Shown one piece after another: positions 1-64,000 of a DNA stretch of 64,000 bases. The notes beneath the pieces were generated by a model that worked only from the letters and a program-made list of their open reading frames with translations, searched no databases and was not told the DNA's origin. Each line of letters opens with the position of its first letter. Within the stretch, counting starts at the first letter, position 1. The position numbers and the translations under genes were made by a program. This DNA is from an uncultured bacterium (GTDB lineage Bacteria > Actinomycetota > Actinomycetes > S36-B12 > CAIYMF01), in the NCBI GenBank assembly GCA_903826575.1, contig CAIKEU010000068.1, forward strand, positions 1-64,000, read 5' to 3'.

Positions 1-120
1 ATCATGAACTGCTCCACCGGCACGGTGAAGAGCAACACGAGCAAGGGATTGGCGAACCTCAAGACGATCCTGAGCGATCACGACGCCGGGCAGCCCGCCA
101 CGATAAGGGATGGAACATGA
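1..120 (+). CDS. ECF (SigE/Sig70-type) RNA polymerase sigma factor, C-terminal fragment
   Basis: Only the last 39 codons are present because the gene begins before the window. Reading from base 1 gives an open frame ending at TGA 118-120. It contains CSTGTVKSNTSKGLANLK, the recognition helix of sigma region 4 (the S/T-x-G-T-V-K-S pattern that contacts the -35 element in ECF sigma factors). The stop overlaps the ATG of the next gene as ATGA, so the two are almost certainly co-translated. An ECF sigma factor followed by a short-tailed membrane protein is a common actinobacterial arrangement. The family assignment is firm, but the stress or signal it serves cannot be read from this piece. Confidence 0.85.
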   Translation: MMNCSTGTVKSNTSKGLANLKTILSDHDAGQPATIRDGT

Positions 121-842
121 ACGACATGCAGGTCCGTGACCTCTTCGCTGAGGTCGTCGAAAGGTCGCCTCGAGCCCGGTTCGATGTAGAACGAGCCATC
201 CGCCTCGGAAGGCGCAGTCGTCGCATCAGGCTTGCAGCAACCGCAGGCACGACCCTCGCTGTCGCCGCCATCGCAGCCTTCGCCATCCCGCCGATGCTCC
301 GCCTCAGCACACCGTTCACCGGAACCACCATGTCCAGCGACTCCAGCGCAGCGGCACCGACGGGCTTCCCCTACAGCGGAGCCGCTCAGATCCACCCACT
401 GCCCAACTCCAACTACACCGCGCCCGCTGACCTTGCCGCCGTGCGGCTGCCTGATCCGGCACCAGGCTTCCCCTACCGGCTCCAGCCTGACGGCCTCTAC
501 GCCATGACCGTCGGCGCTGGACCAGCCTGCTACGGCGTCCAGTTCGTGGTGGCCACGGCTCCTAACGGGCAGCCAGGATCGACCGCCACCGCCATCGTCA
601 CGGACTGCACACCGCCGCCCGCATCGGTCACCGAAGTCGAAGGCCATCCGGTCATCGGCCACGCCGCCGTCGCTGGCGTTGACGGCACGTTCACGCAGTA
701 CACGAGCGGCACCCCGGGCTCCACCCACCGGAACCTCGTCCTCTACTTCACGACGGGGCACCACACCACCCGGATCGAGGGCACCGGGCTAACCCAGGAG
801 CAACTACTCAACCTGGGCAACGCACTCACCGGCCTGCGGTAG
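117..842 (+). CDS. One-pass membrane protein coupled to ECF sigma factor (putative anti-sigma or sigma-associated)
   Basis: 241 aa. Residues 1-40 are cytosolic and charged (RDLFAEVVERSPRARFD, then GRRSRRIR). One membrane segment follows (about 41-60, AATAGTTLAVAAIAAFAIP), then an extracytoplasmic domain of about 180 aa with two Cys that could form a disulfide (CYGVQFVV and TDCTPPP). The ATG sits inside the stop of the sigma factor (ATGA), implying coupled synthesis at a fixed ratio. The Cys/His zinc motif of ZAS anti-sigma factors is absent. The short N-terminal segment resembles the many actinobacterial membrane proteins encoded after SigE70-type sigma factors. An anti-sigma role is inferred from gene order and topology only. 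Confidence 0.7.
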   Translation: MNDMQVRDLFAEVVERSPRARFDVERAIRLGRRSRRIRLAATAGTTLAVAAIAAFAIPPMLRLSTPFTGTTMSSDSSAAAPTGFPYSGAAQIHPLPNSNYTAPADLAAVRLPDPAPGFPYRLQPDGLYAMTVGAGPACYGVQFVVATAPNGQPGSTATAIVTDCTPPPASVTEVEGHPVIGHAAVAGVDGTFTQYTSGTPGSTHRNLVLYFTTGHHTTRIEGTGLTQEQLLNLGNALTGLR

Positions 843-1014
843 TACCGGCCTTCGCTCGGCACGCTCCGGCGGCTGCTGACGACCCGCTGCACACGCGGTG
901 GTCGCCTCTCGAATCACGGGACGAAGGGGGCCCGCCCGGCGCGTCGTCCGGCCCATCGGCAGCAGCATTCGGCACACTTAGAACAACTGGCTTCCGCCGG
1001 TAACGCAATCGCCA

Positions 1015-1044
1015 TTGACCAAGTACAGCAAGGGTTTTCTAGAT
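1015..1044 (+). promoter_or_regulatory. Candidate sigma-70-type promoter
   Basis: TTGACC (1015-1020) and CTAGAT (1039-1044) are separated by 18 bases and resemble the -35 and -10 consensus. Transcription would begin near 1051. No ORF follows before the terminator at 1102-1157. Confidence 0.4.
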
Positions 1045-1050
1045 CTGGAC

Positions 1051-1157
1051 ACTGAGTGACTTTGTCAGGCTTCTGTCGATCAGCGCAGTGATCCGTTAGA
1101 CCGTCGGGTCGAGGTTAAGTCGTGGGGAAGCGACTTACCTCGGCCCGACGCCTTTTT
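1051..1157 (+). ncRNA. Candidate small RNA (promoter to terminator, no ORF)
   Basis: About 107 nt between the inferred start of the 1015-1044 promoter and the T-run of a very stable hairpin. There is no start codon with a ribosome binding site, and no match to any RNA family I know. It could instead be the 3' UTR of the upstream operon, but that ends 200 bases earlier. Inference from signals only. Confidence 0.3.
1102..1157 (+). terminator. Strong intrinsic terminator
   Basis: The arms at 1102-1122 and 1131-1150 pair along about 20 bp with one G-U wobble and one bulged T. The loop is 8 nt, and CCTTTTT follows directly (1151-1157). Confidence 0.8.
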
Positions 1158-1245
1158 GGGACGTGGGCTTCTGAAGTAAATACCGTCCTGTTCCTGCAGA
1201 TATCGGCCGTAAATTTCAGTCGAGTAAGACAGCAGGGGATCGTTC

Positions 1246-1269
1246 AGGTGACTGCCTAGTCACCTTTTT
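1246..1269 (+). terminator. Intrinsic terminator
   Basis: AGGTGACT / AGTCACCT form a perfect 8-bp stem (1246-1253 with 1258-1265) around the tetraloop GCCT and run into five Ts. It lies 89 bases after the preceding terminator with no gene between, and about 40 bases before the start codon at 1311. Confidence 0.7.
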
Positions 1270-1310
1270 GTTAGTGCAGTCGAACCGGCTCCGGTGACGA
1301 CTACATAAAC

Positions 1311-2771
1311 ATGAAGCTATTGAGCACGTTCCTGGTCATGATCCTTAGTTGGCTGGTTGCAGGACCAGTCCAGGCGTCTAGCACCGCAAGCGCCCTTAAA
1401 CCCACAGCGGATGCCAGCGTCGGTGTCCTGTTCTCCGGACAGCCGGCAGGTCGCGTCGTCGCGCGAATGGCCAGCCCTGTGAGTGTTGGCAATTTGCTCG
1501 TAACGAGAAAGGCAATGACAGTTACGGGCATTCGTTACTGGAGTGCTTCATCTTCAGACACCGCGGGTCGAAGTGCATTGCTATCGACGTCGGCGGGCAA
1601 GATCCTGTCGCGCGTGGTCATGCCAACGACAACTGTGCCAACGAACGGCTGGGTCAATGGAACCTTCGCCAGTCCCGTCAACTTAACATCGGGTCAGAGC
1701 GTTATTGCTTCTGTCTCCTCGCCGAATCGTTACGTCGTCCGCACTCAGACATTCCCGCCGAGCACGTATGTACAGCCTTCTCGTGGCATGTACTCCACAG
1801 GTGTGGACGTTGTGCCACGGACGGCGAAGACCGGCTACCTGTATGTCGTGGATTTGTTAGTCCAGCCGCCAGCGGTCGTGAGTGCGCCAACGCCAACGTC
1901 GACGCCAACGTCGACGCCGACGCCGATTCCAACGTCGACGCCGACGCCGATTCCAACGCCAACGGCGACGCCGACGCCGACCGTGTCTTCGTTGAGTGGT
2001 TTCCCGACGTCGTCGGATGTGGGTTGGCAGGTGACGGGTGCGACCCTGACCCCGTACTCGGGTCCAAATGAGATCACTGTGGATGGGACGGTGATTGATG
2101 GTGCTGACATCACGGTGCCGTTGATTGTGTCTGCGAACAACGTGACGATCAGAAACTCCCGAATCACGTCAGCGACCGCGTGGTACGTCGTGCGTCAGTA
2201 TCCGGAGTTCTCGCACCTGACACTGCAGAATGTTGAGCTTGTGAACCAGGTCGGTGAACATCCGGATTGGGCGATCTTTGCCGGTCCTTATCTGACGGTC
2301 GCGAATTCGCTGATCCATGGCATGCAGCGTGGTATCTATGCGAGCAACAACATGACGGTGAGGAATTCGTATCTTGATGACTTTGATAATCCGAGCACGA
2401 GTCACGCTCAGGCGATCTTGTCGAGTGGAAACATTCACAACGTGACGCTGACCAATAACACCTTTGGCTGCGGGACAGGGATGTGCACTGCGGCGTTGAG
2501 CATCTTCCCGGAGACGTGGACTGGTGGTCCGAACGATCACTGGCTGATCGATCACAACCAACTCAATGGTGGTTCGTATGCGCTGTATGCCGGTTACTCA
2601 CCATCGAGTGGTGAGTCGCCCAACACGTATATGACGTTCACGAACAACGTTTTTGGTTCCAAGTACTTCGCGCTCAGTGGAGAATTTGGATACGTGGCCT
2701 CGTGGTGTGACGTAGCTACCAACCTCTGGTCTGGCAATACGACGGCGGACGGCACAGTCGTAACATCGTAA
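1311..2771 (+). CDS. Secreted DUF4082 / right-handed beta-helix protein, copy 1
   Basis: 486 aa. Signal peptide 1-22 (MKLLSTFLVMILSWLVAGPVQA). Residues ~33-185 form a DUF4082-type beta-sandwich (VTGIRYWSASS, GWVNGTFASPVNLTSGQ, YLYVVDLLV). Residues ~190-225 are a Pro/Thr linker of PTPTSTPTPIP-like repeats. Residues ~230-486 form a right-handed beta-helix (DGADITVPLIVSANNVTIRNSRI, GIYASNNMTVRNSYLDDFDN). Such folds occur in extracellular polysaccharide-binding or polysaccharide-cleaving proteins, but I see no defined catalytic signature. Four Cys lie near the C-terminus. The downstream gene at 3003 is a paralog with the same architecture. Start chosen because the signal peptide begins there; no clear Shine-Dalgarno site. 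Surface-polymer binding is inferred. Confidence 0.8.
   Translation: MKLLSTFLVMILSWLVAGPVQASSTASALKPTADASVGVLFSGQPAGRVVARMASPVSVGNLLVTRKAMTVTGIRYWSASSSDTAGRSALLSTSAGKILSRVVMPTTTVPTNGWVNGTFASPVNLTSGQSVIASVSSPNRYVVRTQTFPPSTYVQPSRGMYSTGVDVVPRTAKTGYLYVVDLLVQPPAVVSAPTPTSTPTSTPTPIPTSTPTPIPTPTATPTPTVSSLSGFPTSSDVGWQVTGATLTPYSGPNEITVDGTVIDGADITVPLIVSANNVTIRNSRITSATAWYVVRQYPEFSHLTLQNVELVNQVGEHPDWAIFAGPYLTVANSLIHGMQRGIYASNNMTVRNSYLDDFDNPSTSHAQAILSSGNIHNVTLTNNTFGCGTGMCTAALSIFPETWTGGPNDHWLIDHNQLNGGSYALYAGYSPSSGESPNTYMTFTNNVFGSKYFALSGEFGYVASWCDVATNLWSGNTTADGTVVTS
1888..1980 (+). repeat. Low-complexity Pro/Thr-coding repeat
   Basis: Irregular tandem ACGCC(A/G)ACG(T/G)CGACGCCG units encode the P-T-P-T-S linker between the two domains of the first beta-helix protein. 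The corresponding linker of the paralog (about 3620-3750) is similar in composition but not in sequence, so the linker evolves quickly by slippage. Confidence 0.6.
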
Positions 2772-2782
2772 TCAAGTCGCTT

Positions 2783-2822
2783 ATCGCCTGCCCATGTGAA
2801 CTCTGGGCAGGCGATTTGTATT
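2783..2822 (+). terminator. Intrinsic terminator after beta-helix copy 1
   Basis: ATCGCCTGCCCA (2783-2794) pairs perfectly with TGGGCAGGCGAT (2804-2815) across a 9-nt loop and is followed by TTGTATT. It separates the two paralogous genes, which are therefore probably transcribed independently. Confidence 0.75.
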
Positions 2823-3002
2823 CTGCGTCAACGCATCACAGCGTTACCGATCCATGGACGCAGATTGCACCGTTGCCATGGGGTCGATGTGGTTATCGGC
2901 ACAGTTGTTAACTCTTGTGAGTGAATGCTCATCCTTTCGGTTGACGCATAAGTCACCCCTTCGTCAGTGAATCAGGTCCGTTGTCCGGACGAAGTAAAAG
3001 GT

Positions 3003-4544
3003 ATGAAGTTCTTTGCACTCACAGTGGCAGTAGCCCTGAGTTGCCTGGGTATCGTCCCGGCAAACGCGGCGACATCTGCTGCGTCAACGGTGCCGAAGGT
3101 GGCGGCCAGTATTGGTGCGACGTTCTCTGCATACCCGCAAGGGCGGGAGGCGGCTCGGGTATCGACTCCAGTGAGTGTGGGAAATCTACTCGCAGCCAAG
3201 ACAGATCTGACGGTGACCGGCATCCGCTTCTGGAAGGCGTCTCGAACTGACATTGCGGCGCGGACCGCACTCGTATCCACCTCAACTGGCACAGTGCTGC
3301 GCCGTGTCGCGCTCCGATCGACTTCGCTGCAGCGCGCCGGTTGGGTGAGTGCATCGTTCACAACCCCGATCACTGTCACAGCGGGGCAGTTTGTCATCGC
3401 ATCGGTGTCGTCGCCGAAGGGATGGGTTGTTCGTACAAGGGTCGCCCCTGCGAGCCCGAGTGTGCGTGTTGTGGCCGGTCTGTACGTGGTGGGTAGTGGT
3501 CGAGTTCCGACCGTCCAAAAGAATGGGTACTTCTACGTAGTTGATCTGCTGGTAACCCCAGCGACGGTGATTGTGTCTAGCCCGAAGCATCAGGAGCCGA
3601 TTGATCAGCCAACAGCGCGGCCAACCCCAACTCCAACCCCAGCACCGACTGTGTCGCCAACCCCGACTTCGACAGCCACCCCCGTGCCGACGGATACTCC
3701 AACTGACACCCCGAGTTCAACCCCGAGTTCACCCCCGAGTTCGAGTCCGTCGCACACTATGCCCATGGTCGGATTTCCAACACCTAGCAATGTCGGCTGG
3801 AAGGTGACGGGTGCAACCTTGCGCCGGTATGACGGTCCTAACGAAATCACCCAGGACGGAACTGTCATCGACGGAGCAGATATCACCGAGCCCCTGATAG
3901 TAAGCGCGAACAATGTGACGATCATGAACTCGCGGATCACCTCCCCAACGGCTTGGTACGTGATCCGTCAATACCCGGAGTTCTCGCACCTGACCCTCGA
4001 GAACGTCGAACTCGTTAACCAGCCTGGCGAGCATCCTGATTGGGCGATCTTCGCCGGTCCGTATCTGACGGTGAACCAAACGCTGATTCATGGAATGCAA
4101 CGCGGCATCTACGCCAGCGCGAACATGACCGTGACGAACTCGTACCTTGACGATTTCGACAATCCGAGCACTAGCCACGCCCAGGCAATCTTGACGAGCG
4201 GGAATGTTCACAACGTGACGCTCACGAACAATACGTTCGGCTGTGGCACCAACATGTGCACAGCTGCTCTGAGCATCTTCCCGGAAACGTGGACGGGCGG
4301 GCCGAACTCCAATTGGACGATCGATCACAACCTGCTTAACGGCGGATCCTACGCGCTGTACGCGGGTGATACCGATGCCGATGGTGAGTCTCCAAATACG
4401 AACATGACGTTTACGAACAATGTGTTCGGCGACAAGTACTTCGCGACGTCGGGTGAGTTCGGCTATGTCGGTTCTTGGTCTGTCGATCCCACCAACGTAT
4501 GGGCAAACAACACAAATGCCAACGGCGATATCGTTCTTCCATAG
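3003..4544 (+). CDS. Secreted DUF4082 / right-handed beta-helix protein, copy 2
   Basis: 513 aa from ATG 3003. That start puts a classic signal peptide (MKFFALTVAVALSCLGIVPANA) at the N-terminus, so the in-frame ATG 36 bases upstream is rejected. Architecture matches the gene at 1311: DUF4082 (~28-185), Pro/Thr/Ser linker (~190-257, about 30 residues longer than in copy 1) and right-handed beta-helix (~258-513). The helix domains share long near-identical stretches (TVIDGADIT, HPDWAIFAGPYLTV, YLDDFDNPSTSHAQAIL), while the N-terminal domains and linkers have diverged. This is a tandem duplication. Copy 2 lacks the two extra C-terminal Cys seen as WCDVA in copy 1. Function unknown; extracellular carbohydrate binding is the best guess. 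Confidence 0.8.
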   Translation: MKFFALTVAVALSCLGIVPANAATSAASTVPKVAASIGATFSAYPQGREAARVSTPVSVGNLLAAKTDLTVTGIRFWKASRTDIAARTALVSTSTGTVLRRVALRSTSLQRAGWVSASFTTPITVTAGQFVIASVSSPKGWVVRTRVAPASPSVRVVAGLYVVGSGRVPTVQKNGYFYVVDLLVTPATVIVSSPKHQEPIDQPTARPTPTPTPAPTVSPTPTSTATPVPTDTPTDTPSSTPSSPPSSSPSHTMPMVGFPTPSNVGWKVTGATLRRYDGPNEITQDGTVIDGADITEPLIVSANNVTIMNSRITSPTAWYVIRQYPEFSHLTLENVELVNQPGEHPDWAIFAGPYLTVNQTLIHGMQRGIYASANMTVTNSYLDDFDNPSTSHAQAILTSGNVHNVTLTNNTFGCGTNMCTAALSIFPETWTGGPNSNWTIDHNLLNGGSYALYAGDTDADGESPNTNMTFTNNVFGDKYFATSGEFGYVGSWSVDPTNVWANNTNANGDIVLP

Positions 4545-4700
4545 GAAGCGGTCAGCAATTCGGATCAATGACGGTGGCCGTTTAGCCCATTTGGATCAAA
4601 AAAAGTGAAGTGGACCTTTCGCACTGTTACCGTCAGAATGGAACAGCGGGCGAGGTAGACATCTCCCTGCGCGCGGAAAAGCATCGACGAGGGTTTGTCG

Positions 4701-6107
4701 ATGCGAGGAATGAGGCGAACCTTGATGAAGGCATTGCACCAGAACAGTGCGCAGATGTCTGTGTCTGTCTTACCTGCGGGCGAGATCGCATCGCAGGCAA
4801 TGCTTTCCGGAGTGGAGACCGTCGTTGTCGCCGTACCAGACAACATTGGGCGGTTGATCGGTAAGCGGGTCGATATCGCGGAATGGCCTCGAATTGCCCA
4901 GCATGGCTTGTCGATGCCGAATTTCCATCTGGCGACGAACATCGATAACAATCCCGTAGCAGGTCTCGACGTAACGGGATCGCATACTGGCTATCCGAAT
5001 GGAGTACTTAAGCCAGACACGACTACGTTGCGTCGTCCCGATTGGGAGTCAGCAACGGCCTATGTCCTGTCGGATGCCTGTACGACTGACGGTGAACTTG
5101 TGGCCGTCGCACCGCGGAGCGTGCTGCGCAGGCAAGAACGCAAGCTGGGTGAACTTGGCCTGAGCACGCTGATTGCTTCCGAACTGGAGTTTTACCTTTA
5201 TTCCGAGTCGTATCGCGATGGTTTTGCCGGCGGCTACTCAGGCTTGACCCCGTCGTGGCATTTCCATGGCGACAACGATGTTTTTGTGACGGCAGCGGAA
5301 GAGCCGTTCCTGCGACGAATTCGGCAATCGATGCGCGGCATGGGGATCACCGTCGCGGTCACGCAGGGCGAGAATGGCCCTGGTCAGCAGGAGTTGAATT
5401 TCCATCCGACGTCGTTAGTCGAGATGGCGGATCGCCACGTGCTCTATAAGCATGGGGTTAAGTCGATCGCTCGCTTGGAAGGTAAGTCGGTGACGTTCAT
5501 GGCCAAGCCGGACGTAAACCATCCCGGCTCGGGCGCGCACACCCACATTTCACTGTATGACGAGCACGGAGATTCGCTGTTTGGAATTGACGACCTTAGC
5601 CAAGCGGGTTCGAGCTTCTTAGCGGGGGTTCTTAAGTTCACCCCTGAACTCGCGTGGATGCATGCGCCATTTGCGAATTCATACCGACGATTCCAGCCTG
5701 GAAGCATGGCCCCGACGAACCTGTCGTGGGGATGGGATAACCGCGGTTGTGCGATCCGTGCCCTCGATCGCGGTGAGGGGATCCATTTCGAATTCAAGTT
5801 CCCCGGCGCTGACATGAACCCGTATTTCTCGTTCTCGGCTCTGCTCATCTCCGGTCTTGAAGGAATGCGGCTTGGGCTCACTGCTCCAGCCGCGACGGAA
5901 GGCAATGCTTACCTGTCTAGCGATTCGCCGTCCGTTCCGGCGGATCTCACTGAGGCGGTGCTGGCATTCGAATCGAGTGAATTGGCCCGTCGTGAACTCA
6001 CAGCCGAGGTCCACACACACCTCGTAGGGCTGGCTCGTGCCGAGCTTGATTCGTCGCGCCGTGCCGTGACTGACTGGGACGTGATGCGAGGATTTGAGCG
6101 GGCCTAA
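4701..6107 (+). CDS. Glutamine synthetase family protein (gamma-glutamyl ligase type)
   Basis: About 468 aa. The C-terminal catalytic domain carries ELEFYLY (first metal-binding Glu pair), GQQELNFHP, SGAHTHISL (the metal-binding His segment, GNGMHVH in classical enzymes), NSYRRFQPGSMAPTNLSWGW with DNRGCAIR (ATP/substrate region), and FEFKFPGADMNPY near the end. The N-terminal half has the beta-grasp ETVVVAVPDNIGRLIGKRVD. It lacks the adenylylation-loop context of GlnA and resembles gamma-glutamylamine/amide ligases such as PuuA- or GlnA3/4-like proteins. Start: ATG 4701 has GAGGG 7 nt upstream; ATG 4725 or 4755 remain possible. It is followed by a hydrolase and an amidohydrolase on the same strand, suggesting a catabolic role on an amine or amide. 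Substrate unknown. Confidence 0.8.
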   Translation: MRGMRRTLMKALHQNSAQMSVSVLPAGEIASQAMLSGVETVVVAVPDNIGRLIGKRVDIAEWPRIAQHGLSMPNFHLATNIDNNPVAGLDVTGSHTGYPNGVLKPDTTTLRRPDWESATAYVLSDACTTDGELVAVAPRSVLRRQERKLGELGLSTLIASELEFYLYSESYRDGFAGGYSGLTPSWHFHGDNDVFVTAAEEPFLRRIRQSMRGMGITVAVTQGENGPGQQELNFHPTSLVEMADRHVLYKHGVKSIARLEGKSVTFMAKPDVNHPGSGAHTHISLYDEHGDSLFGIDDLSQAGSSFLAGVLKFTPELAWMHAPFANSYRRFQPGSMAPTNLSWGWDNRGCAIRALDRGEGIHFEFKFPGADMNPYFSFSALLISGLEGMRLGLTAPAATEGNAYLSSDSPSVPADLTEAVLAFESSELARRELTAEVHTHLVGLARAELDSSRRAVTDWDVMRGFERA

Positions 6108-6209
6108 GTCGGCTCGATCCGCATTCGGTTCAACCCAGTTCGACTTTCGCGTGGGTCGTGGTGGCATTACGCTGCCTCCCACGGGGATACGTCGAAAAAG
6201 GAGATCGTC

Positions 6210-7007
6210 ATGGCGGCTGTCGTTGCTCAACGCATTGGTCACGGTCCACAGCGCGTACTAGTATTGCATGGTTGGTTCGGGCCGTCAGTGTTTGACGGCT
6301 TCTTCGATTCTTTTGACGCGGAGCAGTTCGACATCGCGATCGTCCATAACTCGGGCTACGGCGATGCACGCGGGCAGGAGCCGGCGCAGGACATCACCGA
6401 TCTTGCGCAGCAGCACTTGGCCGTCGCAGATGAATTGGGATGGGCTGCATTCGACATCATCGGTCACAGTTATGGCGGCGCGGCCGGGCTTAGGATTTCC
6501 TCTCTCGCCTCTTCGCGAGTGGGTTCTCTGGTGGGTATCTGTCCGGTAATGCCGTCTGGATTCGACGCGATTGCTGTTGAGAATTGTGGAGCTACGGCAG
6601 AGACCGGCCCGGCTTTCATGGCCGCATACTCCAAGGGCCCAGATGCCGCTGACGGTCCGGGAATGATCATCTCCGGCCTCGATCCAGTTCTCGGAGCGGA
6701 CCCTGTTGCCTACCGGGCCTTAGTCGATGCAACGTTCGCGTCGATGAATGAAGAGGCATACAAGCAGTACTTCCTCGTCTGGACGGGTGCGTCTTTCGTC
6801 GAAGATGTTGTTGGTCTAAACACTCGGTCGCTGTTCCTCATCGGTGAGGCCGATCCTTTTGCTGCCGTGAACTATGTGACCCCAACCCAGCAGAGCATGG
6901 CACCCGGTGCGGTCGAGGTCGAGGTGCTCCCTGGCGGGCACTTCCTCACCGTTAGTGGTGATCGTGCTGCGGTTGCGGGCCGGATTACTGATTTCTTGAC
7001 CCCGTAA
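6210..7007 (+). CDS. Alpha/beta-hydrolase fold protein
   Basis: 265 aa, cytosolic. VLVLHGWFGPS gives the oxyanion-hole strand. GHSYGG (~88-93) is the nucleophile elbow with Ser, LIGEADPF supplies the acidic residue, and GGHFLTV the catalytic His, so the triad is complete and in order. AAGGAG 7-8 nt before the ATG fixes the start. It lies about 100 bases after the glutamine-synthetase-like gene and 32 bases before an amidohydrolase, so the three may form one transcript. The ester, lactone or amide it cleaves cannot be told from sequence. Confidence 0.8.
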   Translation: MAAVVAQRIGHGPQRVLVLHGWFGPSVFDGFFDSFDAEQFDIAIVHNSGYGDARGQEPAQDITDLAQQHLAVADELGWAAFDIIGHSYGGAAGLRISSLASSRVGSLVGICPVMPSGFDAIAVENCGATAETGPAFMAAYSKGPDAADGPGMIISGLDPVLGADPVAYRALVDATFASMNEEAYKQYFLVWTGASFVEDVVGLNTRSLFLIGEADPFAAVNYVTPTQQSMAPGAVEVEVLPGGHFLTVSGDRAAVAGRITDFLTP

Positions 7008-7039
7008 TCCTCGTGACGCTCGCCTAGTACCGTACTCCC

Positions 7040-8668
7040 ATGGGCGTCACTCGGTTTGTTAACGGGTCTGTCTTCACTGCAGATCGTCGGCGCGCTGATG
7101 TCTGGGCCGAGTCTGTCGTCATCGAGAATGACCGAATCGTTGCCGTCGGCAGAGCAGGCGACCTCGCGACCGAGTATCCGGCAGCGTCAGTTTTCGACCT
7201 TGAAGGTCGCACTCTGCTGCCAGGACTCATCGACGCGCATAACCACTTTCTGTCGACTGGTGAGTCACTCGCCTCGATTGATGCCCGCTCACTTGATCGT
7301 ACAAATCGTGAATTCTTGTACGAGAAGTTGCGTGCAGCGGCTTCGTCGGTGCCCGCGGGTTCGACGATCACTGCGTACGGGCTCGATCCCGACAAGTTCA
7401 TTGACGGTGCGATCGACCGCTGGGAACTTGATCGTGTGGTTCCGAGCCACCGAGTACTGATCTATCACGTTTCGGGCCACGGAGCCGTGGCGAACTCGGC
7501 CGTATTGGGAGCGGCCGGCATCGATCGCGACACCGTTGATCCGGCCGGTGGTTGGTTCGTTCGCGACGCTTCCGGCACGCCCAATGGTTGGTGCTTCGAT
7601 GCGGCACTTTCAGAGCTCGCTCCCGTCGCGGTTGAGATCGGTGCCCACGGCCCCAATTTTCACGCGCTAATTTCGGACGACGCATTGCGCGCCGCGATCC
7701 TGCGCGCACAATCAGCGTTCTTCGCCGCGGGACTTACGTCTGTGTGTGATGCCCAGGTGACATCGCGCGAGATGGCTGCGTATCAACGTGCGCACGCGGC
7801 CGGTGAGTTGAAGATGCGTACGGTGTGCATGCCGCTGTCACATCAGCTCGACGAATACCTAGCTCTCGGCCTGTCATCTGGCTTCGGTGATGAATTACTA
7901 GCGATCGGCCCGATGAAGTTCTATGCCGATGGATCACTCTCGGGTGGAACAGCGTATTTCTGTGAGCCTTATGAACAATCAGCAGATGCCCATGGGGGAG
8001 GACATGGGCATCTGCTCCGACCTATGGCCGAGATTTCGCAAGATCTGCTTCGAGCGGCGAAGGCCGGTTGGCGGGTAGGTGTTCATGCGATTGGCGATGC
8101 GGCGATCACCGAGCTGCTTGCTGTTTTTGAGGCGGCCGCTGCTGTTCATCCGGCCGGAGACTTGCGGCCACGGATCGAGCACGCTGAACTTCCTCCGGAT
8201 GAGTTGCTAGCTCGGTTGTCTGCGGTCGAGATGATTGCCGTGACGCAACCGTCGTATCTCTACGAAATGGGAGAGCAGTACGTCGAACGGATCGGTGATC
8301 GAGCAGCTCGCCTGATGCCATTGCGATCGATGCTCGAGGCGGGAATTCGTGTTGTCATCAGTAGTGATTCAGACGTCGCTTCATACCGTCCTCTAGACAC
8401 AATCGCAGCTGCGTTGACGCGGACGACGGTTGTGGGCCGGCCGATGGGTGTTGAACAAGTCCTGACCCTTGATGAAGCGCTGTGCGCCCACACGGTGGAC
8501 GCGGCATACGCGATCGGTCGAGAGGCAGATCTTGGCGTCGTGCAGCGAGGGTTTTTGGCGGACTTCACGGTTGTCGATGGTGACCTGCGTTCGGTTGAGC
8601 CCGCGTCGATCAGAGAGCAGGTGATCGACGGCACGATGGTCGGCGGCGAATGGATGTATCGGGGCTGA
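7040..8668 (+). CDS. Metal-dependent amidohydrolase, YtcJ-like
   Basis: 542 aa. The N-terminal beta-sandwich (TRFVNGSVFTADR, VVIENDRIVAVG) is followed by GLIDAHNHF, the first metal site. Later come MKFYADGSLSGGTAYF, VGVHAIGDAAITE (HxxGD), PRIEHAE, and SSDSDV, all characteristic of the YtcJ/TIM-barrel amidohydrolase group (amidohydrolase family 3). Family members hydrolyse N-acyl or cyclic amide bonds. A second member of the same family is at 47880-49511. No Shine-Dalgarno site precedes the ATG; TAGTAC lies 9 bases upstream, so it may be read from a leaderless or very short-leader transcript as well as from the upstream gene. Confidence 0.8.
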   Translation: MGVTRFVNGSVFTADRRRADVWAESVVIENDRIVAVGRAGDLATEYPAASVFDLEGRTLLPGLIDAHNHFLSTGESLASIDARSLDRTNREFLYEKLRAAASSVPAGSTITAYGLDPDKFIDGAIDRWELDRVVPSHRVLIYHVSGHGAVANSAVLGAAGIDRDTVDPAGGWFVRDASGTPNGWCFDAALSELAPVAVEIGAHGPNFHALISDDALRAAILRAQSAFFAAGLTSVCDAQVTSREMAAYQRAHAAGELKMRTVCMPLSHQLDEYLALGLSSGFGDELLAIGPMKFYADGSLSGGTAYFCEPYEQSADAHGGGHGHLLRPMAEISQDLLRAAKAGWRVGVHAIGDAAITELLAVFEAAAAVHPAGDLRPRIEHAELPPDELLARLSAVEMIAVTQPSYLYEMGEQYVERIGDRAARLMPLRSMLEAGIRVVISSDSDVASYRPLDTIAAALTRTTVVGRPMGVEQVLTLDEALCAHTVDAAYAIGREADLGVVQRGFLADFTVVDGDLRSVEPASIREQVIDGTMVGGEWMYRG

Positions 8669-8711
8669 GAGTGCCACGGCGTCGCAACACGAGATCTGGC
8701 AGTGTGGTGCG

Positions 8712-8743
8712 ACCGAGCCCGGGCCTCAAAGAACGGGCTCGGT
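8712..8743. terminator. Bidirectional terminator between convergent genes
   Basis: ACCGAGCCCG (8712-8721) pairs perfectly with CGGGCTCGGT (8734-8743) over a 12-nt loop. It lies in the 146-bp gap between the amidohydrolase and the convergent LivH-like gene. There is no long T-run on either side. Confidence 0.6.
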
Positions 8744-8814
8744 GTCGAAGCCGCGAGGAAACTCTCACGCGAATTGGTTAGAGTTCGCTAAGACCGGTGA
8801 GTGACGCTCGATGC

Positions 8815-9864
8815 CTAAACGCGTTCGGTTGGGCGTTCGCCAAGAAGTCCCTGCGGGCGAAACACCAAGACGAGGATGAGTACGGAGAAGACGACGGACT
8901 GTGACCACTGTTGTCCGATGGCATAGGTAAACCCGTCGTTGAACGCTTGCAGAATTCCGATGAGGAATCCTCCGAGCACCGCACCCGGCAAGTTGCCGAC
9001 GCCGCCGAGAACCGCTGCGGTAAATGCGATGAGACCGAACTGATATCCGTCGAGGTAATTCGTATTCCCGAAGGTGGCGAAATATAGGAGTCCAGCCGCT
9101 CCGGCTAGGGCGCCACCGAGTGCGAAGGTGATGCCAATGGTTCGCTTCACATTGATGCCCATCAACAGTGCCGTCTCAGAGTCCTGGGACGTGGCGCGCA
9201 TTGCTTGGCCGTGACGAGTGCGCGTTACGAATGCTGTCAGTGCAATCAGAATGGGAATGGTAATGCCGGTGACCACGATGGTTGAGTAATCGATCGTGAT
9301 GGGTCCCAGTGTGACTCCGCCGTTGGGAATGACCGTGGGCCAAATACGTTGGCCTGAACCGTTTAACTGCAACCCCAACCACTGGAACATGAAGCTCAAC
9401 CCCACAGCAGCGATGAGCGAAGTCAGGCGCGGCCCACCGCGCAGGCGCCTGAACACAAGTCGGTCAGCGGCAACGTTCATTCCCGCGCAGATCGCCATGA
9501 CCGCGACCAGCACAATGGCGGCCAAAGCCCAGCCTCGCGGGCTCGAACCGTCGACTCCAAGTCGTACTTCGAGCAGAATCGAGGTGAACACTGACGCGAG
9601 CATGAATAGGTCACCGTGGGCGAAATTAATGAGCCCGATGATCCCGTAAATCAGGGTGTATCCCAAAGCGATCAGTGCGTATAGAGAGCCGACGCGCAGG
9701 CCGGCAAGGACAAGGTCTACGAACCGGCCCGGCGTCGCAATGAGGTTAATGACGACCCATAAAAGCAGCCCAGAGCCGACAATTAATCCGATTGTTGTAT
9801 CGAGGCGCTCGCGGCTCCAGATCGAGAGGCGTGCTTCAGCGTCCTCGACCATCGTTAAAGTCAC
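8815..9864 (-). CDS. Branched-chain amino acid ABC transporter permease (LivH-like), orphan
   Basis: 349 aa integral membrane protein. The diagnostic segment YALIALGYTLIYGIIGLINFAHGD lies after the first membrane span, and further spans include GGALAGAAGLLYFATFGN and AVLGGVGNLPGAVLGGF, the coupling-helix region of the LivH family. An N-terminal extension of about 40 residues precedes the usual start. GTG 9864 has GGTAGG 8 nt upstream, 15 bases after the preceding stop; ATG 9852 is an alternative. No LivM, LivG, LivF or substrate-binding protein is nearby, which is unusual because the family works as a heterodimer. The partners must be encoded elsewhere, or the gene is a relic. No inactivating mutation is visible. 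Confidence 0.85.
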   Translation of the reverse strand: MTLTMVEDAEARLSIWSRERLDTTIGLIVGSGLLLWVVINLIATPGRFVDLVLAGLRVGSLYALIALGYTLIYGIIGLINFAHGDLFMLASVFTSILLEVRLGVDGSSPRGWALAAIVLVAVMAICAGMNVAADRLVFRRLRGGPRLTSLIAAVGLSFMFQWLGLQLNGSGQRIWPTVIPNGGVTLGPITIDYSTIVVTGITIPILIALTAFVTRTRHGQAMRATSQDSETALLMGINVKRTIGITFALGGALAGAAGLLYFATFGNTNYLDGYQFGLIAFTAAVLGGVGNLPGAVLGGFLIGILQAFNDGFTYAIGQQWSQSVVFSVLILVLVFRPQGLLGERPTERV

Positions 9865-9879
9865 AGGGTGTGCCTACCG

Positions 9880-10272
9880 TTATACGTCGCGACGTGCAAC
9901 ACCGGCGAACCGAGATTCCGATTCCGGTGGCACCCCAAGGCCCCACGTCCAGATTGTCCTTGGCGTGATCCTGATGATCAGACCGGTCTTTCCCTCTTCG
10001 ATGGTGGCTGGACCGCGAATCTTGAGGCCACGTGGCGCCCAGGGATCGGTCGTTGGCAGATCGTCGATAACGATGACAGCCTGGGGATTTGACAGAAGGT
10101 TGCGGTAGCGCACGGTCTTGGTGATGTCATAGCCGCCACTGGTAATCGTGTCTCCATCGACGGAAAACACGACGGCAGAAACGTCGGGCTTGGCACTTGA
10201 CGAAGACGTAGCCAAACGAGCAAGCCGTTGAGTCGCCAAGTAGGCGATTTCTGTGTCGGTGAAGACGGGCAT
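9880..10272 (-). CDS. PPOX-class F420-dependent oxidoreductase (Rv1155/Rv0121c type)
   Basis: 130 aa, full length for this split-barrel family. Recognisable pieces are FTDTEIAYLATQRLARLAT at the N-terminus, DITKTVRYRNLLSNPQ, the core IDDLPTTDPWAPRGLKIRG, and TPRTIWTWGL near the end. Actinobacterial relatives bind coenzyme F420 (sometimes FMN or haem-like ligands) and reduce small substrates; F420 use is inferred from family. AAAGGA 6 nt upstream supports ATG 10272. It is the first gene of a two-gene minus-strand unit with the LivH-like permease, 15 bases apart. Confidence 0.8.
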   Translation of the reverse strand: MPVFTDTEIAYLATQRLARLATSSSSAKPDVSAVVFSVDGDTITSGGYDITKTVRYRNLLSNPQAVIVIDDLPTTDPWAPRGLKIRGPATIEEGKTGLIIRITPRTIWTWGLGVPPESESRFAGVARRDV

Positions 10273-10414
10273 GTGCGTCCTTTAGAGTAAGTGTTTCTTG
10301 TGACAGCCTACGTTGTGGGTCGTGTTCTCTTGCGACGTGTTCGACCTTTTTGGCAGCCGAACTACTCGATACTCCTAACGGATGACTCTCGCGACCAGTC
10401 GGCCTAACCGGCTC

Positions 10415-10440
10415 AGTTCGGCGTCCACGCCCGCCGAACT
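10415..10440 (+). promoter_or_regulatory. Inverted repeat in the leader of the DUF1996 gene
   Basis: AGTTCGGCG / CGCCGAACT, 9 bp perfect with an 8-nt spacer, ends 36 bases before the start codon at 10477. No T-run follows, so an operator or mRNA-stabilising hairpin is more likely than a terminator. Confidence 0.4.
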
Positions 10441-10476
10441 TGGAAGCCTCATCGTCTTGGCATTCGGAGGAAGTAG

Positions 10477-11556
10477 ATGCGTCTCGGTCGCAAAGGGTTG
10501 GCGTATTCGGCGGCGGTTTGTCTCATGTCTCTAGGAGTTGTGGCGCCAAACGCCGTCGCTCACCCGGCGAGCCACGCGTTGTCAACTCACCTCAGCTCAT
10601 CTTCACCAACGTCCTCAGTAACTGCCGCAGCTCATGCTAGTCCGGCTCAGGCCGGCCAGGGGAGTGGTCGACATGGCCACGGCCATAAGCCATCGGAGGG
10701 TGCCCCGAAGTGGTTCGAGGTGAGTTGCGCATACAGCCACAACGGCCCGCAGGATCCAATCGTCATGCCGGGAATGGCAGGAATGAGTCACAATCACGAG
10801 TTTTTCGGTAATACGACGACCGATGAGAACAGCACGACTGCCACGCTAGTTAGCGGGTCCACGACGTGTAACGATCCGAACGATACGTCCGCGTACTGGG
10901 TGCCGACGCTCTATCAGGATGGTGCTCGTGTTGAACCGCGCGAGGCGCACATCCGGTACAGCCTTGGTCGAGCGGTGGCGGTAACAGCATTCCCGGCTGG
11001 ATTCATGGCTATCTCGGGGCGGTCGGACACCACGGCTGGCTGGGCATGCTTGACCCCACGTCACAAGCCGCAATTCTCCGGGACAGTTGGGACGGTCCCG
11101 ACCTGCTCGGCGCCGGCTGCACTCATGGCACGAATTGTCTTCCCGCAGTGCTGGGATGGATCAAGCCGTGATTCCGTCGATCATGCCTCTCACCTTGCAT
11201 GGGCTGTAAAGGGTGTATGCCCTGCAGATCATCCGGTACTGGTGCCCCAAGTGAGGATTGACGTCGTTTATCCGCCCGAAGCAACCGGCGGCTCCGGTGT
11301 CACTTTGGCTAGTGGCGACGCCTCCACACTCCACGCCGATATTTTCGAGGTGTGGCAGGGGTCGGCGCTACAAGCTCGGATCGTCGCGGCGGCTCAACAT
11401 GGCGGCCCCGCACATCGGCCGCGGCCCGCTCCGGGGGCGGGCCGACCTCATGGCCCAGGTAATGGTGGCCCAGGTAATGGTGGCCCGGGTAATGGTGGCC
11501 CGGGTAATGGTGGCCCGGGTAATGGTGGCCCGGGTAATGGTGGCGCCGTACGTTGA
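10477..11556 (+). CDS. Secreted DUF1996 domain protein with Gly-rich repeat tail
   Basis: 359 aa. Signal peptide ~1-28 (MRLGRKGLAYSAAVCLMSLG). The DUF1996 domain spans ~80-290 and shows its marks: DPIVMPGMAGMSHNHEFFGN, YWVPTLYQDG, IVFPQCWDG followed by DSVDHASHLAW, and CPADHPVLVPQ. The clustered His and Cys residues could bind metal or form disulfides. The last ~55 residues are Pro/His-rich and then six copies of GPGNG. GGAGG 6 nt before ATG 10477 fixes the start. DUF1996 proteins are exported in fungi and actinomycetes, and their activity is not established. The tail suggests attachment to or extension from the wall (inference). Confidence 0.8.
   Translation: MRLGRKGLAYSAAVCLMSLGVVAPNAVAHPASHALSTHLSSSSPTSSVTAAAHASPAQAGQGSGRHGHGHKPSEGAPKWFEVSCAYSHNGPQDPIVMPGMAGMSHNHEFFGNTTTDENSTTATLVSGSTTCNDPNDTSAYWVPTLYQDGARVEPREAHIRYSLGRAVAVTAFPAGFMAISGRSDTTAGWACLTPRHKPQFSGTVGTVPTCSAPAALMARIVFPQCWDGSSRDSVDHASHLAWAVKGVCPADHPVLVPQVRIDVVYPPEATGGSGVTLASGDASTLHADIFEVWQGSALQARIVAAAQHGGPAHRPRPAPGAGRPHGPGNGGPGNGGPGNGGPGNGGPGNGGPGNGGAVR
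11452..11541 (+). repeat. 15-bp coding minisatellite, six copies
   Basis: Six head-to-tail GGCCC(A/G)GGTAATGGT units encode GPGNG repeats. Copies 1-2 carry A and copies 3-6 carry G at the variable base, pointing to recent expansion by slippage. The frame is preserved by any copy-number change. Confidence 0.9.
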
Positions 11557-11643
11557 ATAATCTGGTTAATCCCTGATGCGAAAGCAGTATGGCAACTAGG
11601 CTTGGCAGCCAGGGGTTGTCACGGACAGTGGGCTAAGGGGCGG

Positions 11644-12336
11644 ATGGTGGCTGAATCGGATTCTCCTGACATTCCAATCCACGGTGAACCAGCCCTGAGC
11701 CCGCCGCCGACGCCGTATTCCGCACCACCGTATGCACCGCCAGTTATGAGTGCTCAGGACAATCCGAGCAAGGCGCCCGTGCACGTCGGATTCGTCGATG
11801 CGATTAAGCGTGCGTACTCTCACTATGCGACCTTTTCGGGCCGTGCGAGTAGGAGTGAATTCTGGTGGTTTTATCTCTTGCAGATGTTGGTAAGCATTCC
11901 ACTGTCCGCACTAGGCCTTGCGTTATCGACGCAAGTCGGCTTTAGCTCGCCGACGAGTCTTTCGACTGGGAATCTTGCTCTCAGTGGCATAGGAAACTTG
12001 TGGTCGCTCGCGAATTTCATTCCGATTCTGGCGATCACCTGGCGACGGTTGCACGATTCGAACAAGTCCGGTTGGTGGTACGGGGCGGCCCTGATCGGCG
12101 GTGCCGTGGTGGGCTTACTCTTCACGGTAGCTCTTATTTTGTTCGCCGTGTCTAACTGCTCCTCAGGCAGTTGCAGTTCTGGAAACCTTCCCGGGGTTCC
12201 TGCCGGTCTCATAGCTTTGGGGGTTGCACTCGCTTTGGCCTATCTGGCCTACGGCATCACCATGCTCGTCTTTCTTGTGCGCCGTGGCGATGACGGCGCC
12301 AACAAGTACGGACCCGGCTATTCAAGCCCGGCGTAG
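11644..12336 (+). CDS. DUF805 family membrane protein
   Basis: 230 aa. A Pro-rich cytosolic N-terminus (~1-45) precedes the DUF805 core: AIKRAYSHYATFSGRASRSEFWWFYLLQ, several membrane spans (~70-220), WRRLHDSNKSGWWY, and the terminal NKYGPGYSS. DUF805 proteins are small inner-membrane proteins of unknown function. Start: ATG 11644 has AAGGGG upstream; an in-frame ATG at 11602 would add 14 residues without a ribosome binding site. A Cys-rich loop (NCSSGSCSSG) between the last two spans is unusual for the family. Confidence 0.8.
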   Translation: MVAESDSPDIPIHGEPALSPPPTPYSAPPYAPPVMSAQDNPSKAPVHVGFVDAIKRAYSHYATFSGRASRSEFWWFYLLQMLVSIPLSALGLALSTQVGFSSPTSLSTGNLALSGIGNLWSLANFIPILAITWRRLHDSNKSGWWYGAALIGGAVVGLLFTVALILFAVSNCSSGSCSSGNLPGVPAGLIALGVALALAYLAYGITMLVFLVRRGDDGANKYGPGYSSPA

Positions 12337-12368
12337 CCCATGTCTTCGTCGTGAATGATCGGCGGAGA

Positions 12369-12382
12369 CGATTGGCCAATCG
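12369..12382. promoter_or_regulatory. 14-bp perfect palindrome, operator candidate
   Basis: CGATTGGCCAATCG is perfectly self-complementary and lies in the gap between the DUF805 and collagen-like genes, about 200 bases before the latter. It has the size of a dimeric regulator site. No regulator is assigned. Confidence 0.35.
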
Positions 12383-12430
12383 GTCCACCAGTCGGCGTTG
12401 CTTAGACACGTTCGGTCAGCGAACAGTCAA

Positions 12431-12459
12431 GTGCGGGCTGAACGCCTGCCTGCCCGCAC
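12431..12459 (+). terminator. Hairpin after the DUF805 gene, terminator-like
   Basis: GTGCGGGC (12431-12438) pairs with GCCCGCAC (12452-12459) over 13 nt. It has no T-run, as is common for terminators in GC-rich actinobacteria. Confidence 0.4.
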
Positions 12460-12585
12460 GTTCCAGCATCATGATTGATTCGGGCAGTTCGTCATCAAGA
12501 GCGAAGGCCATTTGACCCGCCAAAGACGCTGCCCGGTTATGCGATGCCGATGTCCTCGTCGCGCTATCGCCAAGGGGGATGGGTT

Positions 12586-13131
12586 ATGAGATTGTCTGTT
12601 TCAATTGCCGCGGCAACGGTTGTTGCCCTGATTACTGGCATCGGTGCAGCGGTTGCTGTCGCACCGGCGCCTGCCGTGTCGTATGCGGGATGCATCGCGC
12701 ACTCGACGGGGTCGTTCTACTCGGTGACATTCACGCCGAGTTCTTCGCACAAATGCAGGACCGGCGACAGCAAGGTCCGCTGGCAGCAAAGGGGACCGAT
12801 CGGTCCACGCGGGCCAATGGGGCTCACCGGCTTGACGGGTGCCGCTGGTGGAAACGGCACCAACGGTGCGCAGGGTCCTACTGGGCCGAGCGTAGCGTCA
12901 TCGCGCAGCCTTGAACTTGGGGCGGCATTCGTGCTGCCGGCGAACTCAACGACTCCAACGTCGCTGACTTGTCCGACTGGAAAGGTCGCGATGAGCGGTG
13001 GCTTCAACATCGCCGGTTCGTCGGTTGTGAAGGCGTCATATCCCGATGGGACTACGCCGGGAAAGTGGAATTTCAGCTTCGTCTCAGTGGCAGCTGACAC
13101 GGTGGATCTGTCTGTGGTCTGCATTTCGTAG
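12586..13131 (+). CDS. Exported protein with short collagen-like stretch
   Basis: 181 aa from ATG 12586 (AAGGGGGAT just upstream; the in-frame ATG at 12475 would add 37 residues ahead of the signal peptide and is rejected). Signal peptide or anchor ~1-32 (MRLSVSIAAATVVALITGIG). Residues ~68-100 hold about ten Gly-X-Y triplets (GPIGPRGPMGLTGLTGAAGG), and the C-terminal ~80 residues form a beta-rich domain with two Cys pairs (LTCPTGKVAMSGGFN, VVCIS). Such GXY-containing exported proteins are frequent in actinobacterial and phage genomes, and the C-terminal domain recurs with them. The collagen run is too short for a long stable triple helix. Function unknown; surface exposure is inferred. Confidence 0.75.
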   Translation: MRLSVSIAAATVVALITGIGAAVAVAPAPAVSYAGCIAHSTGSFYSVTFTPSSSHKCRTGDSKVRWQQRGPIGPRGPMGLTGLTGAAGGNGTNGAQGPTGPSVASSRSLELGAAFVLPANSTTPTSLTCPTGKVAMSGGFNIAGSSVVKASYPDGTTPGKWNFSFVSVAADTVDLSVVCIS

Positions 13132-13151
13132 TGAGGAATGCGCCCGCTGGA

Positions 13152-13191
13152 GGGGTGGTTGTCGCGACCGTAAGGTTGCGATGATCACCCC
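13152..13191 (+). terminator. 18-bp hairpin after the collagen-like gene
   Basis: 13152-13169 pairs with 13174-13191 at every position (five of the 18 pairs are G-U) around the tetraloop GTAA, 20 bases after the stop codon. No T-run. The G-U pairs all fall so that the plus-strand RNA, not the minus-strand RNA, is the stable form. Terminator or 3'-end protector. Confidence 0.5.
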
Positions 13192-13330
13192 GTCTGCTTG
13201 TGAAGCAATTGCGGCACGTTGTTCGATGAGTGCAAGAACGCGTGTGTCGAGTGGTGGCACTGCGTATCGTTCGTCACGTTGAGAGATGAGTTCGTAGTAG
13301 ACGGCTCACGTGTCGGAGAGGGCGATCAAG

Positions 13331-14113
13331 GTGGGCAGGCACGATGGCAAGGTCGCGCTCGTCACTGGAGCAGCGCAGGGGATTGGCCTGGGGATTGTCT
13401 GCCGACTCGTCGCCGATGGTGCTCGAGTCGTAGCGCTGGATGTTAAAGAGGAGGAACTCACCGAGGTGTGTGCTGAATTCGGTGATGCTGTCGTCCCCGT
13501 CGTCGGTGATGTCGCTGACGAATCTGTGTGTTCGGCCGCGGTGGCGCGTTGCGTAGAAGAATTTGGCAGTATCGATCTCGTTGCTGCGAATGCAGGCATT
13601 GCGTTAGCGAGACCTTTTCTCCAACTTGACCCAGAGCACTGGCGTCGCCATCAGAGCATTAACGTCGATGGTGCATTTTGGTGTGTGCTGCATGCTGCGC
13701 GTGCGATGGCGGACGTGGGTAGGCCTGGGTCGATGGTTATCACGTGCTCAGTTAACGGATTCGACGTCGAAGAGACGATGACCGCGTACAACGTGAGTAA
13801 AGGTGCATTGCTGACGTTGGTTCGATCGGCGGCGATCGATCTTGGCCGCCACGCAATACGCGTCAATGGAATCGCTCCGGGAGTTATCGATACTCCAATA
13901 ACAGCCATGATTGTGAAGAACCCCGATCTGGCACCCAACTACCTCAAGACAATTCCGTTGGGACGCTTCGGTGAACCGAGCGATGTTGCTGACGTCGTGT
14001 CGTGGCTACTCAGTGATGAAGCTCGATATGTGACCGGGCAGACTGTAGTTGTCGATGGCGGTCAAACCCTTGGCATTACTGGTGAACTCGATACGTCGTT
14101 CAGCGAGAAGTGA
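13331..14113 (+). CDS. SDR family NAD(P)-dependent oxidoreductase
   Basis: 260 aa, classical short-chain dehydrogenase size. VALVTGAAQGIGLGI is the nucleotide-binding TGxxxGIG motif, followed by NAG (AANAGIA). Ser in ITCSVNG and YNVSK supply the catalytic Ser-Tyr-Lys, and INVNG-like IRVNGIAPGVIDTPI and the TGQTVVVDGG end are present. An Asp at the end of beta-2 (VVALDVKE) favours NAD over NADP. Start: GTG 13331 with GAGAGGG 9 nt upstream; GTG 13310 would add seven residues but lacks a site. The stop overlaps the next start, opening a three-gene operon with a GH4 glycosidase and a PfkB kinase, which points to sugar or polyol oxidation. Confidence 0.8.
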   Translation: MGRHDGKVALVTGAAQGIGLGIVCRLVADGARVVALDVKEEELTEVCAEFGDAVVPVVGDVADESVCSAAVARCVEEFGSIDLVAANAGIALARPFLQLDPEHWRRHQSINVDGAFWCVLHAARAMADVGRPGSMVITCSVNGFDVEETMTAYNVSKGALLTLVRSAAIDLGRHAIRVNGIAPGVIDTPITAMIVKNPDLAPNYLKTIPLGRFGEPSDVADVVSWLLSDEARYVTGQTVVVDGGQTLGITGELDTSFSEK

Positions 14114-15468
14114 GGGCAGTTGCCGTGAAACTGGTGTTGTTAGGTGGTGGCGGGTTTCGAACGCCTGCGATGTTTCGCGCGGTTGAGTCCGGTGAAACGA
14201 GCGTTCGGTATGACGAAATCGTCTTGTACGACACGGACGAATCGCGTCTGCAACGCATCGGCGCGGTGATTGCAGACATGAGGTCGACGATGACCACAAT
14301 GACGACGGTCACGCTAACCACGCGGCTTGACGAGGCGCTGGAGGGTGCTGACGTCATTTACTGTGCGATCCGTGTGGGTGGGGTTCCGGCGCGGGTGATT
14401 GATGAGACGGTTGCCATCGAGTCGGGTGCAATTGGGCAGGAGACAGCGGGTGCTGGCGGTATCGGATACGCGCTGCGCACCGTTCCGGTGATGACTCGTC
14501 TTGCCCTCGAGGTTCAACGGCTAGCGCCCAATGCCCTGTTCATTAATTTCACAAACCCCGTAGGACTTGTGACCGAGGCTTTGCGTCGGATTCTCGGGGA
14601 TCGCGTGATCGGCATCTGTGACACACCAGCTGAGTTGTGTCGACGTTCCGCCGAGGCCGCGGGCTATCGACCCCAGGACGTGTGGTTCGACTACTTCGGT
14701 ATCAATCACATGGGCTGGCTCAAAGGCATGCGGGTGGGCAATCGAGACGTACTTCCAGATCTCATCGCAGATACGCAGCGGTTGATGTCCTTCGAGGAAG
14801 GCCGGCTCTTTGGCCCCGAGTGGATTCAAGCCAACGGCATGATTCCTAACGAGTATCTGTTCTATTACTACAACCAGCGCGAAGCCCTCGATGCCATGCG
14901 ATCAGGCACTCCGCGCAGTCAGTATCTCGAGCAGACACAGCGCGCCTTCTACGAACATACTTCGGATGAACCGGGCGCAGCTTTGGCCGAGTGGGAACAC
15001 ACCTTGGCTGAACGCGAAGCAAACTACATGGCTGAAGCGTGGGACGGCCGCGATGACGATCAGGAGAAGATCGTCGCTGCGCGCCAGACAGGAGGCTATG
15101 GTCGGTTGGCCCTTGGTGTTGTTGATGCCATGCATTCCGATGGTCAGCAGGTGATGATCCTGGATGTGCCGAATCGTTCAGCGCTGCCATTTCTCGATCA
15201 GGACGCCATAGTCGAAGTGTCGTGCGTCGTCGGCCGCGGGGGAGTGACCCCGACAGCGATCGGTTCGGTGCCGCTTGAAGCCCAAGGCCTCATTCAGCAG
15301 GTGCGGGGGGCTGAGCGGATCGCCATTGATGCAGCACTGAGCGGCTCACGATCGCAGGCAGTCAGGGCGTTGGCCCTTCACCCCTTAGTTCCTTCGGTGT
15401 CTGTTGCGCAAACAATTTTCGATGGCTACATGCATGGCCAACCCGACTTACGTGAGATTTTCCGGTGA
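14110..15468 (+). CDS. GH4 family glycosidase (6-phospho-beta-glucosidase-like)
   Basis: 452 aa. GH4 enzymes use NAD+ and Mn2+ in a redox-elimination mechanism. Seen here: N-terminal VKLVLLGGGGFRTP (NAD-binding strand-turn), INFTNPVG, GICDTPAEL with the metal-binding Cys, and DYFGINHMGWL with the metal-binding His. The FRTP and GICDTP variants place it nearest the 6-phospho-beta-glucosidase branch. No PTS gene is nearby, so the phosphorylated substrate may instead come from the kinase encoded just downstream, or the enzyme may act on unphosphorylated substrate. GTGA overlap with the SDR gene upstream and with the kinase downstream indicates coupled translation. Confidence 0.85.
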   Translation: MRAVAVKLVLLGGGGFRTPAMFRAVESGETSVRYDEIVLYDTDESRLQRIGAVIADMRSTMTTMTTVTLTTRLDEALEGADVIYCAIRVGGVPARVIDETVAIESGAIGQETAGAGGIGYALRTVPVMTRLALEVQRLAPNALFINFTNPVGLVTEALRRILGDRVIGICDTPAELCRRSAEAAGYRPQDVWFDYFGINHMGWLKGMRVGNRDVLPDLIADTQRLMSFEEGRLFGPEWIQANGMIPNEYLFYYYNQREALDAMRSGTPRSQYLEQTQRAFYEHTSDEPGAALAEWEHTLAEREANYMAEAWDGRDDDQEKIVAARQTGGYGRLALGVVDAMHSDGQQVMILDVPNRSALPFLDQDAIVEVSCVVGRGGVTPTAIGSVPLEAQGLIQQVRGAERIAIDAALSGSRSQAVRALALHPLVPSVSVAQTIFDGYMHGQPDLREIFR

Positions 15469-16325
15469 GGGTGGATGTTGTTTGCGTTGGATCGCCCTTC
15501 TTGGATCTGATCTTTCACGAACTTAGCCACTTACCGGCACCAGGTGAGGAGGTCCTCGCTAAACGGCTCACGTTGACCCCCGGCGGAATCTCCAACATTG
15601 CATACGCCTGTCACCAGTTGGGTCTGAGCGCAGCAATCTGCGCACCGCTTGGTGCAGACCCGTTAGGACAACTACTTGAGCAATTAGTTGCTGAGAGCGG
15701 TGTCACGTGGGTTGGTGAAACCACGACGGCGACGCCGGTCTCCGTCGCGATCCCGTCTCAGCGAGATCGTGCGTTCATCACCGTGAACCCATTCATGCCC
15801 GTTGATACTCAGACGTTGTCAACGATCGAGGCTCGCGCCATCGTGGCGAACCTGCCAAACGTAGCTGAACTCCCAGAGCACCCGGGTATCTACGCCATTG
15901 TCGGGGATCCCGAAGCAGTTGAGCTCGCAGGAACGATGACGTCCTCACTCGAACATCTCGCCGCCTTCTTCTTAAATGAGCGGGAAGCATGTGCGCTCAT
16001 GCAATCGGAAGATCCCGTGTTCGCGGCTCGTCAACTCGCGGCGCTCGGCACGACCGTCGTCATGACGTGCGGGCATAAGGGTGCCATGGCCATTGACGCC
16101 AACGGTGACGAGGTCGAAGTGACCGCCCGCGCGATCGAGGTACCGGACCCGACGGGGGCCGGTGATGCGTTCACTGCCGCCTACATATGGGCTGATCTTC
16201 AGGGATTTTCTCTTGAGCGCAGGATGGAGTGCGCGGTTCTCTACGCATCGCTTTCCATTGAGGCGGCCAGCGAACGACAAAAGGGTTTGGGGCTCGATGC
16301 ATTCTTAGAAGCGCTCGAATCCTGA
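15465..16325 (+). CDS. PfkB family carbohydrate kinase
   Basis: 286 aa. N-terminal substrate side: VVCVGSPFLDLIF and LTPGGISNIAYACHQLGL (ribokinase GG motif). C-terminal signature DPTGAGDAFTAAYIW contains the anion hole and the catalytic Asp. MTCGHKGAMAID precedes it. It is slightly shorter than ribokinase because the lid is reduced. The GTG start overlaps the GH4 stop (GTGA). Together with the SDR and GH4 enzymes it likely phosphorylates the sugar that the pathway handles; the exact substrate is not visible. No terminator with a T-run was found before the convergent regulator gene. Confidence 0.85.
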   Translation: MRVDVVCVGSPFLDLIFHELSHLPAPGEEVLAKRLTLTPGGISNIAYACHQLGLSAAICAPLGADPLGQLLEQLVAESGVTWVGETTTATPVSVAIPSQRDRAFITVNPFMPVDTQTLSTIEARAIVANLPNVAELPEHPGIYAIVGDPEAVELAGTMTSSLEHLAAFFLNEREACALMQSEDPVFAARQLAALGTTVVMTCGHKGAMAIDANGDEVEVTARAIEVPDPTGAGDAFTAAYIWADLQGFSLERRMECAVLYASLSIEAASERQKGLGLDAFLEALES

Positions 16326-16489
16326 CCCTGTGCTGCCATCAGTGTGCGTTCTACGCCGTCAAGTAACCCATTTGGGGGAGCGCAGCACTCCATGTGGGTG
16401 AACCTAAAATCGAGTTGCGTGCCTGTAATTCCGATCTTGTGATTTACCCGAACCCGCAGGTGGGTGGTGTCGGACCCGCATCTGTGCGG

Positions 16490-17962
16490 CTAGTTGGTCG
16501 ATCGTTGAATCATCAGTCGGACTCGTCCCGCTACGTGCAGAGCGAAGCGCATCTCGGGGTCGTCAAGATTCCAGCCCGTGAGTTCACGTATTCGTCGGAT
16601 GCGATACGTCACGGCGTTCGGGTGCAGGTGCAATGTTCGGCCGGCCTCAACAAGTGAGCCGCGTGCGTCGAGATACGCAACCAGCGTTTCGATGCTTGTG
16701 CGGGAGCGGACACTGCCAAGTGCGTCGATCGGGGCCAGGAGTTCTGAAATGACCCGTCGTCCTGCCCAAGACGAACTCATTTCGGCGAGTAATCGGTTCA
16801 CTCCGGTGGAGTCGAAGGTGGAGATTTTCCACGATGATCCGTCGGTGGTTGCAGCTCCAGCGGCAATTCGGGCTTCTTTCGCGGATTGCTGCAGTCCCGC
16901 GAGTCCAGTTTGAACTGTGCCGACGCCGAAGAAGAGTTGGGTTGCTCCCGAGTCGCGGCGCAGCGTGGCCACCAACGTATCGAGTTGCTTTGTGACGGTG
17001 CGGTTTGACGCTTCGTTGCTGCGCGCGTTGGTTCGCACGAGGATTACGTCTTCCTCGATGATCGCGATACTCCAACCTTCACTCGCCGCACATGTTGACG
17101 AGGCGCTCGCGCGGACTCGTTCGCGCTGCAATCGCCTGGGCAAAAGTTCATCCTCACTAGACGTCGACGTGCTTCCATCAGTAACACAGATCGCGACATG
17201 TGTGGCATCTAGCGATAAGCCCGTAGCGCGCAGCCGGTCGATGGTTATAGAGGGAATCGGTGAACCCTCGCGAATCAGGAGTTCGGAAAGTGCTTCAGTT
17301 CGGGCTTGTTCGGGCGCAATCCGTTCAGCGTCAAGGGATTCGTGCCATCGTCCCAATGCCGACGCAATGGCTGGAAGAGCAAGTCGCGTTGCATCGTCAT
17401 TGAGTTCGACCGACAAGTGATAACGAACCAAGCCACTGACGAATACTGGTTCGCCCGAATCGGCAACGCTCAGCGGGGTGCCGAGGCGCAAAGATAGTCG
17501 TTGAAGGATTTCGTTGAGTGGTTCAGTGCGCGACAGTTCGCGAATTTCCTGGATAGCTGCCAGTGCTCTGTTAACTAACGTGCCTGAGTCACCACGGGTG
17601 AGGTGGTCAAGAGTTACAACAACGTCCGCCACGGAGCTGCCTGGCATGCAGCCAAGAAGTGCCAATGCGGAACGTTCGGCAAGACGAGTGGTTGTTGGTG
17701 ACAAAGCTGTTGGGTCGACGAACACGAGGCCACTGACGCCAAGTGCCGCGGCTTGGCGAACCGCAATATCGAACTCGTACGACGCACTGGCGTGAGTGCA
17801 CGTCGCGGTCAGAACGATCAGGCTCCGCGGCGGTGCCTCGGCTATCGCATCGAGTGTCTCGGCAATGAGCACAGAGGTGACCTCTGCGTCTGATGCTTCC
17901 CCAGCCGCGAGATGCAGGCCGATTGTGGTGATGGGCTCAAGGAGGTCACGAATTGTCGCCAT
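16490..17962 (-). CDS. PucR-type transcriptional regulator, divergent from the hydantoinase operon
   Basis: 490 aa. The C-terminal ~65 residues (SIETLVAYLDARGSLVEAGR, then LHPNAVTYRIRRI) form the PucR/CdaR-type helix-turn-helix. The middle (~290-410) is a GGDEF-like fold seen in PucR/CdaR regulators without the GGDEF residues (LFFGVGTVQTGLAGLQQSAKEARIA). The N-terminal ~120 residues (LLEPITTIGLHLAAG, LVFVDPTALSPTT) resemble the PucR ligand-sensing domain. PucR relatives regulate purine, allantoin or nitrogen catabolism. It is divergent from the DUF917/hydantoinase operon with a 103-bp shared control region holding a near-palindrome, so it very probably controls that operon. AGGAGGGG lies 12 nt before the ATG. 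Confidence 0.8.
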   Translation of the reverse strand: MATIRDLLEPITTIGLHLAAGEASDAEVTSVLIAETLDAIAEAPPRSLIVLTATCTHASASYEFDIAVRQAAALGVSGLVFVDPTALSPTTTRLAERSALALLGCMPGSSVADVVVTLDHLTRGDSGTLVNRALAAIQEIRELSRTEPLNEILQRLSLRLGTPLSVADSGEPVFVSGLVRYHLSVELNDDATRLALPAIASALGRWHESLDAERIAPEQARTEALSELLIREGSPIPSITIDRLRATGLSLDATHVAICVTDGSTSTSSEDELLPRRLQRERVRASASSTCAASEGWSIAIIEEDVILVRTNARSNEASNRTVTKQLDTLVATLRRDSGATQLFFGVGTVQTGLAGLQQSAKEARIAAGAATTDGSSWKISTFDSTGVNRLLAEMSSSWAGRRVISELLAPIDALGSVRSRTSIETLVAYLDARGSLVEAGRTLHLHPNAVTYRIRRIRELTGWNLDDPEMRFALHVAGRVRLMIQRSTN

Positions 17963-17983
17963 GTGAGCGTCCGCCCCTCCTAG

Positions 17984-18010
17984 TTGTAGTTAGACGACAA
18001 AGATAGACGA
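17984..18010. promoter_or_regulatory. Operator candidate in the PucR/hydantoinase divergent region
   Basis: TTGTAGTTAGACGACAA (17984-18000) is a 17-bp palindrome with one mismatch. It overlaps a direct repeat of TAGACGA (17991-17997 and 18004-18010, 13 bases apart). It sits between the divergent starts at 17962 and 18066, where a regulator would be expected to act on both genes. Confidence 0.45.
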
Positions 18011-18065
18011 AAGTTAGTGCTCATGGCACGTAGCCACTGGTGTCTGCGCGCTCTTGACTTGCCCC

Positions 18066-19163
18066 ATGCCTGACTCACCTACGCGGCTACGCGAAATAAC
18101 CATCGCTGACCTGCCAGCTTTGGCTCGCGGCTGCGCAGTGCTTGGCACCGGCGGTGGCGGTGAGGTCGAGAGCGGCACGCTCATTGCTTTAAGTGCCCTT
18201 CAAAAGCATGGTCCGGTTCCGCTGGTGACCCTCGACGAGCTCCCCGACGATGGCCTTGTTCTTCCTCTGGGCGGTATTGGCGCTCCCACCGTCGGCCACG
18301 AGATGATTCATGGCGTTCACGAGGCGTACCTCATGCGTGAGGCGATGGAGGAAGCCCTTGGGGCAACTGCCGTGGCTGTCATGAGTTCTGAGATTGGTGG
18401 CGGCAACGGTGTCGTGCCGGTTGCGCTTGCCGCACAATTAGGGCTTCCGCTGGTAGACGGCGATGAAATGGGACGCGCGTTCCCCGAAGTTCAAATGGTC
18501 TCCACGAATATCGCAGGCCTGCCGATTGAAATCATCGGGTTGGTAGACGTCATCGGCAATGTGACGATCCTTCGACCAACTGACTGGGAGTGGGCCGAGA
18601 CGATTTCGCGCATGGTCTCCGTCGCTGGTGGCTCCTACGCGCTTATGGCCGACAACGTGATCAGCGCGAAGCGGATGCGCGGGGCGATCATCGAAGGAAC
18701 TGTGAGTCAAGCAATCAGAATTGGTCGAGTTACTGAAGGCGCGGCCGACCCCGTCGCAGCGCTGATGGGCGAATTGGGTGCGGCAAGGCTGATCACTGGA
18801 AAGGTCGTAGAAGTCGAGCGGCGCACAGGTGGCGGCTTTGTCCGCGGCAGTGTGGTGATCGACGGACTAGGCGAAGACGCGAATCGTATTGTCCGGCTAG
18901 AGATTCAGAACGAAAACCTGGTCGCTTTTGAAGACGGTGCTGTGCTGGCATCGGTGCCGGATTTGATTACTGTCGTCGACATGCACACCGCAGGTGCGAT
19001 CGCCACTGAACTTGTTCGTTACGGTCAGCGGGTGAGCGTGTTGGCGTGGGCATGTGACCCGCTGTGGCGAACGCCCAGAGGACTTGAAGTCGTCGGTCCG
19101 CGTGCGTTCGGATACGACCTTGACTACGTACCCGTAGAGGAGGCAGCCCATGCCTTCATCTAA
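18066..19163 (+). CDS. DUF917 family protein
   Basis: 365 aa. LPALARGCAVLGTGGGGEVESGT near the N-terminus is the hallmark of DUF917. Other pieces: VMSSEIGGGNG, PLVDGDEMGRAFPE, and GGGFVRGSVVIDG. DUF917 proteins are nearly always encoded beside hydantoinase/oxoprolinase genes, as here. A catalytic or chaperone-like contribution to ring opening is suspected but unproven. First gene of the operon running to 29842. No Shine-Dalgarno site is visible before ATG 18066, and the in-frame TTG 18054 is no better. Its last 14 bases overlap the next gene. Confidence 0.8.
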   Translation: MPDSPTRLREITIADLPALARGCAVLGTGGGGEVESGTLIALSALQKHGPVPLVTLDELPDDGLVLPLGGIGAPTVGHEMIHGVHEAYLMREAMEEALGATAVAVMSSEIGGGNGVVPVALAAQLGLPLVDGDEMGRAFPEVQMVSTNIAGLPIEIIGLVDVIGNVTILRPTDWEWAETISRMVSVAGGSYALMADNVISAKRMRGAIIEGTVSQAIRIGRVTEGAADPVAALMGELGAARLITGKVVEVERRTGGGFVRGSVVIDGLGEDANRIVRLEIQNENLVAFEDGAVLASVPDLITVVDMHTAGAIATELVRYGQRVSVLAWACDPLWRTPRGLEVVGPRAFGYDLDYVPVEEAAHAFI

Positions 19164-20712
19164 CCAATCCAATGACCTTCGAATCGGGATCGATGTCGGT
19201 GGAACGAACACTGATGCGGTTGTCCTGAACGCTGATGATCAGGTCGTCGCGTGGACGAAGCAGCCCACAACCGATGACGTTACTGGGGGTATGCGTGCTG
19301 CCTTGGCAGCCGTGTTGGCAGGAATCGACGACCCCAGCCGAGTAGGCCGCGTGATGCTCGGTACGACTGCCGCCACCAATGCGATCGTTGAACGTCGCCG
19401 GCTGGGAAGGGTGGCGGTCATCAGGATTGGGGCACCAGCCACGACCGCTGTACCGCCACTCACCGCTTGGCCGGACGATTTGCGCGCCGCGATTTCGGCC
19501 GGCGAGCTACTCGCCCGAGGTGGCTATCTCATTGACGGCCGCCGGATTGCTCCGACCGACATCGACGAGATACGTCGCTTCCTGGAATCAGTCGCTGGCA
19601 AAGCTGACGCGGTAGCCGTGACAGGTGTGTTTAGCCCCGTTGTTCATGACGAAGAACGCAAGGTTGGTGAACTCGTTCGTGAGGTGCTCGGTGATTCGGT
19701 AGCTCTCTCACTCAGCCACGAGATCGGCCAGATCGGACTTCTCGAGCGGGAGAACTCAACGGTTCTAAACGCTGCGCTGCACGGAGTTGCTCGTGATGTG
19801 ACGGGTGCTCTTTCGCAGGTGTTGAGCGAGCGCGGTATGCAGCCAGCAACGTTCTTCGCCCAGAATGACGGCACGTTGATGGCGATGGAGTACGCCTCTC
19901 GCTATCCCGTCTTAACTATCGGTTCAGGGCCCGCGAACTCGATCCGTGGTGCGGCAGTTCTGTCTGGGGTTCAGGACGCAATAGTCGCCGACGTCGGGGG
20001 AACCACCACAGATTTCGGCGTGCTGATCAAGGGATTGCCGCGGGAATCAACGGCACCCGTTCGGATCGGTGGTGTGGCGACGAATTTCCGAATGCCAGAT
20101 GTCATCAGCATTGGCCTCGGCGGCGGCACCTTGGTGTCCGATGACGGCGAGAGCGTCGGCCCGCAATCAGTGGGTCACCGACTCGGAACCTCAGCGTTGA
20201 TTTTTGGTGGCTCTATTCCGACGCTCAGTGATGCCGGGGTGCACGATGGACGAGCGACTTTCGGCAGTAACGTAATCGGAGTCGAGTACGCAGAACGCCT
20301 TGCGCGTGGACTGGCCGTCGCCGACGCGATGTTTGGCGACGCGGTCGACGTGATGTCCCTGGGTAAGTCTGAGCGGCCCCTCGTGGTCGTCGGTGGCGGC
20401 GCGTTCTTGGTCCCAGATTCGGTTCCTGGTGCAAGTGCGGTGATCAGGCCGGATCACGCTGACGTCGCGAATGCTGTGGGTGCTGCCATTGCATTGGCGA
20501 GTGGTCGCTGGGATGCGATCGTGCCCGACGGGTTGGGTAGACGAGACGCTATAGATCGTGCCTGTGATATGGCCAAGCAGCGCGCCGTTCAGGCGGGTGC
20601 CGACCCCAATGCGGTAGAAATCGTCGAACTGGTGGAGATTCCACTGAGTTACCTGTCAGAGCCGGCAATCCGCGTTAACGTCAAAGCAGCGGGACCTCTG
20701 TCTTGGATTTAG
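19150..20712 (+). CDS. Hydantoinase/oxoprolinase A-type protein, short form (~520 aa)
   Basis: 520 aa. Actin-like ATPase fold: RIGIDVGGTNTDAVVLN (phosphate-1 loop), LGTTAATNAIVERR, GQIGLLERENSTVLNAAL, and DVGGTTTDFGVLIKG (second nucleotide motif), as in N-methylhydantoinase A and 5-oxoprolinase. The C-terminal ~150 residues of full-length HyuA are missing, which is the usual form when paired with DUF917. It overlaps the DUF917 gene by 14 bases. A second, full-length HyuA is encoded at 26079. ATP-driven cleavage of a cyclic amide is known for the family; the substrate here is not determined. Confidence 0.85.
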   Translation: MPSSNQSNDLRIGIDVGGTNTDAVVLNADDQVVAWTKQPTTDDVTGGMRAALAAVLAGIDDPSRVGRVMLGTTAATNAIVERRRLGRVAVIRIGAPATTAVPPLTAWPDDLRAAISAGELLARGGYLIDGRRIAPTDIDEIRRFLESVAGKADAVAVTGVFSPVVHDEERKVGELVREVLGDSVALSLSHEIGQIGLLERENSTVLNAALHGVARDVTGALSQVLSERGMQPATFFAQNDGTLMAMEYASRYPVLTIGSGPANSIRGAAVLSGVQDAIVADVGGTTTDFGVLIKGLPRESTAPVRIGGVATNFRMPDVISIGLGGGTLVSDDGESVGPQSVGHRLGTSALIFGGSIPTLSDAGVHDGRATFGSNVIGVEYAERLARGLAVADAMFGDAVDVMSLGKSERPLVVVGGGAFLVPDSVPGASAVIRPDHADVANAVGAAIALASGRWDAIVPDGLGRRDAIDRACDMAKQRAVQAGADPNAVEIVELVEIPLSYLSEPAIRVNVKAAGPLSWI

Positions 20713-20777
20713 CGGTGTTGTAAGAGATTAAATTGCACAAAGTGAAACTGGCAATATCGAATGTAGGGAGATCACAG

Positions 20778-22403
20778 ATGCGCGGTTCGAAAAGTAGGAC
20801 CCTCGGAGCGGTAATCGCGGTAGTCACTGCGTCGTCGCTCCTGGCCGCTTGTTCAGGTGGGGCCGTAAAGCCGTCCGATAGTTCAGCAAATCCATCTGGA
20901 TCTGCCGCTGTCAATGACACCTTCGTTTACGCCCAAAACCTCGAAGTTGTAACGGACTGGGATCCAGCTACGTCGTACTCAAACGAAGGCATCGTCATGC
21001 CTAACGTTTACGAGACCTTGACGCGTTACAACCCTGCCACGCAAAAGGTAGAGCCGCTGCTGGCAACCGCATGGCAGCAGTCGAACGGCGGAAAGACGTG
21101 GACATTTACCTTGCGCGACGGGGTCAAGTTCCACGACGGTGCAGTTCTTGATGCAGCAATGGCCAAGGCGGCACTTGAGCGCACCATTAAGCTTAAAGGT
21201 GGCGCTGCGTACATCTGGGGTGCGGTTAAGACCATCGACACCCCGTCAGCGAACACTTTGGTTTTCAATCTGAGCTATCCGGCGCCGATCGATCTCATTT
21301 CGTCATCGTCCTACGGTGCGTACATCTACGACGAGAAGGCAGGCGGGACCGCTGACTTCAAGACGTTCGTTGCCACCGGTAAAGACGGTGGCTCGGGTCC
21401 TTACACCGTGAGTCTGTGGGATAAGGGCCACGAGACCGAAGTTAAGCTCGCAGCCTATGACGGCTACTGGGGTGGCTGGACAGGCACTCACTACAAGAAC
21501 GTTGAGTACCGCGTGGTGCCTGAGGTGACGACCGCATGGCAGCTACTGCAGAGCGGTCAGGTTTCGATGGTTGGCCGCCTCAACCCCCAGATCTTCGCCC
21601 AAGCGCAGACCACCTCGGGTGTCGCGACGTCAGTGACGTCGTCGTTCCAGAACTTGCTTGCGCTCTACAACACAGCCACGGGACCCATGGCGGATGTGCG
21701 CGTGCGCAAAGCGGTGCGCGATGCAATCGACTACACCGGTTTGGTTTCGGCTCTCAAGGGCAGTGTTGTGGAGGCAAACGGAGTCGTTCCCAAGGGACTG
21801 CTCGGATTCAATCAAAATATCGTGCAAAAGCAGAACCTCGTTGAGGCCAAGGCATTACTCGCTGCCGCCGGCTACGGACCCAACGGCAACAAGCTGTCAC
21901 TGACGATGACGTACGCGGAGGGTGACGCCGATCAGCAGTTGTTTGCAACGTTGCTGACCTCCTCGTTGCAGCAGTTGGGCGTTGAACTTAAGGCGACTCC
22001 GCTTCAGTGGAGTGCTCAGTGGGATCGCGGTAAGTCTGCGGACACGGCCAAGCGCCAGGACATCTTCGTCATGTATTGGTACCCCGATTACGCTGACGCC
22101 TACACCTGGTTCATCAACATGTTCCACAGCGCGAATCCGCCGTTCTTCAACCTTGCGTACTGGAACAATACGGTTGCAGACAAGCTCATCGATTCGCTGC
22201 CGGCATTGACCGCTGTTACTCCTCCGCTCGCGCAAGCGGCATACACGACACTGCAGAAGATGATCATTGATCAGGATGCGGTTGCGTCAGTTCTCTACGT
22301 CCAGAACTACCAGCGTGCCTATTCGTCCACGGTGAAGAACTACGTTGACAACCCGGCATACCCGAACGTTCCGTTCGTCTACAACATGGCTCCTGGAGCC
22401 TGA
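20778..22403 (+). CDS. ABC transporter substrate-binding lipoprotein, family 5
   Basis: 541 aa from ATG 20778, which has AGGGAG 7-8 nt upstream; the in-frame TTG 45 bases earlier would bury the signal peptide. Lipoprotein signal TASSLLAACSG (lipobox Leu-Ala-Ala-Cys). The mature protein shows family-5 features: FVYAQNLEVVTDWDPA, NVYETLTRYNP, WTFTLRDGVKFHDG, and RVRKAVRDAIDYTGL. This family binds peptides, nickel, opines and other amides. Being flanked by hydantoinase genes suggests the ligand is the hydantoinase substrate. Anchored outside the membrane; delivers to the two permeases encoded next. Confidence 0.85.
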   Translation: MRGSKSRTLGAVIAVVTASSLLAACSGGAVKPSDSSANPSGSAAVNDTFVYAQNLEVVTDWDPATSYSNEGIVMPNVYETLTRYNPATQKVEPLLATAWQQSNGGKTWTFTLRDGVKFHDGAVLDAAMAKAALERTIKLKGGAAYIWGAVKTIDTPSANTLVFNLSYPAPIDLISSSSYGAYIYDEKAGGTADFKTFVATGKDGGSGPYTVSLWDKGHETEVKLAAYDGYWGGWTGTHYKNVEYRVVPEVTTAWQLLQSGQVSMVGRLNPQIFAQAQTTSGVATSVTSSFQNLLALYNTATGPMADVRVRKAVRDAIDYTGLVSALKGSVVEANGVVPKGLLGFNQNIVQKQNLVEAKALLAAAGYGPNGNKLSLTMTYAEGDADQQLFATLLTSSLQQLGVELKATPLQWSAQWDRGKSADTAKRQDIFVMYWYPDYADAYTWFINMFHSANPPFFNLAYWNNTVADKLIDSLPALTAVTPPLAQAAYTTLQKMIIDQDAVASVLYVQNYQRAYSSTVKNYVDNPAYPNVPFVYNMAPGA

Positions 22404-22404
22404 T

Positions 22405-23421
22405 ATGGGTCGCTACCTCGTGCGTCGGCTTGCGCAGGCTGCGCTCGTCGTCGTCGGGGTAGTGGTGCTCACGTTCGTGATCGTCCGGCTACTGCCCGGG
22501 GATCCTGCAGCAGCGTATGCAGGTCCCCGGGCAAGTCCGGAAGATCTGGCCAGGGCGCGTGAAGTGCTCGGGTTAGATAAACCCGTCCTCGTCCAACTCG
22601 GTATGTATATGTCGGGCTTGGTGCGCGGTGACTGGGGGACGAGTCTGCATACGCGACTTCCCGTTGCCCATGACCTGTCGATCGCGTTCCCGGCATCACT
22701 TGAACTCGTCGGAACTGCGCTGCTGTTTGCGGTCGCGATCGGAATTCCGATGGGCCTGTTGGCCGCCCGTTACTTTGGCTCACCCGTTGACGGCGGAATC
22801 CGCCTTGGTTCGATGTTTGTGGCCGCATTCCCGGTCTTCTTACTCGCTCTGATCGTTCAGAACCTCTTTGCTACCAAACTGGGTTGGTTCCCGGTCGCGG
22901 GTGAGTACGACTCAAAGTTGGATGCCACGTCACCACTACACCTGTATACGAACATCACCGTGGTTGATGCCTTGATTACCGGCAACTGGCCGATCTTCTT
23001 GAGCACGGTTCACCATCTCATCCTTCCGGCATTGGTGGTCGCTGCGTATCCAATCGGGGTTGTCACTCAGATGACCCGCGCGGCCGTGTCTGAGGAATCG
23101 TCCTTGGATCACGCACGACTCGAGCGCGCTCTGGGATTTACGCCCGGACAGGTTTTGCGACGATTCTCATTCCGGCCGTCGTTGAATCCAATCCTCACCT
23201 TGCTAGCTCTGATCTTCGCCTACTCGCTAGTGAATGCATTCCTCGTAGAAGCCATCTTCAACTGGCCGGGACTGGGAAAGTACGCAGTCGAGTCGATCAG
23301 ATCACTTGATACCGCGGCGGTTGCGGGTGTGACACTCATCGTTGCACTGGCTTACGTCTTGGCGAACCTCATCGTCGACATCGCCCAGACGTTCATTGAT
23401 CCGCGGGTGAGGCTGTCATGA
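22405..23421 (+). CDS. ABC transporter permease 1 (DppB/OppB-type)
   Basis: 338 aa. MGRYLVRRLAQAALVVVGVV is the typical DppB start, followed by RLLPGDPA. The coupling helix is near the end (LERALGFTPGQVLRRFSFRPSLNP), and FLVEAIFNWPGLGKYAVES marks the DppB type. Six membrane spans are evident. ATG 22405 lies one base after the stop of the binding protein. Overlaps the next permease gene by four bases (ATGA). Confidence 0.85.
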   Translation: MGRYLVRRLAQAALVVVGVVVLTFVIVRLLPGDPAAAYAGPRASPEDLARAREVLGLDKPVLVQLGMYMSGLVRGDWGTSLHTRLPVAHDLSIAFPASLELVGTALLFAVAIGIPMGLLAARYFGSPVDGGIRLGSMFVAAFPVFLLALIVQNLFATKLGWFPVAGEYDSKLDATSPLHLYTNITVVDALITGNWPIFLSTVHHLILPALVVAAYPIGVVTQMTRAAVSEESSLDHARLERALGFTPGQVLRRFSFRPSLNPILTLLALIFAYSLVNAFLVEAIFNWPGLGKYAVESIRSLDTAAVAGVTLIVALAYVLANLIVDIAQTFIDPRVRLS

Positions 23422-24317
23422 CGATCATTCCACCTGAAGAACTGGTCCCCAATGACGAACGGTTCGCATTTCTGACACTGGCCCGTGGTCGCCTGCGTGG
23501 TCAGAAATTGTTCGCTGCCGGGGCGATAGTCCTGCTCATCATCATTGTGATGGCACTCCTTGCGCCGTGGATCACGCCGTATCCGCAAGATGCGCAGGGT
23601 GGGGTAGATCCGGTCAACTCGCTGTTGGCGCCCAGCGCCCAGCATTGGTTCGGAACTGATCAAGTAGGGCGCGACGTCTACACGCGTGTGGTTTTCGGTG
23701 CGCGAACATCGCTGCTCATCGTCTTCAGTGTCCTGAGCCTGTCGGTGCTGATCGGAGTAACGCTCGGCGTCATTGCAGGGTATGCCGGTGGCTGGATCCG
23801 CGATGTTGTCATGCGGGTAACGGATGTTTTCCTCGCCTTTCCTGCACTCCTGCTGTCACTCGCGCTATGCATCGTTCTGCAGCCGGACCTGAAGACGGCA
23901 ATCTTGGCGATTACGGTGACCTGGTGGCCCTGGTACACGCGTTTGGCCGCCGGCGTCGCCGCGTCGATTTCGGGACGGGCCTACATGGATGCTGTTCGAG
24001 CGCTGGGTATTTCTCCTGCCCGCGCGGTATTCCGGCACGTGCTACCGAACTCGTTGACGCCGGTCATCGTCCAGCTCTCCCTTGATGCGGGTGGCATCAT
24101 TCTGACGGCGGCCGCGCTGTCATTCCTTGGGCTTGGTGCTCAGGAGCCCACGGCCGAGTGGGGGTTGATGGTCTCGCAAGGGCAAGACCTCTTCACCACG
24201 GCGTACTGGGTGGCACTTTTCCCGGGCTTGGCCATTCTCGTAGCGGCGTTCGCGTTCAACATGCTGGGTGAGGGTATGCGCACCGCACTGGATCCACGAC
24301 GGGGGTTCACCTCATGA
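23418..24317 (+). CDS. ABC transporter permease 2 (DppC/OppC-type)
   Basis: 299 aa. Cytosolic N-terminus, first span ~33-52 (AAGAIVLLIIIVMALLAPW), then WFGTDQVGRDVYTRVVFGAR, the DppC motif. The coupling helix is YMDAVRALGISPARAVFRHVLPN, and LSFLGLGAQEPTAEWGLM is characteristic of the family. ATGA overlaps on both sides give a 1:1 ratio with its partner permease and tie it to the ATPases. Confidence 0.85.
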   Translation: MTIIPPEELVPNDERFAFLTLARGRLRGQKLFAAGAIVLLIIIVMALLAPWITPYPQDAQGGVDPVNSLLAPSAQHWFGTDQVGRDVYTRVVFGARTSLLIVFSVLSLSVLIGVTLGVIAGYAGGWIRDVVMRVTDVFLAFPALLLSLALCIVLQPDLKTAILAITVTWWPWYTRLAAGVAASISGRAYMDAVRALGISPARAVFRHVLPNSLTPVIVQLSLDAGGIILTAAALSFLGLGAQEPTAEWGLMVSQGQDLFTTAYWVALFPGLAILVAAFAFNMLGEGMRTALDPRRGFTS

Positions 24318-25114
24318 CGGTAGATGGCGTTACGGTCACTAGTCCTTTGATCTCAGTGCGCGACATGCGGGTTACCTACGGCGATCGGCTCGTTTCGCAT
24401 GTGCCAGAGCTTGATGTCTATGAGGGGGAGTGTGTTGCACTTGTGGGCGAGAGCGGATCAGGTAAGACCTCCGCTCTGTTGGCAATTCTTGGCTTGGGTG
24501 ACTTCTCCGGTGCGACTGTTACCGGAACGGTTCTCATCAACGGTGTCAACGTCGTCGATGCGCCGCAGGCACAGCTACGCCGAGTCCATGGCACTGCGAT
24601 AACCCTTGTTTCTCAAAGCCCTCAGGCGGCACTCAACCCCACGATGCGGCTTGGTCGACTAGCCAAGTTATCTCTCAAACAACACGGTGTTCGTGGACAT
24701 GAAGCGAACGTCCGAATCGCAGATGCACTTGCTCGGGTCGTTCTTCCGGACGAGATATTGAAGCGCTACCCGCATGAGGTTTCCGGGGGGCAGGCTCAAC
24801 GTTTTTGCATAGCGCTGGCCGTGGCATTGCAGGTGCAGTGCATCGCGGCAGATGAACCCACCAGTGCGCTCGATGTGACTGTTCAAGCCGAGATTCTGCG
24901 ACTCCTCGATGAACTACGCAGAGAACGCAACATGGCGATGGTTCTGGTGTCGCATGATTTAGCCCTCGTCTCTACTCTTGCTGATCGTATCGTCGTGATG
25001 AAAGACGGTGCGGTTGTCGAGGTGGGTTCACGTGACGAGGTACTCCATTCGCCGAAGTCGGACTACACGCGCGAATTACTTGCCGCTGTGCCCGTGCTAG
25101 GAGTTACGTCGTGA
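24314..25114 (+). CDS. ABC transporter ATP-binding protein 1 (DppD-type)
   Basis: 266 aa. Walker A GESGSGKTS, Q-loop LVSQSPQAALNP, signature SGGQAQR, Walker B with CIAADEPTSALD, and switch His in VSHDLALV. The C-terminal extension of full-length DppD, including the Cys-rich oligopeptide motif, is missing (it ends LLAAVPVLG), while the partner ATPase has it. GTGA/ATGA overlaps with both neighbours. Confidence 0.85.
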   Translation: MTVDGVTVTSPLISVRDMRVTYGDRLVSHVPELDVYEGECVALVGESGSGKTSALLAILGLGDFSGATVTGTVLINGVNVVDAPQAQLRRVHGTAITLVSQSPQAALNPTMRLGRLAKLSLKQHGVRGHEANVRIADALARVVLPDEILKRYPHEVSGGQAQRFCIALAVALQVQCIAADEPTSALDVTVQAEILRLLDELRRERNMAMVLVSHDLALVSTLADRIVVMKDGAVVEVGSRDEVLHSPKSDYTRELLAAVPVLGVTS

Positions 25115-26082
25115 CCGCTGATCTCTTGCGAGCGGATGGGGTAACCCTTTCCTATGCCAAGCGTGCTGTTGTTCATGACGTTTCGCTGGAACTTCCTAAA
25201 GGTCCAACTGGGGTTGCGCTGGTTGGCGAGTCTGGCTCGGGGAAGACCACTGTGGCTCGCGCCTTGCTCGGGATGATCGAACCGACGTCGGGTCGTGTGA
25301 TGTTTGGTGAGATGGATGTTTCACAGTTCTCGCGATCAGAGCGCGCCGAGTATCGTCGAACGGTTCAACCCGTTTTTCAGGATGGAACTGAAGCATTAGA
25401 TCCACGCATGACTGTTGGTAAGGCACTCGCCGAGGCGCTTTCAGTGTCACCTGATGCTCATCTGCGGGGAGCGGCAAGGGCGAGCCGAGTTTCCGAACTG
25501 TTAGACGATGTCGGCCTCGACGGCGGAATTGTCGACCGGCTTCCGCATCAAATATCCGGTGGGCAGCGGCAGAGGGTGTGCATTGCTCGGGCACTGGCAG
25601 TTCGCCCAAAGGTCCTACTGCTGGACGAACCTACGAGCGCTCTCGATGTAACCGTGCAAGCGAAGATTCTTGACTTACTTCGTCGATTGCAGCACGAGCA
25701 TTCATTGACCTACCTGCTCATCACTCACAACTTGGCGATCGTTGAATCGCTTTGTTCGTACACGGCCGTCATGTTCGCAGGACGAGTGGTGGAGCAAGGA
25801 CCGACACGTGAGGTGTTGCTGTCACCGTCGCATCCGTACACCGCCTCGTTGATCGCAGCATTGCCCCGCATGGGTGGACAGATTCCGACTGCGGTTGGAC
25901 GCGCGGATGTCGGCTTCGCTGAGTCCGGTTGCAGTTTTCGGATGCGGTGTCCGATAGCCATTGACGCATGTTTAGCGTCGCCAGAGTTGGCCTCGATTGG
26001 TGGACGGCACGTCTCGTGTTTCCGTGCCAATGATGTAAATGGTGACCCCAGCATTGTGAACTCCAAGGAGGTGACGCCATGA
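25111..26082 (+). CDS. ABC transporter ATP-binding protein 2 (DppF-type)
   Basis: 323 aa. Walker A GESGSGKTT, Q-loop PVFQDGTEALDPR, signature SGGQRQR, Walker B VLLLDEPTSALD, and His in ITHNLAIV. The C-terminal oligopeptide-transporter extension is complete with Cys residues (SGCSFRMRCPIAIDAC, HVSCF) that bind an iron-sulfur cluster in some DppD/DppF proteins. Pairs with the preceding ATPase to power the importer. Overlaps the next start by four bases (ATGA). Confidence 0.85.
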   Translation: MTADLLRADGVTLSYAKRAVVHDVSLELPKGPTGVALVGESGSGKTTVARALLGMIEPTSGRVMFGEMDVSQFSRSERAEYRRTVQPVFQDGTEALDPRMTVGKALAEALSVSPDAHLRGAARASRVSELLDDVGLDGGIVDRLPHQISGGQRQRVCIARALAVRPKVLLLDEPTSALDVTVQAKILDLLRRLQHEHSLTYLLITHNLAIVESLCSYTAVMFAGRVVEQGPTREVLLSPSHPYTASLIAALPRMGGQIPTAVGRADVGFAESGCSFRMRCPIAIDACLASPELASIGGRHVSCFRANDVNGDPSIVNSKEVTP

Positions 26083-28109
26083 CGGTGGTGATCGGTGTGG
26101 ATATCGGCGGAACGTTCACTGATTTGGTTATGAGAGATCAAGTCGATGGTCAGGTCACAGTTGGCAAAGTCCCGACGACGCCGCACGATCCTGAAGTTGG
26201 AGTCCTCAACGCGGTAGATGCCGTTTTGACGCCGGCGCAGATTTCACGGTGTTCTCATTTCCTTCATGGAACGACGGTCGGTCTCAATGCCCTGATCGAA
26301 CGACGTGGGGCCACGGTGGGCTTGATAACGACTGCAGGATTTCGTGATGTGCTTGAGATCGGTCGAGGCGATCGTCCGGATCCGTATGATCTACGGCCTC
26401 GGCCGAAGGATCCGCTTGTTCCCCGTCGTCGTCGCGTGGAGGTCGATGAACGAATCGGGTCGCGTGGTGAGGTCATCAGCCCGCTGGAATTATCGGCGAT
26501 TGCGTCGATCGTTGAGCGATTCGATGCTGAGTCGGTCGACGCAATTGCGGTTGTCCTGATCAATAGTTACACCAACCCTGATCACGAGATGCAGATCGAA
26601 ACAGAGCTGCGGCGTTGCGGATATCAGGGGGATATCAGCCTTTCCTACCGGGTGAGCGGTGAGTATCGGGAGTACGAACGAACGACGACGACTGTGATTG
26701 ATGCATTTGTTCGTCACCGCATGGGCCCGTATCTGCGTCGTCTCCGAGATGGTCTAGCGCAGCGCGGCTTCGTCGGCGAACTTTTGATCACCCGCTCGGG
26801 TGGCGGAGCTCTGACTGTTGAAGAAGCTTTGCAGCGACCGTTCGAGACGATCCTTTCCGGGCCTGTTGCGGGTGCCGCCGCCACAGCGAGGTTGGCGCAG
26901 GCTATGTCGCTTCCGTTGGCTATCCCGGCGGATGTGGGTGGAACAAGTTTCGATACTGCTGCAATCGTCGACGGTCGTCTTCCACTCAACTTCGAAGGTG
27001 ATGTGGAAGGTCTTCCGCTGCAATGTCCGTGGGTCGATGTTCGTTCAATTGGCGCTGGTGGGGGATCGCTTGCCTACGTCGATGAAGGCGGCCTATTGCG
27101 CGTTGGACCGCGCAGCGCTGGCGCTGTTCCCGGGCCAGCGTGTTATCAGCGTGGCGGTACTCAGGCCACGGTCACCGATGCGGCCCTGGCGCTCGGGATG
27201 CTGGCATCGGGTGAGTTGAGTGGCGGAGTTGGATTGAATCTGGCTGCCGCCCATCAGGTACTAGACATCCTCGTAGATACCAGCGGATTAACTGATCGTG
27301 TCGCGGTCGCGCAGGGAATTATGCGGATCGCAGCGTCTCATATGGCTGAAGCGGTCAGAGGAATAACAGTTGAGAAGGGGGTTGATTTACGCACGGCGGC
27401 GTTGGTTGCATTCGGCGGTGCCGGACCACTTTTCGCGAGTCTGTTGGCGCTGGAGATGGACGTTGACACGGTCATCATTCCGTCAAATGCAGGTAACTTC
27501 TCAGCGGTCGGGTTGATGCAGTCCGACGTCTCGCGCAGCGCTGCCCGAACGCTGTTACGACCGCTGGTGCCGGAAACGTTGGTTGAAGTTGTCGCTGTCG
27601 CGACGGATTTGGGTTTGAGTTTTGGTGCCGCGACGCACGCCGACTCGTACGAGCTCTTGCTCGATCTGCGTTATCGCGGTCAAGAACACTCGTTGACGGT
27701 CGCGTTCCCGTGGAGTCTTGGTGCAGATGCCTCCTCTCTCAGTGTCATCGAGTCACAGTTTGAGGCCGAGTACCACGCTGCGTACGGCCTGAATCTGCCT
27801 GAGTCAGTGGAGTTGGTGAACGTGCGAGTCCAGCGTCACACCCGACTCAGCGTCTCGCGGGACGCAGTACGCGCACCGTCATGGACAGGTGCGGCCGGCT
27901 TGACTGACAGATCTGTCTGGTCGTTCACGCGCGCAGAGTGGACGATGACTCCGGTGATCGAACGCACGAGTGTTCCCGTGACGGGAATGCCAGGACCCGT
28001 CCTCATTGTCGAGCAGACCGCGACCACGGTTGTTGATTCTGGATTCAGCGTTCGTCCAGGTGAGCAAGAATCACTTGTCGTTACTAGGAATCGAGGCGCT
28101 CGCGCATGA
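26079..28109 (+). CDS. hyuA: Hydantoinase/oxoprolinase subunit A, full-length
   Basis: 676 aa, full length for HyuA. VIGVDIGGTFTDLVMRD (phosphate loop), FLHGTTVGLNALIERRGA, VSGEYREYERTTTTVIDAF, SGPVAGAAATARLA, IPADVGGTSFDTA (second nucleotide motif), GAVPGPACY, and VAFGGAGPLFA are all characteristic. Known relatives hydrolyse N-methylhydantoin, 5-oxoproline or other cyclic amides with ATP, forming a complex with HyuB. HyuB is encoded next with a 4-base overlap (ATGA). The operon thus holds two different A-type proteins: this one pairs with HyuB, and the one at 19150 with DUF917. Confidence 0.9.
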   Translation: MTVVIGVDIGGTFTDLVMRDQVDGQVTVGKVPTTPHDPEVGVLNAVDAVLTPAQISRCSHFLHGTTVGLNALIERRGATVGLITTAGFRDVLEIGRGDRPDPYDLRPRPKDPLVPRRRRVEVDERIGSRGEVISPLELSAIASIVERFDAESVDAIAVVLINSYTNPDHEMQIETELRRCGYQGDISLSYRVSGEYREYERTTTTVIDAFVRHRMGPYLRRLRDGLAQRGFVGELLITRSGGGALTVEEALQRPFETILSGPVAGAAATARLAQAMSLPLAIPADVGGTSFDTAAIVDGRLPLNFEGDVEGLPLQCPWVDVRSIGAGGGSLAYVDEGGLLRVGPRSAGAVPGPACYQRGGTQATVTDAALALGMLASGELSGGVGLNLAAAHQVLDILVDTSGLTDRVAVAQGIMRIAASHMAEAVRGITVEKGVDLRTAALVAFGGAGPLFASLLALEMDVDTVIIPSNAGNFSAVGLMQSDVSRSAARTLLRPLVPETLVEVVAVATDLGLSFGAATHADSYELLLDLRYRGQEHSLTVAFPWSLGADASSLSVIESQFEAEYHAAYGLNLPESVELVNVRVQRHTRLSVSRDAVRAPSWTGAAGLTDRSVWSFTRAEWTMTPVIERTSVPVTGMPGPVLIVEQTATTVVDSGFSVRPGEQESLVVTRNRGARA

Positions 28110-29842
28110 CGATACTGTCGTGGATGAATCCCGCTGAGGCGGTCGTTAGCTCGTCATCGAAATCGGTCAGCACAGGGATGGGCGATGCTGCTGATCCGAT
28201 TACCACGGAAATTATCCGTCAAGGTTTGAATGCTGCTGCCGAGCACATGAAACGAACCGTCATCCGCACCGCATTCTCACCGATCATCTACGAAGCACTC
28301 GATTTCGCGGTTGCGTTGTATGACGCTGATATGTCGATGCTTGCCCAGGCTCCAACCCTGCCGTCTTTCATGGGGACTCTCGGGTTCTGTGTTGAGGCGG
28401 CAGTGACAGCGGTAGGCGGGCCGCAGGTGTTAGGACCGGGAGATGTTGTGCTCTACAACGACCCTTTTGGAACGGGTACGCACCCACAGGATGCTGCCAT
28501 GATCGTGCCAATTTTCGCGCTGGACACACTTGTTGGATACGCGGTGATCAAGGCGCACTGGCTCGATATTGGCGGTAAGGATCCGTACTGCACGGACACG
28601 GTAGACGTGTTCCAAGAGGGCACGATCTTTCCTGGCGTGAAGTTGTACGAAGGGGACGAGCTCGTCGATTCGATCTATCGAATGGTTCTGGCAAATTCGC
28701 GTATCCCTGACGCGGTCATCGGGGATATCAACGCGATGGTTGCGGGTGCTCGCTCCGGTGGTGCAGCCCTTAGCCGGATCGTTGAAAGGTATGGCCTCGA
28801 CGTATTTCGCCAGTGTGTCGCGAGAATCTACGATCACGGTGAAGCGATGGTGAGGCACTGGTTCGAACAGTTGCCTGACGGCGAGTACTCAGCAAGCAGT
28901 GTCATTGATGGTGATGGCGTGATTGGCACGCCTATTCCATTCGAGGTAGTTGTACGGGTACATGGTTCATCGGTGACGGTCGATTACACCGGTGCACCTG
29001 ATCAGACGGTCGGGCCAATCAACTCGCCGCTGCCGTCCACCGTGGCAGTCAGTCGTCTAGCGGTCGCATATCTTGTGGGCAACGAAGCGCCTAACGAGGG
29101 TCACTTCAGGGCACTGGAAGTGCTTACGCGCCCAGGTTCGATATTTCATCCCGTGCGACCGGCACCGTCGTTCATGTATGGGGTGCCGTCGGACCATGCG
29201 ATTGAGTTGATTATTAACGCTTTGGCCGCAGCGCTTCCCGATCTGGTGCCTGCATCAAGTGGCGGCGATATTTGCGCGCTGGTCTGGTGGGGGAGCAGGG
29301 AAGCCAACGGGGAGCCGTGGGCCGATGGGGCACCACACCCGGTTGGGCTTGGGGCAAGTCCGCAGGGCGACGGAGCGAGCACCATGATGTTTCATTCCGA
29401 ATCGGCCACCCGATTCACGCCTGCGGAAATATGGGAAGCCCGAAATCCGTGGGTCATCGAACAATGCGCCCTCGCGCAGGACTCTGGTGGGGTCGGTCAG
29501 TATCGCGGCGGTCTTGGATTGAATCTCTCGTTCCGAGTGGTTGAAGACTGTTACATCACGGTCGCGATCGCTAGGACGAAGCTTCGTCCTTGGGGCCTCG
29601 AAGGTGGTGGTGAGGGAAGACCGAATGCGTTAGAGATCGAGTATCCAGATGGCCGTGTTGAATCCCATTCACTCTCGACGCGAGTTGCGTTGCCGAAGGG
29701 CACCTTGGTGCATTTGCGCTCGGGAAGCGGAGGCGGACATGGCAGCGCTGCACAAAGAGAAATCTCCTCGGTGAGAAACGATCTCACCGAGGAGTACATT
29801 TCCCTCGAACATGTCCGCGTGCATTACCCACACGCCATGTAG
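28106..29842 (+). CDS. hyuB: Hydantoinase/oxoprolinase subunit B
   Basis: 578 aa. Core motifs: DPITTEIIRQGLNAAAEHMKRTVIRTAFSPII, SMLAQAPTLPSFMGTLG, VLYNDPFGTGTHPQDA, HWLDIGGKDPY, NINSPL-like GPINSPLPSTVA, and GGLGLNLSFRV. Full length for the family. Acts as a complex with HyuA in the cytosol. The first ~28 residues (Ser-rich, before GDAADPI) are an extension of unknown role, so a start at the ATG preceding GDAAD, in MGDAADPIT, is also possible. Last gene of the operon. Its final codons contain a 13-bp hairpin at 29764-29794. Confidence 0.9.
   Translation: MTILSWMNPAEAVVSSSSKSVSTGMGDAADPITTEIIRQGLNAAAEHMKRTVIRTAFSPIIYEALDFAVALYDADMSMLAQAPTLPSFMGTLGFCVEAAVTAVGGPQVLGPGDVVLYNDPFGTGTHPQDAAMIVPIFALDTLVGYAVIKAHWLDIGGKDPYCTDTVDVFQEGTIFPGVKLYEGDELVDSIYRMVLANSRIPDAVIGDINAMVAGARSGGAALSRIVERYGLDVFRQCVARIYDHGEAMVRHWFEQLPDGEYSASSVIDGDGVIGTPIPFEVVVRVHGSSVTVDYTGAPDQTVGPINSPLPSTVAVSRLAVAYLVGNEAPNEGHFRALEVLTRPGSIFHPVRPAPSFMYGVPSDHAIELIINALAAALPDLVPASSGGDICALVWWGSREANGEPWADGAPHPVGLGASPQGDGASTMMFHSESATRFTPAEIWEARNPWVIEQCALAQDSGGVGQYRGGLGLNLSFRVVEDCYITVAIARTKLRPWGLEGGGEGRPNALEIEYPDGRVESHSLSTRVALPKGTLVHLRSGSGGGHGSAAQREISSVRNDLTEEYISLEHVRVHYPHAM
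29764..29794 (+). terminator. Perfect hairpin inside the 3' end of hyuB
   Basis: CTCCTCGGTGAGA and TCTCACCGAGGAG (13 bp, perfect) flank a 5-nt loop about 50 bases before the stop codon. No T-run. It may serve as an overlapping terminator or 3' protector for the long operon; no other terminator is visible in the 42 bases between the stop and the next convergent gene. Confidence 0.4.
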
Positions 29843-29884
29843 TCGGAATGGTTTCGCCGAGGAGTCAGCGAAGTTCGGTGGCTG

Positions 29885-30154
29885 TTAGGCAGCCTTAGCA
29901 AGCGTGCGCACTGCTTCGGTCTCGGCACTCTGCTCCACGCTAGGGGTCGTGAAGTGAGTGGCATGTGGCGACCCAAAGGCGCCGGCGACCAATCCGCGTA
30001 CGACGTCCAGGCCGGCGGGCAGAATGGCCCACGCTAAGGCAGCGCCGATCGTGATGTGGAATGTGGGAGCGGCGACAGCGAGCATGGCAAAGGCCAGGAC
30101 GTACGTGGTGAGCGCGCGCTCGACTAGCTCGATGATGTAGGCACGTGTGAACAC
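29885..30154 (-). CDS. Small two-span membrane protein, r1t-holin-like
   Basis: 89 aa from GTG 30154 (TAGGAGAC upstream on the minus strand). FTRAYIIELVERALTTYVLAFAM is an amphipathic/TM first segment, a second span covers IGAALAWAILPAGLDVVRGLVAG, and the tail is short and polar (SVEQSAETEAVRTLAKAA). The layout, with W/F-x-A-x-E-R-A-x-x-T-x-x-x near the start and a Gly/Ala-rich second span, resembles r1t-type phage holins of actinophages. No endolysin or phage gene is adjacent, so it is an orphan. An upstream in-frame ATG (30202) lacks a ribosome binding site. Function as a holin is not shown. Confidence 0.55.
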   Translation of the reverse strand: MFTRAYIIELVERALTTYVLAFAMLAVAAPTFHITIGAALAWAILPAGLDVVRGLVAGAFGSPHATHFTTPSVEQSAETEAVRTLAKAA

Positions 30155-30179
30155 AGTGTCTCCTATGGTGTTTGTTGGA

Positions 30180-30195
30180 TAACCCTTCAGGGTTA
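30180..30195 (-). promoter_or_regulatory. Short inverted repeat upstream of the holin-like gene
   Basis: TAACCC TTCA GGGTTA, 6-bp arms, 26 bases before the GTG start on the minus strand. Operator or leader hairpin; low certainty. Confidence 0.25.
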
Positions 30196-30372
30196 GGTCC
30201 ACTTACCCAGTCGCGGATAAGTTGAGTATCGGCAGCAGATTAAGTTCGCAATAGAACCTGCCGCTAATATCACTCGTTTGGGTGCATGGAAATCACGCTA
30301 ATTCGTCAAGATGTGCAAGACATTTGCTGCCCTGCGCCTGTGATTATGTAGCGGCTGAGAGTTGTTCTCGGA

Positions 30373-31632
30373 TTAGTTGTGTGGTCCAGTTAGGCGGTTG
30401 TCCGCCCAGCCGTGGAAAGCTGCGAGTGGCTCGTTGACGCGGACTTCTTGATAGATCGCATTAGGAACGAACCTGTTACCGCGAACTGAATAGCCGGTTT
30501 GGTGATACTGGCCATTGTTGCCATCCACGATGCGCAACGTGATGCCACCACCGCCGAGCAGATTGTCTGTCACTGTTACCGGGCCGGTTCCTGATGGGCC
30601 GAGATCTGGTGAAAACATCAACGCTGCATTGTCGGACTTGGATGTGCCCATCAAGATCGTATTGTGACGAACGGTGAGGTTGCGAACGCCCGTCTGCATC
30701 TGGCCACCATCGGCATGTGATCCCGGAGCCAGCGCGAAGTCATGGACGAAGGAGTCAATGAGTGCGCAGTTACTTCCAAGTTTCACGCCGTCGGAACGTT
30801 GGCCGTGGATGTTGACTCGAAACGCTGCCCAACTGTTGCCAGCGATTGCGGCTTCTTGCTGGCCGTAGAATTCACAGTCTTCGATCCGGGCACTCCCGCC
30901 CTGGTAAACCAAGACTCCGTATGGATCCTTGTTGCTATGAACCCGGCAATTACGAATGACGACGCCGCGCGCTGTCACATTGATAGTTCCCGTCACATCA
31001 ACTGAGTCGATGATCTGGCCAGGCGTATCAGCTTGGATGGTGCCAACTTTGCGCAGCACTGTGCCCGCAGGCACCCCCGTGGTGGCATCAGACGGCCACG
31101 ACGCCGTGTCCGTGACGTTGATCGTGGCGCCCGAAGCTGAGGTTGTCACCCGTGCCGGCATCACCGGAACGGACGCCGCCGGTGCTGGCCGTGATCGCCG
31201 AACGGCGCGCTTGTGGGCGGCGGCAGCAGCAGCCTTCTTACGCGCTTGGCTTGCGCGGCGTTGAGCACTAGTTGACGCCACCGAAGGGCGCTTGTGAGCA
31301 ATCGCGCGCGGCTTGGCTGCGACCTTCTTGCGGGGAAGTGCCGTTTTAGTCACCGTTGCGACCTGTGATGGCGAGGAACTCAAACCAGGTAGATCCACCA
31401 TCGCCCCGTTATTGGACGTTGTCATCACGGACGACAGAACGGATGCGACGATCGATCCGGTCGTGTTAGCCGAGTTCGCAACCGTTGGTGGGTGGCACTC
31501 GGGTTCGTCTCCGGTTATGCATGCGTACGATGCGGCGACCGGAGTTGAAATGCGCGACGCGGACCACGCATGCACACCAAACACTAAAGCTATGGCGGTC
31601 ATGACTGCGATTACGCGACTAATTTTCCCCAC
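30373..31632 (-). CDS. Secreted right-handed beta-helix protein, third copy type
   Basis: 419 aa. Signal peptide ~1-34 (MGKISRVIAVMTAIALVFGV, cleavage near PVAAS). Residues ~85-165 are a basic, Ala/Lys/Arg-rich low-complexity linker (KKVAAKPRAIAHKR, ARKKAAAAAAHKRAVRRSR). Residues ~170-419 form a beta-helix with parallel-strand repeats (VTARGVVIRNCRVHS, GGSARIEDCEFYG, VRNLTVRHNTILM). Related in fold, and weakly in sequence, to the two proteins at 1311 and 3003, but with a different N-terminal half and no DUF4082. The basic linker may bind anionic wall polymer (inference). No active-site signature recognised. Confidence 0.75.
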   Translation of the reverse strand: MGKISRVIAVMTAIALVFGVHAWSASRISTPVAASYACITGDEPECHPPTVANSANTTGSIVASVLSSVMTTSNNGAMVDLPGLSSSPSQVATVTKTALPRKKVAAKPRAIAHKRPSVASTSAQRRASQARKKAAAAAAHKRAVRRSRPAPAASVPVMPARVTTSASGATINVTDTASWPSDATTGVPAGTVLRKVGTIQADTPGQIIDSVDVTGTINVTARGVVIRNCRVHSNKDPYGVLVYQGGSARIEDCEFYGQQEAAIAGNSWAAFRVNIHGQRSDGVKLGSNCALIDSFVHDFALAPGSHADGGQMQTGVRNLTVRHNTILMGTSKSDNAALMFSPDLGPSGTGPVTVTDNLLGGGGITLRIVDGNNGQYHQTGYSVRGNRFVPNAIYQEVRVNEPLAAFHGWADNRLTGPHN

Positions 31633-31658
31633 TGCTTTAACCTAGCCGACCTTTTGTG

Positions 31659-31672
31659 ATTGACCAGTCAAT
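31659..31672. promoter_or_regulatory. Palindrome upstream of the beta-helix gene
   Basis: ATTGAC CA GTCAAT, 6-bp arms with a 2-nt centre, 27 bases ahead of the minus-strand ATG at 31632. Size and place fit an operator; on the minus strand TTGACT also resembles a -35 box. Confidence 0.35.
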
Positions 31673-31731
31673 GAGGCGATGCAGACCTAAAATTGCATTA
31701 CTTCTTGGACGTTTAGGGGATGACTTTTCAG

Positions 31732-32727
31732 CTAGGGAGCGCCCAAGACCGCGTGAGGATCGATCAAACCGGCGCGAATCGCCGATCCGAACGTCGCTAT
31801 GGTGTCAGCGATCCCGTCGGCGAGTGGCCTGTCGAACGTGGTGGCCCCGATGATCTCGTCAAGATCGCCGCTAGGGACGCTCTCCGGGAACGCCAGAGCC
31901 GTACCGGTCGCCGAAATGTGATCGGCGGTTTTGGGACTGCGTGCGTGGATGAGGTCGATGATCTTGTCGATGGATGCGACGTGGCCGGCTAGGTTGGCCA
32001 TCTTGGCGCCTGATGCAGGAGCCTGAGTGGCCTGTACGAACACGCGCGCCGCGTCCTGAGCGTGCTGGAACTGTGCGCTTCCCGTGTACGGAATGACAAA
32101 GTCTCGGTCCGCGGCCGACGCCATCATGGCCATGGTCGGTGCTGACGTCAGGCCCTGATCCCGGCCAGGACCATAAATCGTGTGCGGGCGCAGACCGATT
32201 GACGCTACTCCGCGCTCGTCCGCGTACAGCTGAGCCATCTGTTCAGTTGCGCGTTTGTAGACCCCGTAGATCGTGCTGGGCGTTCCGGCCATTGCCGGTG
32301 GTGCGCCCGGAACATGTGCGTCGTACGCGGCAATTGATGAGGCAAACACGACGTGTGGAATCGTGTCGAGTCGACGTGCCACCGCCTCGAAAATATTCGC
32401 CGTACCGACAACGTTGACCGCAGCGCCGGCCGGGGGATTTGCGCGACAAAATGGCACCTGAAGAGCCGCTAAGTGGATCACCCGTGTGATCGCGTGCTGG
32501 TCGAGGGTCCGCTCAAGTGCTGCCAGATCAGTGATGTCGGCCTGCACGCGAATCAATGACGTGGGGTCCGCGTCGTTGATAATCAGCGACATTCGAGCGG
32601 AATCGGTGGCGAGGTCGTATGCGACGACGTGAGCGTGTGCGTGCAGTAACTCGCGAACCACCCACGCTCCGATACATCCGTAAGCGCCCGTCACCAGATA
32701 GCGTTCAGCGTTTGCAGATGAGTTCAT
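31732..32727 (-). CDS. NAD-dependent epimerase/dehydratase (extended SDR)
   Basis: 331 aa. YLVTGAYGCIGAWVV (TGxxGxxG), HLAALQ, SSIAAYD for the catalytic Ser, and YGVYKRATEQ for Tyr-xxx-Lys. Later GLRPHTIYGPGRDQGLTSAP is typical of UDP-sugar epimerase-like extended SDRs. Asp at the end of beta-2 (VAYDLATD) indicates NAD. Cytosolic, acting on a sugar nucleotide or a sugar acid (uronate dehydrogenase-like enzymes look similar). Divergent from the mutarotase-like gene at 32783, with 55 bases between. A TAGGGT box ends 6 bases before the ATG, so the transcript is probably leaderless. Confidence 0.8.
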   Translation of the reverse strand: MNSSANAERYLVTGAYGCIGAWVVRELLHAHAHVVAYDLATDSARMSLIINDADPTSLIRVQADITDLAALERTLDQHAITRVIHLAALQVPFCRANPPAGAAVNVVGTANIFEAVARRLDTIPHVVFASSIAAYDAHVPGAPPAMAGTPSTIYGVYKRATEQMAQLYADERGVASIGLRPHTIYGPGRDQGLTSAPTMAMMASAADRDFVIPYTGSAQFQHAQDAARVFVQATQAPASGAKMANLAGHVASIDKIIDLIHARSPKTADHISATGTALAFPESVPSGDLDEIIGATTFDRPLADGIADTIATFGSAIRAGLIDPHAVLGAP

Positions 32728-32733
32728 GAGTGA

Positions 32734-32739
32734 ACCCTA
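32734..32739 (-). promoter_or_regulatory. Putative -10 box of a leaderless gene
   Basis: TAGGGT on the minus strand, 6 bases before the ATG of the epimerase gene; no ribosome binding site. Confidence 0.35.
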
Positions 32740-32782
32740 TTAGTGTGTCTTCGGAAGTAAGCCTTGTCGGTGGGAGTGTCAC

Positions 32783-33727
32783 ATGATCGTTCTGGAGTGC
32801 GACGGAACTGTCGCAATCATCGATCCATCTCACGGTGGTGAGATTCTCGATCTCGTTGGCAGCCATGGGGAACGTCCACTAGGTCGTCCACCGTTTTCGT
32901 ACTCCGCCCGAGAATCCGGTGATCTGGACGAAGCAATGTGGACGGATCGATATCGCGGTGGCTGGCAGTTGGTCGCGCCAAACGCGGGCACACCAAGTGT
33001 TGTCGACGGTGACCGTCATGGGTTCCACGGAGGTGCGTCCATCGCCGAATGGTCAGTCATCACTCAGGAATCCCACACCGCGACTTTGTACGTTGAAAAT
33101 CATGGTTTGGGTTTCACTCGACGGTACGTGCTTGCTGACGCGCGGATGCGAGTCGAGACCACTGTTGAAGCACTTGTGGAACCCCGGCCTTTGGTGGCCG
33201 TAGAACACGTCGTAGTCGGAGTACAGATTCTCGATCCAGAGGTGCATGTGGAGGTAAGTCCTGGCCTCGCCTTCGAAATCGAAGAACCCGACGGATCTTT
33301 GCCGTTGCCCACGCAGGCACCTTCGTATCCTGACGTCTTGATGTTGGACGGCACGACCGAGCGAATGACTTCGTGGAGCATTGACGATGTCAATGCCCGT
33401 ACGTTTGCCGTTTCGCAGATGCCTGAAGGTTGGGCGCAGGTGCGTAACTGCGCGACAGGTGAGGGGCTGCGATTGACGTGGGACGTAACAGTGCTGCCGC
33501 ATATGTGGGTATGGCATGAGAACCGTGCAAACGGGGGCCCGTGGCGGCATGCGACCGAGCTACTCGGCATCGAGCCCGCGATGGTGCCACATTCGATTGG
33601 GCTTGATGGTGCACGGGAATCCGGTCACGCCGCGATTGTTGTGCCAGGAGCGCCGATTAGTTGGTGGATTGAAGCAGAGTTAATCGCAGCAATCACCCCG
33701 CGTCCCACTCGCTGGGCGCAAAGCTAA
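32783..33727 (+). CDS. Aldose-1-epimerase-like (galactose-mutarotase fold) protein
   Basis: 314 aa, all-beta. VLECDGTVAIIDPSHGGEIL is the typical first strand pair, GGWQLVAPNAG and HGFHGGASIAEW match the mutarotase fold around the substrate His, and LLGIEPAM with the Glu near the end fits the general-base position. Overall similarity is limited, so the ligand is uncertain: it could be a mutarotase, a glucose-6-phosphate epimerase-like protein, or a related sugar-binding protein. GGGAG 7 nt before the ATG. Stop overlaps the start of the next gene (TAATGA region), giving a two-gene unit with the DUF429 gene. Confidence 0.65.
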   Translation: MIVLECDGTVAIIDPSHGGEILDLVGSHGERPLGRPPFSYSARESGDLDEAMWTDRYRGGWQLVAPNAGTPSVVDGDRHGFHGGASIAEWSVITQESHTATLYVENHGLGFTRRYVLADARMRVETTVEALVEPRPLVAVEHVVVGVQILDPEVHVEVSPGLAFEIEEPDGSLPLPTQAPSYPDVLMLDGTTERMTSWSIDDVNARTFAVSQMPEGWAQVRNCATGEGLRLTWDVTVLPHMWVWHENRANGGPWRHATELLGIEPAMVPHSIGLDGARESGHAAIVVPGAPISWWIEAELIAAITPRPTRWAQS

Positions 33728-34437
33728 TGATTGCGAGGCATCCACCAACCGTTCTAGGAGTAGACGGATGTCGCGGTGGCTGGCTCGGCATTTTGTGGGA
33801 TGGATCGGCTGCCGTTGCCATCTTTCACTCGACAATAAGAGAATTGATAGACGACGAAACTGCCCGCAGCGCAGTGGTTGTGGGCGTTGACATGCCTATG
33901 GGACTGCCGGATGAGGGTGCCCGTCAAGCAGATCGCATGGCCCAGCGTGAACTCGGACGCCGAGCTTCCTCCATCTTCGTAACCCCCACAAGATCTGCGT
34001 TAACGATGGTGACGCAATCGCAGGCGAGTGCGGTCAACAAAGAACGTGGTGGTCCTGGCGTCAGCATTCAAGCGTTTAATCTTCGCCCGAAAGTGTTGGA
34101 GGTTGACGAGCTCGCTCGCACGTTCGTCGCCGAGCGTGGCCGCCGTCTTGTCGAAGTTCATCCTGAACTCTCGTTCCACACGATGAATGACGGATCACTG
34201 AGCCATTCCAAGCGCACACCGGAAGGTCAAGAAGAACGACGCGCACTTCTTCGTAGAGTGGGTATTGAACTCGATCCGACATCGACAGCGATCCCGGGCC
34301 GGATCGCAATCGATGATGTTTTGGACGCAGCTGCAGCGGCATGGTCTGCGTGGCGAGTGAACAGCGGCACGGCGAGATCTCTGCCCGACCCGCCCGAGAT
34401 CAATAGCGATGGAATATCGGCCGCGATCTGGGTCTGA
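33727..34437 (+). CDS. DUF429 domain protein (predicted nuclease-like fold)
   Basis: 236 aa. VLGVDGCRGGWLGIL at the N-terminus, VVVGVDMPMGLPD, SIFVTPTRSAL, and VEVHPELSF are the conserved DUF429 pieces with acidic residues (Asp, Asp, Glu) as in RNase H-like folds. Function unproven. Its ATG overlaps the stop of the mutarotase-like gene. No regulator nearby. Confidence 0.75.
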   Translation: MIARHPPTVLGVDGCRGGWLGILWDGSAAVAIFHSTIRELIDDETARSAVVVGVDMPMGLPDEGARQADRMAQRELGRRASSIFVTPTRSALTMVTQSQASAVNKERGGPGVSIQAFNLRPKVLEVDELARTFVAERGRRLVEVHPELSFHTMNDGSLSHSKRTPEGQEERRALLRRVGIELDPTSTAIPGRIAIDDVLDAAAAAWSAWRVNSGTARSLPDPPEINSDGISAAIWV

Positions 34438-34465
34438 TCTCAGGGACGTCGACAACCGTTGGGGC

Positions 34466-34471
34466 TAGCAT
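34466..34471 (+). promoter_or_regulatory. Putative -10 box of a leaderless gene
   Basis: TAGCAT, 6 bases before the ATG at 34478, and no Shine-Dalgarno site: the usual spacing for transcription starting at the A of ATG. Confidence 0.4.
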
Positions 34472-34477
34472 CGCGTC

Positions 34478-34945
34478 ATGACTGATGAGATTGCACCCCG
34501 CCCGCCGGTACCTCCCTTCACTGAGCAAGATGCTCGGCAAAAGGTGCGAATGGCGGAAAATGCGTGGAACACCAAAGAGCCCGCGCGAGTGGCGGCTGCG
34601 TACACCGTCGACTCGACGTGGCGCAACCGCGATGAGTTTGTCCAAGGCCGAGCTGAGATCGAAGCATTCTTGGTTCGCAAGTGGGAACGCGAGCTCGACT
34701 ATGTCCTGCGCAAGGACCTTTGGGCCTTCTCGGACAATCACATTGCCGTTCGCTTCCAGTACGAATGGCGTAACGCCGATGGGCAGTGGTTCCGCTCATA
34801 CGGCAATGAAAACTGGGAGTTCGACGCACTCGGCTACATGGCCCGTCGTGAGGCCAGTATCAACGATGTGGCGATCGATGAGGCCGATCGTCGTATCGTC
34901 GGGCCTCGTGCCGAGGGTGACGATTCCGTGATTCCTTTGCATTGA
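34478..34945 (+). CDS. NTF2-like protein, DUF1348 family
   Basis: 155 aa, cytosolic. [58 protein letters not shown] and [14 protein letters not shown] are nearly invariant in DUF1348. The fold is a small alpha+beta cone that often binds a small hydrophobic molecule; no activity is established. Probably leaderless (see 34466-34471). Confidence 0.85.
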
Positions 34946-34950
34946 CGGGT

Positions 34951-34974
34951 AATTTCGTGCCCTAGGACGAAATT
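34951..34974. promoter_or_regulatory. AT-rich inverted repeat upstream of the PAS-GGDEF gene
   Basis: AATTTCGT / ACGAAATT, 8-bp perfect arms and an 8-nt spacer (GCCCTAGG), 6 bases after the DUF1348 stop and about 85 before the next start. It could be a weak terminator or an operator. Confidence 0.4.
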
Positions 34975-35059
34975 TGATCAACTTAGAGTTACACTTTGAC
35001 CACGGAAAGTAATCGCACATGGTCGGTGAATCCGGGGGTTAATGTCGGGGGGTGACATC

Positions 35060-37522
35060 ATGAATTCGGTGCATGCGTCGGCCTGTGGTCGACCGGAACC
35101 ACGCTCTGAATCGTCGTCAGCTTCGGATTCGGAACGGTGGCTCGACCTAATTCGTCACGGACTCGACGGTTTGCCCCACACGTCGGTCATGCTTTTTAAC
35201 GAAGAAATGCGCTATCTGCTGGTTCGCGGACAAGCGCTCAATGATTCGGAGTTTCGTTCGCACGAATTAGAGGGGCAACTCGCGTCCGAAACACTGTCAT
35301 CGTCGAGATGGTCGTTCTACGAACCGCTATATCGTCGGGCCCTGCTCGGTGTCGTCACCACGACGAACGTGAGTGCGCCGTCGGGCGGAGGTGATTTCGT
35401 GGTGCGGGTTGGCCCGGTGCGCGATGACAGTGGCGTGGTTGTCGGCGGAATCGCGATGGCAACAGATGAAACCGAGCGACTGCGCGATCTGAATCGTTTA
35501 AAGGAATCTGAAGAACGGTTCCGACTTCTTGCCGAGAATACGTCCGATTTTGTTGTGCGGTTGTCACCCAATGGAGTGGTCGAATGGGTGTCGCCGTCGA
35601 TTAGCGACATCACCGGCTGGCAGCCAATGGAAATCGTTGGTCGTCACGTTCTCAACTTCGCTCATCCTGACGACCAAGAAGATGTGAAGGCGTTTGCTGG
35701 CCGGTTGCGCGATGGTTTTCTGCGATCAGGTCGGTCACGCGTCCGGACGGCTGACGGTTCGTTTCGCTGGTTCTCCCGAATTATTCGTCCGATCCATGAC
35801 GATGATGGCGCCGTTGAAGCATTCGTCAGTTCTTGGCGAGATGTGGAATCAGAGGTTTTGGCTGAGCGACTCCTGGTGGATTCAGAACAGCAGCTTCGCC
35901 AGGCGATGGAAACGTCCAGCATCGGAATGATGATGACGGCCAGCGACGGAAGATTTCTAACGGTCAATGAAGCACTGTGTGCCATGCTTGGCTATTCGCG
36001 CGCTGAACTCGAAGCAATGACGTTCTTTGACGTCACTCACCCCGACGACGTATCTGCTGGCGCGCAGGGTATTCGCGACTTAGCCACTGGTGCGATCCGA
36101 AGTTTTAAACAGCGTAAGCGTTACATCGGCAAGCTTGGCGAGATCGTCTGGGTTGATCTGAGCACAGCAGCTATTTTTGACTCCGACGGAGTCTTTCGGC
36201 ACACCGTGACTCAGGTCGTGGATGTTACGACCGAGGTTCTCAACTACGAGGCGTTGCAGCGAAGTGCGCGTCAATTCCGACTACTTGCTGAAAACTCGTC
36301 GGACGTTGTTTATCAAACCGATTTGAACGGGATGATCGAGTGGGTTTCGCCCTCGGTGTCGCACGTTCTCGGCTGGGATCCTGAACTGCTTGTTGGAGTT
36401 CCCTCGGTAACACTTCTGCACCCCGACGACGTTCCGAAGGCGCGCGAGCTCCGAGCGCGCATGGCTCGTGGGGAGGGCACGCCACCTATGGTCATCAGGT
36501 ATCGATCTTCGGTGGGGTCGATGCGTGAAATGTCTGCAATCAAAAAGCAAATTCACGCGCGCGATGGCACCGTGACGGGAGTATCGGTCAGTCTTCGTGA
36601 CGTCACTGAAGAGCAAGTGGCGCGCCGTGAGCTCGCTCGCAGCGAAGAGCAGTTCCGGCTTGCGATGGCCAATGCTCCGCATGGAATGGTGATCACCGAT
36701 TCTTTCGGAGTGATGCTTCAGGTAAATCGAGCGTTGCTTGATCTGCTTGGAGTGACTGAAGCAGATGTCGTGGGACGCTTGCTGTCTGGCCTCATTCAGG
36801 AGGAAGCGCGGTCGACATATGACGCGCAGATGCGCGAGTTATTGTCCGCCGATCGCGACAGCGTGCGAGAAGAACGGGTACTGATCGCGGGTGAGAGTGA
36901 GTTGTGGGTTGATCACGCCACCTCATTGCAGCGTGACGTAGACACGCGTCCCATCTTTTTCGTGCACCAATTCGCCGATCAGACGGCGGCGCGTGAAGCT
37001 TCCGCTCGGCATGAGTGGCTTGCCCATCATGACGAGCTTACGTCTGTGCAAAATCGACGTGGTGGCAATGCGTTATTGAGTTGGGCTCTCGAGTCAGCTG
37101 CAGTCGATAGTGAGAAACATGGCTTGCTCTTCGTTGACATCGACAAATTCAAGGACTTCAACACGCTCGGTGGCGAAGAGGCCGGCGATGCCGTCCTGGT
37201 TGCGGTCGCGCGCGCGCTCATCGCCGTTTCGGGTTCACCCGCGGACGTTGTCCGCTGGGGTGGCGACGAATTCTTAGTTTTGGTTCGCAACGTTGACGAC
37301 GAGGCTGAACTCGTGGCTGTCGCGGAGCAGATATTGGACGAGGTTTCCAAGCCAGTCGACGTGGGTAGCGGACTACACGATGGGGCTGCACGCATCACTG
37401 TTAGTGTGATTGCGACGCTGATCAAATCTGATGACACCGCTAAAACATTGATTACGCGTGCCAGTGAACCGCTATCGAGTGCGAAGGATCAGGGTCGTAA
37501 TCGGGTGACCGTTCAGTTCTAA
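35060..37522 (+). CDS. Soluble multi-PAS diguanylate cyclase
   Basis: 820 aa with no membrane segment. A PAS-like N-terminal domain (~20-145) is followed by four PAS domains (~150-270, 275-395, 400-520, 525-645), shown by repeated FRLLAENTSDFV / GWQPMEIVG / HPDD / FRWFSRII patterns. The GGDEF domain is C-terminal (~655-820) with the catalytic WGGDEFLVL (734-738) and metal-binding FVDIDKFKDFN. The inhibitory-site Arg five residues before GGDEF is not conserved (SPAD in place of RxxD), so product inhibition may be lost. Start: ATG 35060 has GGGGGTG 5-6 nt upstream; ATG 35042 is possible. It makes cyclic di-GMP in response to cytosolic signals (family knowledge); the signal is unknown. Confidence 0.85.
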   Translation: MNSVHASACGRPEPRSESSSASDSERWLDLIRHGLDGLPHTSVMLFNEEMRYLLVRGQALNDSEFRSHELEGQLASETLSSSRWSFYEPLYRRALLGVVTTTNVSAPSGGGDFVVRVGPVRDDSGVVVGGIAMATDETERLRDLNRLKESEERFRLLAENTSDFVVRLSPNGVVEWVSPSISDITGWQPMEIVGRHVLNFAHPDDQEDVKAFAGRLRDGFLRSGRSRVRTADGSFRWFSRIIRPIHDDDGAVEAFVSSWRDVESEVLAERLLVDSEQQLRQAMETSSIGMMMTASDGRFLTVNEALCAMLGYSRAELEAMTFFDVTHPDDVSAGAQGIRDLATGAIRSFKQRKRYIGKLGEIVWVDLSTAAIFDSDGVFRHTVTQVVDVTTEVLNYEALQRSARQFRLLAENSSDVVYQTDLNGMIEWVSPSVSHVLGWDPELLVGVPSVTLLHPDDVPKARELRARMARGEGTPPMVIRYRSSVGSMREMSAIKKQIHARDGTVTGVSVSLRDVTEEQVARRELARSEEQFRLAMANAPHGMVITDSFGVMLQVNRALLDLLGVTEADVVGRLLSGLIQEEARSTYDAQMRELLSADRDSVREERVLIAGESELWVDHATSLQRDVDTRPIFFVHQFADQTAAREASARHEWLAHHDELTSVQNRRGGNALLSWALESAAVDSEKHGLLFVDIDKFKDFNTLGGEEAGDAVLVAVARALIAVSGSPADVVRWGGDEFLVLVRNVDDEAELVAVAEQILDEVSKPVDVGSGLHDGAARITVSVIATLIKSDDTAKTLITRASEPLSSAKDQGRNRVTVQF

Positions 37523-38364
37523 CTCTGGCTGCGTTCGATGTGCTCGAATGCTGGACCGAAGAACATCGCTTGGCCGTCCTTGATGAAGTAGACAGACCAG
37601 TCGGGAAGGTTAGCGAACCATTCCGCACACCGCGGTCCGGCGATCAAACATGCGGTGGCCAGAGCGTCCGCGATTCCGGCGTCCGGCCCAACGATTGTGG
37701 CCGAATCGAATTCAACCGTCGTTGTACCCATGTGTGGGTTCGTAATGTGTTCGCCACGTTCGTAGAGACCGCTCGTCGCGATAGCGCCGTCTTGGATTGT
37801 GACGACCTCAACGACTTGTTGGGTGTCGTACGGATTCGTGATTCCGATCGCCCATCCCTCGCCGGGTGCTTGAAATCCGCGGCATGCAATATCGCCGGAC
37901 GCATTCACGCAGACATTCGGTATGCCGGCAGCGACGAGTTGATCGGCGACGATGCCCGCGGCCCAACCCTTCACGTAGCCTGACGGGTCGACCCCACCTT
38001 TAACAGCCCACGGATCGAATACGCCCTGAGTTAACTGCTTAATCCACGCGCACGTTTCTAATACCTCAGATACGACGGGTGGGATTCGGTGATCGGGCAA
38101 GATTCCGTTGCGCAGCAGTGAGATAGGCGTATCGGCCTTGTACGTTGAGAACCAGCGATCGACTTGATGTAGGTACTCGATTGCCTCGGCCATGATCTCG
38201 TCGTAGTTGTCGGGGAACTCCGGCGCGCGAAGGTCGAAAGTTACGACAGTTCCCCACACCTCTTCGGCATGGACGCGGCGCTGCCAATCGCCCCAGCCAG
38301 CAAGGGTGATGGTGGGGTTGCCGTCAGCATCACGGCGAACAACGATGGGGTCGTCAGAAGTCAC
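37519..38364 (-). CDS. apbE: FAD:protein FMN transferase (ApbE)
   Basis: 281 aa. Conserved ApbE pieces: WGTVVTFDLRAP, VDRWFSTYKADTPISLLR, VFDPWAVKGGVDPSGYVKGWA, VNASGDIACRG (Mg/FAD site), ATSGLYERGEHI, and DALATACLI with acidic residues binding Mg2+. ApbE cleaves FAD and links FMN to a Thr in the (S/T)GAT motif of target proteins outside the membrane. No signal peptide is seen (it starts MTSDDPIVVRRD), whereas most ApbEs are exported lipoproteins. A cytosolic form would have to act before export, or export could be by another route. It follows the flavin-domain gene by 10 bases, ending the minus-strand cluster. Confidence 0.9.
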   Translation of the reverse strand: MTSDDPIVVRRDADGNPTITLAGWGDWQRRVHAEEVWGTVVTFDLRAPEFPDNYDEIMAEAIEYLHQVDRWFSTYKADTPISLLRNGILPDHRIPPVVSEVLETCAWIKQLTQGVFDPWAVKGGVDPSGYVKGWAAGIVADQLVAAGIPNVCVNASGDIACRGFQAPGEGWAIGITNPYDTQQVVEVVTIQDGAIATSGLYERGEHITNPHMGTTTVEFDSATIVGPDAGIADALATACLIAGPRCAEWFANLPDWSVYFIKDGQAMFFGPAFEHIERSQS

Positions 38365-38374
38365 GTTGATTAAC

Positions 38375-39127
38375 TTACAGGCCGGCAGCAGTCATCGCGG
38401 CCTGCAATGACTGGATCCAGGCAGTCGACGACAGGGTCGCGTTAGTTACGTTCGCGATTTGACTCGTCGTCGTGCCGATCGTTTCCGTGCGCAGAATTGG
38501 TACCGCCTTGGTGTTGATACGCGTACTTGTTGGATCTGTGTTCGGATACTGGGCGGCCCACGCGTCGATGATCTTGCCATTTTGGACGCGAATCCCGACC
38601 TGCATATTTCCGTAGCTGGCGTCGGGAACGACAGTTCCGAGGAAGTCCTTGTAGGCCGCGATGGTGGGCGTCGGCGTCGGCTTGGCCGTGGTCTTCGATG
38701 GAGTTGGGGCGGGGGCTGCAGTTTTCGTCGGCTTCGGGGTTGGTGTGACTGCCGTCGACGTGCTGGGCTTCGGTGCGGCGCTAGACGGTTTGGCGCTAGG
38801 TGCCACTGACGGGGCTTTGCTTGTCGAGGCGATCGGTGTTGGCGTTGAGGCAGCAGGCGCGGGCGAACTGACAGCTGGGGCTGGGGCGGCGGCAGATTCA
38901 CTTGGCGCAGCAGCTGCGCCTGAATCAGCAGGGGCAGGTGCCGCGGCAGAATCGGATGGTGCGGGAGCGGCACCGGAAGCCATCGGGGCGGGGCCACCGA
39001 GTCCTGCAGATGCGCCACCACCGGTTGACGTGTCAGCCGATGCAACCGTCGCCTCCGCACCTGAGTAACTCAGGACAGCTGCAAGACCAGCGATGGTGCC
39101 GGCGCTTACCAGGATTGCGCGTTTCAC
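38375..39127 (-). CDS. Exported FMN-binding domain protein with Ala/Pro linker
   Basis: 250 aa. N-terminal signal or anchor (~1-28, RAILVSAGTIAGLAAVLSYSG), an Ala/Pro/Ser-rich linker of ~130 residues (SDSAAAPAPADSGAAAAPSE), and an FMN_bind domain at ~158-250 (MQVGIRVQNGKIIDAWAAQYP, RINTKAVPILRTETIG). At the flavinylation position it reads VTNATLSST, with T231 where the acceptor Thr of SGAT lies, but Ser-Gly is replaced by Thr-Asn. The adjacent ApbE and redox membrane protein support a covalent FMN carrier at the surface, with the linker giving reach across the wall. GTG start with AAGGAG 6 nt upstream. Confidence 0.8.
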   Translation of the reverse strand: MKRAILVSAGTIAGLAAVLSYSGAEATVASADTSTGGGASAGLGGPAPMASGAAPAPSDSAAAPAPADSGAAAAPSESAAAPAPAVSSPAPAASTPTPIASTSKAPSVAPSAKPSSAAPKPSTSTAVTPTPKPTKTAAPAPTPSKTTAKPTPTPTIAAYKDFLGTVVPDASYGNMQVGIRVQNGKIIDAWAAQYPNTDPTSTRINTKAVPILRTETIGTTTSQIANVTNATLSSTAWIQSLQAAMTAAGL

Positions 39128-39244
39128 GTTGTGCTCCTTGTTGTGTTGCGTTCGTGCAGTTGAGATCCCGAGCCGACGTCGTGCTAGTCGGGTTGGTGCG
39201 AGGCGATTTAGTTAGGTCGAACGGTTGTGCGGGGTTACTGACGG

Positions 39245-40957
39245 CTAGAAAGAGAAAGCCTCATGGTGAATTCGTCGGTCTGGGACACCCATGGCTTGAG
39301 CGGCCTTGATCACAGATTCGGTAAAGGAATCGTTGCCACAGATGTAAACATCGGAACGTCCCATTCCTGGTGCCAGTGAATACAGGTAATCGGGGGTCAT
39401 CGGATGCAACTCTCGAGGCCCTTCGAGGTAGTAGATCTTCCAGCCATAAGCGGCGGCAATGTGATCCATTTCTGCCTTGAGAGGTGCAGAGTCGGTCTCG
39501 GAAACTTTGTAGATAACAGTCACGTCAGTCGTGGGTGGAAGATCGTCAAGTACTGCGCGGATCGGTGTGATTCCGACGCCCGCTGCAAATGCTGTAATGC
39601 GTTCGGTGCTGCGCTGTGCAGCAGTGAAGATTCCGTACGGACCTTCCGCCCAGACGCGCGTGCCCGGGCGAAGCTGATTGATGCTCGCTGACTGATCACC
39701 GAGGTTTTTGATCGTGACGCGCAGCCAGGACGGATTCGGTGATGCAGACAGCGAATACGGGTGAGCTTGCCACCAGAAGTGACGCGTCATGAAGCGCCAC
39801 TGGAAAAACTGGCCACCGCGCGCCTTGATCAGGTCCAAATCTTCACCACTGATGTAAACGGAGGTTACGTCTGGTGATTCGGGGACGACGGCCGCGATCC
39901 GAAGATCGTGGCGACGCGAGAACATATACGGATTCCAGAAGCGGTTTACGAAGATCATGGCCGCGACGAAGATGTACAAGCCGATCCAGAAGTAGCGCTG
40001 AAGCGTGTTGTTGATGAACATCGGTCCGAGCGCGATCTGGTGTCCAAAGGCCAAGGCAACGGCGATGTAGAAGTACAGGTGGGCAACCCACCAGGTCTCG
40101 TACTTCATCTTTGAACGGATCTTTTTGTACGACATGACACCGAGGCTGATCATCAGAACCAGCGCGGCGGTGGCTGGAACCATCCATTCAGTCTGGGTAA
40201 CGAGTGCCCAAAACGCTGCGGGTGCTCCGCTCACGGAGCCCGCTGCGTGTCCAAGGGTTGAAAAGACTGCGTGCAGACCGATCAGCACTAGTGAGTAGGG
40301 AGCGACCTTGCGGTGAAGCATGATCATCCGGTCGTGGCCAACTTCACGCTCGAGCCACGGTAGTCGCGAGATCAGTAAGAGCAGCGCTAGGCACAGGTAG
40401 GTGCCTGCGAGAGCTGAGAATGTACTTGCTGCTAGGAAGTAGCCCCCGGGGTAGTTCAGTCCGGCCATCGCAGAGCTAACGCCGAGGCCCAGTGAGATAC
40501 CCAGACCGATTCCGGCGATCGTGATCGCAACATCGCCGCGACGGGTCGAACCGCCCCGACTCGCTAGGCCGCGCTGCATGGGCGGACGAACCGCATGACG
40601 ACCACGAGGTGCCGGGGCAGACGGGATGGCCACTGGTGACGGGGTTGAAGGCACGCTAGGTGCCGCCGCCGGTTGAGCAACAGGGGCGAAGAGGTCGGCT
40701 GCATTGGTTGACGGGGCATCGTTGGGCGTCCACGTAGGCGCACTCATTGGCACCGTCAAAAGCGCCGGTGCCGACGAGTGATCCACTGGTACGTCCAGAA
40801 GTGACTGAACTGCAGCGCGCGATTCGATTGTGTCTGACCCGCCGACCTGCGGATAAAAGACGTCCTCGAGGTAGTTGGAGTAGGACTCTGGCGCAAAGGT
40901 CTGGGCGGCACCGCTAACGGTGTCGCTTGCCTGGCGTTGGCCTTGTGTCGTATCCAT
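39245..40957 (-). CDS. Ferric reductase-like transmembrane NAD(P)H oxidoreductase
   Basis: 570 aa. A disordered Pro/Ala-rich N-terminus (~1-150) is followed by about six membrane spans with paired His for haem (MLHRKVAPYSLVLIGLHAVF and STLGH, then VAHLYFYIAVALAFGHQ). The C-terminal FNR-type domain (~340-570) has the FAD site HPYSLSASP, NAD site GVGITPIRAVLDDL, and YICGNDSF, with FSF at the very end where such enzymes carry an aromatic residue. Known relatives (FRE/NOX type) carry electrons from cytosolic NAD(P)H through FAD and haem to the outside. Between two FMN-binding protein genes and upstream of apbE, it is the obvious donor for them. Only a weak GGA precedes the start. Confidence 0.85.
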   Translation of the reverse strand: MDTTQGQRQASDTVSGAAQTFAPESYSNYLEDVFYPQVGGSDTIESRAAVQSLLDVPVDHSSAPALLTVPMSAPTWTPNDAPSTNAADLFAPVAQPAAAPSVPSTPSPVAIPSAPAPRGRHAVRPPMQRGLASRGGSTRRGDVAITIAGIGLGISLGLGVSSAMAGLNYPGGYFLAASTFSALAGTYLCLALLLLISRLPWLEREVGHDRMIMLHRKVAPYSLVLIGLHAVFSTLGHAAGSVSGAPAAFWALVTQTEWMVPATAALVLMISLGVMSYKKIRSKMKYETWWVAHLYFYIAVALAFGHQIALGPMFINNTLQRYFWIGLYIFVAAMIFVNRFWNPYMFSRRHDLRIAAVVPESPDVTSVYISGEDLDLIKARGGQFFQWRFMTRHFWWQAHPYSLSASPNPSWLRVTIKNLGDQSASINQLRPGTRVWAEGPYGIFTAAQRSTERITAFAAGVGITPIRAVLDDLPPTTDVTVIYKVSETDSAPLKAEMDHIAAAYGWKIYYLEGPRELHPMTPDYLYSLAPGMGRSDVYICGNDSFTESVIKAAQAMGVPDRRIHHEAFSF

Positions 40958-40990
40958 GTCGAGATCCGTTCGGTTGGCGAGTGAGTCGTA

Positions 40991-43900
40991 CTATCGCCCG
41001 GAGGCGGTGAGTGCGGCAGAAAGTGACTGCATGTAGCCGGTGCTGACGTAGGTTGCCCCGGAAACATTGGCGATGGTTGCACTGTTTGCCGCGATCGTTT
41101 CCTTATCGAGCGTTGCTAGTGCGGCGGCCTTCGTGGCGCCGGCAGTTGGCGTTCCGAGGATGCGGATGGACGTGCTGTCCTTGGAGGGAACAGTTCCCAT
41201 TGACGTCGCTCCGGTGATTACCGAGTTCGTCAACGTAATGGTGACCTGCACAGTGTTTGTCACGCCTTGGCCTTGGACCACAAAGCTGACGACCGGGCCG
41301 ACGAATGTTCCACTAACTAACTTCGGCGTTGGGGCAGTCGGTGTTGCAGTTACAGCCGTTGACGCAGGTGATAGCACCGAGTTCACAACGGCCTTGACGG
41401 TGTATGAATATGCGGTGCCGTTCGTCAAGCCGGTGTGGGTGTAGGACGCAGTAGTCGGTGATGCGACAAGGGTTGTTCCGGAGTACACGTTGTACGACGT
41501 CGCTCCTGCAACCGCTGTCCACGTCAAGGCCACCTGAGCGTTGCCTGCCGTCGCGGCAAGCCCCGTCGGTGCGGCCAACGTTGGTGTGGCCGTGGCGGCA
41601 GTTGATGCAGCGCTAACTCCGCCGGCGTTCACCGCCTCAACGGTGTAGCTGACTGCCGTTCCGGCGGTGAGGCTGGTGTCCACAAACGAGGTGGTCGTAG
41701 GTGACGACACCAGCACCGTTCCGCGGTAGAGCTGGTAGGACGCTGCTCCGGTAACGGCCGTCCACGAAACACTTACCTGACCGACGCCAGCAGTGGCTGT
41801 TAGGCCGGTGGGAATGCCAGGTGCGGCAACCTGCGGAGTCGCCGTGACGCCCGCTGATGCAGCACTTGATCCACCGGTGTTGTTGGCGGTGACGGTGTAG
41901 GTGTATGCCGTTCCGTTCGCCAGGCCGGTGTCGGTGAAGGTTGCAGTGGTCGGTGAGCCAACGAGCACGGAGTTGCGATAGACGCTGTAGGTGGTTGCCC
42001 CGGTGACGGCCGTCCACGAGACAATGACCTGTCCGCTGCTGGCTGTGGCGGTGACTCCAGTGGGTGTCGCAGGCTTTGCCGCGACAGGAGTTGCCGTGAT
42101 CGTCGCTGAGGCTGTGGAAGCCGGCGAATTCTGCTTGAACGCGACGATGTAGTACGAGTAGGTAACACCGTTGGTCAAGCCCGTGTCGGTGTACGACGGA
42201 GTTGTAATGGTGTTGCTCAGTAGCGAGCCATTGCGGTAAACGGCGTACCTGTCCGCACCAGTGGGCGCAGTCCAGGTGAGGCCGATTTGTGCGCTTCCCA
42301 CGGTGGCGTTGAGGCCGGTTGGAGCGCTCGGTGCAACGGCGACCGGTGTGGCGCTAACTGCCGACGAAGCGCTCGAAACGGTTGTGCCTATCAGGGCCTT
42401 GACGGTGTACGAGTACGCCGTTCCGTTCGTCAGGCCGGTGTCGGTGTACGCCGCCGTCGTCGAGGTGCCGATCTGAACGGCATTGCGCAGGATTTGGTAC
42501 GACGTCGCTCCCGCTGGAGCATTCCATGTCAGCGAAACCTTGGCGTCGCCGGCGGATGCTGCTAGGCCGGTGGGAGTTCCCACTGAGGCCGCCGTGGGGG
42601 TTGCTGAGACGCTGCCCGACGCCGCTGAAGCTGCTGAGTTCTGCTTGAACGCAACGACGTAGTAGGTGTACGTCGTGCCGTTTGTTAGACCGCTATCGGT
42701 GTATGTCGTTGTGGCGATGGAAGACGACGTGATCAGGGTGCCATTGCGATACACCTTGTAAGCGTCGGCGCCGGCGGGTGCAGCCCAAGACAGGATCACC
42801 TGACTGTCACCAGGGCTAGCAACAACTGCGGACGGTGCGGCCGGTGCAACTGCCGTCGGAGTGGCGGTTGCTGCACTTGACTGGGCGGACGGCGCAGAGT
42901 TCAGGGTGTACGCAACGACGTAGTACGAGTACGTGGTTCCGTTAGTCGCATTCGTGTCTTTGTACGTGGCCGTCGTCGACGTGCCGATGAGTGTTCCGCC
43001 GCGGTAGACACCGTACGAAGTGGCGCTCGCAGAAGCCGTCCACGTCAGTGATACCTGGCCGTCACCTGCCGCTGCGATCAGGCCCGTTGGCTGGCTCGGC
43101 GTGGTAGCCACAGGAGTCGCATTAACAGTCGCCGAAGCGGTTGAGGCCGCGGAATTACCCTTGAACGATACGACGTAGTACGAGTACGTCACTGCATTCG
43201 TTGCCGTTGTGTCCGTGTACGACGGTGACGTTGTGGTTGCCAGTGCCGTCCCGTTGCGGAAGACCTGGAAACTCGTCGCACCGGCGGGTGCTGTCCACGT
43301 TAGTGAGACGCTGGAATCGCCGACAACCGCTGCGAGATTCGTGGGCTTCCCCGTTGCGGCAGCCACGGGGGTTGCCGTTACTGCACTACTCGGGGCGGAC
43401 CCCGCTGAATTGTCGCGGTACGCAACAACGGTGAACGAGTAGCTGGTGCCGTTGGTGAGCCCGGTGGACGTGTAGGACGCGGCGGTGGACGTGCCGACAG
43501 AAATACCATCGCGGAAAATTTCGTAGTGGTTCGCACCAGAAGGTGCCGACCACGTCAGTGAAACCTGGCCATCACCAATAGTGGTGGAAATGCCAGCAGG
43601 AGCAGCCGGTGTTGCACCAACCGGTGTCACTGCTACTGCGCCAGACTGACTGGACTCGACAGTTCCGCGGATTGCCGTGATCGCGTAACTGTACGAGATG
43701 CCGTTGCGTGCGGACGTGTCGGTGTACGTGGTTGCACTTGTCGTCGCGATGAGATTTCCGTCGCGGTAGATGTTGTATCCGGTTGCTCGATCGCTGGCTA
43801 GCCATGCGAGAGCGACGCTGTTGTCACCGGCGGGAGCGAACAGTCCCTGCGGGGCACTCGGCGCAACTGCTGACGCAGTGGCAGTTGCGGTGTTGCTCAC

Positions 43901-44608
43901 CGGTGACGTACCCGCGGTGTTATGCGCGATGACAGTGTACGAGTACGTGGTTTCGTTGACTGCTGTCTGATCAATATAGGAATTTGTAAGGCTGGAGCCG
44001 ATTGTGACTCCGTCTCGTTGGATGTCGTAGCTGGTTGCATTCGCAACGGCAGTCCACGCAAGGGTGACTTCGCCATCGCCGGCAGTCGCTTGTAGCGTGC
44101 TTGGACGTGAGGGCAGCGACACGCGCGGGGCGCGGACGTAGTGGGTCGACCGCACCTGCTCAGTGACCTTGTTGATGACGGCGAGTTGCTGAAGTTCGGC
44201 GTCGAGGAGTGCGCGAGCCGACATCAGCATGCGGGTGCGTGTCTGACGCAGGGTTGATAGCGCCGTGACGTCATCTTCGCGGGTAGTAGTGGTCTTAGAC
44301 CCGCGGTAGGTGCTCACTGCGAGAGCGCGCACTTGGAGACTTGACTCGTATTGCTTGAGGGCGTTTTCGAAGTTGCGTTGGGCAGCGATTACGCGGGCAT
44401 CATGCTCGACGGCGGCGGAGATTTCGGCAGCTACTTCGCTGGCACTCTGACCGTAGTCGTTCTCGATGGCTTGACCTGGGGCGGCAGCGGCTGCCGCCCC
44501 AGGTGCCAGAAGGAGGTTTGCCCCCGAGATCGACGACACGGCAGCAGTGGCGCTGGCGATGGCCGCAACGGTCCGCTGAGCGGGGGTGAGGCGGTTTGTC
44601 GTTGTCAT
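40991..44608 (-). CDS. Surface protein: eleven FN3 repeats plus C-terminal FMN-binding domain
   Basis: 1205 aa. Signal peptide ~1-42 (ATAAVSSISGANLLLAPGAA), then an alpha-helical, probably coiled-coil region (~50-160, QRNFENALKQYESSLQVRAL), eleven fibronectin type III repeats (~168-1095; each ~84 residues with (A/G)DGQVSLTW and (Y/F)TDTGLTNGT(A/T)Y(S/T)Y), and an FMN_bind domain (~1097-1205) ending NVSGATYVSTGYMQSL. S1183-G-A-T1186 matches the ApbE flavinylation motif exactly, so covalent FMN on T1186 is likely. The FN3 stack would form a rod about 35-40 nm long, assuming ~3.5 nm per domain, that holds the flavin away from the membrane (inference). No LPXTG or membrane anchor at the C-terminus. 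It lies 33 bases upstream of the ferric-reductase-like gene. Confidence 0.85.
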   Translation of the reverse strand: MTTTNRLTPAQRTVAAIASATAAVSSISGANLLLAPGAAAAAAPGQAIENDYGQSASEVAAEISAAVEHDARVIAAQRNFENALKQYESSLQVRALAVSTYRGSKTTTTREDDVTALSTLRQTRTRMLMSARALLDAELQQLAVINKVTEQVRSTHYVRAPRVSLPSRPSTLQATAGDGEVTLAWTAVANATSYDIQRDGVTIGSSLTNSYIDQTAVNETTYSYTVIAHNTAGTSPVSNTATATASAVAPSAPQGLFAPAGDNSVALAWLASDRATGYNIYRDGNLIATTSATTYTDTSARNGISYSYAITAIRGTVESSQSGAVAVTPVGATPAAPAGISTTIGDGQVSLTWSAPSGANHYEIFRDGISVGTSTAASYTSTGLTNGTSYSFTVVAYRDNSAGSAPSSAVTATPVAAATGKPTNLAAVVGDSSVSLTWTAPAGATSFQVFRNGTALATTTSPSYTDTTATNAVTYSYYVVSFKGNSAASTASATVNATPVATTPSQPTGLIAAAGDGQVSLTWTASASATSYGVYRGGTLIGTSTTATYKDTNATNGTTYSYYVVAYTLNSAPSAQSSAATATPTAVAPAAPSAVVASPGDSQVILSWAAPAGADAYKVYRNGTLITSSSIATTTYTDSGLTNGTTYTYYVVAFKQNSAASAASGSVSATPTAASVGTPTGLAASAGDAKVSLTWNAPAGATSYQILRNAVQIGTSTTAAYTDTGLTNGTAYSYTVKALIGTTVSSASSAVSATPVAVAPSAPTGLNATVGSAQIGLTWTAPTGADRYAVYRNGSLLSNTITTPSYTDTGLTNGVTYSYYIVAFKQNSPASTASATITATPVAAKPATPTGVTATASSGQVIVSWTAVTGATTYSVYRNSVLVGSPTTATFTDTGLANGTAYTYTVTANNTGGSSAASAGVTATPQVAAPGIPTGLTATAGVGQVSVSWTAVTGAASYQLYRGTVLVSSPTTTSFVDTSLTAGTAVSYTVEAVNAGGVSAASTAATATPTLAAPTGLAATAGNAQVALTWTAVAGATSYNVYSGTTLVASPTTASYTHTGLTNGTAYSYTVKAVVNSVLSPASTAVTATPTAPTPKLVSGTFVGPVVSFVVQGQGVTNTVQVTITLTNSVITGATSMGTVPSKDSTSIRILGTPTAGATKAAALATLDKETIAANSATIANVSGATYVSTGYMQSLSAALTASGR
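41318..44107 (-). repeat. Tandem fibronectin type III coding repeats (11 units, ~253 bp)
   Basis: Eleven successive segments of about 250 bp encode the FN3 domains of the flavin rod protein. Units 3-8 share near-identical stretches (SLTWTAPAGATSY, YTDTGLTNGTTYSY), pointing to internal duplication; units 1-2 and 9-11 are more diverged. Confidence 0.85.
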
Positions 44609-44671
44609 GTGGGGGTTCTCGTCCTTTCAGAGGGTCAGTCTTTAGCGAAACGGCTCAGGAATTCGGACCGT

Positions 44672-45820
44672 TTATTTGGGGCTTACTGCGTAGGCCGCGT
44701 TGAGTGCGCTCTGAAGCGACTCAGTAAAGGCCTGACACGTCAACGTGGCGCCTGTCCCAGCAGAAATACACGTTGCCGATGGGCTCGATAGCGTTCCTGT
44801 CGAGTACAGCGCCTTTGTCGCAAAGCCATTGATGTCGGACCGCTTAGTTGCGGCAAGGGGGGCACTATGAACCGCGGCGTTAACGCCGTTTGCGTTGAAG
44901 AAGAAGGTGCCGGTGATGTACAGCTGGTAAGACTGTCCCGCCGGATCAGCATTGGAGGACCAGCCGACATCGGTCACTGCGCCCGAGATCGCGTCGGTCG
45001 TGATGTTCTCTTGGAACTGTTCCCAACCGTTACCATTTCCATTGTTCTTCAGGTAGTAGGACAACATGTGTGATGTGGTGTCGCACTTGAGGATCAGGCC
45101 CGGTCCGAAGGCATCGCCGACCGGTGCGTTGTTGTCAGAGGTCATGTTCAACTGCGCTGCGGTGCGATCGTCAGCCGAGGTGCAGGTACCAGCGAAGGCT
45201 GTCTTGGTGGCTAGCTTGAAGTGGTTCGACTGAACTGTCGCGAGCTGGGCCTTGTAGACCGTTGACCATGCGTTGTAGGCGTTCGAGTAGGCCAACCACT
45301 TGGTTGGACCATTACTGAGCGCGCCGGCGGCCTTCTTGTTGTAAACCGCAAGTTTGGTGTTGTAAACCTTCAGCGCTGCTACCTTCTTGGCAGGTACTGC
45401 CTTCGTGTACGCGATCCACGCATTGATGACCGGCGTTGCGGCAGTCTTCCACGCAGCGTAGGTGTTGTTCAGCGTCGTTCGCTTAACGCCGGCTGACAGC
45501 GCGATTGACTGACTGTAGACATCGCCGCGGATCGTCGTCCCGAGGCTCGTCGTTGGGAGGGGGACAGCTGTCGTGGGCAGCGGCGTCGTCCGCTTGGTCT
45601 GAAGGGCGGCCGTCGCGCCACCAAACTTGGCGGGCACAGGAAGGATTCCCTGGGCCTTGGCAGCGCCGGTCGGCAGAATGTCGTTGTAACTAGCGGTGGC
45701 GGCCATTGAGGCTACCGGCGCGAGCACCGAGGCGGCTGCGGCGGTGCCGAAGGCCAAGGCGAGTGCTGGGCGGCGAAGGCCGCCGGTGTGGATGTTACGC
45801 GGGGTTGAAGACTGAGTCAT
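44672..45820 (-). CDS. Exported protein with FMN_bind-like C-terminal tail
   Basis: 382 aa from ATG 45820 (AAAGGA 5 nt upstream). Signal peptide ~1-41 (PALALAFGTAAAASVLAPVASMA). Middle region (~85-190) is helical, rich in Ala/Lys/Tyr (WKTAATPVINAWIAYTKAV, KAALKVYNTKLAVYNKKA). C-terminal part is beta-rich and ends CISAGTGATLTCQAFTESLQSA, which aligns with the SGAT-x-SLQSAL end of FMN_bind domains. T359 lies at the acceptor position, and two Cys (C351, C362) bracket it; two more Cys sit earlier (GTCTSADD, LKCDTT). I do not recognise the whole as a named family. Being first in the cluster, it is a likely redox partner. Possible disulfide control of flavin attachment is inference. Confidence 0.65.
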   Translation of the reverse strand: MTQSSTPRNIHTGGLRRPALALAFGTAAAASVLAPVASMAATASYNDILPTGAAKAQGILPVPAKFGGATAALQTKRTTPLPTTAVPLPTTSLGTTIRGDVYSQSIALSAGVKRTTLNNTYAAWKTAATPVINAWIAYTKAVPAKKVAALKVYNTKLAVYNKKAAGALSNGPTKWLAYSNAYNAWSTVYKAQLATVQSNHFKLATKTAFAGTCTSADDRTAAQLNMTSDNNAPVGDAFGPGLILKCDTTSHMLSYYLKNNGNGNGWEQFQENITTDAISGAVTDVGWSSNADPAGQSYQLYITGTFFFNANGVNAAVHSAPLAATKRSDINGFATKALYSTGTLSSPSATCISAGTGATLTCQAFTESLQSALNAAYAVSPK

Positions 45821-46158
45821 GGTTTTCCTTTCGTCGTGCGCACTGGGTAGTTGTTGCTCCGAACGGGTGACCGATGTCCAAGAAATGACCAATGTCCGAT
45901 GTGTGAGGTTCGAAATCGCACATCTGAGCGGTCCCTTCACTCGGCGGTTTGTCGGTCTCCGTGCACAGTTCATCCTCCCCAGCAGATGGTTGGTTAACAC
46001 GCTGCGGGAGTCGTAGGAATAGCCAAGGAGATCCAAGATTTGTCCAAGTTGGCCTGTGTGTGGCCCTGTCACCCGTCTGGATCACCGTGTGCGCGGGGAA
46101 GGGGCCGATATAGGGACGAGCGGCAGCTCTAGCCGCGTCAACTGATCGAGGAGTTTCG
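45821..46158. other. Divergent intergenic region of the flavin cluster
   Basis: 338 bases between the minus-strand flavin cluster and the plus-strand secreted protein at 46159. It holds direct repeats of CC(G/A)ATGTCC (45871-45897) and scattered TCCAAG motifs (45877, 46032, 46043). No ORF with ribosome binding site and no known riboswitch was recognised. Confidence 0.6.
45871..45897. promoter_or_regulatory. Direct 9-bp repeat upstream of the flavin cluster
   Basis: CCGATGTCC (45871-45879) and CCAATGTCC (45889-45897) recur with an 18-bp period, 50-75 bases upstream of the minus-strand start at 45820. In the cluster's own orientation they read GGACATTGG and GGACATCGG. Two-turn spacing suits cooperative binding of a regulator or a -35 activator. 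Confidence 0.35.
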
Positions 46159-47868
46159 ATGATGCGGCCCTTGCGAGCAGTGCTCGGAGTGGTTGTCGCA
46201 TGCGGGCTCGCCGCCACGCTGATTCCCTCGGCCCAAGGGGCGTCGCGTGCCTCCGCCGCGGTGGCATCGCCTGCGCTGTCAACTTCAGTCGATACGGCGT
46301 TCGGCACCTCGGAGTCAGAAGATTCGCGAGAGTCGCTCTATCACGCGGTCACCACGCCGGTGCCCTTCACTGACGTGCGGTTCGTGCTTCCCGATCGAGG
46401 CCGAATGTTCGTGTCGGACGCGGACGTGGTGCACGTAATCGACGATCAAGGTGCCATCGAACGCACGATTACCGGCGCTGCGGGCGCCGAAGGCATGGCA
46501 GTGAGCGCAGACGGAGCTACCTTGTACGTCGCCGAATCTGAGCTCGGGTACATTGCGGCCGTGACGGTAGCCACGGGCGAGATAACCCACACGTATACCG
46601 TCGCCTCATGTCCGCATGAGTTGGCTGTCATGGGCACGACGCTGTTTTACACGAGCGGCTGCTCGCTCTCAGGTTGGATAAGCCACCTAGACCTCGCTAC
46701 TGGAATCGCAGCAGGACTACCAGATCAGGTGCTGACGAATTCAAGCGCTCTACTAACCGCGACAACGGATACGCTGATTGTGGCCGATGGGCAACTTCGG
46801 TCGTGGTCGATTCATGCGGCGGAGGATGGAACACCAGTTTTTGGTGTCGAGAACAGCGGTCCGTATTTCCCGCATGTGTTGAGCCTGACGAGCCGTGACG
46901 GCAATGTGGTCGTGATTGACGCCTCGGTTAACTCCTATGGCATCTACAGGTCAGATCTTGGTGCCATTCGTGCATACCCAGCTGTGTCGTACCCGACAGC
47001 AATCGCTTGGTCGCATGACGGTTCGAAGATTGTTGGGGGCTCGGATACGCCGCATGGGAATGGGATTCGGGTATTCAACGCTGATGATGCGAACGTGACT
47101 GTTGCGGCATCCATTCCCTCTCTGGCCGGGCGAGACGGTAACCAAGGGGTAACCCCTGGCGCAGTGATGTTTTCGTCCGATGATTCAACGGTGATCGCGC
47201 TGACGAGGGAATGGACGACGCAGGGGTGGAAGTACGCGATCGCGCGCGCCTCGACGACCCCCGCGAGCCCATCGACCGTTACTTTGCGGGTGACCGCGCC
47301 TTCGGCGTTCGGACGGACGTCTCGGGTCGAAGTGCGCAGTCCTGGGCGTCCGAATTCACCGATCTTGGTGACCGTCACGATTCCGAGTCGCACGTGGCGC
47401 GCCTCTACGTCGGTGCTAACAAACGACGCGGGAATTGGAATTGCGCAGATCAACGTCCCGTTCTCGGGCACGTTGACCGCACAGCTTGCCGGCGACCTTC
47501 ACCACGAAGCGGCACCGCCGGTGAGCGCATCGGTTCGGATTCCCTCAGGGCTTGCGGTCACCATGGGACTGCCGTCGCGGCTCGTCCGAGGGGTCGTGCA
47601 TTACGCGAAGCTTAGTTCTATGCGTCAGAAAGTTCTTTTGAGCCCATCGGTGCAGTCCCGCATGGTTCGGGTGACCCTTCAGTATCTGCGGGGCCGTAGT
47701 TGGGTATCGACGAGACCGTTCACGCTGTTCACCGATGGCCACGGCTATGTCAGCACCGCGATGAAGTCGGCACGGCCACGCGTTCTTTACCGGCTCGTCT
47801 ACAACTTCGACGGGGACACATGGAACTCCGCGTCAGCTGCGACGAGCCGGGTCTTCACACTCGGCTAG
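46159..47868 (+). CDS. Secreted beta-propeller-like protein with Ig-like C-terminus
   Basis: 569 aa. Signal peptide ~1-30 (MMRPLRAVLGVVVACGLAAT). Residues ~60-370 show repeated beta-propeller blades in YVTN style (GAEGMAVSADGATLYVAES, HTYTVASCPHELAVMGTTLFY, YPTAIAWSHDGSKIVGG). Residues ~375-569 are immunoglobulin-like beta-sandwiches (TLRVTAPSAFGRTSRVEVR, ITIPSRTW-like VTIPSRTW). GAGGAG 5-6 nt before the ATG. Divergent from the flavin cluster with a shared 338-bp region. Exported, function unknown; propellers of this kind bind ligands or proteins. Confidence 0.65.
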   Translation: MMRPLRAVLGVVVACGLAATLIPSAQGASRASAAVASPALSTSVDTAFGTSESEDSRESLYHAVTTPVPFTDVRFVLPDRGRMFVSDADVVHVIDDQGAIERTITGAAGAEGMAVSADGATLYVAESELGYIAAVTVATGEITHTYTVASCPHELAVMGTTLFYTSGCSLSGWISHLDLATGIAAGLPDQVLTNSSALLTATTDTLIVADGQLRSWSIHAAEDGTPVFGVENSGPYFPHVLSLTSRDGNVVVIDASVNSYGIYRSDLGAIRAYPAVSYPTAIAWSHDGSKIVGGSDTPHGNGIRVFNADDANVTVAASIPSLAGRDGNQGVTPGAVMFSSDDSTVIALTREWTTQGWKYAIARASTTPASPSTVTLRVTAPSAFGRTSRVEVRSPGRPNSPILVTVTIPSRTWRASTSVLTNDAGIGIAQINVPFSGTLTAQLAGDLHHEAAPPVSASVRIPSGLAVTMGLPSRLVRGVVHYAKLSSMRQKVLLSPSVQSRMVRVTLQYLRGRSWVSTRPFTLFTDGHGYVSTAMKSARPRVLYRLVYNFDGDTWNSASAATSRVFTLG

Positions 47869-47879
47869 AGGTCAAGCTG

Positions 47880-49511
47880 TCAGGACATGATGTCGTACAC
47901 AACCTTGCCTGAAGCCATCGTGAGCTCCACGTGTGCATCGCTGAGATGCTCGGCCTTGAATAGATCCTGATCGAGAATTACCAGATCAGCACGCTTGCCA
48001 ACGGCAAGACTTCCCGCCTGCGTTTCGTCATGGTTGACGTAGGCGGTGCCATTGGTGAAGCCGTTAATGGCAGCTTCGATGGGGATCGCCTCGTGCGGCA
48101 GGAATGCTGGCTGATCGCGATACAGCGGACCAATGCGGGTGACCGCAACTTCCATCTGGGCGAGCGGATCGGCTGTAGATACGGACCAGTCGCTACCCAT
48201 CGCAAGAACGGTTCCGTTCTTCAAGAGCGAATTGAACGGGTAACTCAGATCCACCCGATCCTGACCAAGGAACGGGACGGTGAGAACGTTCATCTGTGGA
48301 TCGAAGTTCGCCCAGTAAGCCTGACAGTTAGCAACGACGTCCAGATCGCGGAAACGCGGAATGTCCTCTGGCTGAACCAGCTGAATGTGGGCCAAGTGAT
48401 GACGCAGGTCGTGGCGTCCGTGGGCGGTGATAGCGGCTTCGACTGCATCGAGTGCATTTCGAACGGCTCGATCCCCGATCACGTGCATATGGACCTGAAA
48501 ACTCTCAGCGGTGAGTGCGGTGACCGCGGCAGCCAATTCGTCATGATCGACGTAGGACAGTCCGAAATTGTCGGTGTGCCCGCCGCAGCCGTCACAGAAC
48601 GGTTGCATCAAGGCGCCGGTGTAATTTTCCAAAACCCCGTCAGTCATGATCTTGACGGTTGTTGGGTGGAAGTTGCCGGCGCGTCCACTCTCGCGCTGAG
48701 TTTTAAACGTATCGAGTTGTTCGAGGCCACCATGGCGGTCCCACCACAGCGCACCCACGACGCGGGCAGTCAGCTTGCCAGATTCTGCCAGCGACTTGTA
48801 CGCCTCGAGCGTGCCTTGGATCACCCACGCGTCCTGCCAGCCGGTGATTCCAAGGGAATGCAGATGATCCTGAGCGTTGAGGATTGCCGCTTCCCACGTC
48901 GCTCGGTTGGGTAGGGGTACTACCTTCTCGTTGAAGGTGTAGGCAGCCCCCTCGTGCAACATGCCGCTTGGTTCGCCCGCCTCGTTGCGCTCGATGCGGC
49001 CATCCCACGGATCGGGGGTGTCCTTTGTGATGCCTGCGATTTCCAGAGCCTTGCTATTGACCCATGCGCCGTGAACGTCACGGTTGAACAAGAAGACTGG
49101 ACGATCCGGCACGATTGAATCGAGGTCTTCCTTGGTCGGAAGTCCGCCTGGGAAATGGTCCATTGCCCAGCCGCCGCCAATGATCCAGTCTGCGTCCGGG
49201 TTGGCATCGGCGTACATCTTGATCGTCGCCAGATATGCCGTGCGGCCGGGTAAGTCGTTCAGCAGGACGTGTAGACGGTTCAACCCCGCAAATGGCGCGT
49301 GAATGTGGGCGTCTTGAAACCCAGGTGTCACCATCTTGCCGGCGGCATCAATAACCCGGGTGTTGGTCCCGATGTAGCCCTTGACGTCGTCCTGGGTGCC
49401 GAGCGCCACGATGCGGTCGCCGCTGATCGCGATGCTTTCGGACCAGCCGCGGACGGCGTCGCCACGGTAAATCGGTCCATTAATGACGATGTCTGCAGCG
49501 TGCGAGGTCAT
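47880..49511 (-). CDS. Metal-dependent amidohydrolase, YtcJ-like (second copy)
   Basis: 543 aa from ATG 49511 (GGAG 7 nt upstream; the in-frame start 78 bases earlier lacks one). DIVINGPIYRGD and IAISGDRIVALG form the beta-sandwich; GFQDAHIHAPFAG is the first metal site. VKIMTDGVLENYTGALM, VHMHVIGDRAVRNAL, HLAHIQLVQPEDI, AMGSDWSVSTADP and GKRADLVILD near the end are family marks. Cytosolic hydrolase of N-acyl or related amide bonds. Shares the family with the gene at 7040, but differs in active-site neighbours (FQDAHIH against LIDAHNH). Confidence 0.8.
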   Translation of the reverse strand: MTSHAADIVINGPIYRGDAVRGWSESIAISGDRIVALGTQDDVKGYIGTNTRVIDAAGKMVTPGFQDAHIHAPFAGLNRLHVLLNDLPGRTAYLATIKMYADANPDADWIIGGGWAMDHFPGGLPTKEDLDSIVPDRPVFLFNRDVHGAWVNSKALEIAGITKDTPDPWDGRIERNEAGEPSGMLHEGAAYTFNEKVVPLPNRATWEAAILNAQDHLHSLGITGWQDAWVIQGTLEAYKSLAESGKLTARVVGALWWDRHGGLEQLDTFKTQRESGRAGNFHPTTVKIMTDGVLENYTGALMQPFCDGCGGHTDNFGLSYVDHDELAAAVTALTAESFQVHMHVIGDRAVRNALDAVEAAITAHGRHDLRHHLAHIQLVQPEDIPRFRDLDVVANCQAYWANFDPQMNVLTVPFLGQDRVDLSYPFNSLLKNGTVLAMGSDWSVSTADPLAQMEVAVTRIGPLYRDQPAFLPHEAIPIEAAINGFTNGTAYVNHDETQAGSLAVGKRADLVILDQDLFKAEHLSDAHVELTMASGKVVYDIMS

Positions 49512-49661
49512 CTGAGCTCCGTAAGTACGTGAAATGGTGCTGGCGAGACTACCGCGCCCGGCCCCGAGTCGTAAGCCTTTGACCAGCACAGTTGCGGGAT
49601 TCGAGTGTCGCTGGCCTGACCCGATGGCGATATCCGATTAGGTCGAGAGGGAATTGAGAGG

Positions 49662-49667
49662 TATGAT
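49662..49667 (+). promoter_or_regulatory. Putative -10 box for the hairpin-rich transcript
   Basis: TATGAT, one base off consensus, with no clear -35 (TAGGTC at 17 bp). Transcription would start near 49674, just as the first hairpin begins. Confidence 0.3.
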
Positions 49668-49906
49668 GATCGAAACGGGTTAAGGTTTACCGTTTTTCGA
49701 CCGACGTAAGACCTATGAGGTCTTCGACGCCGCGAACCGGATCAGGTTCGCCAGACAGCGTGCATAACCCACGTCGGACGACCAAAACCACGGCTTCGCA
49801 GGGCCAATCCCTGCGTGGAGTGACAGCCCTTGAGTTAGCGCTCGGGCCCACCACGACCGATGATTACCGCCCACCATCCGTGGGCACGATGGAAAGAGGT
49901 AAGACC

Positions 49907-49936
49907 ATGGACGACTTCGGTCCTTGGGACGACTAA
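49907..49936 (+). CDS. Nine-codon mini-ORF (MDDFGPWDD), leader-peptide candidate
   Basis: ATG 49907 to TAA 49936, followed by a second stop (TAG). AAAGAGGT lies 6-7 nt upstream, one of the better ribosome binding sites in the window. The peptide is acidic with one Trp and one Phe. It ends 50 bases before tandem hairpins and about 215 bases before the flavoprotein gene at 50152, the arrangement of a translated leader that influences downstream hairpins. It could instead be the end of a 73-codon ORF from 49715. Too short for comparison. Confidence 0.35.
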   Translation: MDDFGPWDD

Positions 49937-49986
49937 TAGTTCGTCATACGATGCCAGCCTCGATCAAGGCTGACGCAACGACTAGC

Positions 49987-50042
49987 GAGCGCAGGTGTGC
50001 GCTCAACGTGTGGGTCACATTCCGATGGGATGTGACCCACAC
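49987..50042 (+). terminator. Tandem hairpins, terminator or attenuator candidate
   Basis: GAGCGCA / TGCGCTC (49987-50004) followed three bases later by a 16-bp hairpin with GTGTGGGTCACAT / ATGTGACCCACAC (50008-50042). No T-run. They lie 110 bases before the next gene. Confidence 0.5.
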
Positions 50043-50151
50043 GCATGTGCGCGCAAACTCCGGAAGCAGATCGTGGTTTGTCGACGTTTAGATCGTTGTC
50101 CGTGGCACGATGTTGGGAACGAACTGCTACGTCTGCTTGAGTGAGGAATTG

Positions 50152-52215
50152 ATGGATCCGCGTCACGCTGTCCTGTTCGAACCTGTGCAGATCGGGCCAA
50201 AGACTGCCCCAAATCGCTTCTATCAGGTACCTCACGCTTCCGGTTTTGGATCGATGAAACCGCGCACCCATGCGGCATTTCGGGCCGTCAAAGCTGAGGG
50301 TGGCTGGGGTGTGGTCAACGTTGATTACGCCCCTGTCTCGTTGGATTCTGAGGAGTATCCCGCGATCGCAGCAGACTGCTGGGATCTCGACGATATGAAA
50401 CGTCTTGGGCTTGTCGCCGATGCGATTCACGCCCACGGTTCCCTTGCCGGCATCGAGCTCTATCACGGGGGCGCGGAATCCCTGAACGGTGAATCGCGCT
50501 ACCCGAGGCTTGCTCCGAGTCAAATTGGATCAGACTGGCGTCGAAGCAGTTTCTGTAAAGAGATGACTTTAGACGACATCGCCCGCGTGCAAAGTGACTA
50601 CGTCTTAGCTGCGCAGCGGGCTCGCGATGTTGGCTTCGACATTGTGTATGTCTATGGCGCTCATGGCTATTTGATGACGCAGATGTTGTCGTCCGAAACC
50701 AATCGACGCACAGATCGCTATGGCGGTTCGCTGGAGAACCGGGCTCGATTCCAGCTTGAAACAATAGAGCGAGTGCGAGCCGAGATCGGTGCTGATTGTG
50801 CAGTTGCTGTGCGCATGGCCGTATACGGACGTAACGAGATTCCGGGGATCGAACTCGACGAAATGCTCGACGTCATTCGTTTGTTCGACCCCGTTGTCGA
50901 CCTTTTCGACGTCAATGTGGGGAGCTGGCCGGAGGACTCGGGCACGTCTCGCTATTACCCTGAGGGGCATCAGCGCGCCTGGACATCGCAGGTACGTCAG
51001 GCAACGAGTAAACCCATCGTTTCTGTCGGACGGTTTACCAATCCGGATCTCATGGCGTCGATGGTGCAATCCGGCGAACTCGATTTCATTGGCGCCGCAC
51101 GTCCTGCGATCGCCGATCCCTTTCTGCCGCAAAAGATTCGTGAGGGTCGGCTCGACGAGGTGCGTGAATGCACTGGATCGAACCTGTGCATCCTTCGCGA
51201 GGAGTCACTGGCACATGTTGGCTGTATCCAGAATGCGACGGCGGGGGAGGAGTATCGACGCGGCTGGCACCCGGAGATCTTTGTTCGACCACGTAATCCC
51301 GAGCGCGCAATCTTGGTTATCGGTGGTGGTCCAGCAGGGATGGAATGCGCGATGGTGCTTGGTAAGAGCGGATATGAAGCAGTGCATCTCGTCGAGGCAG
51401 GCGATGCACTCGGCGGAAAGATGCGCTGGACGCGAAAGTTGCCGACCTTGGGCGACTGGGGACGGGTTATTGATCACCGTGTGATTGGGCTCAACAAACT
51501 CGACAATGTCGCGGTAATTCTCGGTCGCACGCTGACTGTTGACGATGTGTTGGATTACGGAGCAGACACGGTCATCGTTGCAACGGGATCCTCGTGGAAT
51601 GGCGACGGTCTTCAATCTCACCGTCGTGAGCCCATTGCACATGCTGGGGTTGCCTTCACCCCCGAGCAGATCATGGCGGGGGCACGCCCGCCAATGGGCC
51701 GAGTCGTCGTCTACGACTGCGACGGTTACTACGTAGCTGCCGGTATTGCCGAGTTGCTTGCTGGTGAGGGCTATGACGCCCATCTGGTGACGTCGCTACC
51801 GCGGATCTCACCCATTTCTGATGAGTCGCTGGAAGGTGACTTCTTGCGTCAGCATCTTCACGACTGCGGCGTCGAGATGACCACGGGAGTGACGATCACG
51901 GGCGTGACAGTCTCGGGACACACACCCGATGGAGTTGTTGGGGAAACCGAGTATGGCGACGAGTGGCGTGACACTGCCGTCGGAGTTGTTCTCGTGACCT
52001 TGCAGGTCTCTGATGATGCGCTGTATCGCGATCTCATCAGTGATCGCCATCGTCTCGAAGCCGCAGGTATCACCGCGGTTTACGCAATTGGCGATGCGGT
52101 CGTGCCGCGCATGCCATCGGAGGCGATCTTCGATGGGCATCGCCTGGCGCGAGAACTTGAATCAGATGATCCGATGGCGCCAAAGCCATGGCTGCGCGAA
52201 CGTCCCGCCATCTGA
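50152..52215 (+). CDS. Trimethylamine/histamine dehydrogenase-like flavoprotein with altered cofactor residues
   Basis: 687 aa from ATG 50152 (GAGGA 5-6 nt upstream). TIM-barrel FMN domain (~1-370): VLFEPVQIGPK, NRFYQVPHASG, KAEGGWGVVN, FDIVYVYGAHGYL, and RTDRYGGSLENRARF match trimethylamine dehydrogenase. Then the iron-sulfur segment and AGEEYRRGWHPE, and a C-terminal FAD/NAD-like part (~385-687; ILVIGGGPAGMECAMVLG, VIVATGSSWN, AIGDAVVPRM). Two differences stand out. The Cys that links FMN in TMADH (Cys30) is Ala29 here. The [4Fe-4S] set reads C340-x2-S343-x2-C346-x11-C358, with one Cys replaced by Ser. Active as an amine or imine oxidoreductase, perhaps with noncovalent FMN (inference). Stands alone on its strand. 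Confidence 0.85.
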   Translation: MDPRHAVLFEPVQIGPKTAPNRFYQVPHASGFGSMKPRTHAAFRAVKAEGGWGVVNVDYAPVSLDSEEYPAIAADCWDLDDMKRLGLVADAIHAHGSLAGIELYHGGAESLNGESRYPRLAPSQIGSDWRRSSFCKEMTLDDIARVQSDYVLAAQRARDVGFDIVYVYGAHGYLMTQMLSSETNRRTDRYGGSLENRARFQLETIERVRAEIGADCAVAVRMAVYGRNEIPGIELDEMLDVIRLFDPVVDLFDVNVGSWPEDSGTSRYYPEGHQRAWTSQVRQATSKPIVSVGRFTNPDLMASMVQSGELDFIGAARPAIADPFLPQKIREGRLDEVRECTGSNLCILREESLAHVGCIQNATAGEEYRRGWHPEIFVRPRNPERAILVIGGGPAGMECAMVLGKSGYEAVHLVEAGDALGGKMRWTRKLPTLGDWGRVIDHRVIGLNKLDNVAVILGRTLTVDDVLDYGADTVIVATGSSWNGDGLQSHRREPIAHAGVAFTPEQIMAGARPPMGRVVVYDCDGYYVAAGIAELLAGEGYDAHLVTSLPRISPISDESLEGDFLRQHLHDCGVEMTTGVTITGVTVSGHTPDGVVGETEYGDEWRDTAVGVVLVTLQVSDDALYRDLISDRHRLEAAGITAVYAIGDAVVPRMPSEAIFDGHRLARELESDDPMAPKPWLRERPAI

Positions 52216-52274
52216 CTTGTGTGACTCGCGTGTAATCGCTCATACCGATTTGGCCCCGTACTCTTGTAATTGAC

Positions 52275-55200
52275 ATGGACAATCAGGGTCGCCCACAGGC
52301 GCAGAAGCGTGCTGAGCAGCGAGTAGAGCGGCGACGAGCGCTCGTCCCAGCAATTACGTATCCGGATCTGCCCGTCTCGGCTGTTCGCGACGACATCACA
52401 GTGGCCATCGCGGCGCATCAAGTCGTCGTCATTGCTGGTGAGACCGGAAGCGGTAAAACAACTCAGTTGCCCAAGATTCTGCTTGCCATGGGGCGTGGAA
52501 TCAACGGCCAGATCGGGCATACGCAGCCTCGTCGCATTGCCGCGCGAAGTGTGGCTGACCGCATTGCCGAGGAACTCGGCCTCGACGTCGGTGGAGTGGT
52601 CGGCTACAAGGTGCGTTTCACCGATCACAGTAGCGACGACACGCTCATCAAGGTGATGACAGACGGCATTTTGTTGGCTGAGATTCAGCGGGATCGACTG
52701 CTACGCCGCTATGACACGCTCATCATCGACGAAGCCCATGAACGCAGTCTGACGATTGACTTCTTGCTCGGGTACCTCAAGCAACTGTTGCCAAAACGCC
52801 CGGATCTCAAACTCATCATCACTAGCGCCACCATTGATACCGAGCGATTCAGTTCACATTTCGATGAGGCACCCGTCATAGAAGTCAGCGGCCGCACATT
52901 TCCAGTTGAGGTTCGGTACCGGCCGTTCGGGGACGAGGCCGAGGATGGCGGGGACGATCGCGATCAGAATCAGGCGATCTGTGATGCGATTCGTGAACTG
53001 TGTGATGAAGGTCCGGGCGACATCCTGGTTTTCCTCAGCGGTGAGCGCGAAATCCGGGATGCAGCGGACGCGGTGCGCGGAATGAAGCTGCCGAACACGT
53101 CCGTCCTTCCGCTGCATGCCCGCTTATCTGCGGCCGAGCAACATCGGGTTTTCGAGAAACACACGGGTCGACGGGTTGTTCTCTCGACGAATGTCGCGGA
53201 GACCTCGCTCACCGTGCCGGGAATCCGATACGTGATTGATCCGGGGTTGGCACGCATATCTCGCTATTCAACGCGGCTCAAAGTGCAGCGGCTACCGATC
53301 GAGAAGGTGTCGCAGGCCTCTGCGAATCAGCGCTCGGGACGTTGTGGTCGGGTGGCTGACGGAATCGCGATTCGTCTTTATTCGCAAGACGATTACCTTC
53401 GTCGCCCAGAATTCACCGAGCCAGAGATTCTTCGTACGAACCTGGCCTCTGTCATTTTGTCGATGACAGCCTTGGGCTTAGGTGAGGTCGAAGGCTTCCC
53501 TTTCGTGGATCCACCTGATGCTCGCCAAATTCGCGATGGGGTGGAACTACTGCGAGAGCTGGGTGCCCTTAAACCAGGTCGATCAGTGGCATTGACACCA
53601 GTTGGGCATCGGCTATCACGCCTCCCCATCGATCCTCGTCTTGGTCGGATGATCATTGAAGCGGAACGAAACGATGTTGTTGCTGATGTTCTTGTGATTG
53701 CGTCAGCTCTCTCGATTCAAGACCCGCGCGAGCGACCGGCTGAAGCTCAAGCGCAGGCAGATCAGGCCCATGCACGCTTCAACGAGCCGACAAGCGACTT
53801 CTTTGCATATCTCGGGCTCTGGACATACCTGAAAGAGCAGCAGCGAGAGTTGAGCGGCAACGCTTTTCGGCGGATGTGTCGCGCGGAATATCTGCACTAT
53901 CTGCGGATTCGGGAATGGCAGGATCTTCACGGGCAGTTGCGTCAAGCCTGTAAGGAACTCGACATCGGGCTAAACCCGCGCTCACACGACGCTGGGGATG
54001 TTGCCCGCTCGCTCATTGCCGGCTTGTTATCCCATGTTGGTGCGTACGACCAATCGCGACGCGAGTACCTTGGCGCGCGAGGTGCTCGGTGGTCGATTCA
54101 CCGCTCGTCGAATTTAGCCAAGAAGCCACCAGCTTTCGCTGTGGCCGCTGAGTTGGTAGAGACCTCAAGGCTTTTCGGGCGAGTGGTCATGCGCGTAGAC
54201 CCGCTTGATGTCGAACGCGTAGCTGGCGATCTAGTCTCGCGGACCTACTCCGAACCCAGATGGTCGCGCAAGCGGGGGAGTGTGGTGGCCGATGAGCGGG
54301 TGACGCTGTATGGCGTAACTCTTGCCGCAGGTCGGCGGGTTCAATATGGGCGAATCAATCCAGTGGTGTCTCGTGATCTGTTCATCCGTCATGCGCTCGT
54401 CGATGGTGAGCACACGACGCCACAGGCATTCCTCAAGGCAAATCGAGCTTTGATCGAAGAGATCTCTGAGGTGGAAGACAAAGTGCGTCGACGGGATTTA
54501 TCGATCGACGAGGAGCGACTATGTGGCTTCTTCGACGAGCGAATCCCGGCAACGGTTGTTGACGTTCGCAGTTTTGATCGCTGGTGGAAGCAGGCGCGCC
54601 GAAACACCCCAGATCTGCTGACCTATCCGCGGGAATTGCTGCTGTCTGAGGACTTTGACATCGAAGGATCATTCCCTCGGATGTGGTCCTTCGGTGCGGA
54701 TGTTCCGCCACTGCCGTTGAGTTATGCCTTCGAGCCAGGCTTGCCGGCAGATGGCGTTACGGTTGACATTCCACTTTCGATTCTTCCGCAGTTAGATGGC
54801 GATGAGTTTTTGTGGCAAGTTCCTGGACGGCGGGAAGAGATCGTAACCGCGCTAATTCGCGGACTTCCAAAATCGCTGCGGACGTCGTTCGTTCCTGTTC
54901 CTGATACAACTCGAGCGGTGCTTACCGACATTGATCCGAGCAACGGTGGGTTGCTGGCTTCGTTGAGTGCTGCGCTCGGCCGTCGCACAGGTGTTGTCGT
55001 GCCGCTCGAGGCGTGGAGCCCGATTGAATTGCCTGAGCACTTGCGAATGAACTTTCGAGTTATGGATGAATCCGACGGTGTCGTCGCAAGTGGACGCGAC
55101 CTCGCCGTGTTGCAACGTGAACTCAAACCCGAGGTTCAAAGTGTCGTCTCATATGCCAATCGTGGAATGGAACGAGTAGGACTCACTGAGTTTCCAAGCG

Positions 55201-56039
55201 CACCTATTCCTCGGCGAGTGGAGGAGACAATTGGTGAGCAGGTTGTTCCCGGCTACCCGGCGCTTGTCGATCGCGGATCAACGGTGGACCTGCGAGTCTT
55301 CACTACTGAGGCGGAGCAAGAAACTGAAATGCGACGTGGTGTCCTGCGTCTGCTTGTGAATGAGATTGACGTGCCCACTCGATACATTGTCGGGGTTCTG
55401 AATAATGCGCAAAAGCTCGCGCTGGCTGCCGCTCCGCATTCATCCGTGCAGGATCTGATTCTTGACGCGCATCGCGGCGTGCTAGATGCGGCCATCTCAA
55501 ATGCCGGTGGGGTGCCCTGGTCGGTCGAGGAGTTTGCCGGCCTTGTGACGGTAGCCCGCGATCGGGTTGGTGACCGGGTCTTGGCCGTTGTCCGACAGGT
55601 GGCCTCGATCATCGAACTTGCCGGACAGGTGCAGCATGGAATGGGTCTCGTTTCGTCGCCGTTGCTTGCGGGGATGCGAGCCGACATGGAATTGCAACTC
55701 GCGGAAGTTCTGCCACCGAATTTCATTTCAGTGGCGGGCGTAGCGAGACTGGACGACCTTCAGCGCTACCTTCGAGCCATGTTGGTTCGACTCGAGGCGG
55801 CGCCACGCGACACTGGTCGCGATGCCATCCGTCAAGAGCAGATTGATCAGGTTGTCGGTGAGTGGCATGACGTGCGCGATCGTCTACCGAAGGAAATCCG
55901 TTCTAGTAGAGCAGCTTTGGAGATCGAGTGGATGATTCAAGAGTTGCGGGTAAATCTGTTTGCCCAAAAAATGGGCACCAACTACCCGATCAGTGACAAG
56001 CGAATTTACAAGGTAATGGACGCACTGATCGACCAGTGA
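52275..56039 (+). CDS. hrpA: ATP-dependent RNA helicase HrpA
   Basis: 1254 aa, full length for HrpA. Motif I GETGSGKTTQ, QPRRIAARSVADRIAEE (Ia), DEAH box (IIDEAHERSL), SATIDTERF (III), and VI with QRSGRCGRVADG. This is followed by the helicase-associated and OB-type domains of the DEAH/RHA family and a long HrpA-specific C-terminal region (~700-1254). Cytosolic RNA helicase; E. coli HrpA acts on stalled ribosomes and mRNA processing. 59 bases after the flavoprotein stop; the upstream gene is unrelated. No ribosome binding site is obvious before the ATG. Confidence 0.9.
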   Translation: MDNQGRPQAQKRAEQRVERRRALVPAITYPDLPVSAVRDDITVAIAAHQVVVIAGETGSGKTTQLPKILLAMGRGINGQIGHTQPRRIAARSVADRIAEELGLDVGGVVGYKVRFTDHSSDDTLIKVMTDGILLAEIQRDRLLRRYDTLIIDEAHERSLTIDFLLGYLKQLLPKRPDLKLIITSATIDTERFSSHFDEAPVIEVSGRTFPVEVRYRPFGDEAEDGGDDRDQNQAICDAIRELCDEGPGDILVFLSGEREIRDAADAVRGMKLPNTSVLPLHARLSAAEQHRVFEKHTGRRVVLSTNVAETSLTVPGIRYVIDPGLARISRYSTRLKVQRLPIEKVSQASANQRSGRCGRVADGIAIRLYSQDDYLRRPEFTEPEILRTNLASVILSMTALGLGEVEGFPFVDPPDARQIRDGVELLRELGALKPGRSVALTPVGHRLSRLPIDPRLGRMIIEAERNDVVADVLVIASALSIQDPRERPAEAQAQADQAHARFNEPTSDFFAYLGLWTYLKEQQRELSGNAFRRMCRAEYLHYLRIREWQDLHGQLRQACKELDIGLNPRSHDAGDVARSLIAGLLSHVGAYDQSRREYLGARGARWSIHRSSNLAKKPPAFAVAAELVETSRLFGRVVMRVDPLDVERVAGDLVSRTYSEPRWSRKRGSVVADERVTLYGVTLAAGRRVQYGRINPVVSRDLFIRHALVDGEHTTPQAFLKANRALIEEISEVEDKVRRRDLSIDEERLCGFFDERIPATVVDVRSFDRWWKQARRNTPDLLTYPRELLLSEDFDIEGSFPRMWSFGADVPPLPLSYAFEPGLPADGVTVDIPLSILPQLDGDEFLWQVPGRREEIVTALIRGLPKSLRTSFVPVPDTTRAVLTDIDPSNGGLLASLSAALGRRTGVVVPLEAWSPIELPEHLRMNFRVMDESDGVVASGRDLAVLQRELKPEVQSVVSYANRGMERVGLTEFPSAPIPRRVEETIGEQVVPGYPALVDRGSTVDLRVFTTEAEQETEMRRGVLRLLVNEIDVPTRYIVGVLNNAQKLALAAAPHSSVQDLILDAHRGVLDAAISNAGGVPWSVEEFAGLVTVARDRVGDRVLAVVRQVASIIELAGQVQHGMGLVSSPLLAGMRADMELQLAEVLPPNFISVAGVARLDDLQRYLRAMLVRLEAAPRDTGRDAIRQEQIDQVVGEWHDVRDRLPKEIRSSRAALEIEWMIQELRVNLFAQKMGTNYPISDKRIYKVMDALIDQ

Positions 56040-56093
56040 TCCCTCTCGCTGCGTCCTGCGTTTGAATCGTCGCCACTTGGGATGCGAGAAGTA

Positions 56094-58490
56094 CTAGGTC
56101 GACGCGCGCAGGGCGGCTGAATCTGACAGGGTCGCGGCGATGTCGGCGGTAACGGGCAGCCCAAATAGGTATCCCTGTCCCATCATGTCGCCGAGGGCAA
56201 GGAACCTTTCCCGTTCGTCCTCGGTCTCTATGCCTTCGACGATCAATTCAAGTGACATCGCTTCGGCTAGACGTACGACGGCGCTGGTGATGGCGCTGTG
56301 CGCTCCGGCATGGTCGGTCAGTGGTAGCACGAACGAGCGATCGAGTTTGATGATATCTACCGGAAGTGAGCGTAATTGTGTGAGAGACGAGTAGCCGGTA
56401 CCGAAGTCGTCGAGGGCAATCGCAACCCCGTGCGATCTCAATAACTCGAGGGTCTTGTGAGCCGCTGGAGATTCAATGAGTGCACTTTCGGTGAGCTCGA
56501 TAATCAAATCTGATGGCTTGACGCCAGCGAGATCGAGGATTTCGATGACTTTCTTACCGAAGTTCGCCTCGCGCAATTGTCGCGCGGACACGTTGACAGA
56601 CATCCTGACATCAGTGAATCGATCCGTTCGATGCCAATGAGCAAGTGTCTGAACTGCTTGACTCAAAATCCAGTAACCCATCTCGACGATCGCGCCGGAA
56701 GCCTCCGCTGAGGGTATGAATGTCCCTGGCATGACGAGGCCAACGCCGGGTCGCTCCCAGCGCATCAGCGCCTCGAATCCACGCAAACTCGAGTCATTCA
56801 TGGAGACGATGGGTTGTAGATCAAAGCGAAGTTCATCGCGTTCAACAGCGCGTCGAATGCCGGCGTCTAAATCTAGTCGGGCAGCTACATCTGCTTCGAG
56901 GCTGGTGTCGTAGACGTAGATGCCGGTGGCGCGCTCTTCCTTGGCATGGAACATCGCGACATCTGATTGTCGCAGCAGCACATCGGGAGCAAAACTATCG
57001 TGATCAGCGTAGGCGATGCCGATGCTGGCACCCACAAAAACTTCCTTGCCATCAATTGAATACGGCTGTGAGATGACTTCTCGAACTCGCTCGGCGAGGG
57101 TAATGGCATCATCGGGGTCAGCCAGCGAGGGAGCCAAGATAACAAACTCGTCGCCGCCGAGTCGCGCGACAGTGTCTGAGCCTCGCACCGTATCCATGAG
57201 CCGTAGACCCACCTCTGCAAGAAGTCGATCACCTGCCGGGTGGCCCATCGAGTCATTTACTGCCTTGAATCGATCCAGATCGCAGAACAATACGGCGACT
57301 GAACGCTCTGAAGTGGCCGACGGAAGCAGCGCATCTTTGATCCGTGCGAACAGCAGTGTTCGATTGGGTAGTCCGGTGAGCGAATCGTGCGTGGCCTGAT
57401 GTGACAACTTGAGCGATACGCGTTGTCGTTCGACGGCAACCGATGCCAAATCAGCACAAATTTGCCCCACGTTACTCACGTGCTCGCTGAGTTCAGTGCC
57501 TTCGCCAATGACCTGCAGGAAGCCTTCGGGATCGAGTTCTTCATCCTCGCTGAAACCAAACGGCCATTGCTGAGCAACGGCCGTCGACGTTTGCACGCCC
57601 TGCGTTCCGCGTGAGGTAAGTACGCGCGATCCGGACACGATCCGGAACGGTCGTCCACCCGTGGCATCTGAGGCCAACGTGACAATGGAGTGAAGGAGTT
57701 CGACAAGGGGAGCGCCAGCCGCAATGTGTTTAAGAATTCGAGACTGGCCCTTCTCCAAAATGGCCGAACGGTCGAGCGAAATCTGCGCCTCGCGTACCCG
57801 CTGCCGCTCCTGCTCGAGCTTCATGGAGGATCGGGCAAATCGACGACGCAAGTCACGCAAGAGCCACAAAAGCAGCAGGGCACCCGTGATCAGCGAAAGA
57901 CTGAGCAGAATCAGGTCTCGACGATTGTTCGCCGCTAGAGCAAGGTTTGCTGCCTCGAGCTGTCTTGCTTCCTCTTTGTATTGATGGCTGTCAACGTCAC
58001 CCACGTTCGCACTTGCTTTTGCTAACTGTTCTGAGACCACCAAGCCTTGTGGTCGCCATTGCTGCTGTTGGGCGACGTCAAGGGTGCCTTGAGGAACGTT
58101 CTTGAGAAATTCGGTGAATGCTTCTAACGTCGATATGAACTGTGGTGGCACTGTGTCTCGGGCAGCACGGCCGTGGAAATCGACGACGCTTAAGCGTCGC
58201 TCGAGTAGCCCCCGGGCGATTTGGACGTCCCGCCGGCTTGCGGCACCGGAGAGATATTGATCCATCGCAATCGAGGTGTTGAAGCCCTCGCGCATCGTGA
58301 AAACGGCGTTGCTTCGTGAGGTTTCGGTGTTGTTTTGAGAGTAGATGGCGTCGGTCTTGGTACGCCAGCCCGATACAAGGTTGATCAATGTGGCTAGGAG
58401 GAGTAATGCGACGACGGAAGCGAGGATTTTTTGCCCTGTGCTCAGCCTAGGCAGCTCACCGGGGGCTTTGACCGCTGCGTTCGTCGTCAT
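56094..58490 (-). CDS. Membrane GGDEF-EAL protein (cyclic di-GMP synthesis/hydrolysis)
   Basis: 798 aa. Membrane span 20-41, an extracytoplasmic domain ~42-190 (helical, CHASE3-like in size), second span ~192-212, a coiled-coil and GAF-like section (~215-360), GGDEF 365-535 (RLGGDEFVIL at 443-452, with the inhibitory-site RGSD at 436-439 intact), and EAL ~545-795 (GFEALMRWERPG at 571-582, LTESALIE, IALDDFGTGYSSL). Both catalytic motifs are conserved, so it could make and break cyclic di-GMP. The EAL signature Glu and acid loop DDFGTG suggest phosphodiesterase activity is intact. The lipoprotein gene begins just upstream, 18 bases away, on the same strand. Confidence 0.9.
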   Translation of the reverse strand: MTTNAAVKAPGELPRLSTGQKILASVVALLLLATLINLVSGWRTKTDAIYSQNNTETSRSNAVFTMREGFNTSIAMDQYLSGAASRRDVQIARGLLERRLSVVDFHGRAARDTVPPQFISTLEAFTEFLKNVPQGTLDVAQQQQWRPQGLVVSEQLAKASANVGDVDSHQYKEEARQLEAANLALAANNRRDLILLSLSLITGALLLLWLLRDLRRRFARSSMKLEQERQRVREAQISLDRSAILEKGQSRILKHIAAGAPLVELLHSIVTLASDATGGRPFRIVSGSRVLTSRGTQGVQTSTAVAQQWPFGFSEDEELDPEGFLQVIGEGTELSEHVSNVGQICADLASVAVERQRVSLKLSHQATHDSLTGLPNRTLLFARIKDALLPSATSERSVAVLFCDLDRFKAVNDSMGHPAGDRLLAEVGLRLMDTVRGSDTVARLGGDEFVILAPSLADPDDAITLAERVREVISQPYSIDGKEVFVGASIGIAYADHDSFAPDVLLRQSDVAMFHAKEERATGIYVYDTSLEADVAARLDLDAGIRRAVERDELRFDLQPIVSMNDSSLRGFEALMRWERPGVGLVMPGTFIPSAEASGAIVEMGYWILSQAVQTLAHWHRTDRFTDVRMSVNVSARQLREANFGKKVIEILDLAGVKPSDLIIELTESALIESPAAHKTLELLRSHGVAIALDDFGTGYSSLTQLRSLPVDIIKLDRSFVLPLTDHAGAHSAITSAVVRLAEAMSLELIVEGIETEDERERFLALGDMMGQGYLFGLPVTADIAATLSDSAALRAST

Positions 58491-58508
58491 TGTTAACTCG
58501 TCCGCTTG

Positions 58509-59123
58509 CTAGGAGGCAGCGGGGGTAGGGGTGGGAGATGAAATGACGCTGATTTGCGTCAGGCTCCAATTCCACGCGTCTAGATTTGTGGATTCGGGGG
58601 TGCCATCTTTGAAAATCAGTCGAATCGGGCCACCTTGATCGATCGGAATCGGTCCGCCATCGACTTGGGTGGCAATTAAGGCATCACTGCGACTTAGGTT
58701 TCCGGCGAGGTCGTCGTACTTGTAGTTGTTGAGCGCGAGGGTGTCTATGTATTGGTTGTCGCTGATCCCCGCGGCATCCAGTAAATCCTTGAGTGCAATC
58801 GCTTTGAACGTTTCTTGGGTCTTGCGGAATGGTTCGAAGATCGTGACCGTCTGAAGTGTGCCAACGGCTTCGAGTTGGCTCAGGGTGTAATCCTTGGTGC
58901 CATTGGTGCCGCCGAGAACTTTCATCACGCTGTCATGTGGGCCTGGCGGGTCCACTGGCGGGGGCGATCCGTAGGGGTTCGTGGTGGCGGCAGCCGACGC
59001 TCCGGAGGCGGCCGGCGCGGCTGGGCTCGTTTGCGACGTACTGCTGCCGGTCGTGGAGCAGGCGCTGAGCCCAACAACGGCGACCAATGCCACTGTTACT
59101 ATAAGTGATCGCAACGTAACCAT
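58509..59123 (-). CDS. Lipoprotein with molybdopterin-binding-like domain
   Basis: 204 aa from ATG 59123. Signal with lipobox VGLSACS (Cys ~19), Ala/Ser/Thr-rich linker to ~60, then a domain like the oxidoreductase molybdopterin-binding fold (~70-200): FEPFRKTQETFKAIALKDLLDAAG, YDDLAGNLSRSDALIATQVDGGPI, GPIRLIFKDG, DAWNWSLTQISV. The Cys that binds Mo in sulfite oxidase is absent, so ligand binding rather than catalysis is likely. First gene of a pair with the GGDEF-EAL protein (18 bases apart), so it may be its extracytoplasmic sensing partner. TACTGT lies 6 bases before the ATG; no Shine-Dalgarno site, so probably leaderless. Confidence 0.7.
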   Translation of the reverse strand: MVTLRSLIVTVALVAVVGLSACSTTGSSTSQTSPAAPAASGASAAATTNPYGSPPPVDPPGPHDSVMKVLGGTNGTKDYTLSQLEAVGTLQTVTIFEPFRKTQETFKAIALKDLLDAAGISDNQYIDTLALNNYKYDDLAGNLSRSDALIATQVDGGPIPIDQGGPIRLIFKDGTPESTNLDAWNWSLTQISVISSPTPTPAAS

Positions 59124-59129
59124 ATGAAT

Positions 59130-59135
59130 ACAGTA
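59130..59135 (-). promoter_or_regulatory. Putative -10 box of a leaderless gene
   Basis: TACTGT on the minus strand, 6 bases before the ATG of the lipoprotein gene. Confidence 0.35.
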
Positions 59136-59277
59136 TGGCGGTTCCAACGGGTTTGCGACGTCAACTGGGCCCATCCGACTCAAGATTGCGTCAAAGCGTG
59201 TCGACCTGGACGAGTTGACGATTGAGGGCGTGTCGATGACGTCGCCGCCGGCCGGAGTTACCTGTCAGGATGTGGGG

Positions 59278-60015
59278 ATGTCCACGGATCCGACCGCCCC
59301 GATGGACCCGGTCGTAGGTGGTTCGTCGGGCACGAGCTGGCGTGACATTCTGCGCGGCTCGAGAGGTGTGCCGACGACGCGATGGACGGCATCCCACAAG
59401 TGGAAGCCAACTCCAGCCTCATTTGCTTCCCTGATCGCCGGTTTATGGCTCTTCGGTACTGGTGAGGCGTTCCTATTTGCGGCCAATCTCGGTGCGACGC
59501 CTTGGGGAGTTTTGGCTCAGGGAGTGTCGCGGCATGTGGGGATCGATATTGGGTGGGCGACTTTCGTCGTCGGTCTTGTGGTTCTCCTAGCGTGGATTCC
59601 TCTCAAACAGCGCCCCGGTCTCGGGACGATTAGCAACATCATCGTGATATCCATTGCCGTCGACGTTGTGTTCTCGCATTTGCCGACCCCGCCAACCCTG
59701 CTGCTGCGATTGCTTCTCATGCTTGCTGGAATCGCGACAATCGGCCTAGGTAGTGGTTTCTATCTCACTGCCGGCCACGGACCTGGACCGCGCGACGGCT
59801 GGATGACGGGGTTGCACCGAGTGACGGGCCGTCCAGTTGGACAGATCCGACTGGTGATCGAACTATGCGTCCTGATCGTTGGATGGTTACTGGGGGGAAC
59901 CGTCGGGATCGGCACTGCATTATTTGCACTTCTCATCGGGCAGAGCGTGGCCTTGGGACTGGCCATCGTGAAGGCTATTGCCCCGCATCAGCGGTCTGCG
60001 CCTAGTCAGTCGTAG
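59278..60015 (+). CDS. YczE/YitT-family membrane protein
   Basis: 245 aa from ATG 59278 (AGGATGTGGGG upstream); ATG 59236 or TTG 59215 are possible but less supported. About five membrane spans follow a ~50-residue polar N-terminus: LIAGLWLFGTGEAFLFAANLGATPWGVLAQG, VVGLVVLLAWIPLKQRPGLGTISNI, LGSGFYLTAGHGPGPRDGWMTGL, and two C-terminal spans. The GTGEA and GPGPRDGWM pieces are typical of the YczE/YyaS group. Members are poorly understood transporters or transport-associated proteins. Divergent from the molybdopterin lipoprotein gene. Confidence 0.75.
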   Translation: MSTDPTAPMDPVVGGSSGTSWRDILRGSRGVPTTRWTASHKWKPTPASFASLIAGLWLFGTGEAFLFAANLGATPWGVLAQGVSRHVGIDIGWATFVVGLVVLLAWIPLKQRPGLGTISNIIVISIAVDVVFSHLPTPPTLLLRLLLMLAGIATIGLGSGFYLTAGHGPGPRDGWMTGLHRVTGRPVGQIRLVIELCVLIVGWLLGGTVGIGTALFALLIGQSVALGLAIVKAIAPHQRSAPSQS

Positions 60016-60050
60016 CTGAACTAGGACATGCAGAGTTGGTCGACGCTCAG

Positions 60051-60692
60051 TTAGTCGACGCGGACGATGTCTCCCTGTGCGGTGCGGAAGTGCACCGCAA
60101 TGAGGCCGTTCTCCTCGGCCTCAACCCACTGAATATCCGAACCGCCGATGGGCGACTCGACGGAGCCACCGAGCCACTCGCGGACCCGTTCCCTATCGCC
60201 GGCGATCTCGCACGCTACGGCAGCGACATGTACCGGCCCTGACAATGATGGGTGTTGGGAGGGTTCGCTCGTCCACTCGATGAAGTAGGGGAGCGATGCA
60301 TCTCCGATCAAATCGTTGACACCTAATTGCTTCCAGGTGAGATCAAAACCGTCTGGACGCAGGCGATGACCATCAACGGCGGGACGGCCGAGTCGCTCTT
60401 CGATGGGTGAGATGTCGTCGACGGCGACTGCGAAGCCGAGCCAGCCGCCACCGTCCTCCGCGCGTGCCTTCACAGCTTGGCCAAATGGCGCCTTGTCCGA
60501 TGCCGGGTGGTCGAGTGCGGCAACGACCTCGACGTAGACGCCACCCTCAATAGGTAGCACGAAGTTACGGGTCCCGAATCGAGGGTGTCGACCGCCGTCG
60601 GTGAACGAGCCCCCGAGCTGTAGGCCCAGGCGCTGAACAGTGTCGACGAGCTCGTGATTGCTCACTGCGTACGAGAGATGATCCAAGCGCAT
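60051..60692 (-). CDS. Glyoxalase-like (VOC superfamily) domain protein
   Basis: 213 aa from ATG 60692. MRLDHLSYAVSNHELVDTV starts the first beta-alpha-beta-beta-beta module; FGTRNFVLPIEGGVYVEVVAAL, GGWLGFAVAVDDI, LPYFIEWTSEP, and GPVHVAAVACEIAGD continue it, matching the Glyoxalase-like domain (PF13468 type). Metal ligands plausible in the paired His and Glu. An in-frame TTG 57 bases upstream is rejected because it lacks conserved residues. Function unknown. Gap of 127 bases to the acyltransferase gene upstream, containing a hairpin just before the ribosome site. Confidence 0.75.
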   Translation of the reverse strand: MRLDHLSYAVSNHELVDTVQRLGLQLGGSFTDGGRHPRFGTRNFVLPIEGGVYVEVVAALDHPASDKAPFGQAVKARAEDGGGWLGFAVAVDDISPIEERLGRPAVDGHRLRPDGFDLTWKQLGVNDLIGDASLPYFIEWTSEPSQHPSLSGPVHVAAVACEIAGDRERVREWLGGSVESPIGGSDIQWVEAEENGLIAVHFRTAQGDIVRVD

Positions 60693-60707
60693 GTTCGTAT
60701 GGTGTCC

Positions 60708-60727
60708 CACCGGTTTTTCGGCCGGTG
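60708..60727 (-). promoter_or_regulatory. Hairpin at the ribosome-binding region of the glyoxalase-like gene
   Basis: CACCGG / CCGGTG with an 8-nt loop lies 15 bases upstream of the ATG on the minus strand; the 3' arm runs into GGTGGGAC, the likely ribosome site. Structure may limit translation. Confidence 0.35.
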
Positions 60728-60819
60728 AAGGGGGGTCCCTATTTGACAAATTCCCCCTGGGTTAACTCACTGTTTCTCGATAATCGCAGCCGTGAAAAGG
60801 GTTGCAAAATATGGCAGAT

Positions 60820-61587
60820 TCACCCTTTCTCGGTGCTGCGCTTCTTAGCCCGATCGAGAGCTTCAAGACGATCCATCCGAGTGGCTTCCGCCAAGGTTGG
60901 CGCGGTGCCGCCGAGCCGCGCTGGAATCCACCACATGTCGTCAGCACCATTGGGCTGCTGCGGATACCTAGCAATCGCGTCTTCCAGCATGCTGGACATG
61001 GCGTCGTGAAGGTGTTTGCCAACCTCTTCCACGTCGTCGTCCGGAGCGATAGTTATTGGTGTTCCCACGGTCACGCTGATTGCCTTTCCCCGTGAAAAAT
61101 CGCGTTCGCGGCCCTTCGTCATGAGTCGGTGTGTTCCCCAGATAATTTCCGGGATAAGCGGAACGCCCGCCTGCTGGGCTAGCCGCACTGCACCGACTTT
61201 GAAGTCTTTGATTTCGAAGGATCGTGAGATCGTGGCCTCGGGGAAGATGCCGACGATTTCACCACGTCGAAGGGCGTCGAGAGCGACGCGATAGGACTCA
61301 GCCCCCGCGTTACGGTCGACCGGGATGTGCTTCATGCCGCGCATGAGTGGTCCGGCAATTTTGTTGTCCCAGATCGAATCCTTCGCCATAAACCGCACGT
61401 AACGTCCCGACGGGTTGGCACCAAGGCCGGCGAAAATGAAGTCGAGATAGCTGATGTGGTTGCTGGCCAAAACTGCCCCGCCTGACCGCGGTACGTTCTG
61501 CGACCCACGTACGTCACATTTGAGCCCTAGCCCGGCGAATGCGCCTTTGGCAGCGACGATGACGGGTGCGTATACGGGTTCGGCCAT
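60820..61587 (-). CDS. 1-acyl-sn-glycerol-3-phosphate acyltransferase family (PlsC-type)
   Basis: 255 aa from ATG 61587. ASNHISYLDFIFAG holds the HX4D catalytic motif, FMAKDSIWDNKIAGPLMRGMKHIPVDR, IFPEATISRSFEIKDFKVGAVRLA (FPEGT-type, here FPEAT), and PLIPEIIWGTHRL. Transfers acyl chains to lysophosphatidate in membrane lipid synthesis. The Gly of FPEGT is Ala in this protein. A conserved Phe/Arg pocket is retained. Soluble or membrane-associated through the N-terminal amphipathic helix. Confidence 0.85.
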   Translation of the reverse strand: MAEPVYAPVIVAAKGAFAGLGLKCDVRGSQNVPRSGGAVLASNHISYLDFIFAGLGANPSGRYVRFMAKDSIWDNKIAGPLMRGMKHIPVDRNAGAESYRVALDALRRGEIVGIFPEATISRSFEIKDFKVGAVRLAQQAGVPLIPEIIWGTHRLMTKGRERDFSRGKAISVTVGTPITIAPDDDVEEVGKHLHDAMSSMLEDAIARYPQQPNGADDMWWIPARLGGTAPTLAEATRMDRLEALDRAKKRSTEKG

Positions 61588-61664
61588 GGGTAACACGCTA
61601 TTGCTAGGTCAGCAGATAAGGCCAGAGCCGCGCGAGGATGAGCGCAGATGTGCGTTACGTCGCA

Positions 61665-61670
61665 TACGCT
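61665..61670 (+). promoter_or_regulatory. Putative -10 box of a leaderless gene
   Basis: TACGCT, 7 bases before the ATG at 61678; no ribosome binding site. Confidence 0.35.
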
Positions 61671-61677
61671 GACGGTC

Positions 61678-62199
61678 ATGGCCGACGACATGCACGTTGA
61701 TTCACCAGTCACCATTTTCGCCGACGATCAACGGATTGAGTCGCTGTCGATCTACACAGATCGACTCGACGAACTGGTTGACGTCTTCCAGGACGCCAGC
61801 GCAGATGATGGTCAGTTGCTCGACCGGCGTCCAGCTGCAGACTCCTGGTCGGTTAGTGAGGTCCTACATCACCTCGCCGACGCGGAAATGATTCAGTCCG
61901 TGCGTCTTCGCGAGATGCTGGCCGTCGATCGACCGGTGTGGTCTGACTGGGATGAGGACAGTTATGCGACAGCTCTGGGCTATGACACCCGTCCGGCAGG
62001 GGACGCACTCACATTGATATTGTCGATACGCAATGTCAATTCACGATTGCTGGCGATCCTGTCTCCGGAGCAGTGGAATCGCACGGCGGTACATCCGGTT
62101 CGCGGCGAAGTAAACGTGGCCGATTGGGTGCAGATCTGCCACGACCATCTTGCTGGACATGTTCTTCAGGCGCGTAGAGCTATCGTCGGGATGATCTGA
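61678..62199 (+). CDS. DinB-like protein
   Basis: 173 aa. Four-helix DinB/YfiT fold: TDRLDELVDVFQDASADDG, SVSEVLHHLADAEMIQSVRL (the first His pair of the DinB metal site), and HDHLAGHVLQARRAI with the third His. Family members are probable metal-dependent thiol transferases or damage-linked proteins, function not settled. Start ATG 61678 with a TACGCT box 7 bases upstream; an in-frame ATG at 61648 is less likely. Confidence 0.75.
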   Translation: MADDMHVDSPVTIFADDQRIESLSIYTDRLDELVDVFQDASADDGQLLDRRPAADSWSVSEVLHHLADAEMIQSVRLREMLAVDRPVWSDWDEDSYATALGYDTRPAGDALTLILSIRNVNSRLLAILSPEQWNRTAVHPVRGEVNVADWVQICHDHLAGHVLQARRAIVGMI

Positions 62200-62236
62200 C
62201 GTCACCGACTTCGACGCCTTACGCAATACTTATGCC

Positions 62237-62509
62237 ATGTTGCAGTCAGAAGCTGAATTAGTTGTTGCAGCGCTTCAGGAGCGCCGTTTGTTTGCCCACG
62301 TGTACAGCGGTGGGGTCGGACGTCATGGCGTCCGCGTCGTCTTGACCGAGGGCCGTGAGGCGCTGTGGGATGTGGACGGTGCAGCGGGCCTCGAAGCGCA
62401 GGTGATGCGCGATGGAGTTCTCGTTGGTTTCGTGCCGAAAATCGTCGGATCAGAGAATTACAGCGTCGAACAAGTCATTGACGCAATCGCCACAGCCACT
62501 TACGAATAG
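62237..62509 (+). CDS. Small protein of unknown function
   Basis: 90 aa, no signal peptide or membrane span. QSEAELVVAALQERRLFAHVY then a mixed beta/alpha part (GRHGVRVVLTEGREALWDVD) ending SVEQVIDAIATATYE. I recognise no family. It lies 37 bases after the DinB-like gene on the same strand; ATACTT-like sequence just before the ATG (AATACT 6 bases upstream) suggests a leaderless transcript. Coding is supported by codon-position bias and position only. Confidence 0.5.
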   Translation: MLQSEAELVVAALQERRLFAHVYSGGVGRHGVRVVLTEGREALWDVDGAAGLEAQVMRDGVLVGFVPKIVGSENYSVEQVIDAIATATYE

Positions 62510-62643
62510 GCGCCGCGCTGATTGTGGGGTGGGGGACGGCTTGCCCGTCGCGCGCCGTACACAGGGCATCGGTGTTGGCGTGTCATCAACGGTGAACACT
62601 TTTCGGTGCGATGGACTCAGTTTCGGCTCGCCATTGTGGGCGC

Positions 62644-63699
62644 ATGTCGATTCTCACTCCAGGCGGTTCGCGCGTCACCCTCGATGGGCCGGCAAGTTTG
62701 CCCATCGTCATTCCACATCTTCTGGGATTTCACCCGGTTAGTTCGCTCGTAGTCATTGGTCTTGATGCCGACAGATCGCGGGTCCGCGTTACGTGCAGGG
62801 TGGATATCCCTGATCCGGTGCCGCAGCGGGGTGCTTGGACGGCTCTGATCCGCGCACTTCGTCAGTCGTCGGCCGCAAGTGCAATCGTCGCCGTCTATCC
62901 GGCCTCAGCGGAGTCGCTGAACGAATTGCCGCACTTCGAGGTTGTTGACTCGCTGGTTACCGGCCTGAATGGTGCGGGGTTTCGGGTTCGCGACGCACTC
63001 GCGATTAGCGGTCGCAAATACAGGTCGTACTGGTGTCCCGACGATGGGTGCTGCCCTGACGCTGGAGCGGAGCCGAGCTCGGAATACGCCTTGTCACTAT
63101 CGGCCTCCCTCGTATTTACCGGAAGCGCTCCTCATGGCTCGCGTGAGGCGATTGCCGATGCTCTCAAACCTCGCACGGCAGACGACTCCATAGTCCGAGA
63201 CATCGTTGATCGACGTGGGGGGATTGAGATGCGGCTCCCCGCGGGTTCCTTGGAGAAGGTGACAGCGTTAGTTGATGCACTTTCTGAACCCGAACCGCTC
63301 TCGCTATCTACGCTCGTCCGTCTCACCGTGTTTGCAGCCCATGTTTGCGTTGACGTTCACGTGCGCGACATGTTCCTGTTCGCCTTAACCCGAAGCCCGG
63401 ATCGCGCAACGCTTGCCCGCGCGCGAGAAATTCTCAGCGAGGTGGTTCGCTGCTTCGAGGGCGTCGAGCGGGCAGCCGGCGCTGCATGTTTAGCCGTGTG
63501 TGCGTGGGTATGTGGTGACGGCGCATCGGCTCGGATTGCCGCGGACATTGCCCTTGACGCAGATCCGACCTGCAGGTTGGCCGCCTTGGTGGCGATCGCC
63601 ATCGATCGTGGTCAGCCTCCGTCGCTCTGGACTGAACTCCTCGATCACCTGAGTCTTGAACAACTCGCGGCGGTCGGCCAACCCCGAGAGGAATTCTGA
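62644..63699 (+). CDS. DUF4192 domain protein
   Basis: 351 aa. Start of the DUF4192 fold: LPIVIPHLLGFHPVSSLVVIGL; later DALAISGRKYRSYWCPDDGCCPDAG, with a paired-Cys segment (CxxxxCC), characteristic of this actinobacteria-restricted family. No membrane segment. Function unknown. It follows the small protein at 62237 by 134 bases with no clear ribosome binding site (ATG 62644 preceded by GTGGGCGC). C-terminal half is helical and less conserved. Confidence 0.8.
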   Translation: MSILTPGGSRVTLDGPASLPIVIPHLLGFHPVSSLVVIGLDADRSRVRVTCRVDIPDPVPQRGAWTALIRALRQSSAASAIVAVYPASAESLNELPHFEVVDSLVTGLNGAGFRVRDALAISGRKYRSYWCPDDGCCPDAGAEPSSEYALSLSASLVFTGSAPHGSREAIADALKPRTADDSIVRDIVDRRGGIEMRLPAGSLEKVTALVDALSEPEPLSLSTLVRLTVFAAHVCVDVHVRDMFLFALTRSPDRATLARAREILSEVVRCFEGVERAAGAACLAVCAWVCGDGASARIAADIALDADPTCRLAALVAIAIDRGQPPSLWTELLDHLSLEQLAAVGQPREEF

Positions 63700-63748
63700 T
63701 GTCACCCACATGGCGTTTACGAGTCGGCATGTTCGGCTGCAGCGATTT

Positions 63749-63763
63749 ACGTTCGACGAACGT
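63749..63763. promoter_or_regulatory. 15-bp palindrome between DUF4192 and the last gene
   Basis: ACGTTCG A CGAACGT, 7-bp perfect arms around one base. It has the opposite orientation to the actinobacterial LexA box (TCGAACN4GTTCGA), so that identity is not claimed. Confidence 0.3.
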
Positions 63764-63840
63764 CGACGAGTGAAGTCCGCTCCTGTTCCAAGCGGGCGAG
63801 TCGCGCAGAGATGTGTGTTGTTGAGGGACAGTTGGTGGGG

Positions 63841-64000
63841 GTGAACTGCGTGGCGTTCTGGTTCAAGGGGAAGTTTGGACTTCGTCGTTTGATCGATGCG
63901 GCGGCAATGATTGCTGTCGGCGTCCTATTTGTGATGACCCCGGTGGTGAGCCCTGACAGCGGGCGACTCCTGGCCTCTGCCGGTGCAGCTGCTCCAGCAC
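63841..64000 (+). CDS. Exported protein, N-terminal fragment (cut by window edge)
   Basis: The first 53 codons of a gene running off the window. GTG 63841 (GGTGGGG just upstream) or GTG 63850. A basic start (FKGKFGLRR) is followed by a hydrophobic stretch (AAAMIAVGVLFVMTPVVS), which reads as a signal peptide or anchor. Nothing further can be said. Confidence 0.5.
   Translation, partial: MNCVAFWFKGKFGLRRLIDAAAMIAVGVLFVMTPVVSPDSGRLLASAGAAAPA

Follow-up and report, generated by a model that had tools for sequence, protein, structure and literature searches.

Trimethylamine dehydrogenase (TMADH) is the textbook model of electron flow that starts at a covalently bound flavin, crosses a [4Fe-4S] cluster and ends at ETF. 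The stretch of bacterial DNA analysed here (64,000 nucleotides in length, hereafter the window) contains a gene for a TMADH-like protein in which the cysteine that links the flavin and one of the four cysteines that hold the cluster are both replaced. The locus raises the question of what such a protein is, and which form of flavin and of iron–sulfur cluster it is likely to use.

The gene and its protein

The open reading frame encodes 687 amino acids followed by a stop codon (Table 1). An alternative in-frame ATG lies upstream at 50110; of the two, 50152 appears to be the better start, since a GAGG sequence stands just 5' of it and homologues start with MDPRHA. Pfam matches comprise Oxidored_FMN and Pyr_redox domains, and the AlphaFold2 model (mean pLDDT 94.5) adopts the three-domain TMADH/HADH fold, in which an OYE-type FMN barrel, a cluster linker and ADP/FAD domains follow one another. 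Of the solved structures, TMADH itself matches best (2tmd, TM-score 0.96), the scores against 2tmd, 3k30, 6de6 and 6l6j spanning 0.94–0.96, and the nearest solved sequences are likewise TMADH (1djq, 1djn), the histamine dehydrogenases and 6l6j. The likeness to TMADH over the whole length, which had been claimed in an initial sequence-only reading, is thereby borne out.

Table 1. Features of the TMADH-type gene, in positions of the window or residues of the encoded protein
Feature	Position	Strand	Basis
TMADH-type FMN/Fe-S oxidoreductase, 687 aa	50152..52215	+	Pfam, alignment, model
Oxidored_FMN barrel	residues 8-335		
Cluster linker	residues 338-372		
Pyridine-nucleotide-type ADP/FAD domains	residues 385-670		
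Ala29 codon, at the 6-S-cysteinyl-FMN cysteine position (TMADH Cys30)	50236..50238	+	alignment; 50152+3*28
Cys340, first cluster ligand position (TMADH Cys345), invariant	51169..51171	+	alignment
Thr341 (TMADH Ile346), beside the first ligand; clade-specific, Thr in whole clade, Ile elsewhere	51172..51174	+	
Ser343 (TCG), second cluster ligand position (TMADH Cys348); clade-wide Ser/Ala	51178..51180	+	
Cys346, third cluster ligand position (TMADH Cys351), invariant	51187..51189	+	alignment
Cys358, fourth cluster ligand position (TMADH Cys364), invariant	51223..51225	+	alignment
Residues 428-432 (RKLPT), clade-specific Arg428 and Thr432 (TMADH Ala432, Gly436)	51433..51447	+	

With TMADH of Methylophilus W3A1 (2tmd, 1djn; C30A mutant 1djq) the protein has 42% identity, and it retains the Tyr169/His172/Asp267 triad, Arg222, three of the four cluster cysteines and, from the aromatic bowl, Tyr60 and Trp264. 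The differences are equally clear. As the sequence-only reading had also noticed, Ala29 aligns with TMADH Cys30 and Ser343 with Cys348, such that the 6-S-cysteinyl-FMN cysteine of the TMADH/HADH family is absent and its CxxCxxC-x11/12-C site for a [4Fe-4S] cluster is incomplete at the second of its four positions. Moreover, Trp355 is replaced by Glu, and the full aromatic bowl (Tyr60, Trp264, Trp355) of TMADH proper (EC 1.5.8.2) is not present. Glu stands in place of Val344 and Arg in place of Tyr442, as in most of the four-cysteine relatives; the Tyr442 position, which we take to be near the cluster and the ETF site, shares a loop with residues 428–432. The histamine dehydrogenases 3k30 and 6de6 have the fold, the cluster linker and the catalytic residues in common with the window protein but keep all four cluster cysteines, and both carry 6-S-Cys-FMN and a [4Fe-4S] cluster (PMC10180351).

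Clade-wide loss of a cluster cysteine

Scanning species genomes yielded 63 related loci, and further ones came from searches of genomes of the family, order, class and phylum; duplicates were removed before alignment counts were made, and one frame-shifted fragment (L097) was set apart. No relatives were found among viral contigs. The second cluster cysteine is lacking in all of some 30 distinct sequences, which come from several actinobacterial families and whose named members all belong to the Actinomycetota; Ser takes its place in about 24 and Ala in six (L007, L014, L029, L073, L080 and L089), whereas the 60 other rows of the alignment have Cys. The other three cysteines are kept, the L097 fragment apart, and are invariant in all clade members, which reach down to ~58% identity and have a strongly conserved linker. 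An alignment of this segment in close homologues had been proposed as a check on whether Ser is conserved, with homologues that all have Cys counting against the change; what is conserved is the loss of Cys, with Ser or Ala clade-wide, and not Ser itself. From these alignments the change at the second cysteine defines a clade, which goes beyond what had been seen in the single gene. Four-cysteine paralogues are also found in the hosts G002, G206, G223 and G188, which thus also possess a protein of this fold with the standard cluster site.

Further substitutions, at residues beside the ligands, accompany the loss. In TMADH numbering, Ile346 to Thr, Thr365 to an aliphatic residue (Ile, Leu, Met or Val) and Ala432 to Arg each occur in 25/25 clade members and 0/51 others, and Gly436 to Thr is fixed in the clade and absent from the four-cysteine relatives in the tree. 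Among these clade-specific alignment columns there is no new Cys that might serve as a substitute ligand.

In the maximum-likelihood tree the clade has an SH-aLRT support of 100, and the loss of Cys348 needs one change, while about four switches between Ser and Ala follow at this position. The first branches within the clade, L110 and L111, come from another family of the phylum and have Ser at 348 together with an intact Cys30; a fragment, L117, agrees with them in its cluster motif but is missing the flavin region. All remaining members have Ala at position 30. The simplest order would be that the cluster cysteine was lost first and the flavin cysteine second, since L110 and L111 lack the former and keep the latter. 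What emerges is a natural group in which a cluster ligand went first and the flavin bond afterwards, and in which living intermediates have given up only the ligand; the clade offers ready-made variants for studying the reason for a covalent flavin, the role of the fourth cysteine and the way in which the two redox centres are tuned to each other. As a separate matter, a Micrococcales group (L033, L034, L045 and L103) has Ala for Cys30 and keeps all four cluster cysteines, with EtfB and EtfA genes directly upstream of the TMADH-like gene in L045. A distant OYE-type Fe-S flavoprotein in a Rhodobiaceae MAG (L066:6001-7926, 28% identity) has CIGSLNC, a CxxSxxC motif that may reflect an independent loss of this cluster cysteine.

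Between close pairs of the clade dN/dS is 0.07–0.14, wider pairs being saturated or nearly so at synonymous sites, a pattern indicative of purifying selection and, by the same token, of a functional gene. It is scarcely credible that the gene is decaying or misassembled and that the cysteine changes reflect drift or sequencing error: the sequences are MAG-derived and each change takes a single codon, but the same change recurs in many independent genomes, the reading frames are full-length with a dN/dS of ~0.1, and G002 and similar genomes carry four-cysteine paralogues beside the three-cysteine gene. Sequencing error and pseudogene status were ruled out on the clade-wide conservation, the intact reading frames and the low dN/dS.

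The flavin and the iron–sulfur cluster

With regard to the flavin, we infer that FMN is held non-covalently. The solved homologue 6L6J (Pno/HisD, a 6-hydroxypseudooxynicotine dehydrogenase/oxidase, ~41% identity) likewise has Ala at the flavin-cysteine position and acts on a CH–NH amine, and its FMN is reported to be non-covalent (review, PMC7688666). The missing flavin cysteine is therefore real but unremarkable when taken alone, and, because Pno lacks it too, this cysteine is not a defining feature of the wider TMADH/HADH family. Unlike the window protein, however, Pno/HisD has four cluster cysteines, and a close relative of it, the Pno of strain S33, carries a [4Fe-4S] cluster and relies on EtfAB (PMC7688666). 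Non-covalent FMN by itself is thus already known; among the open-licence papers searched, no report was found of its combination with a three-cysteine cluster, nor of any three-cysteine cluster site in the TMADH family.

With regard to the cluster, the pattern seen in all of the ~30 distinct clade sequences, in which the second cysteine is replaced and the other three are kept, is that of CxxXxxC-type [3Fe-4S] proteins. Every bacterial ferredoxin with a CxxSxxC or CxxA/GxxC motif that one study characterised, the Ser version included, was obtained in the [3Fe-4S] form (PMC6237146). Among them, Fdx1-11 of Mycobacterium marinum, with the motif CxxXxxC(X)nCP, have the second cysteine replaced in a similar way by Ser, Ala and others (PMC6237146); these ferredoxins are small, differ in fold and share no homology with the TMADH linker, and the Pro that follows their last cysteine has no counterpart in the window protein. 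Glutamate synthase offers a precedent for FMN beside a native [3Fe-4S] cluster (PMC8097209), an arrangement like that proposed here, although its alpha subunit differs in protein family, cysteine spacing and reaction. By analogy with the ferredoxin motif, CxxS/AxxC...C most likely denotes a native [3Fe-4S] cluster. Neither spectroscopic studies nor iron analyses of clade members came to light. Taken together, we consider it probable that the window protein is a functional amine dehydrogenase built on the TMADH plan, with a three-cysteine iron–sulfur site, which is most likely [3Fe-4S], and with non-covalent FMN.

The sequence-only reading had instead suggested ligation by three cysteines plus Ser343. 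Ser ligation is known for engineered clusters, and Ser is present in about 24 of the ~30 distinct members; yet the six members with Ala stand on several branches, after about four switches among the same surrounding residues, from which it follows that Ser is not a required ligand. Such an exchange is what a position without an iron-binding role should show. Since, in addition, Fdx9, a native ferredoxin with CxxSxxC, was obtained in the [3Fe-4S] form (PMC6237146), a Ser-ligated fourth iron is very improbable, and the earlier suggestion is probably wrong in this respect.

A [4Fe-4S] cluster could also be retained by the three cysteines together with a ligand that is neither Cys nor Ser, such as water or hydroxide, Asp435 or a small thiol. 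Three cysteines suffice for a site-differentiated [4Fe-4S] cluster, and aconitase and the Asp-ligated Pyrococcus ferredoxin are precedents for a non-Cys fourth ligand. Asp435 is found in 29/29 clade members, others having mostly Glu, Ala or Gln, but it is also found in 6 four-cysteine relatives. While the CxxDxxC ferredoxin of Pyrococcus furiosus can hold either form, the CxxS and CxxA/G ferredoxins were isolated as [3Fe-4S] (PMC6237146). In view of the ferredoxin motif, the Ser/Ala exchange and the glutamate synthase precedent, this reading is placed second to [3Fe-4S] and is, in our estimate, unlikely.

Neighbouring genes, substrate and acceptor

The window's own neighbours, an Amidohydro_3 protein upstream on the other strand and an HrpA-type helicase downstream, are common only to near relatives and gave no lead to function. 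Elsewhere in the clade, in L126 and L130, the gene is closely flanked on either side by genes for DAO-GcvT fusion proteins, of the dimethylglycine/sarcosine dehydrogenase type, and is preceded by a Pot-type ABC transporter; in L008 one DAO-GcvT gene and a Pot-type transporter precede it; and in L133 it adjoins a Pot transporter, an acyl-CoA dehydrogenase and a Rieske oxygenase that NCBIfam matches best to glycine betaine monooxygenase GbcA, at a score below the cut-off. Because some relatives thus share an operon with DAO-GcvT, a Pot-type transporter or a Rieske oxygenase, an N-methylated amine is the likely substrate, as judged from these four loci, and the absence of Trp355 in the aromatic bowl speaks against plain trimethylamine. 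In most clade members the gene does not lie beside N-methyl genes. This includes the window's genome, where nine matches to the DAO-GcvT protein, a Rieske homologue at 46% and the ETF genes all sit on contigs different from that of the window. G002 has its DAO-GcvT, Pot, Rieske and acyl-CoA dehydrogenase genes in one group, without the TMADH-type gene. On contig 66 of the window's own genome (L155:2916-5917) a DAO-GcvT fusion gene is followed immediately by an ETF-family gene, a candidate pair for N-methyl oxidation and electron transfer.

ETF genes lie near 16/32 four-cysteine loci and near none of ~21 distinct three-cysteine loci, a comparison of loci that are related to one another and in part have short flanks; it is at most suggestive of a separation of the three-cysteine clade from ETF genes. 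This, along with the disappearance of both the flavin and the cluster cysteine, would suit a protein whose cluster is lost or vestigial and whose electrons leave FMN directly, for example to oxygen or a quinone-linked partner. Against it stand the strongly conserved linker with its three invariant cysteines, the intermediates with a flavin cysteine, in which the cluster site changed first and the other cysteines stayed, and the presence of ETF genes elsewhere in the host genome. A vestigial cluster is accordingly quite improbable; of the initial suggestion that electron transfer either bypasses or alters the cluster, the altered cluster is the part that stands as the best reading.

For an enzyme with a [3Fe-4S] cluster, a small and probably N-methylated amine would be oxidised at FMN by means of the retained Tyr/His/Asp triad; electrons would pass from FMN one at a time, via the retained first cysteine, to the cluster, and from there to an external acceptor, for which ETF and, in certain hosts, a GlcF-like Fe-S protein are candidates. 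As a tentative account, the lineage may have exchanged a [4Fe-4S] outlet for a native [3Fe-4S] cluster and later released the covalent flavin, both redox centres being retuned and an acceptor other than ETF being used. Two observations on possible redox partners and flavinylation may be added. Directly downstream of the gene L111, which keeps the flavin cysteine, is a GlcF-like protein (L137:1155-2414; CCG-domain, 4Fe-4S), a possible alternative acceptor. Within the window, 40991-44608 (- strand) encodes a secreted-looking protein of 1205 aa with fibronectin type III repeats, in which Pfam reported no FMN_bind and whose C-terminal end holds NVSGATYVSTGY, resembling a flavinylation (FMN_bind) motif.
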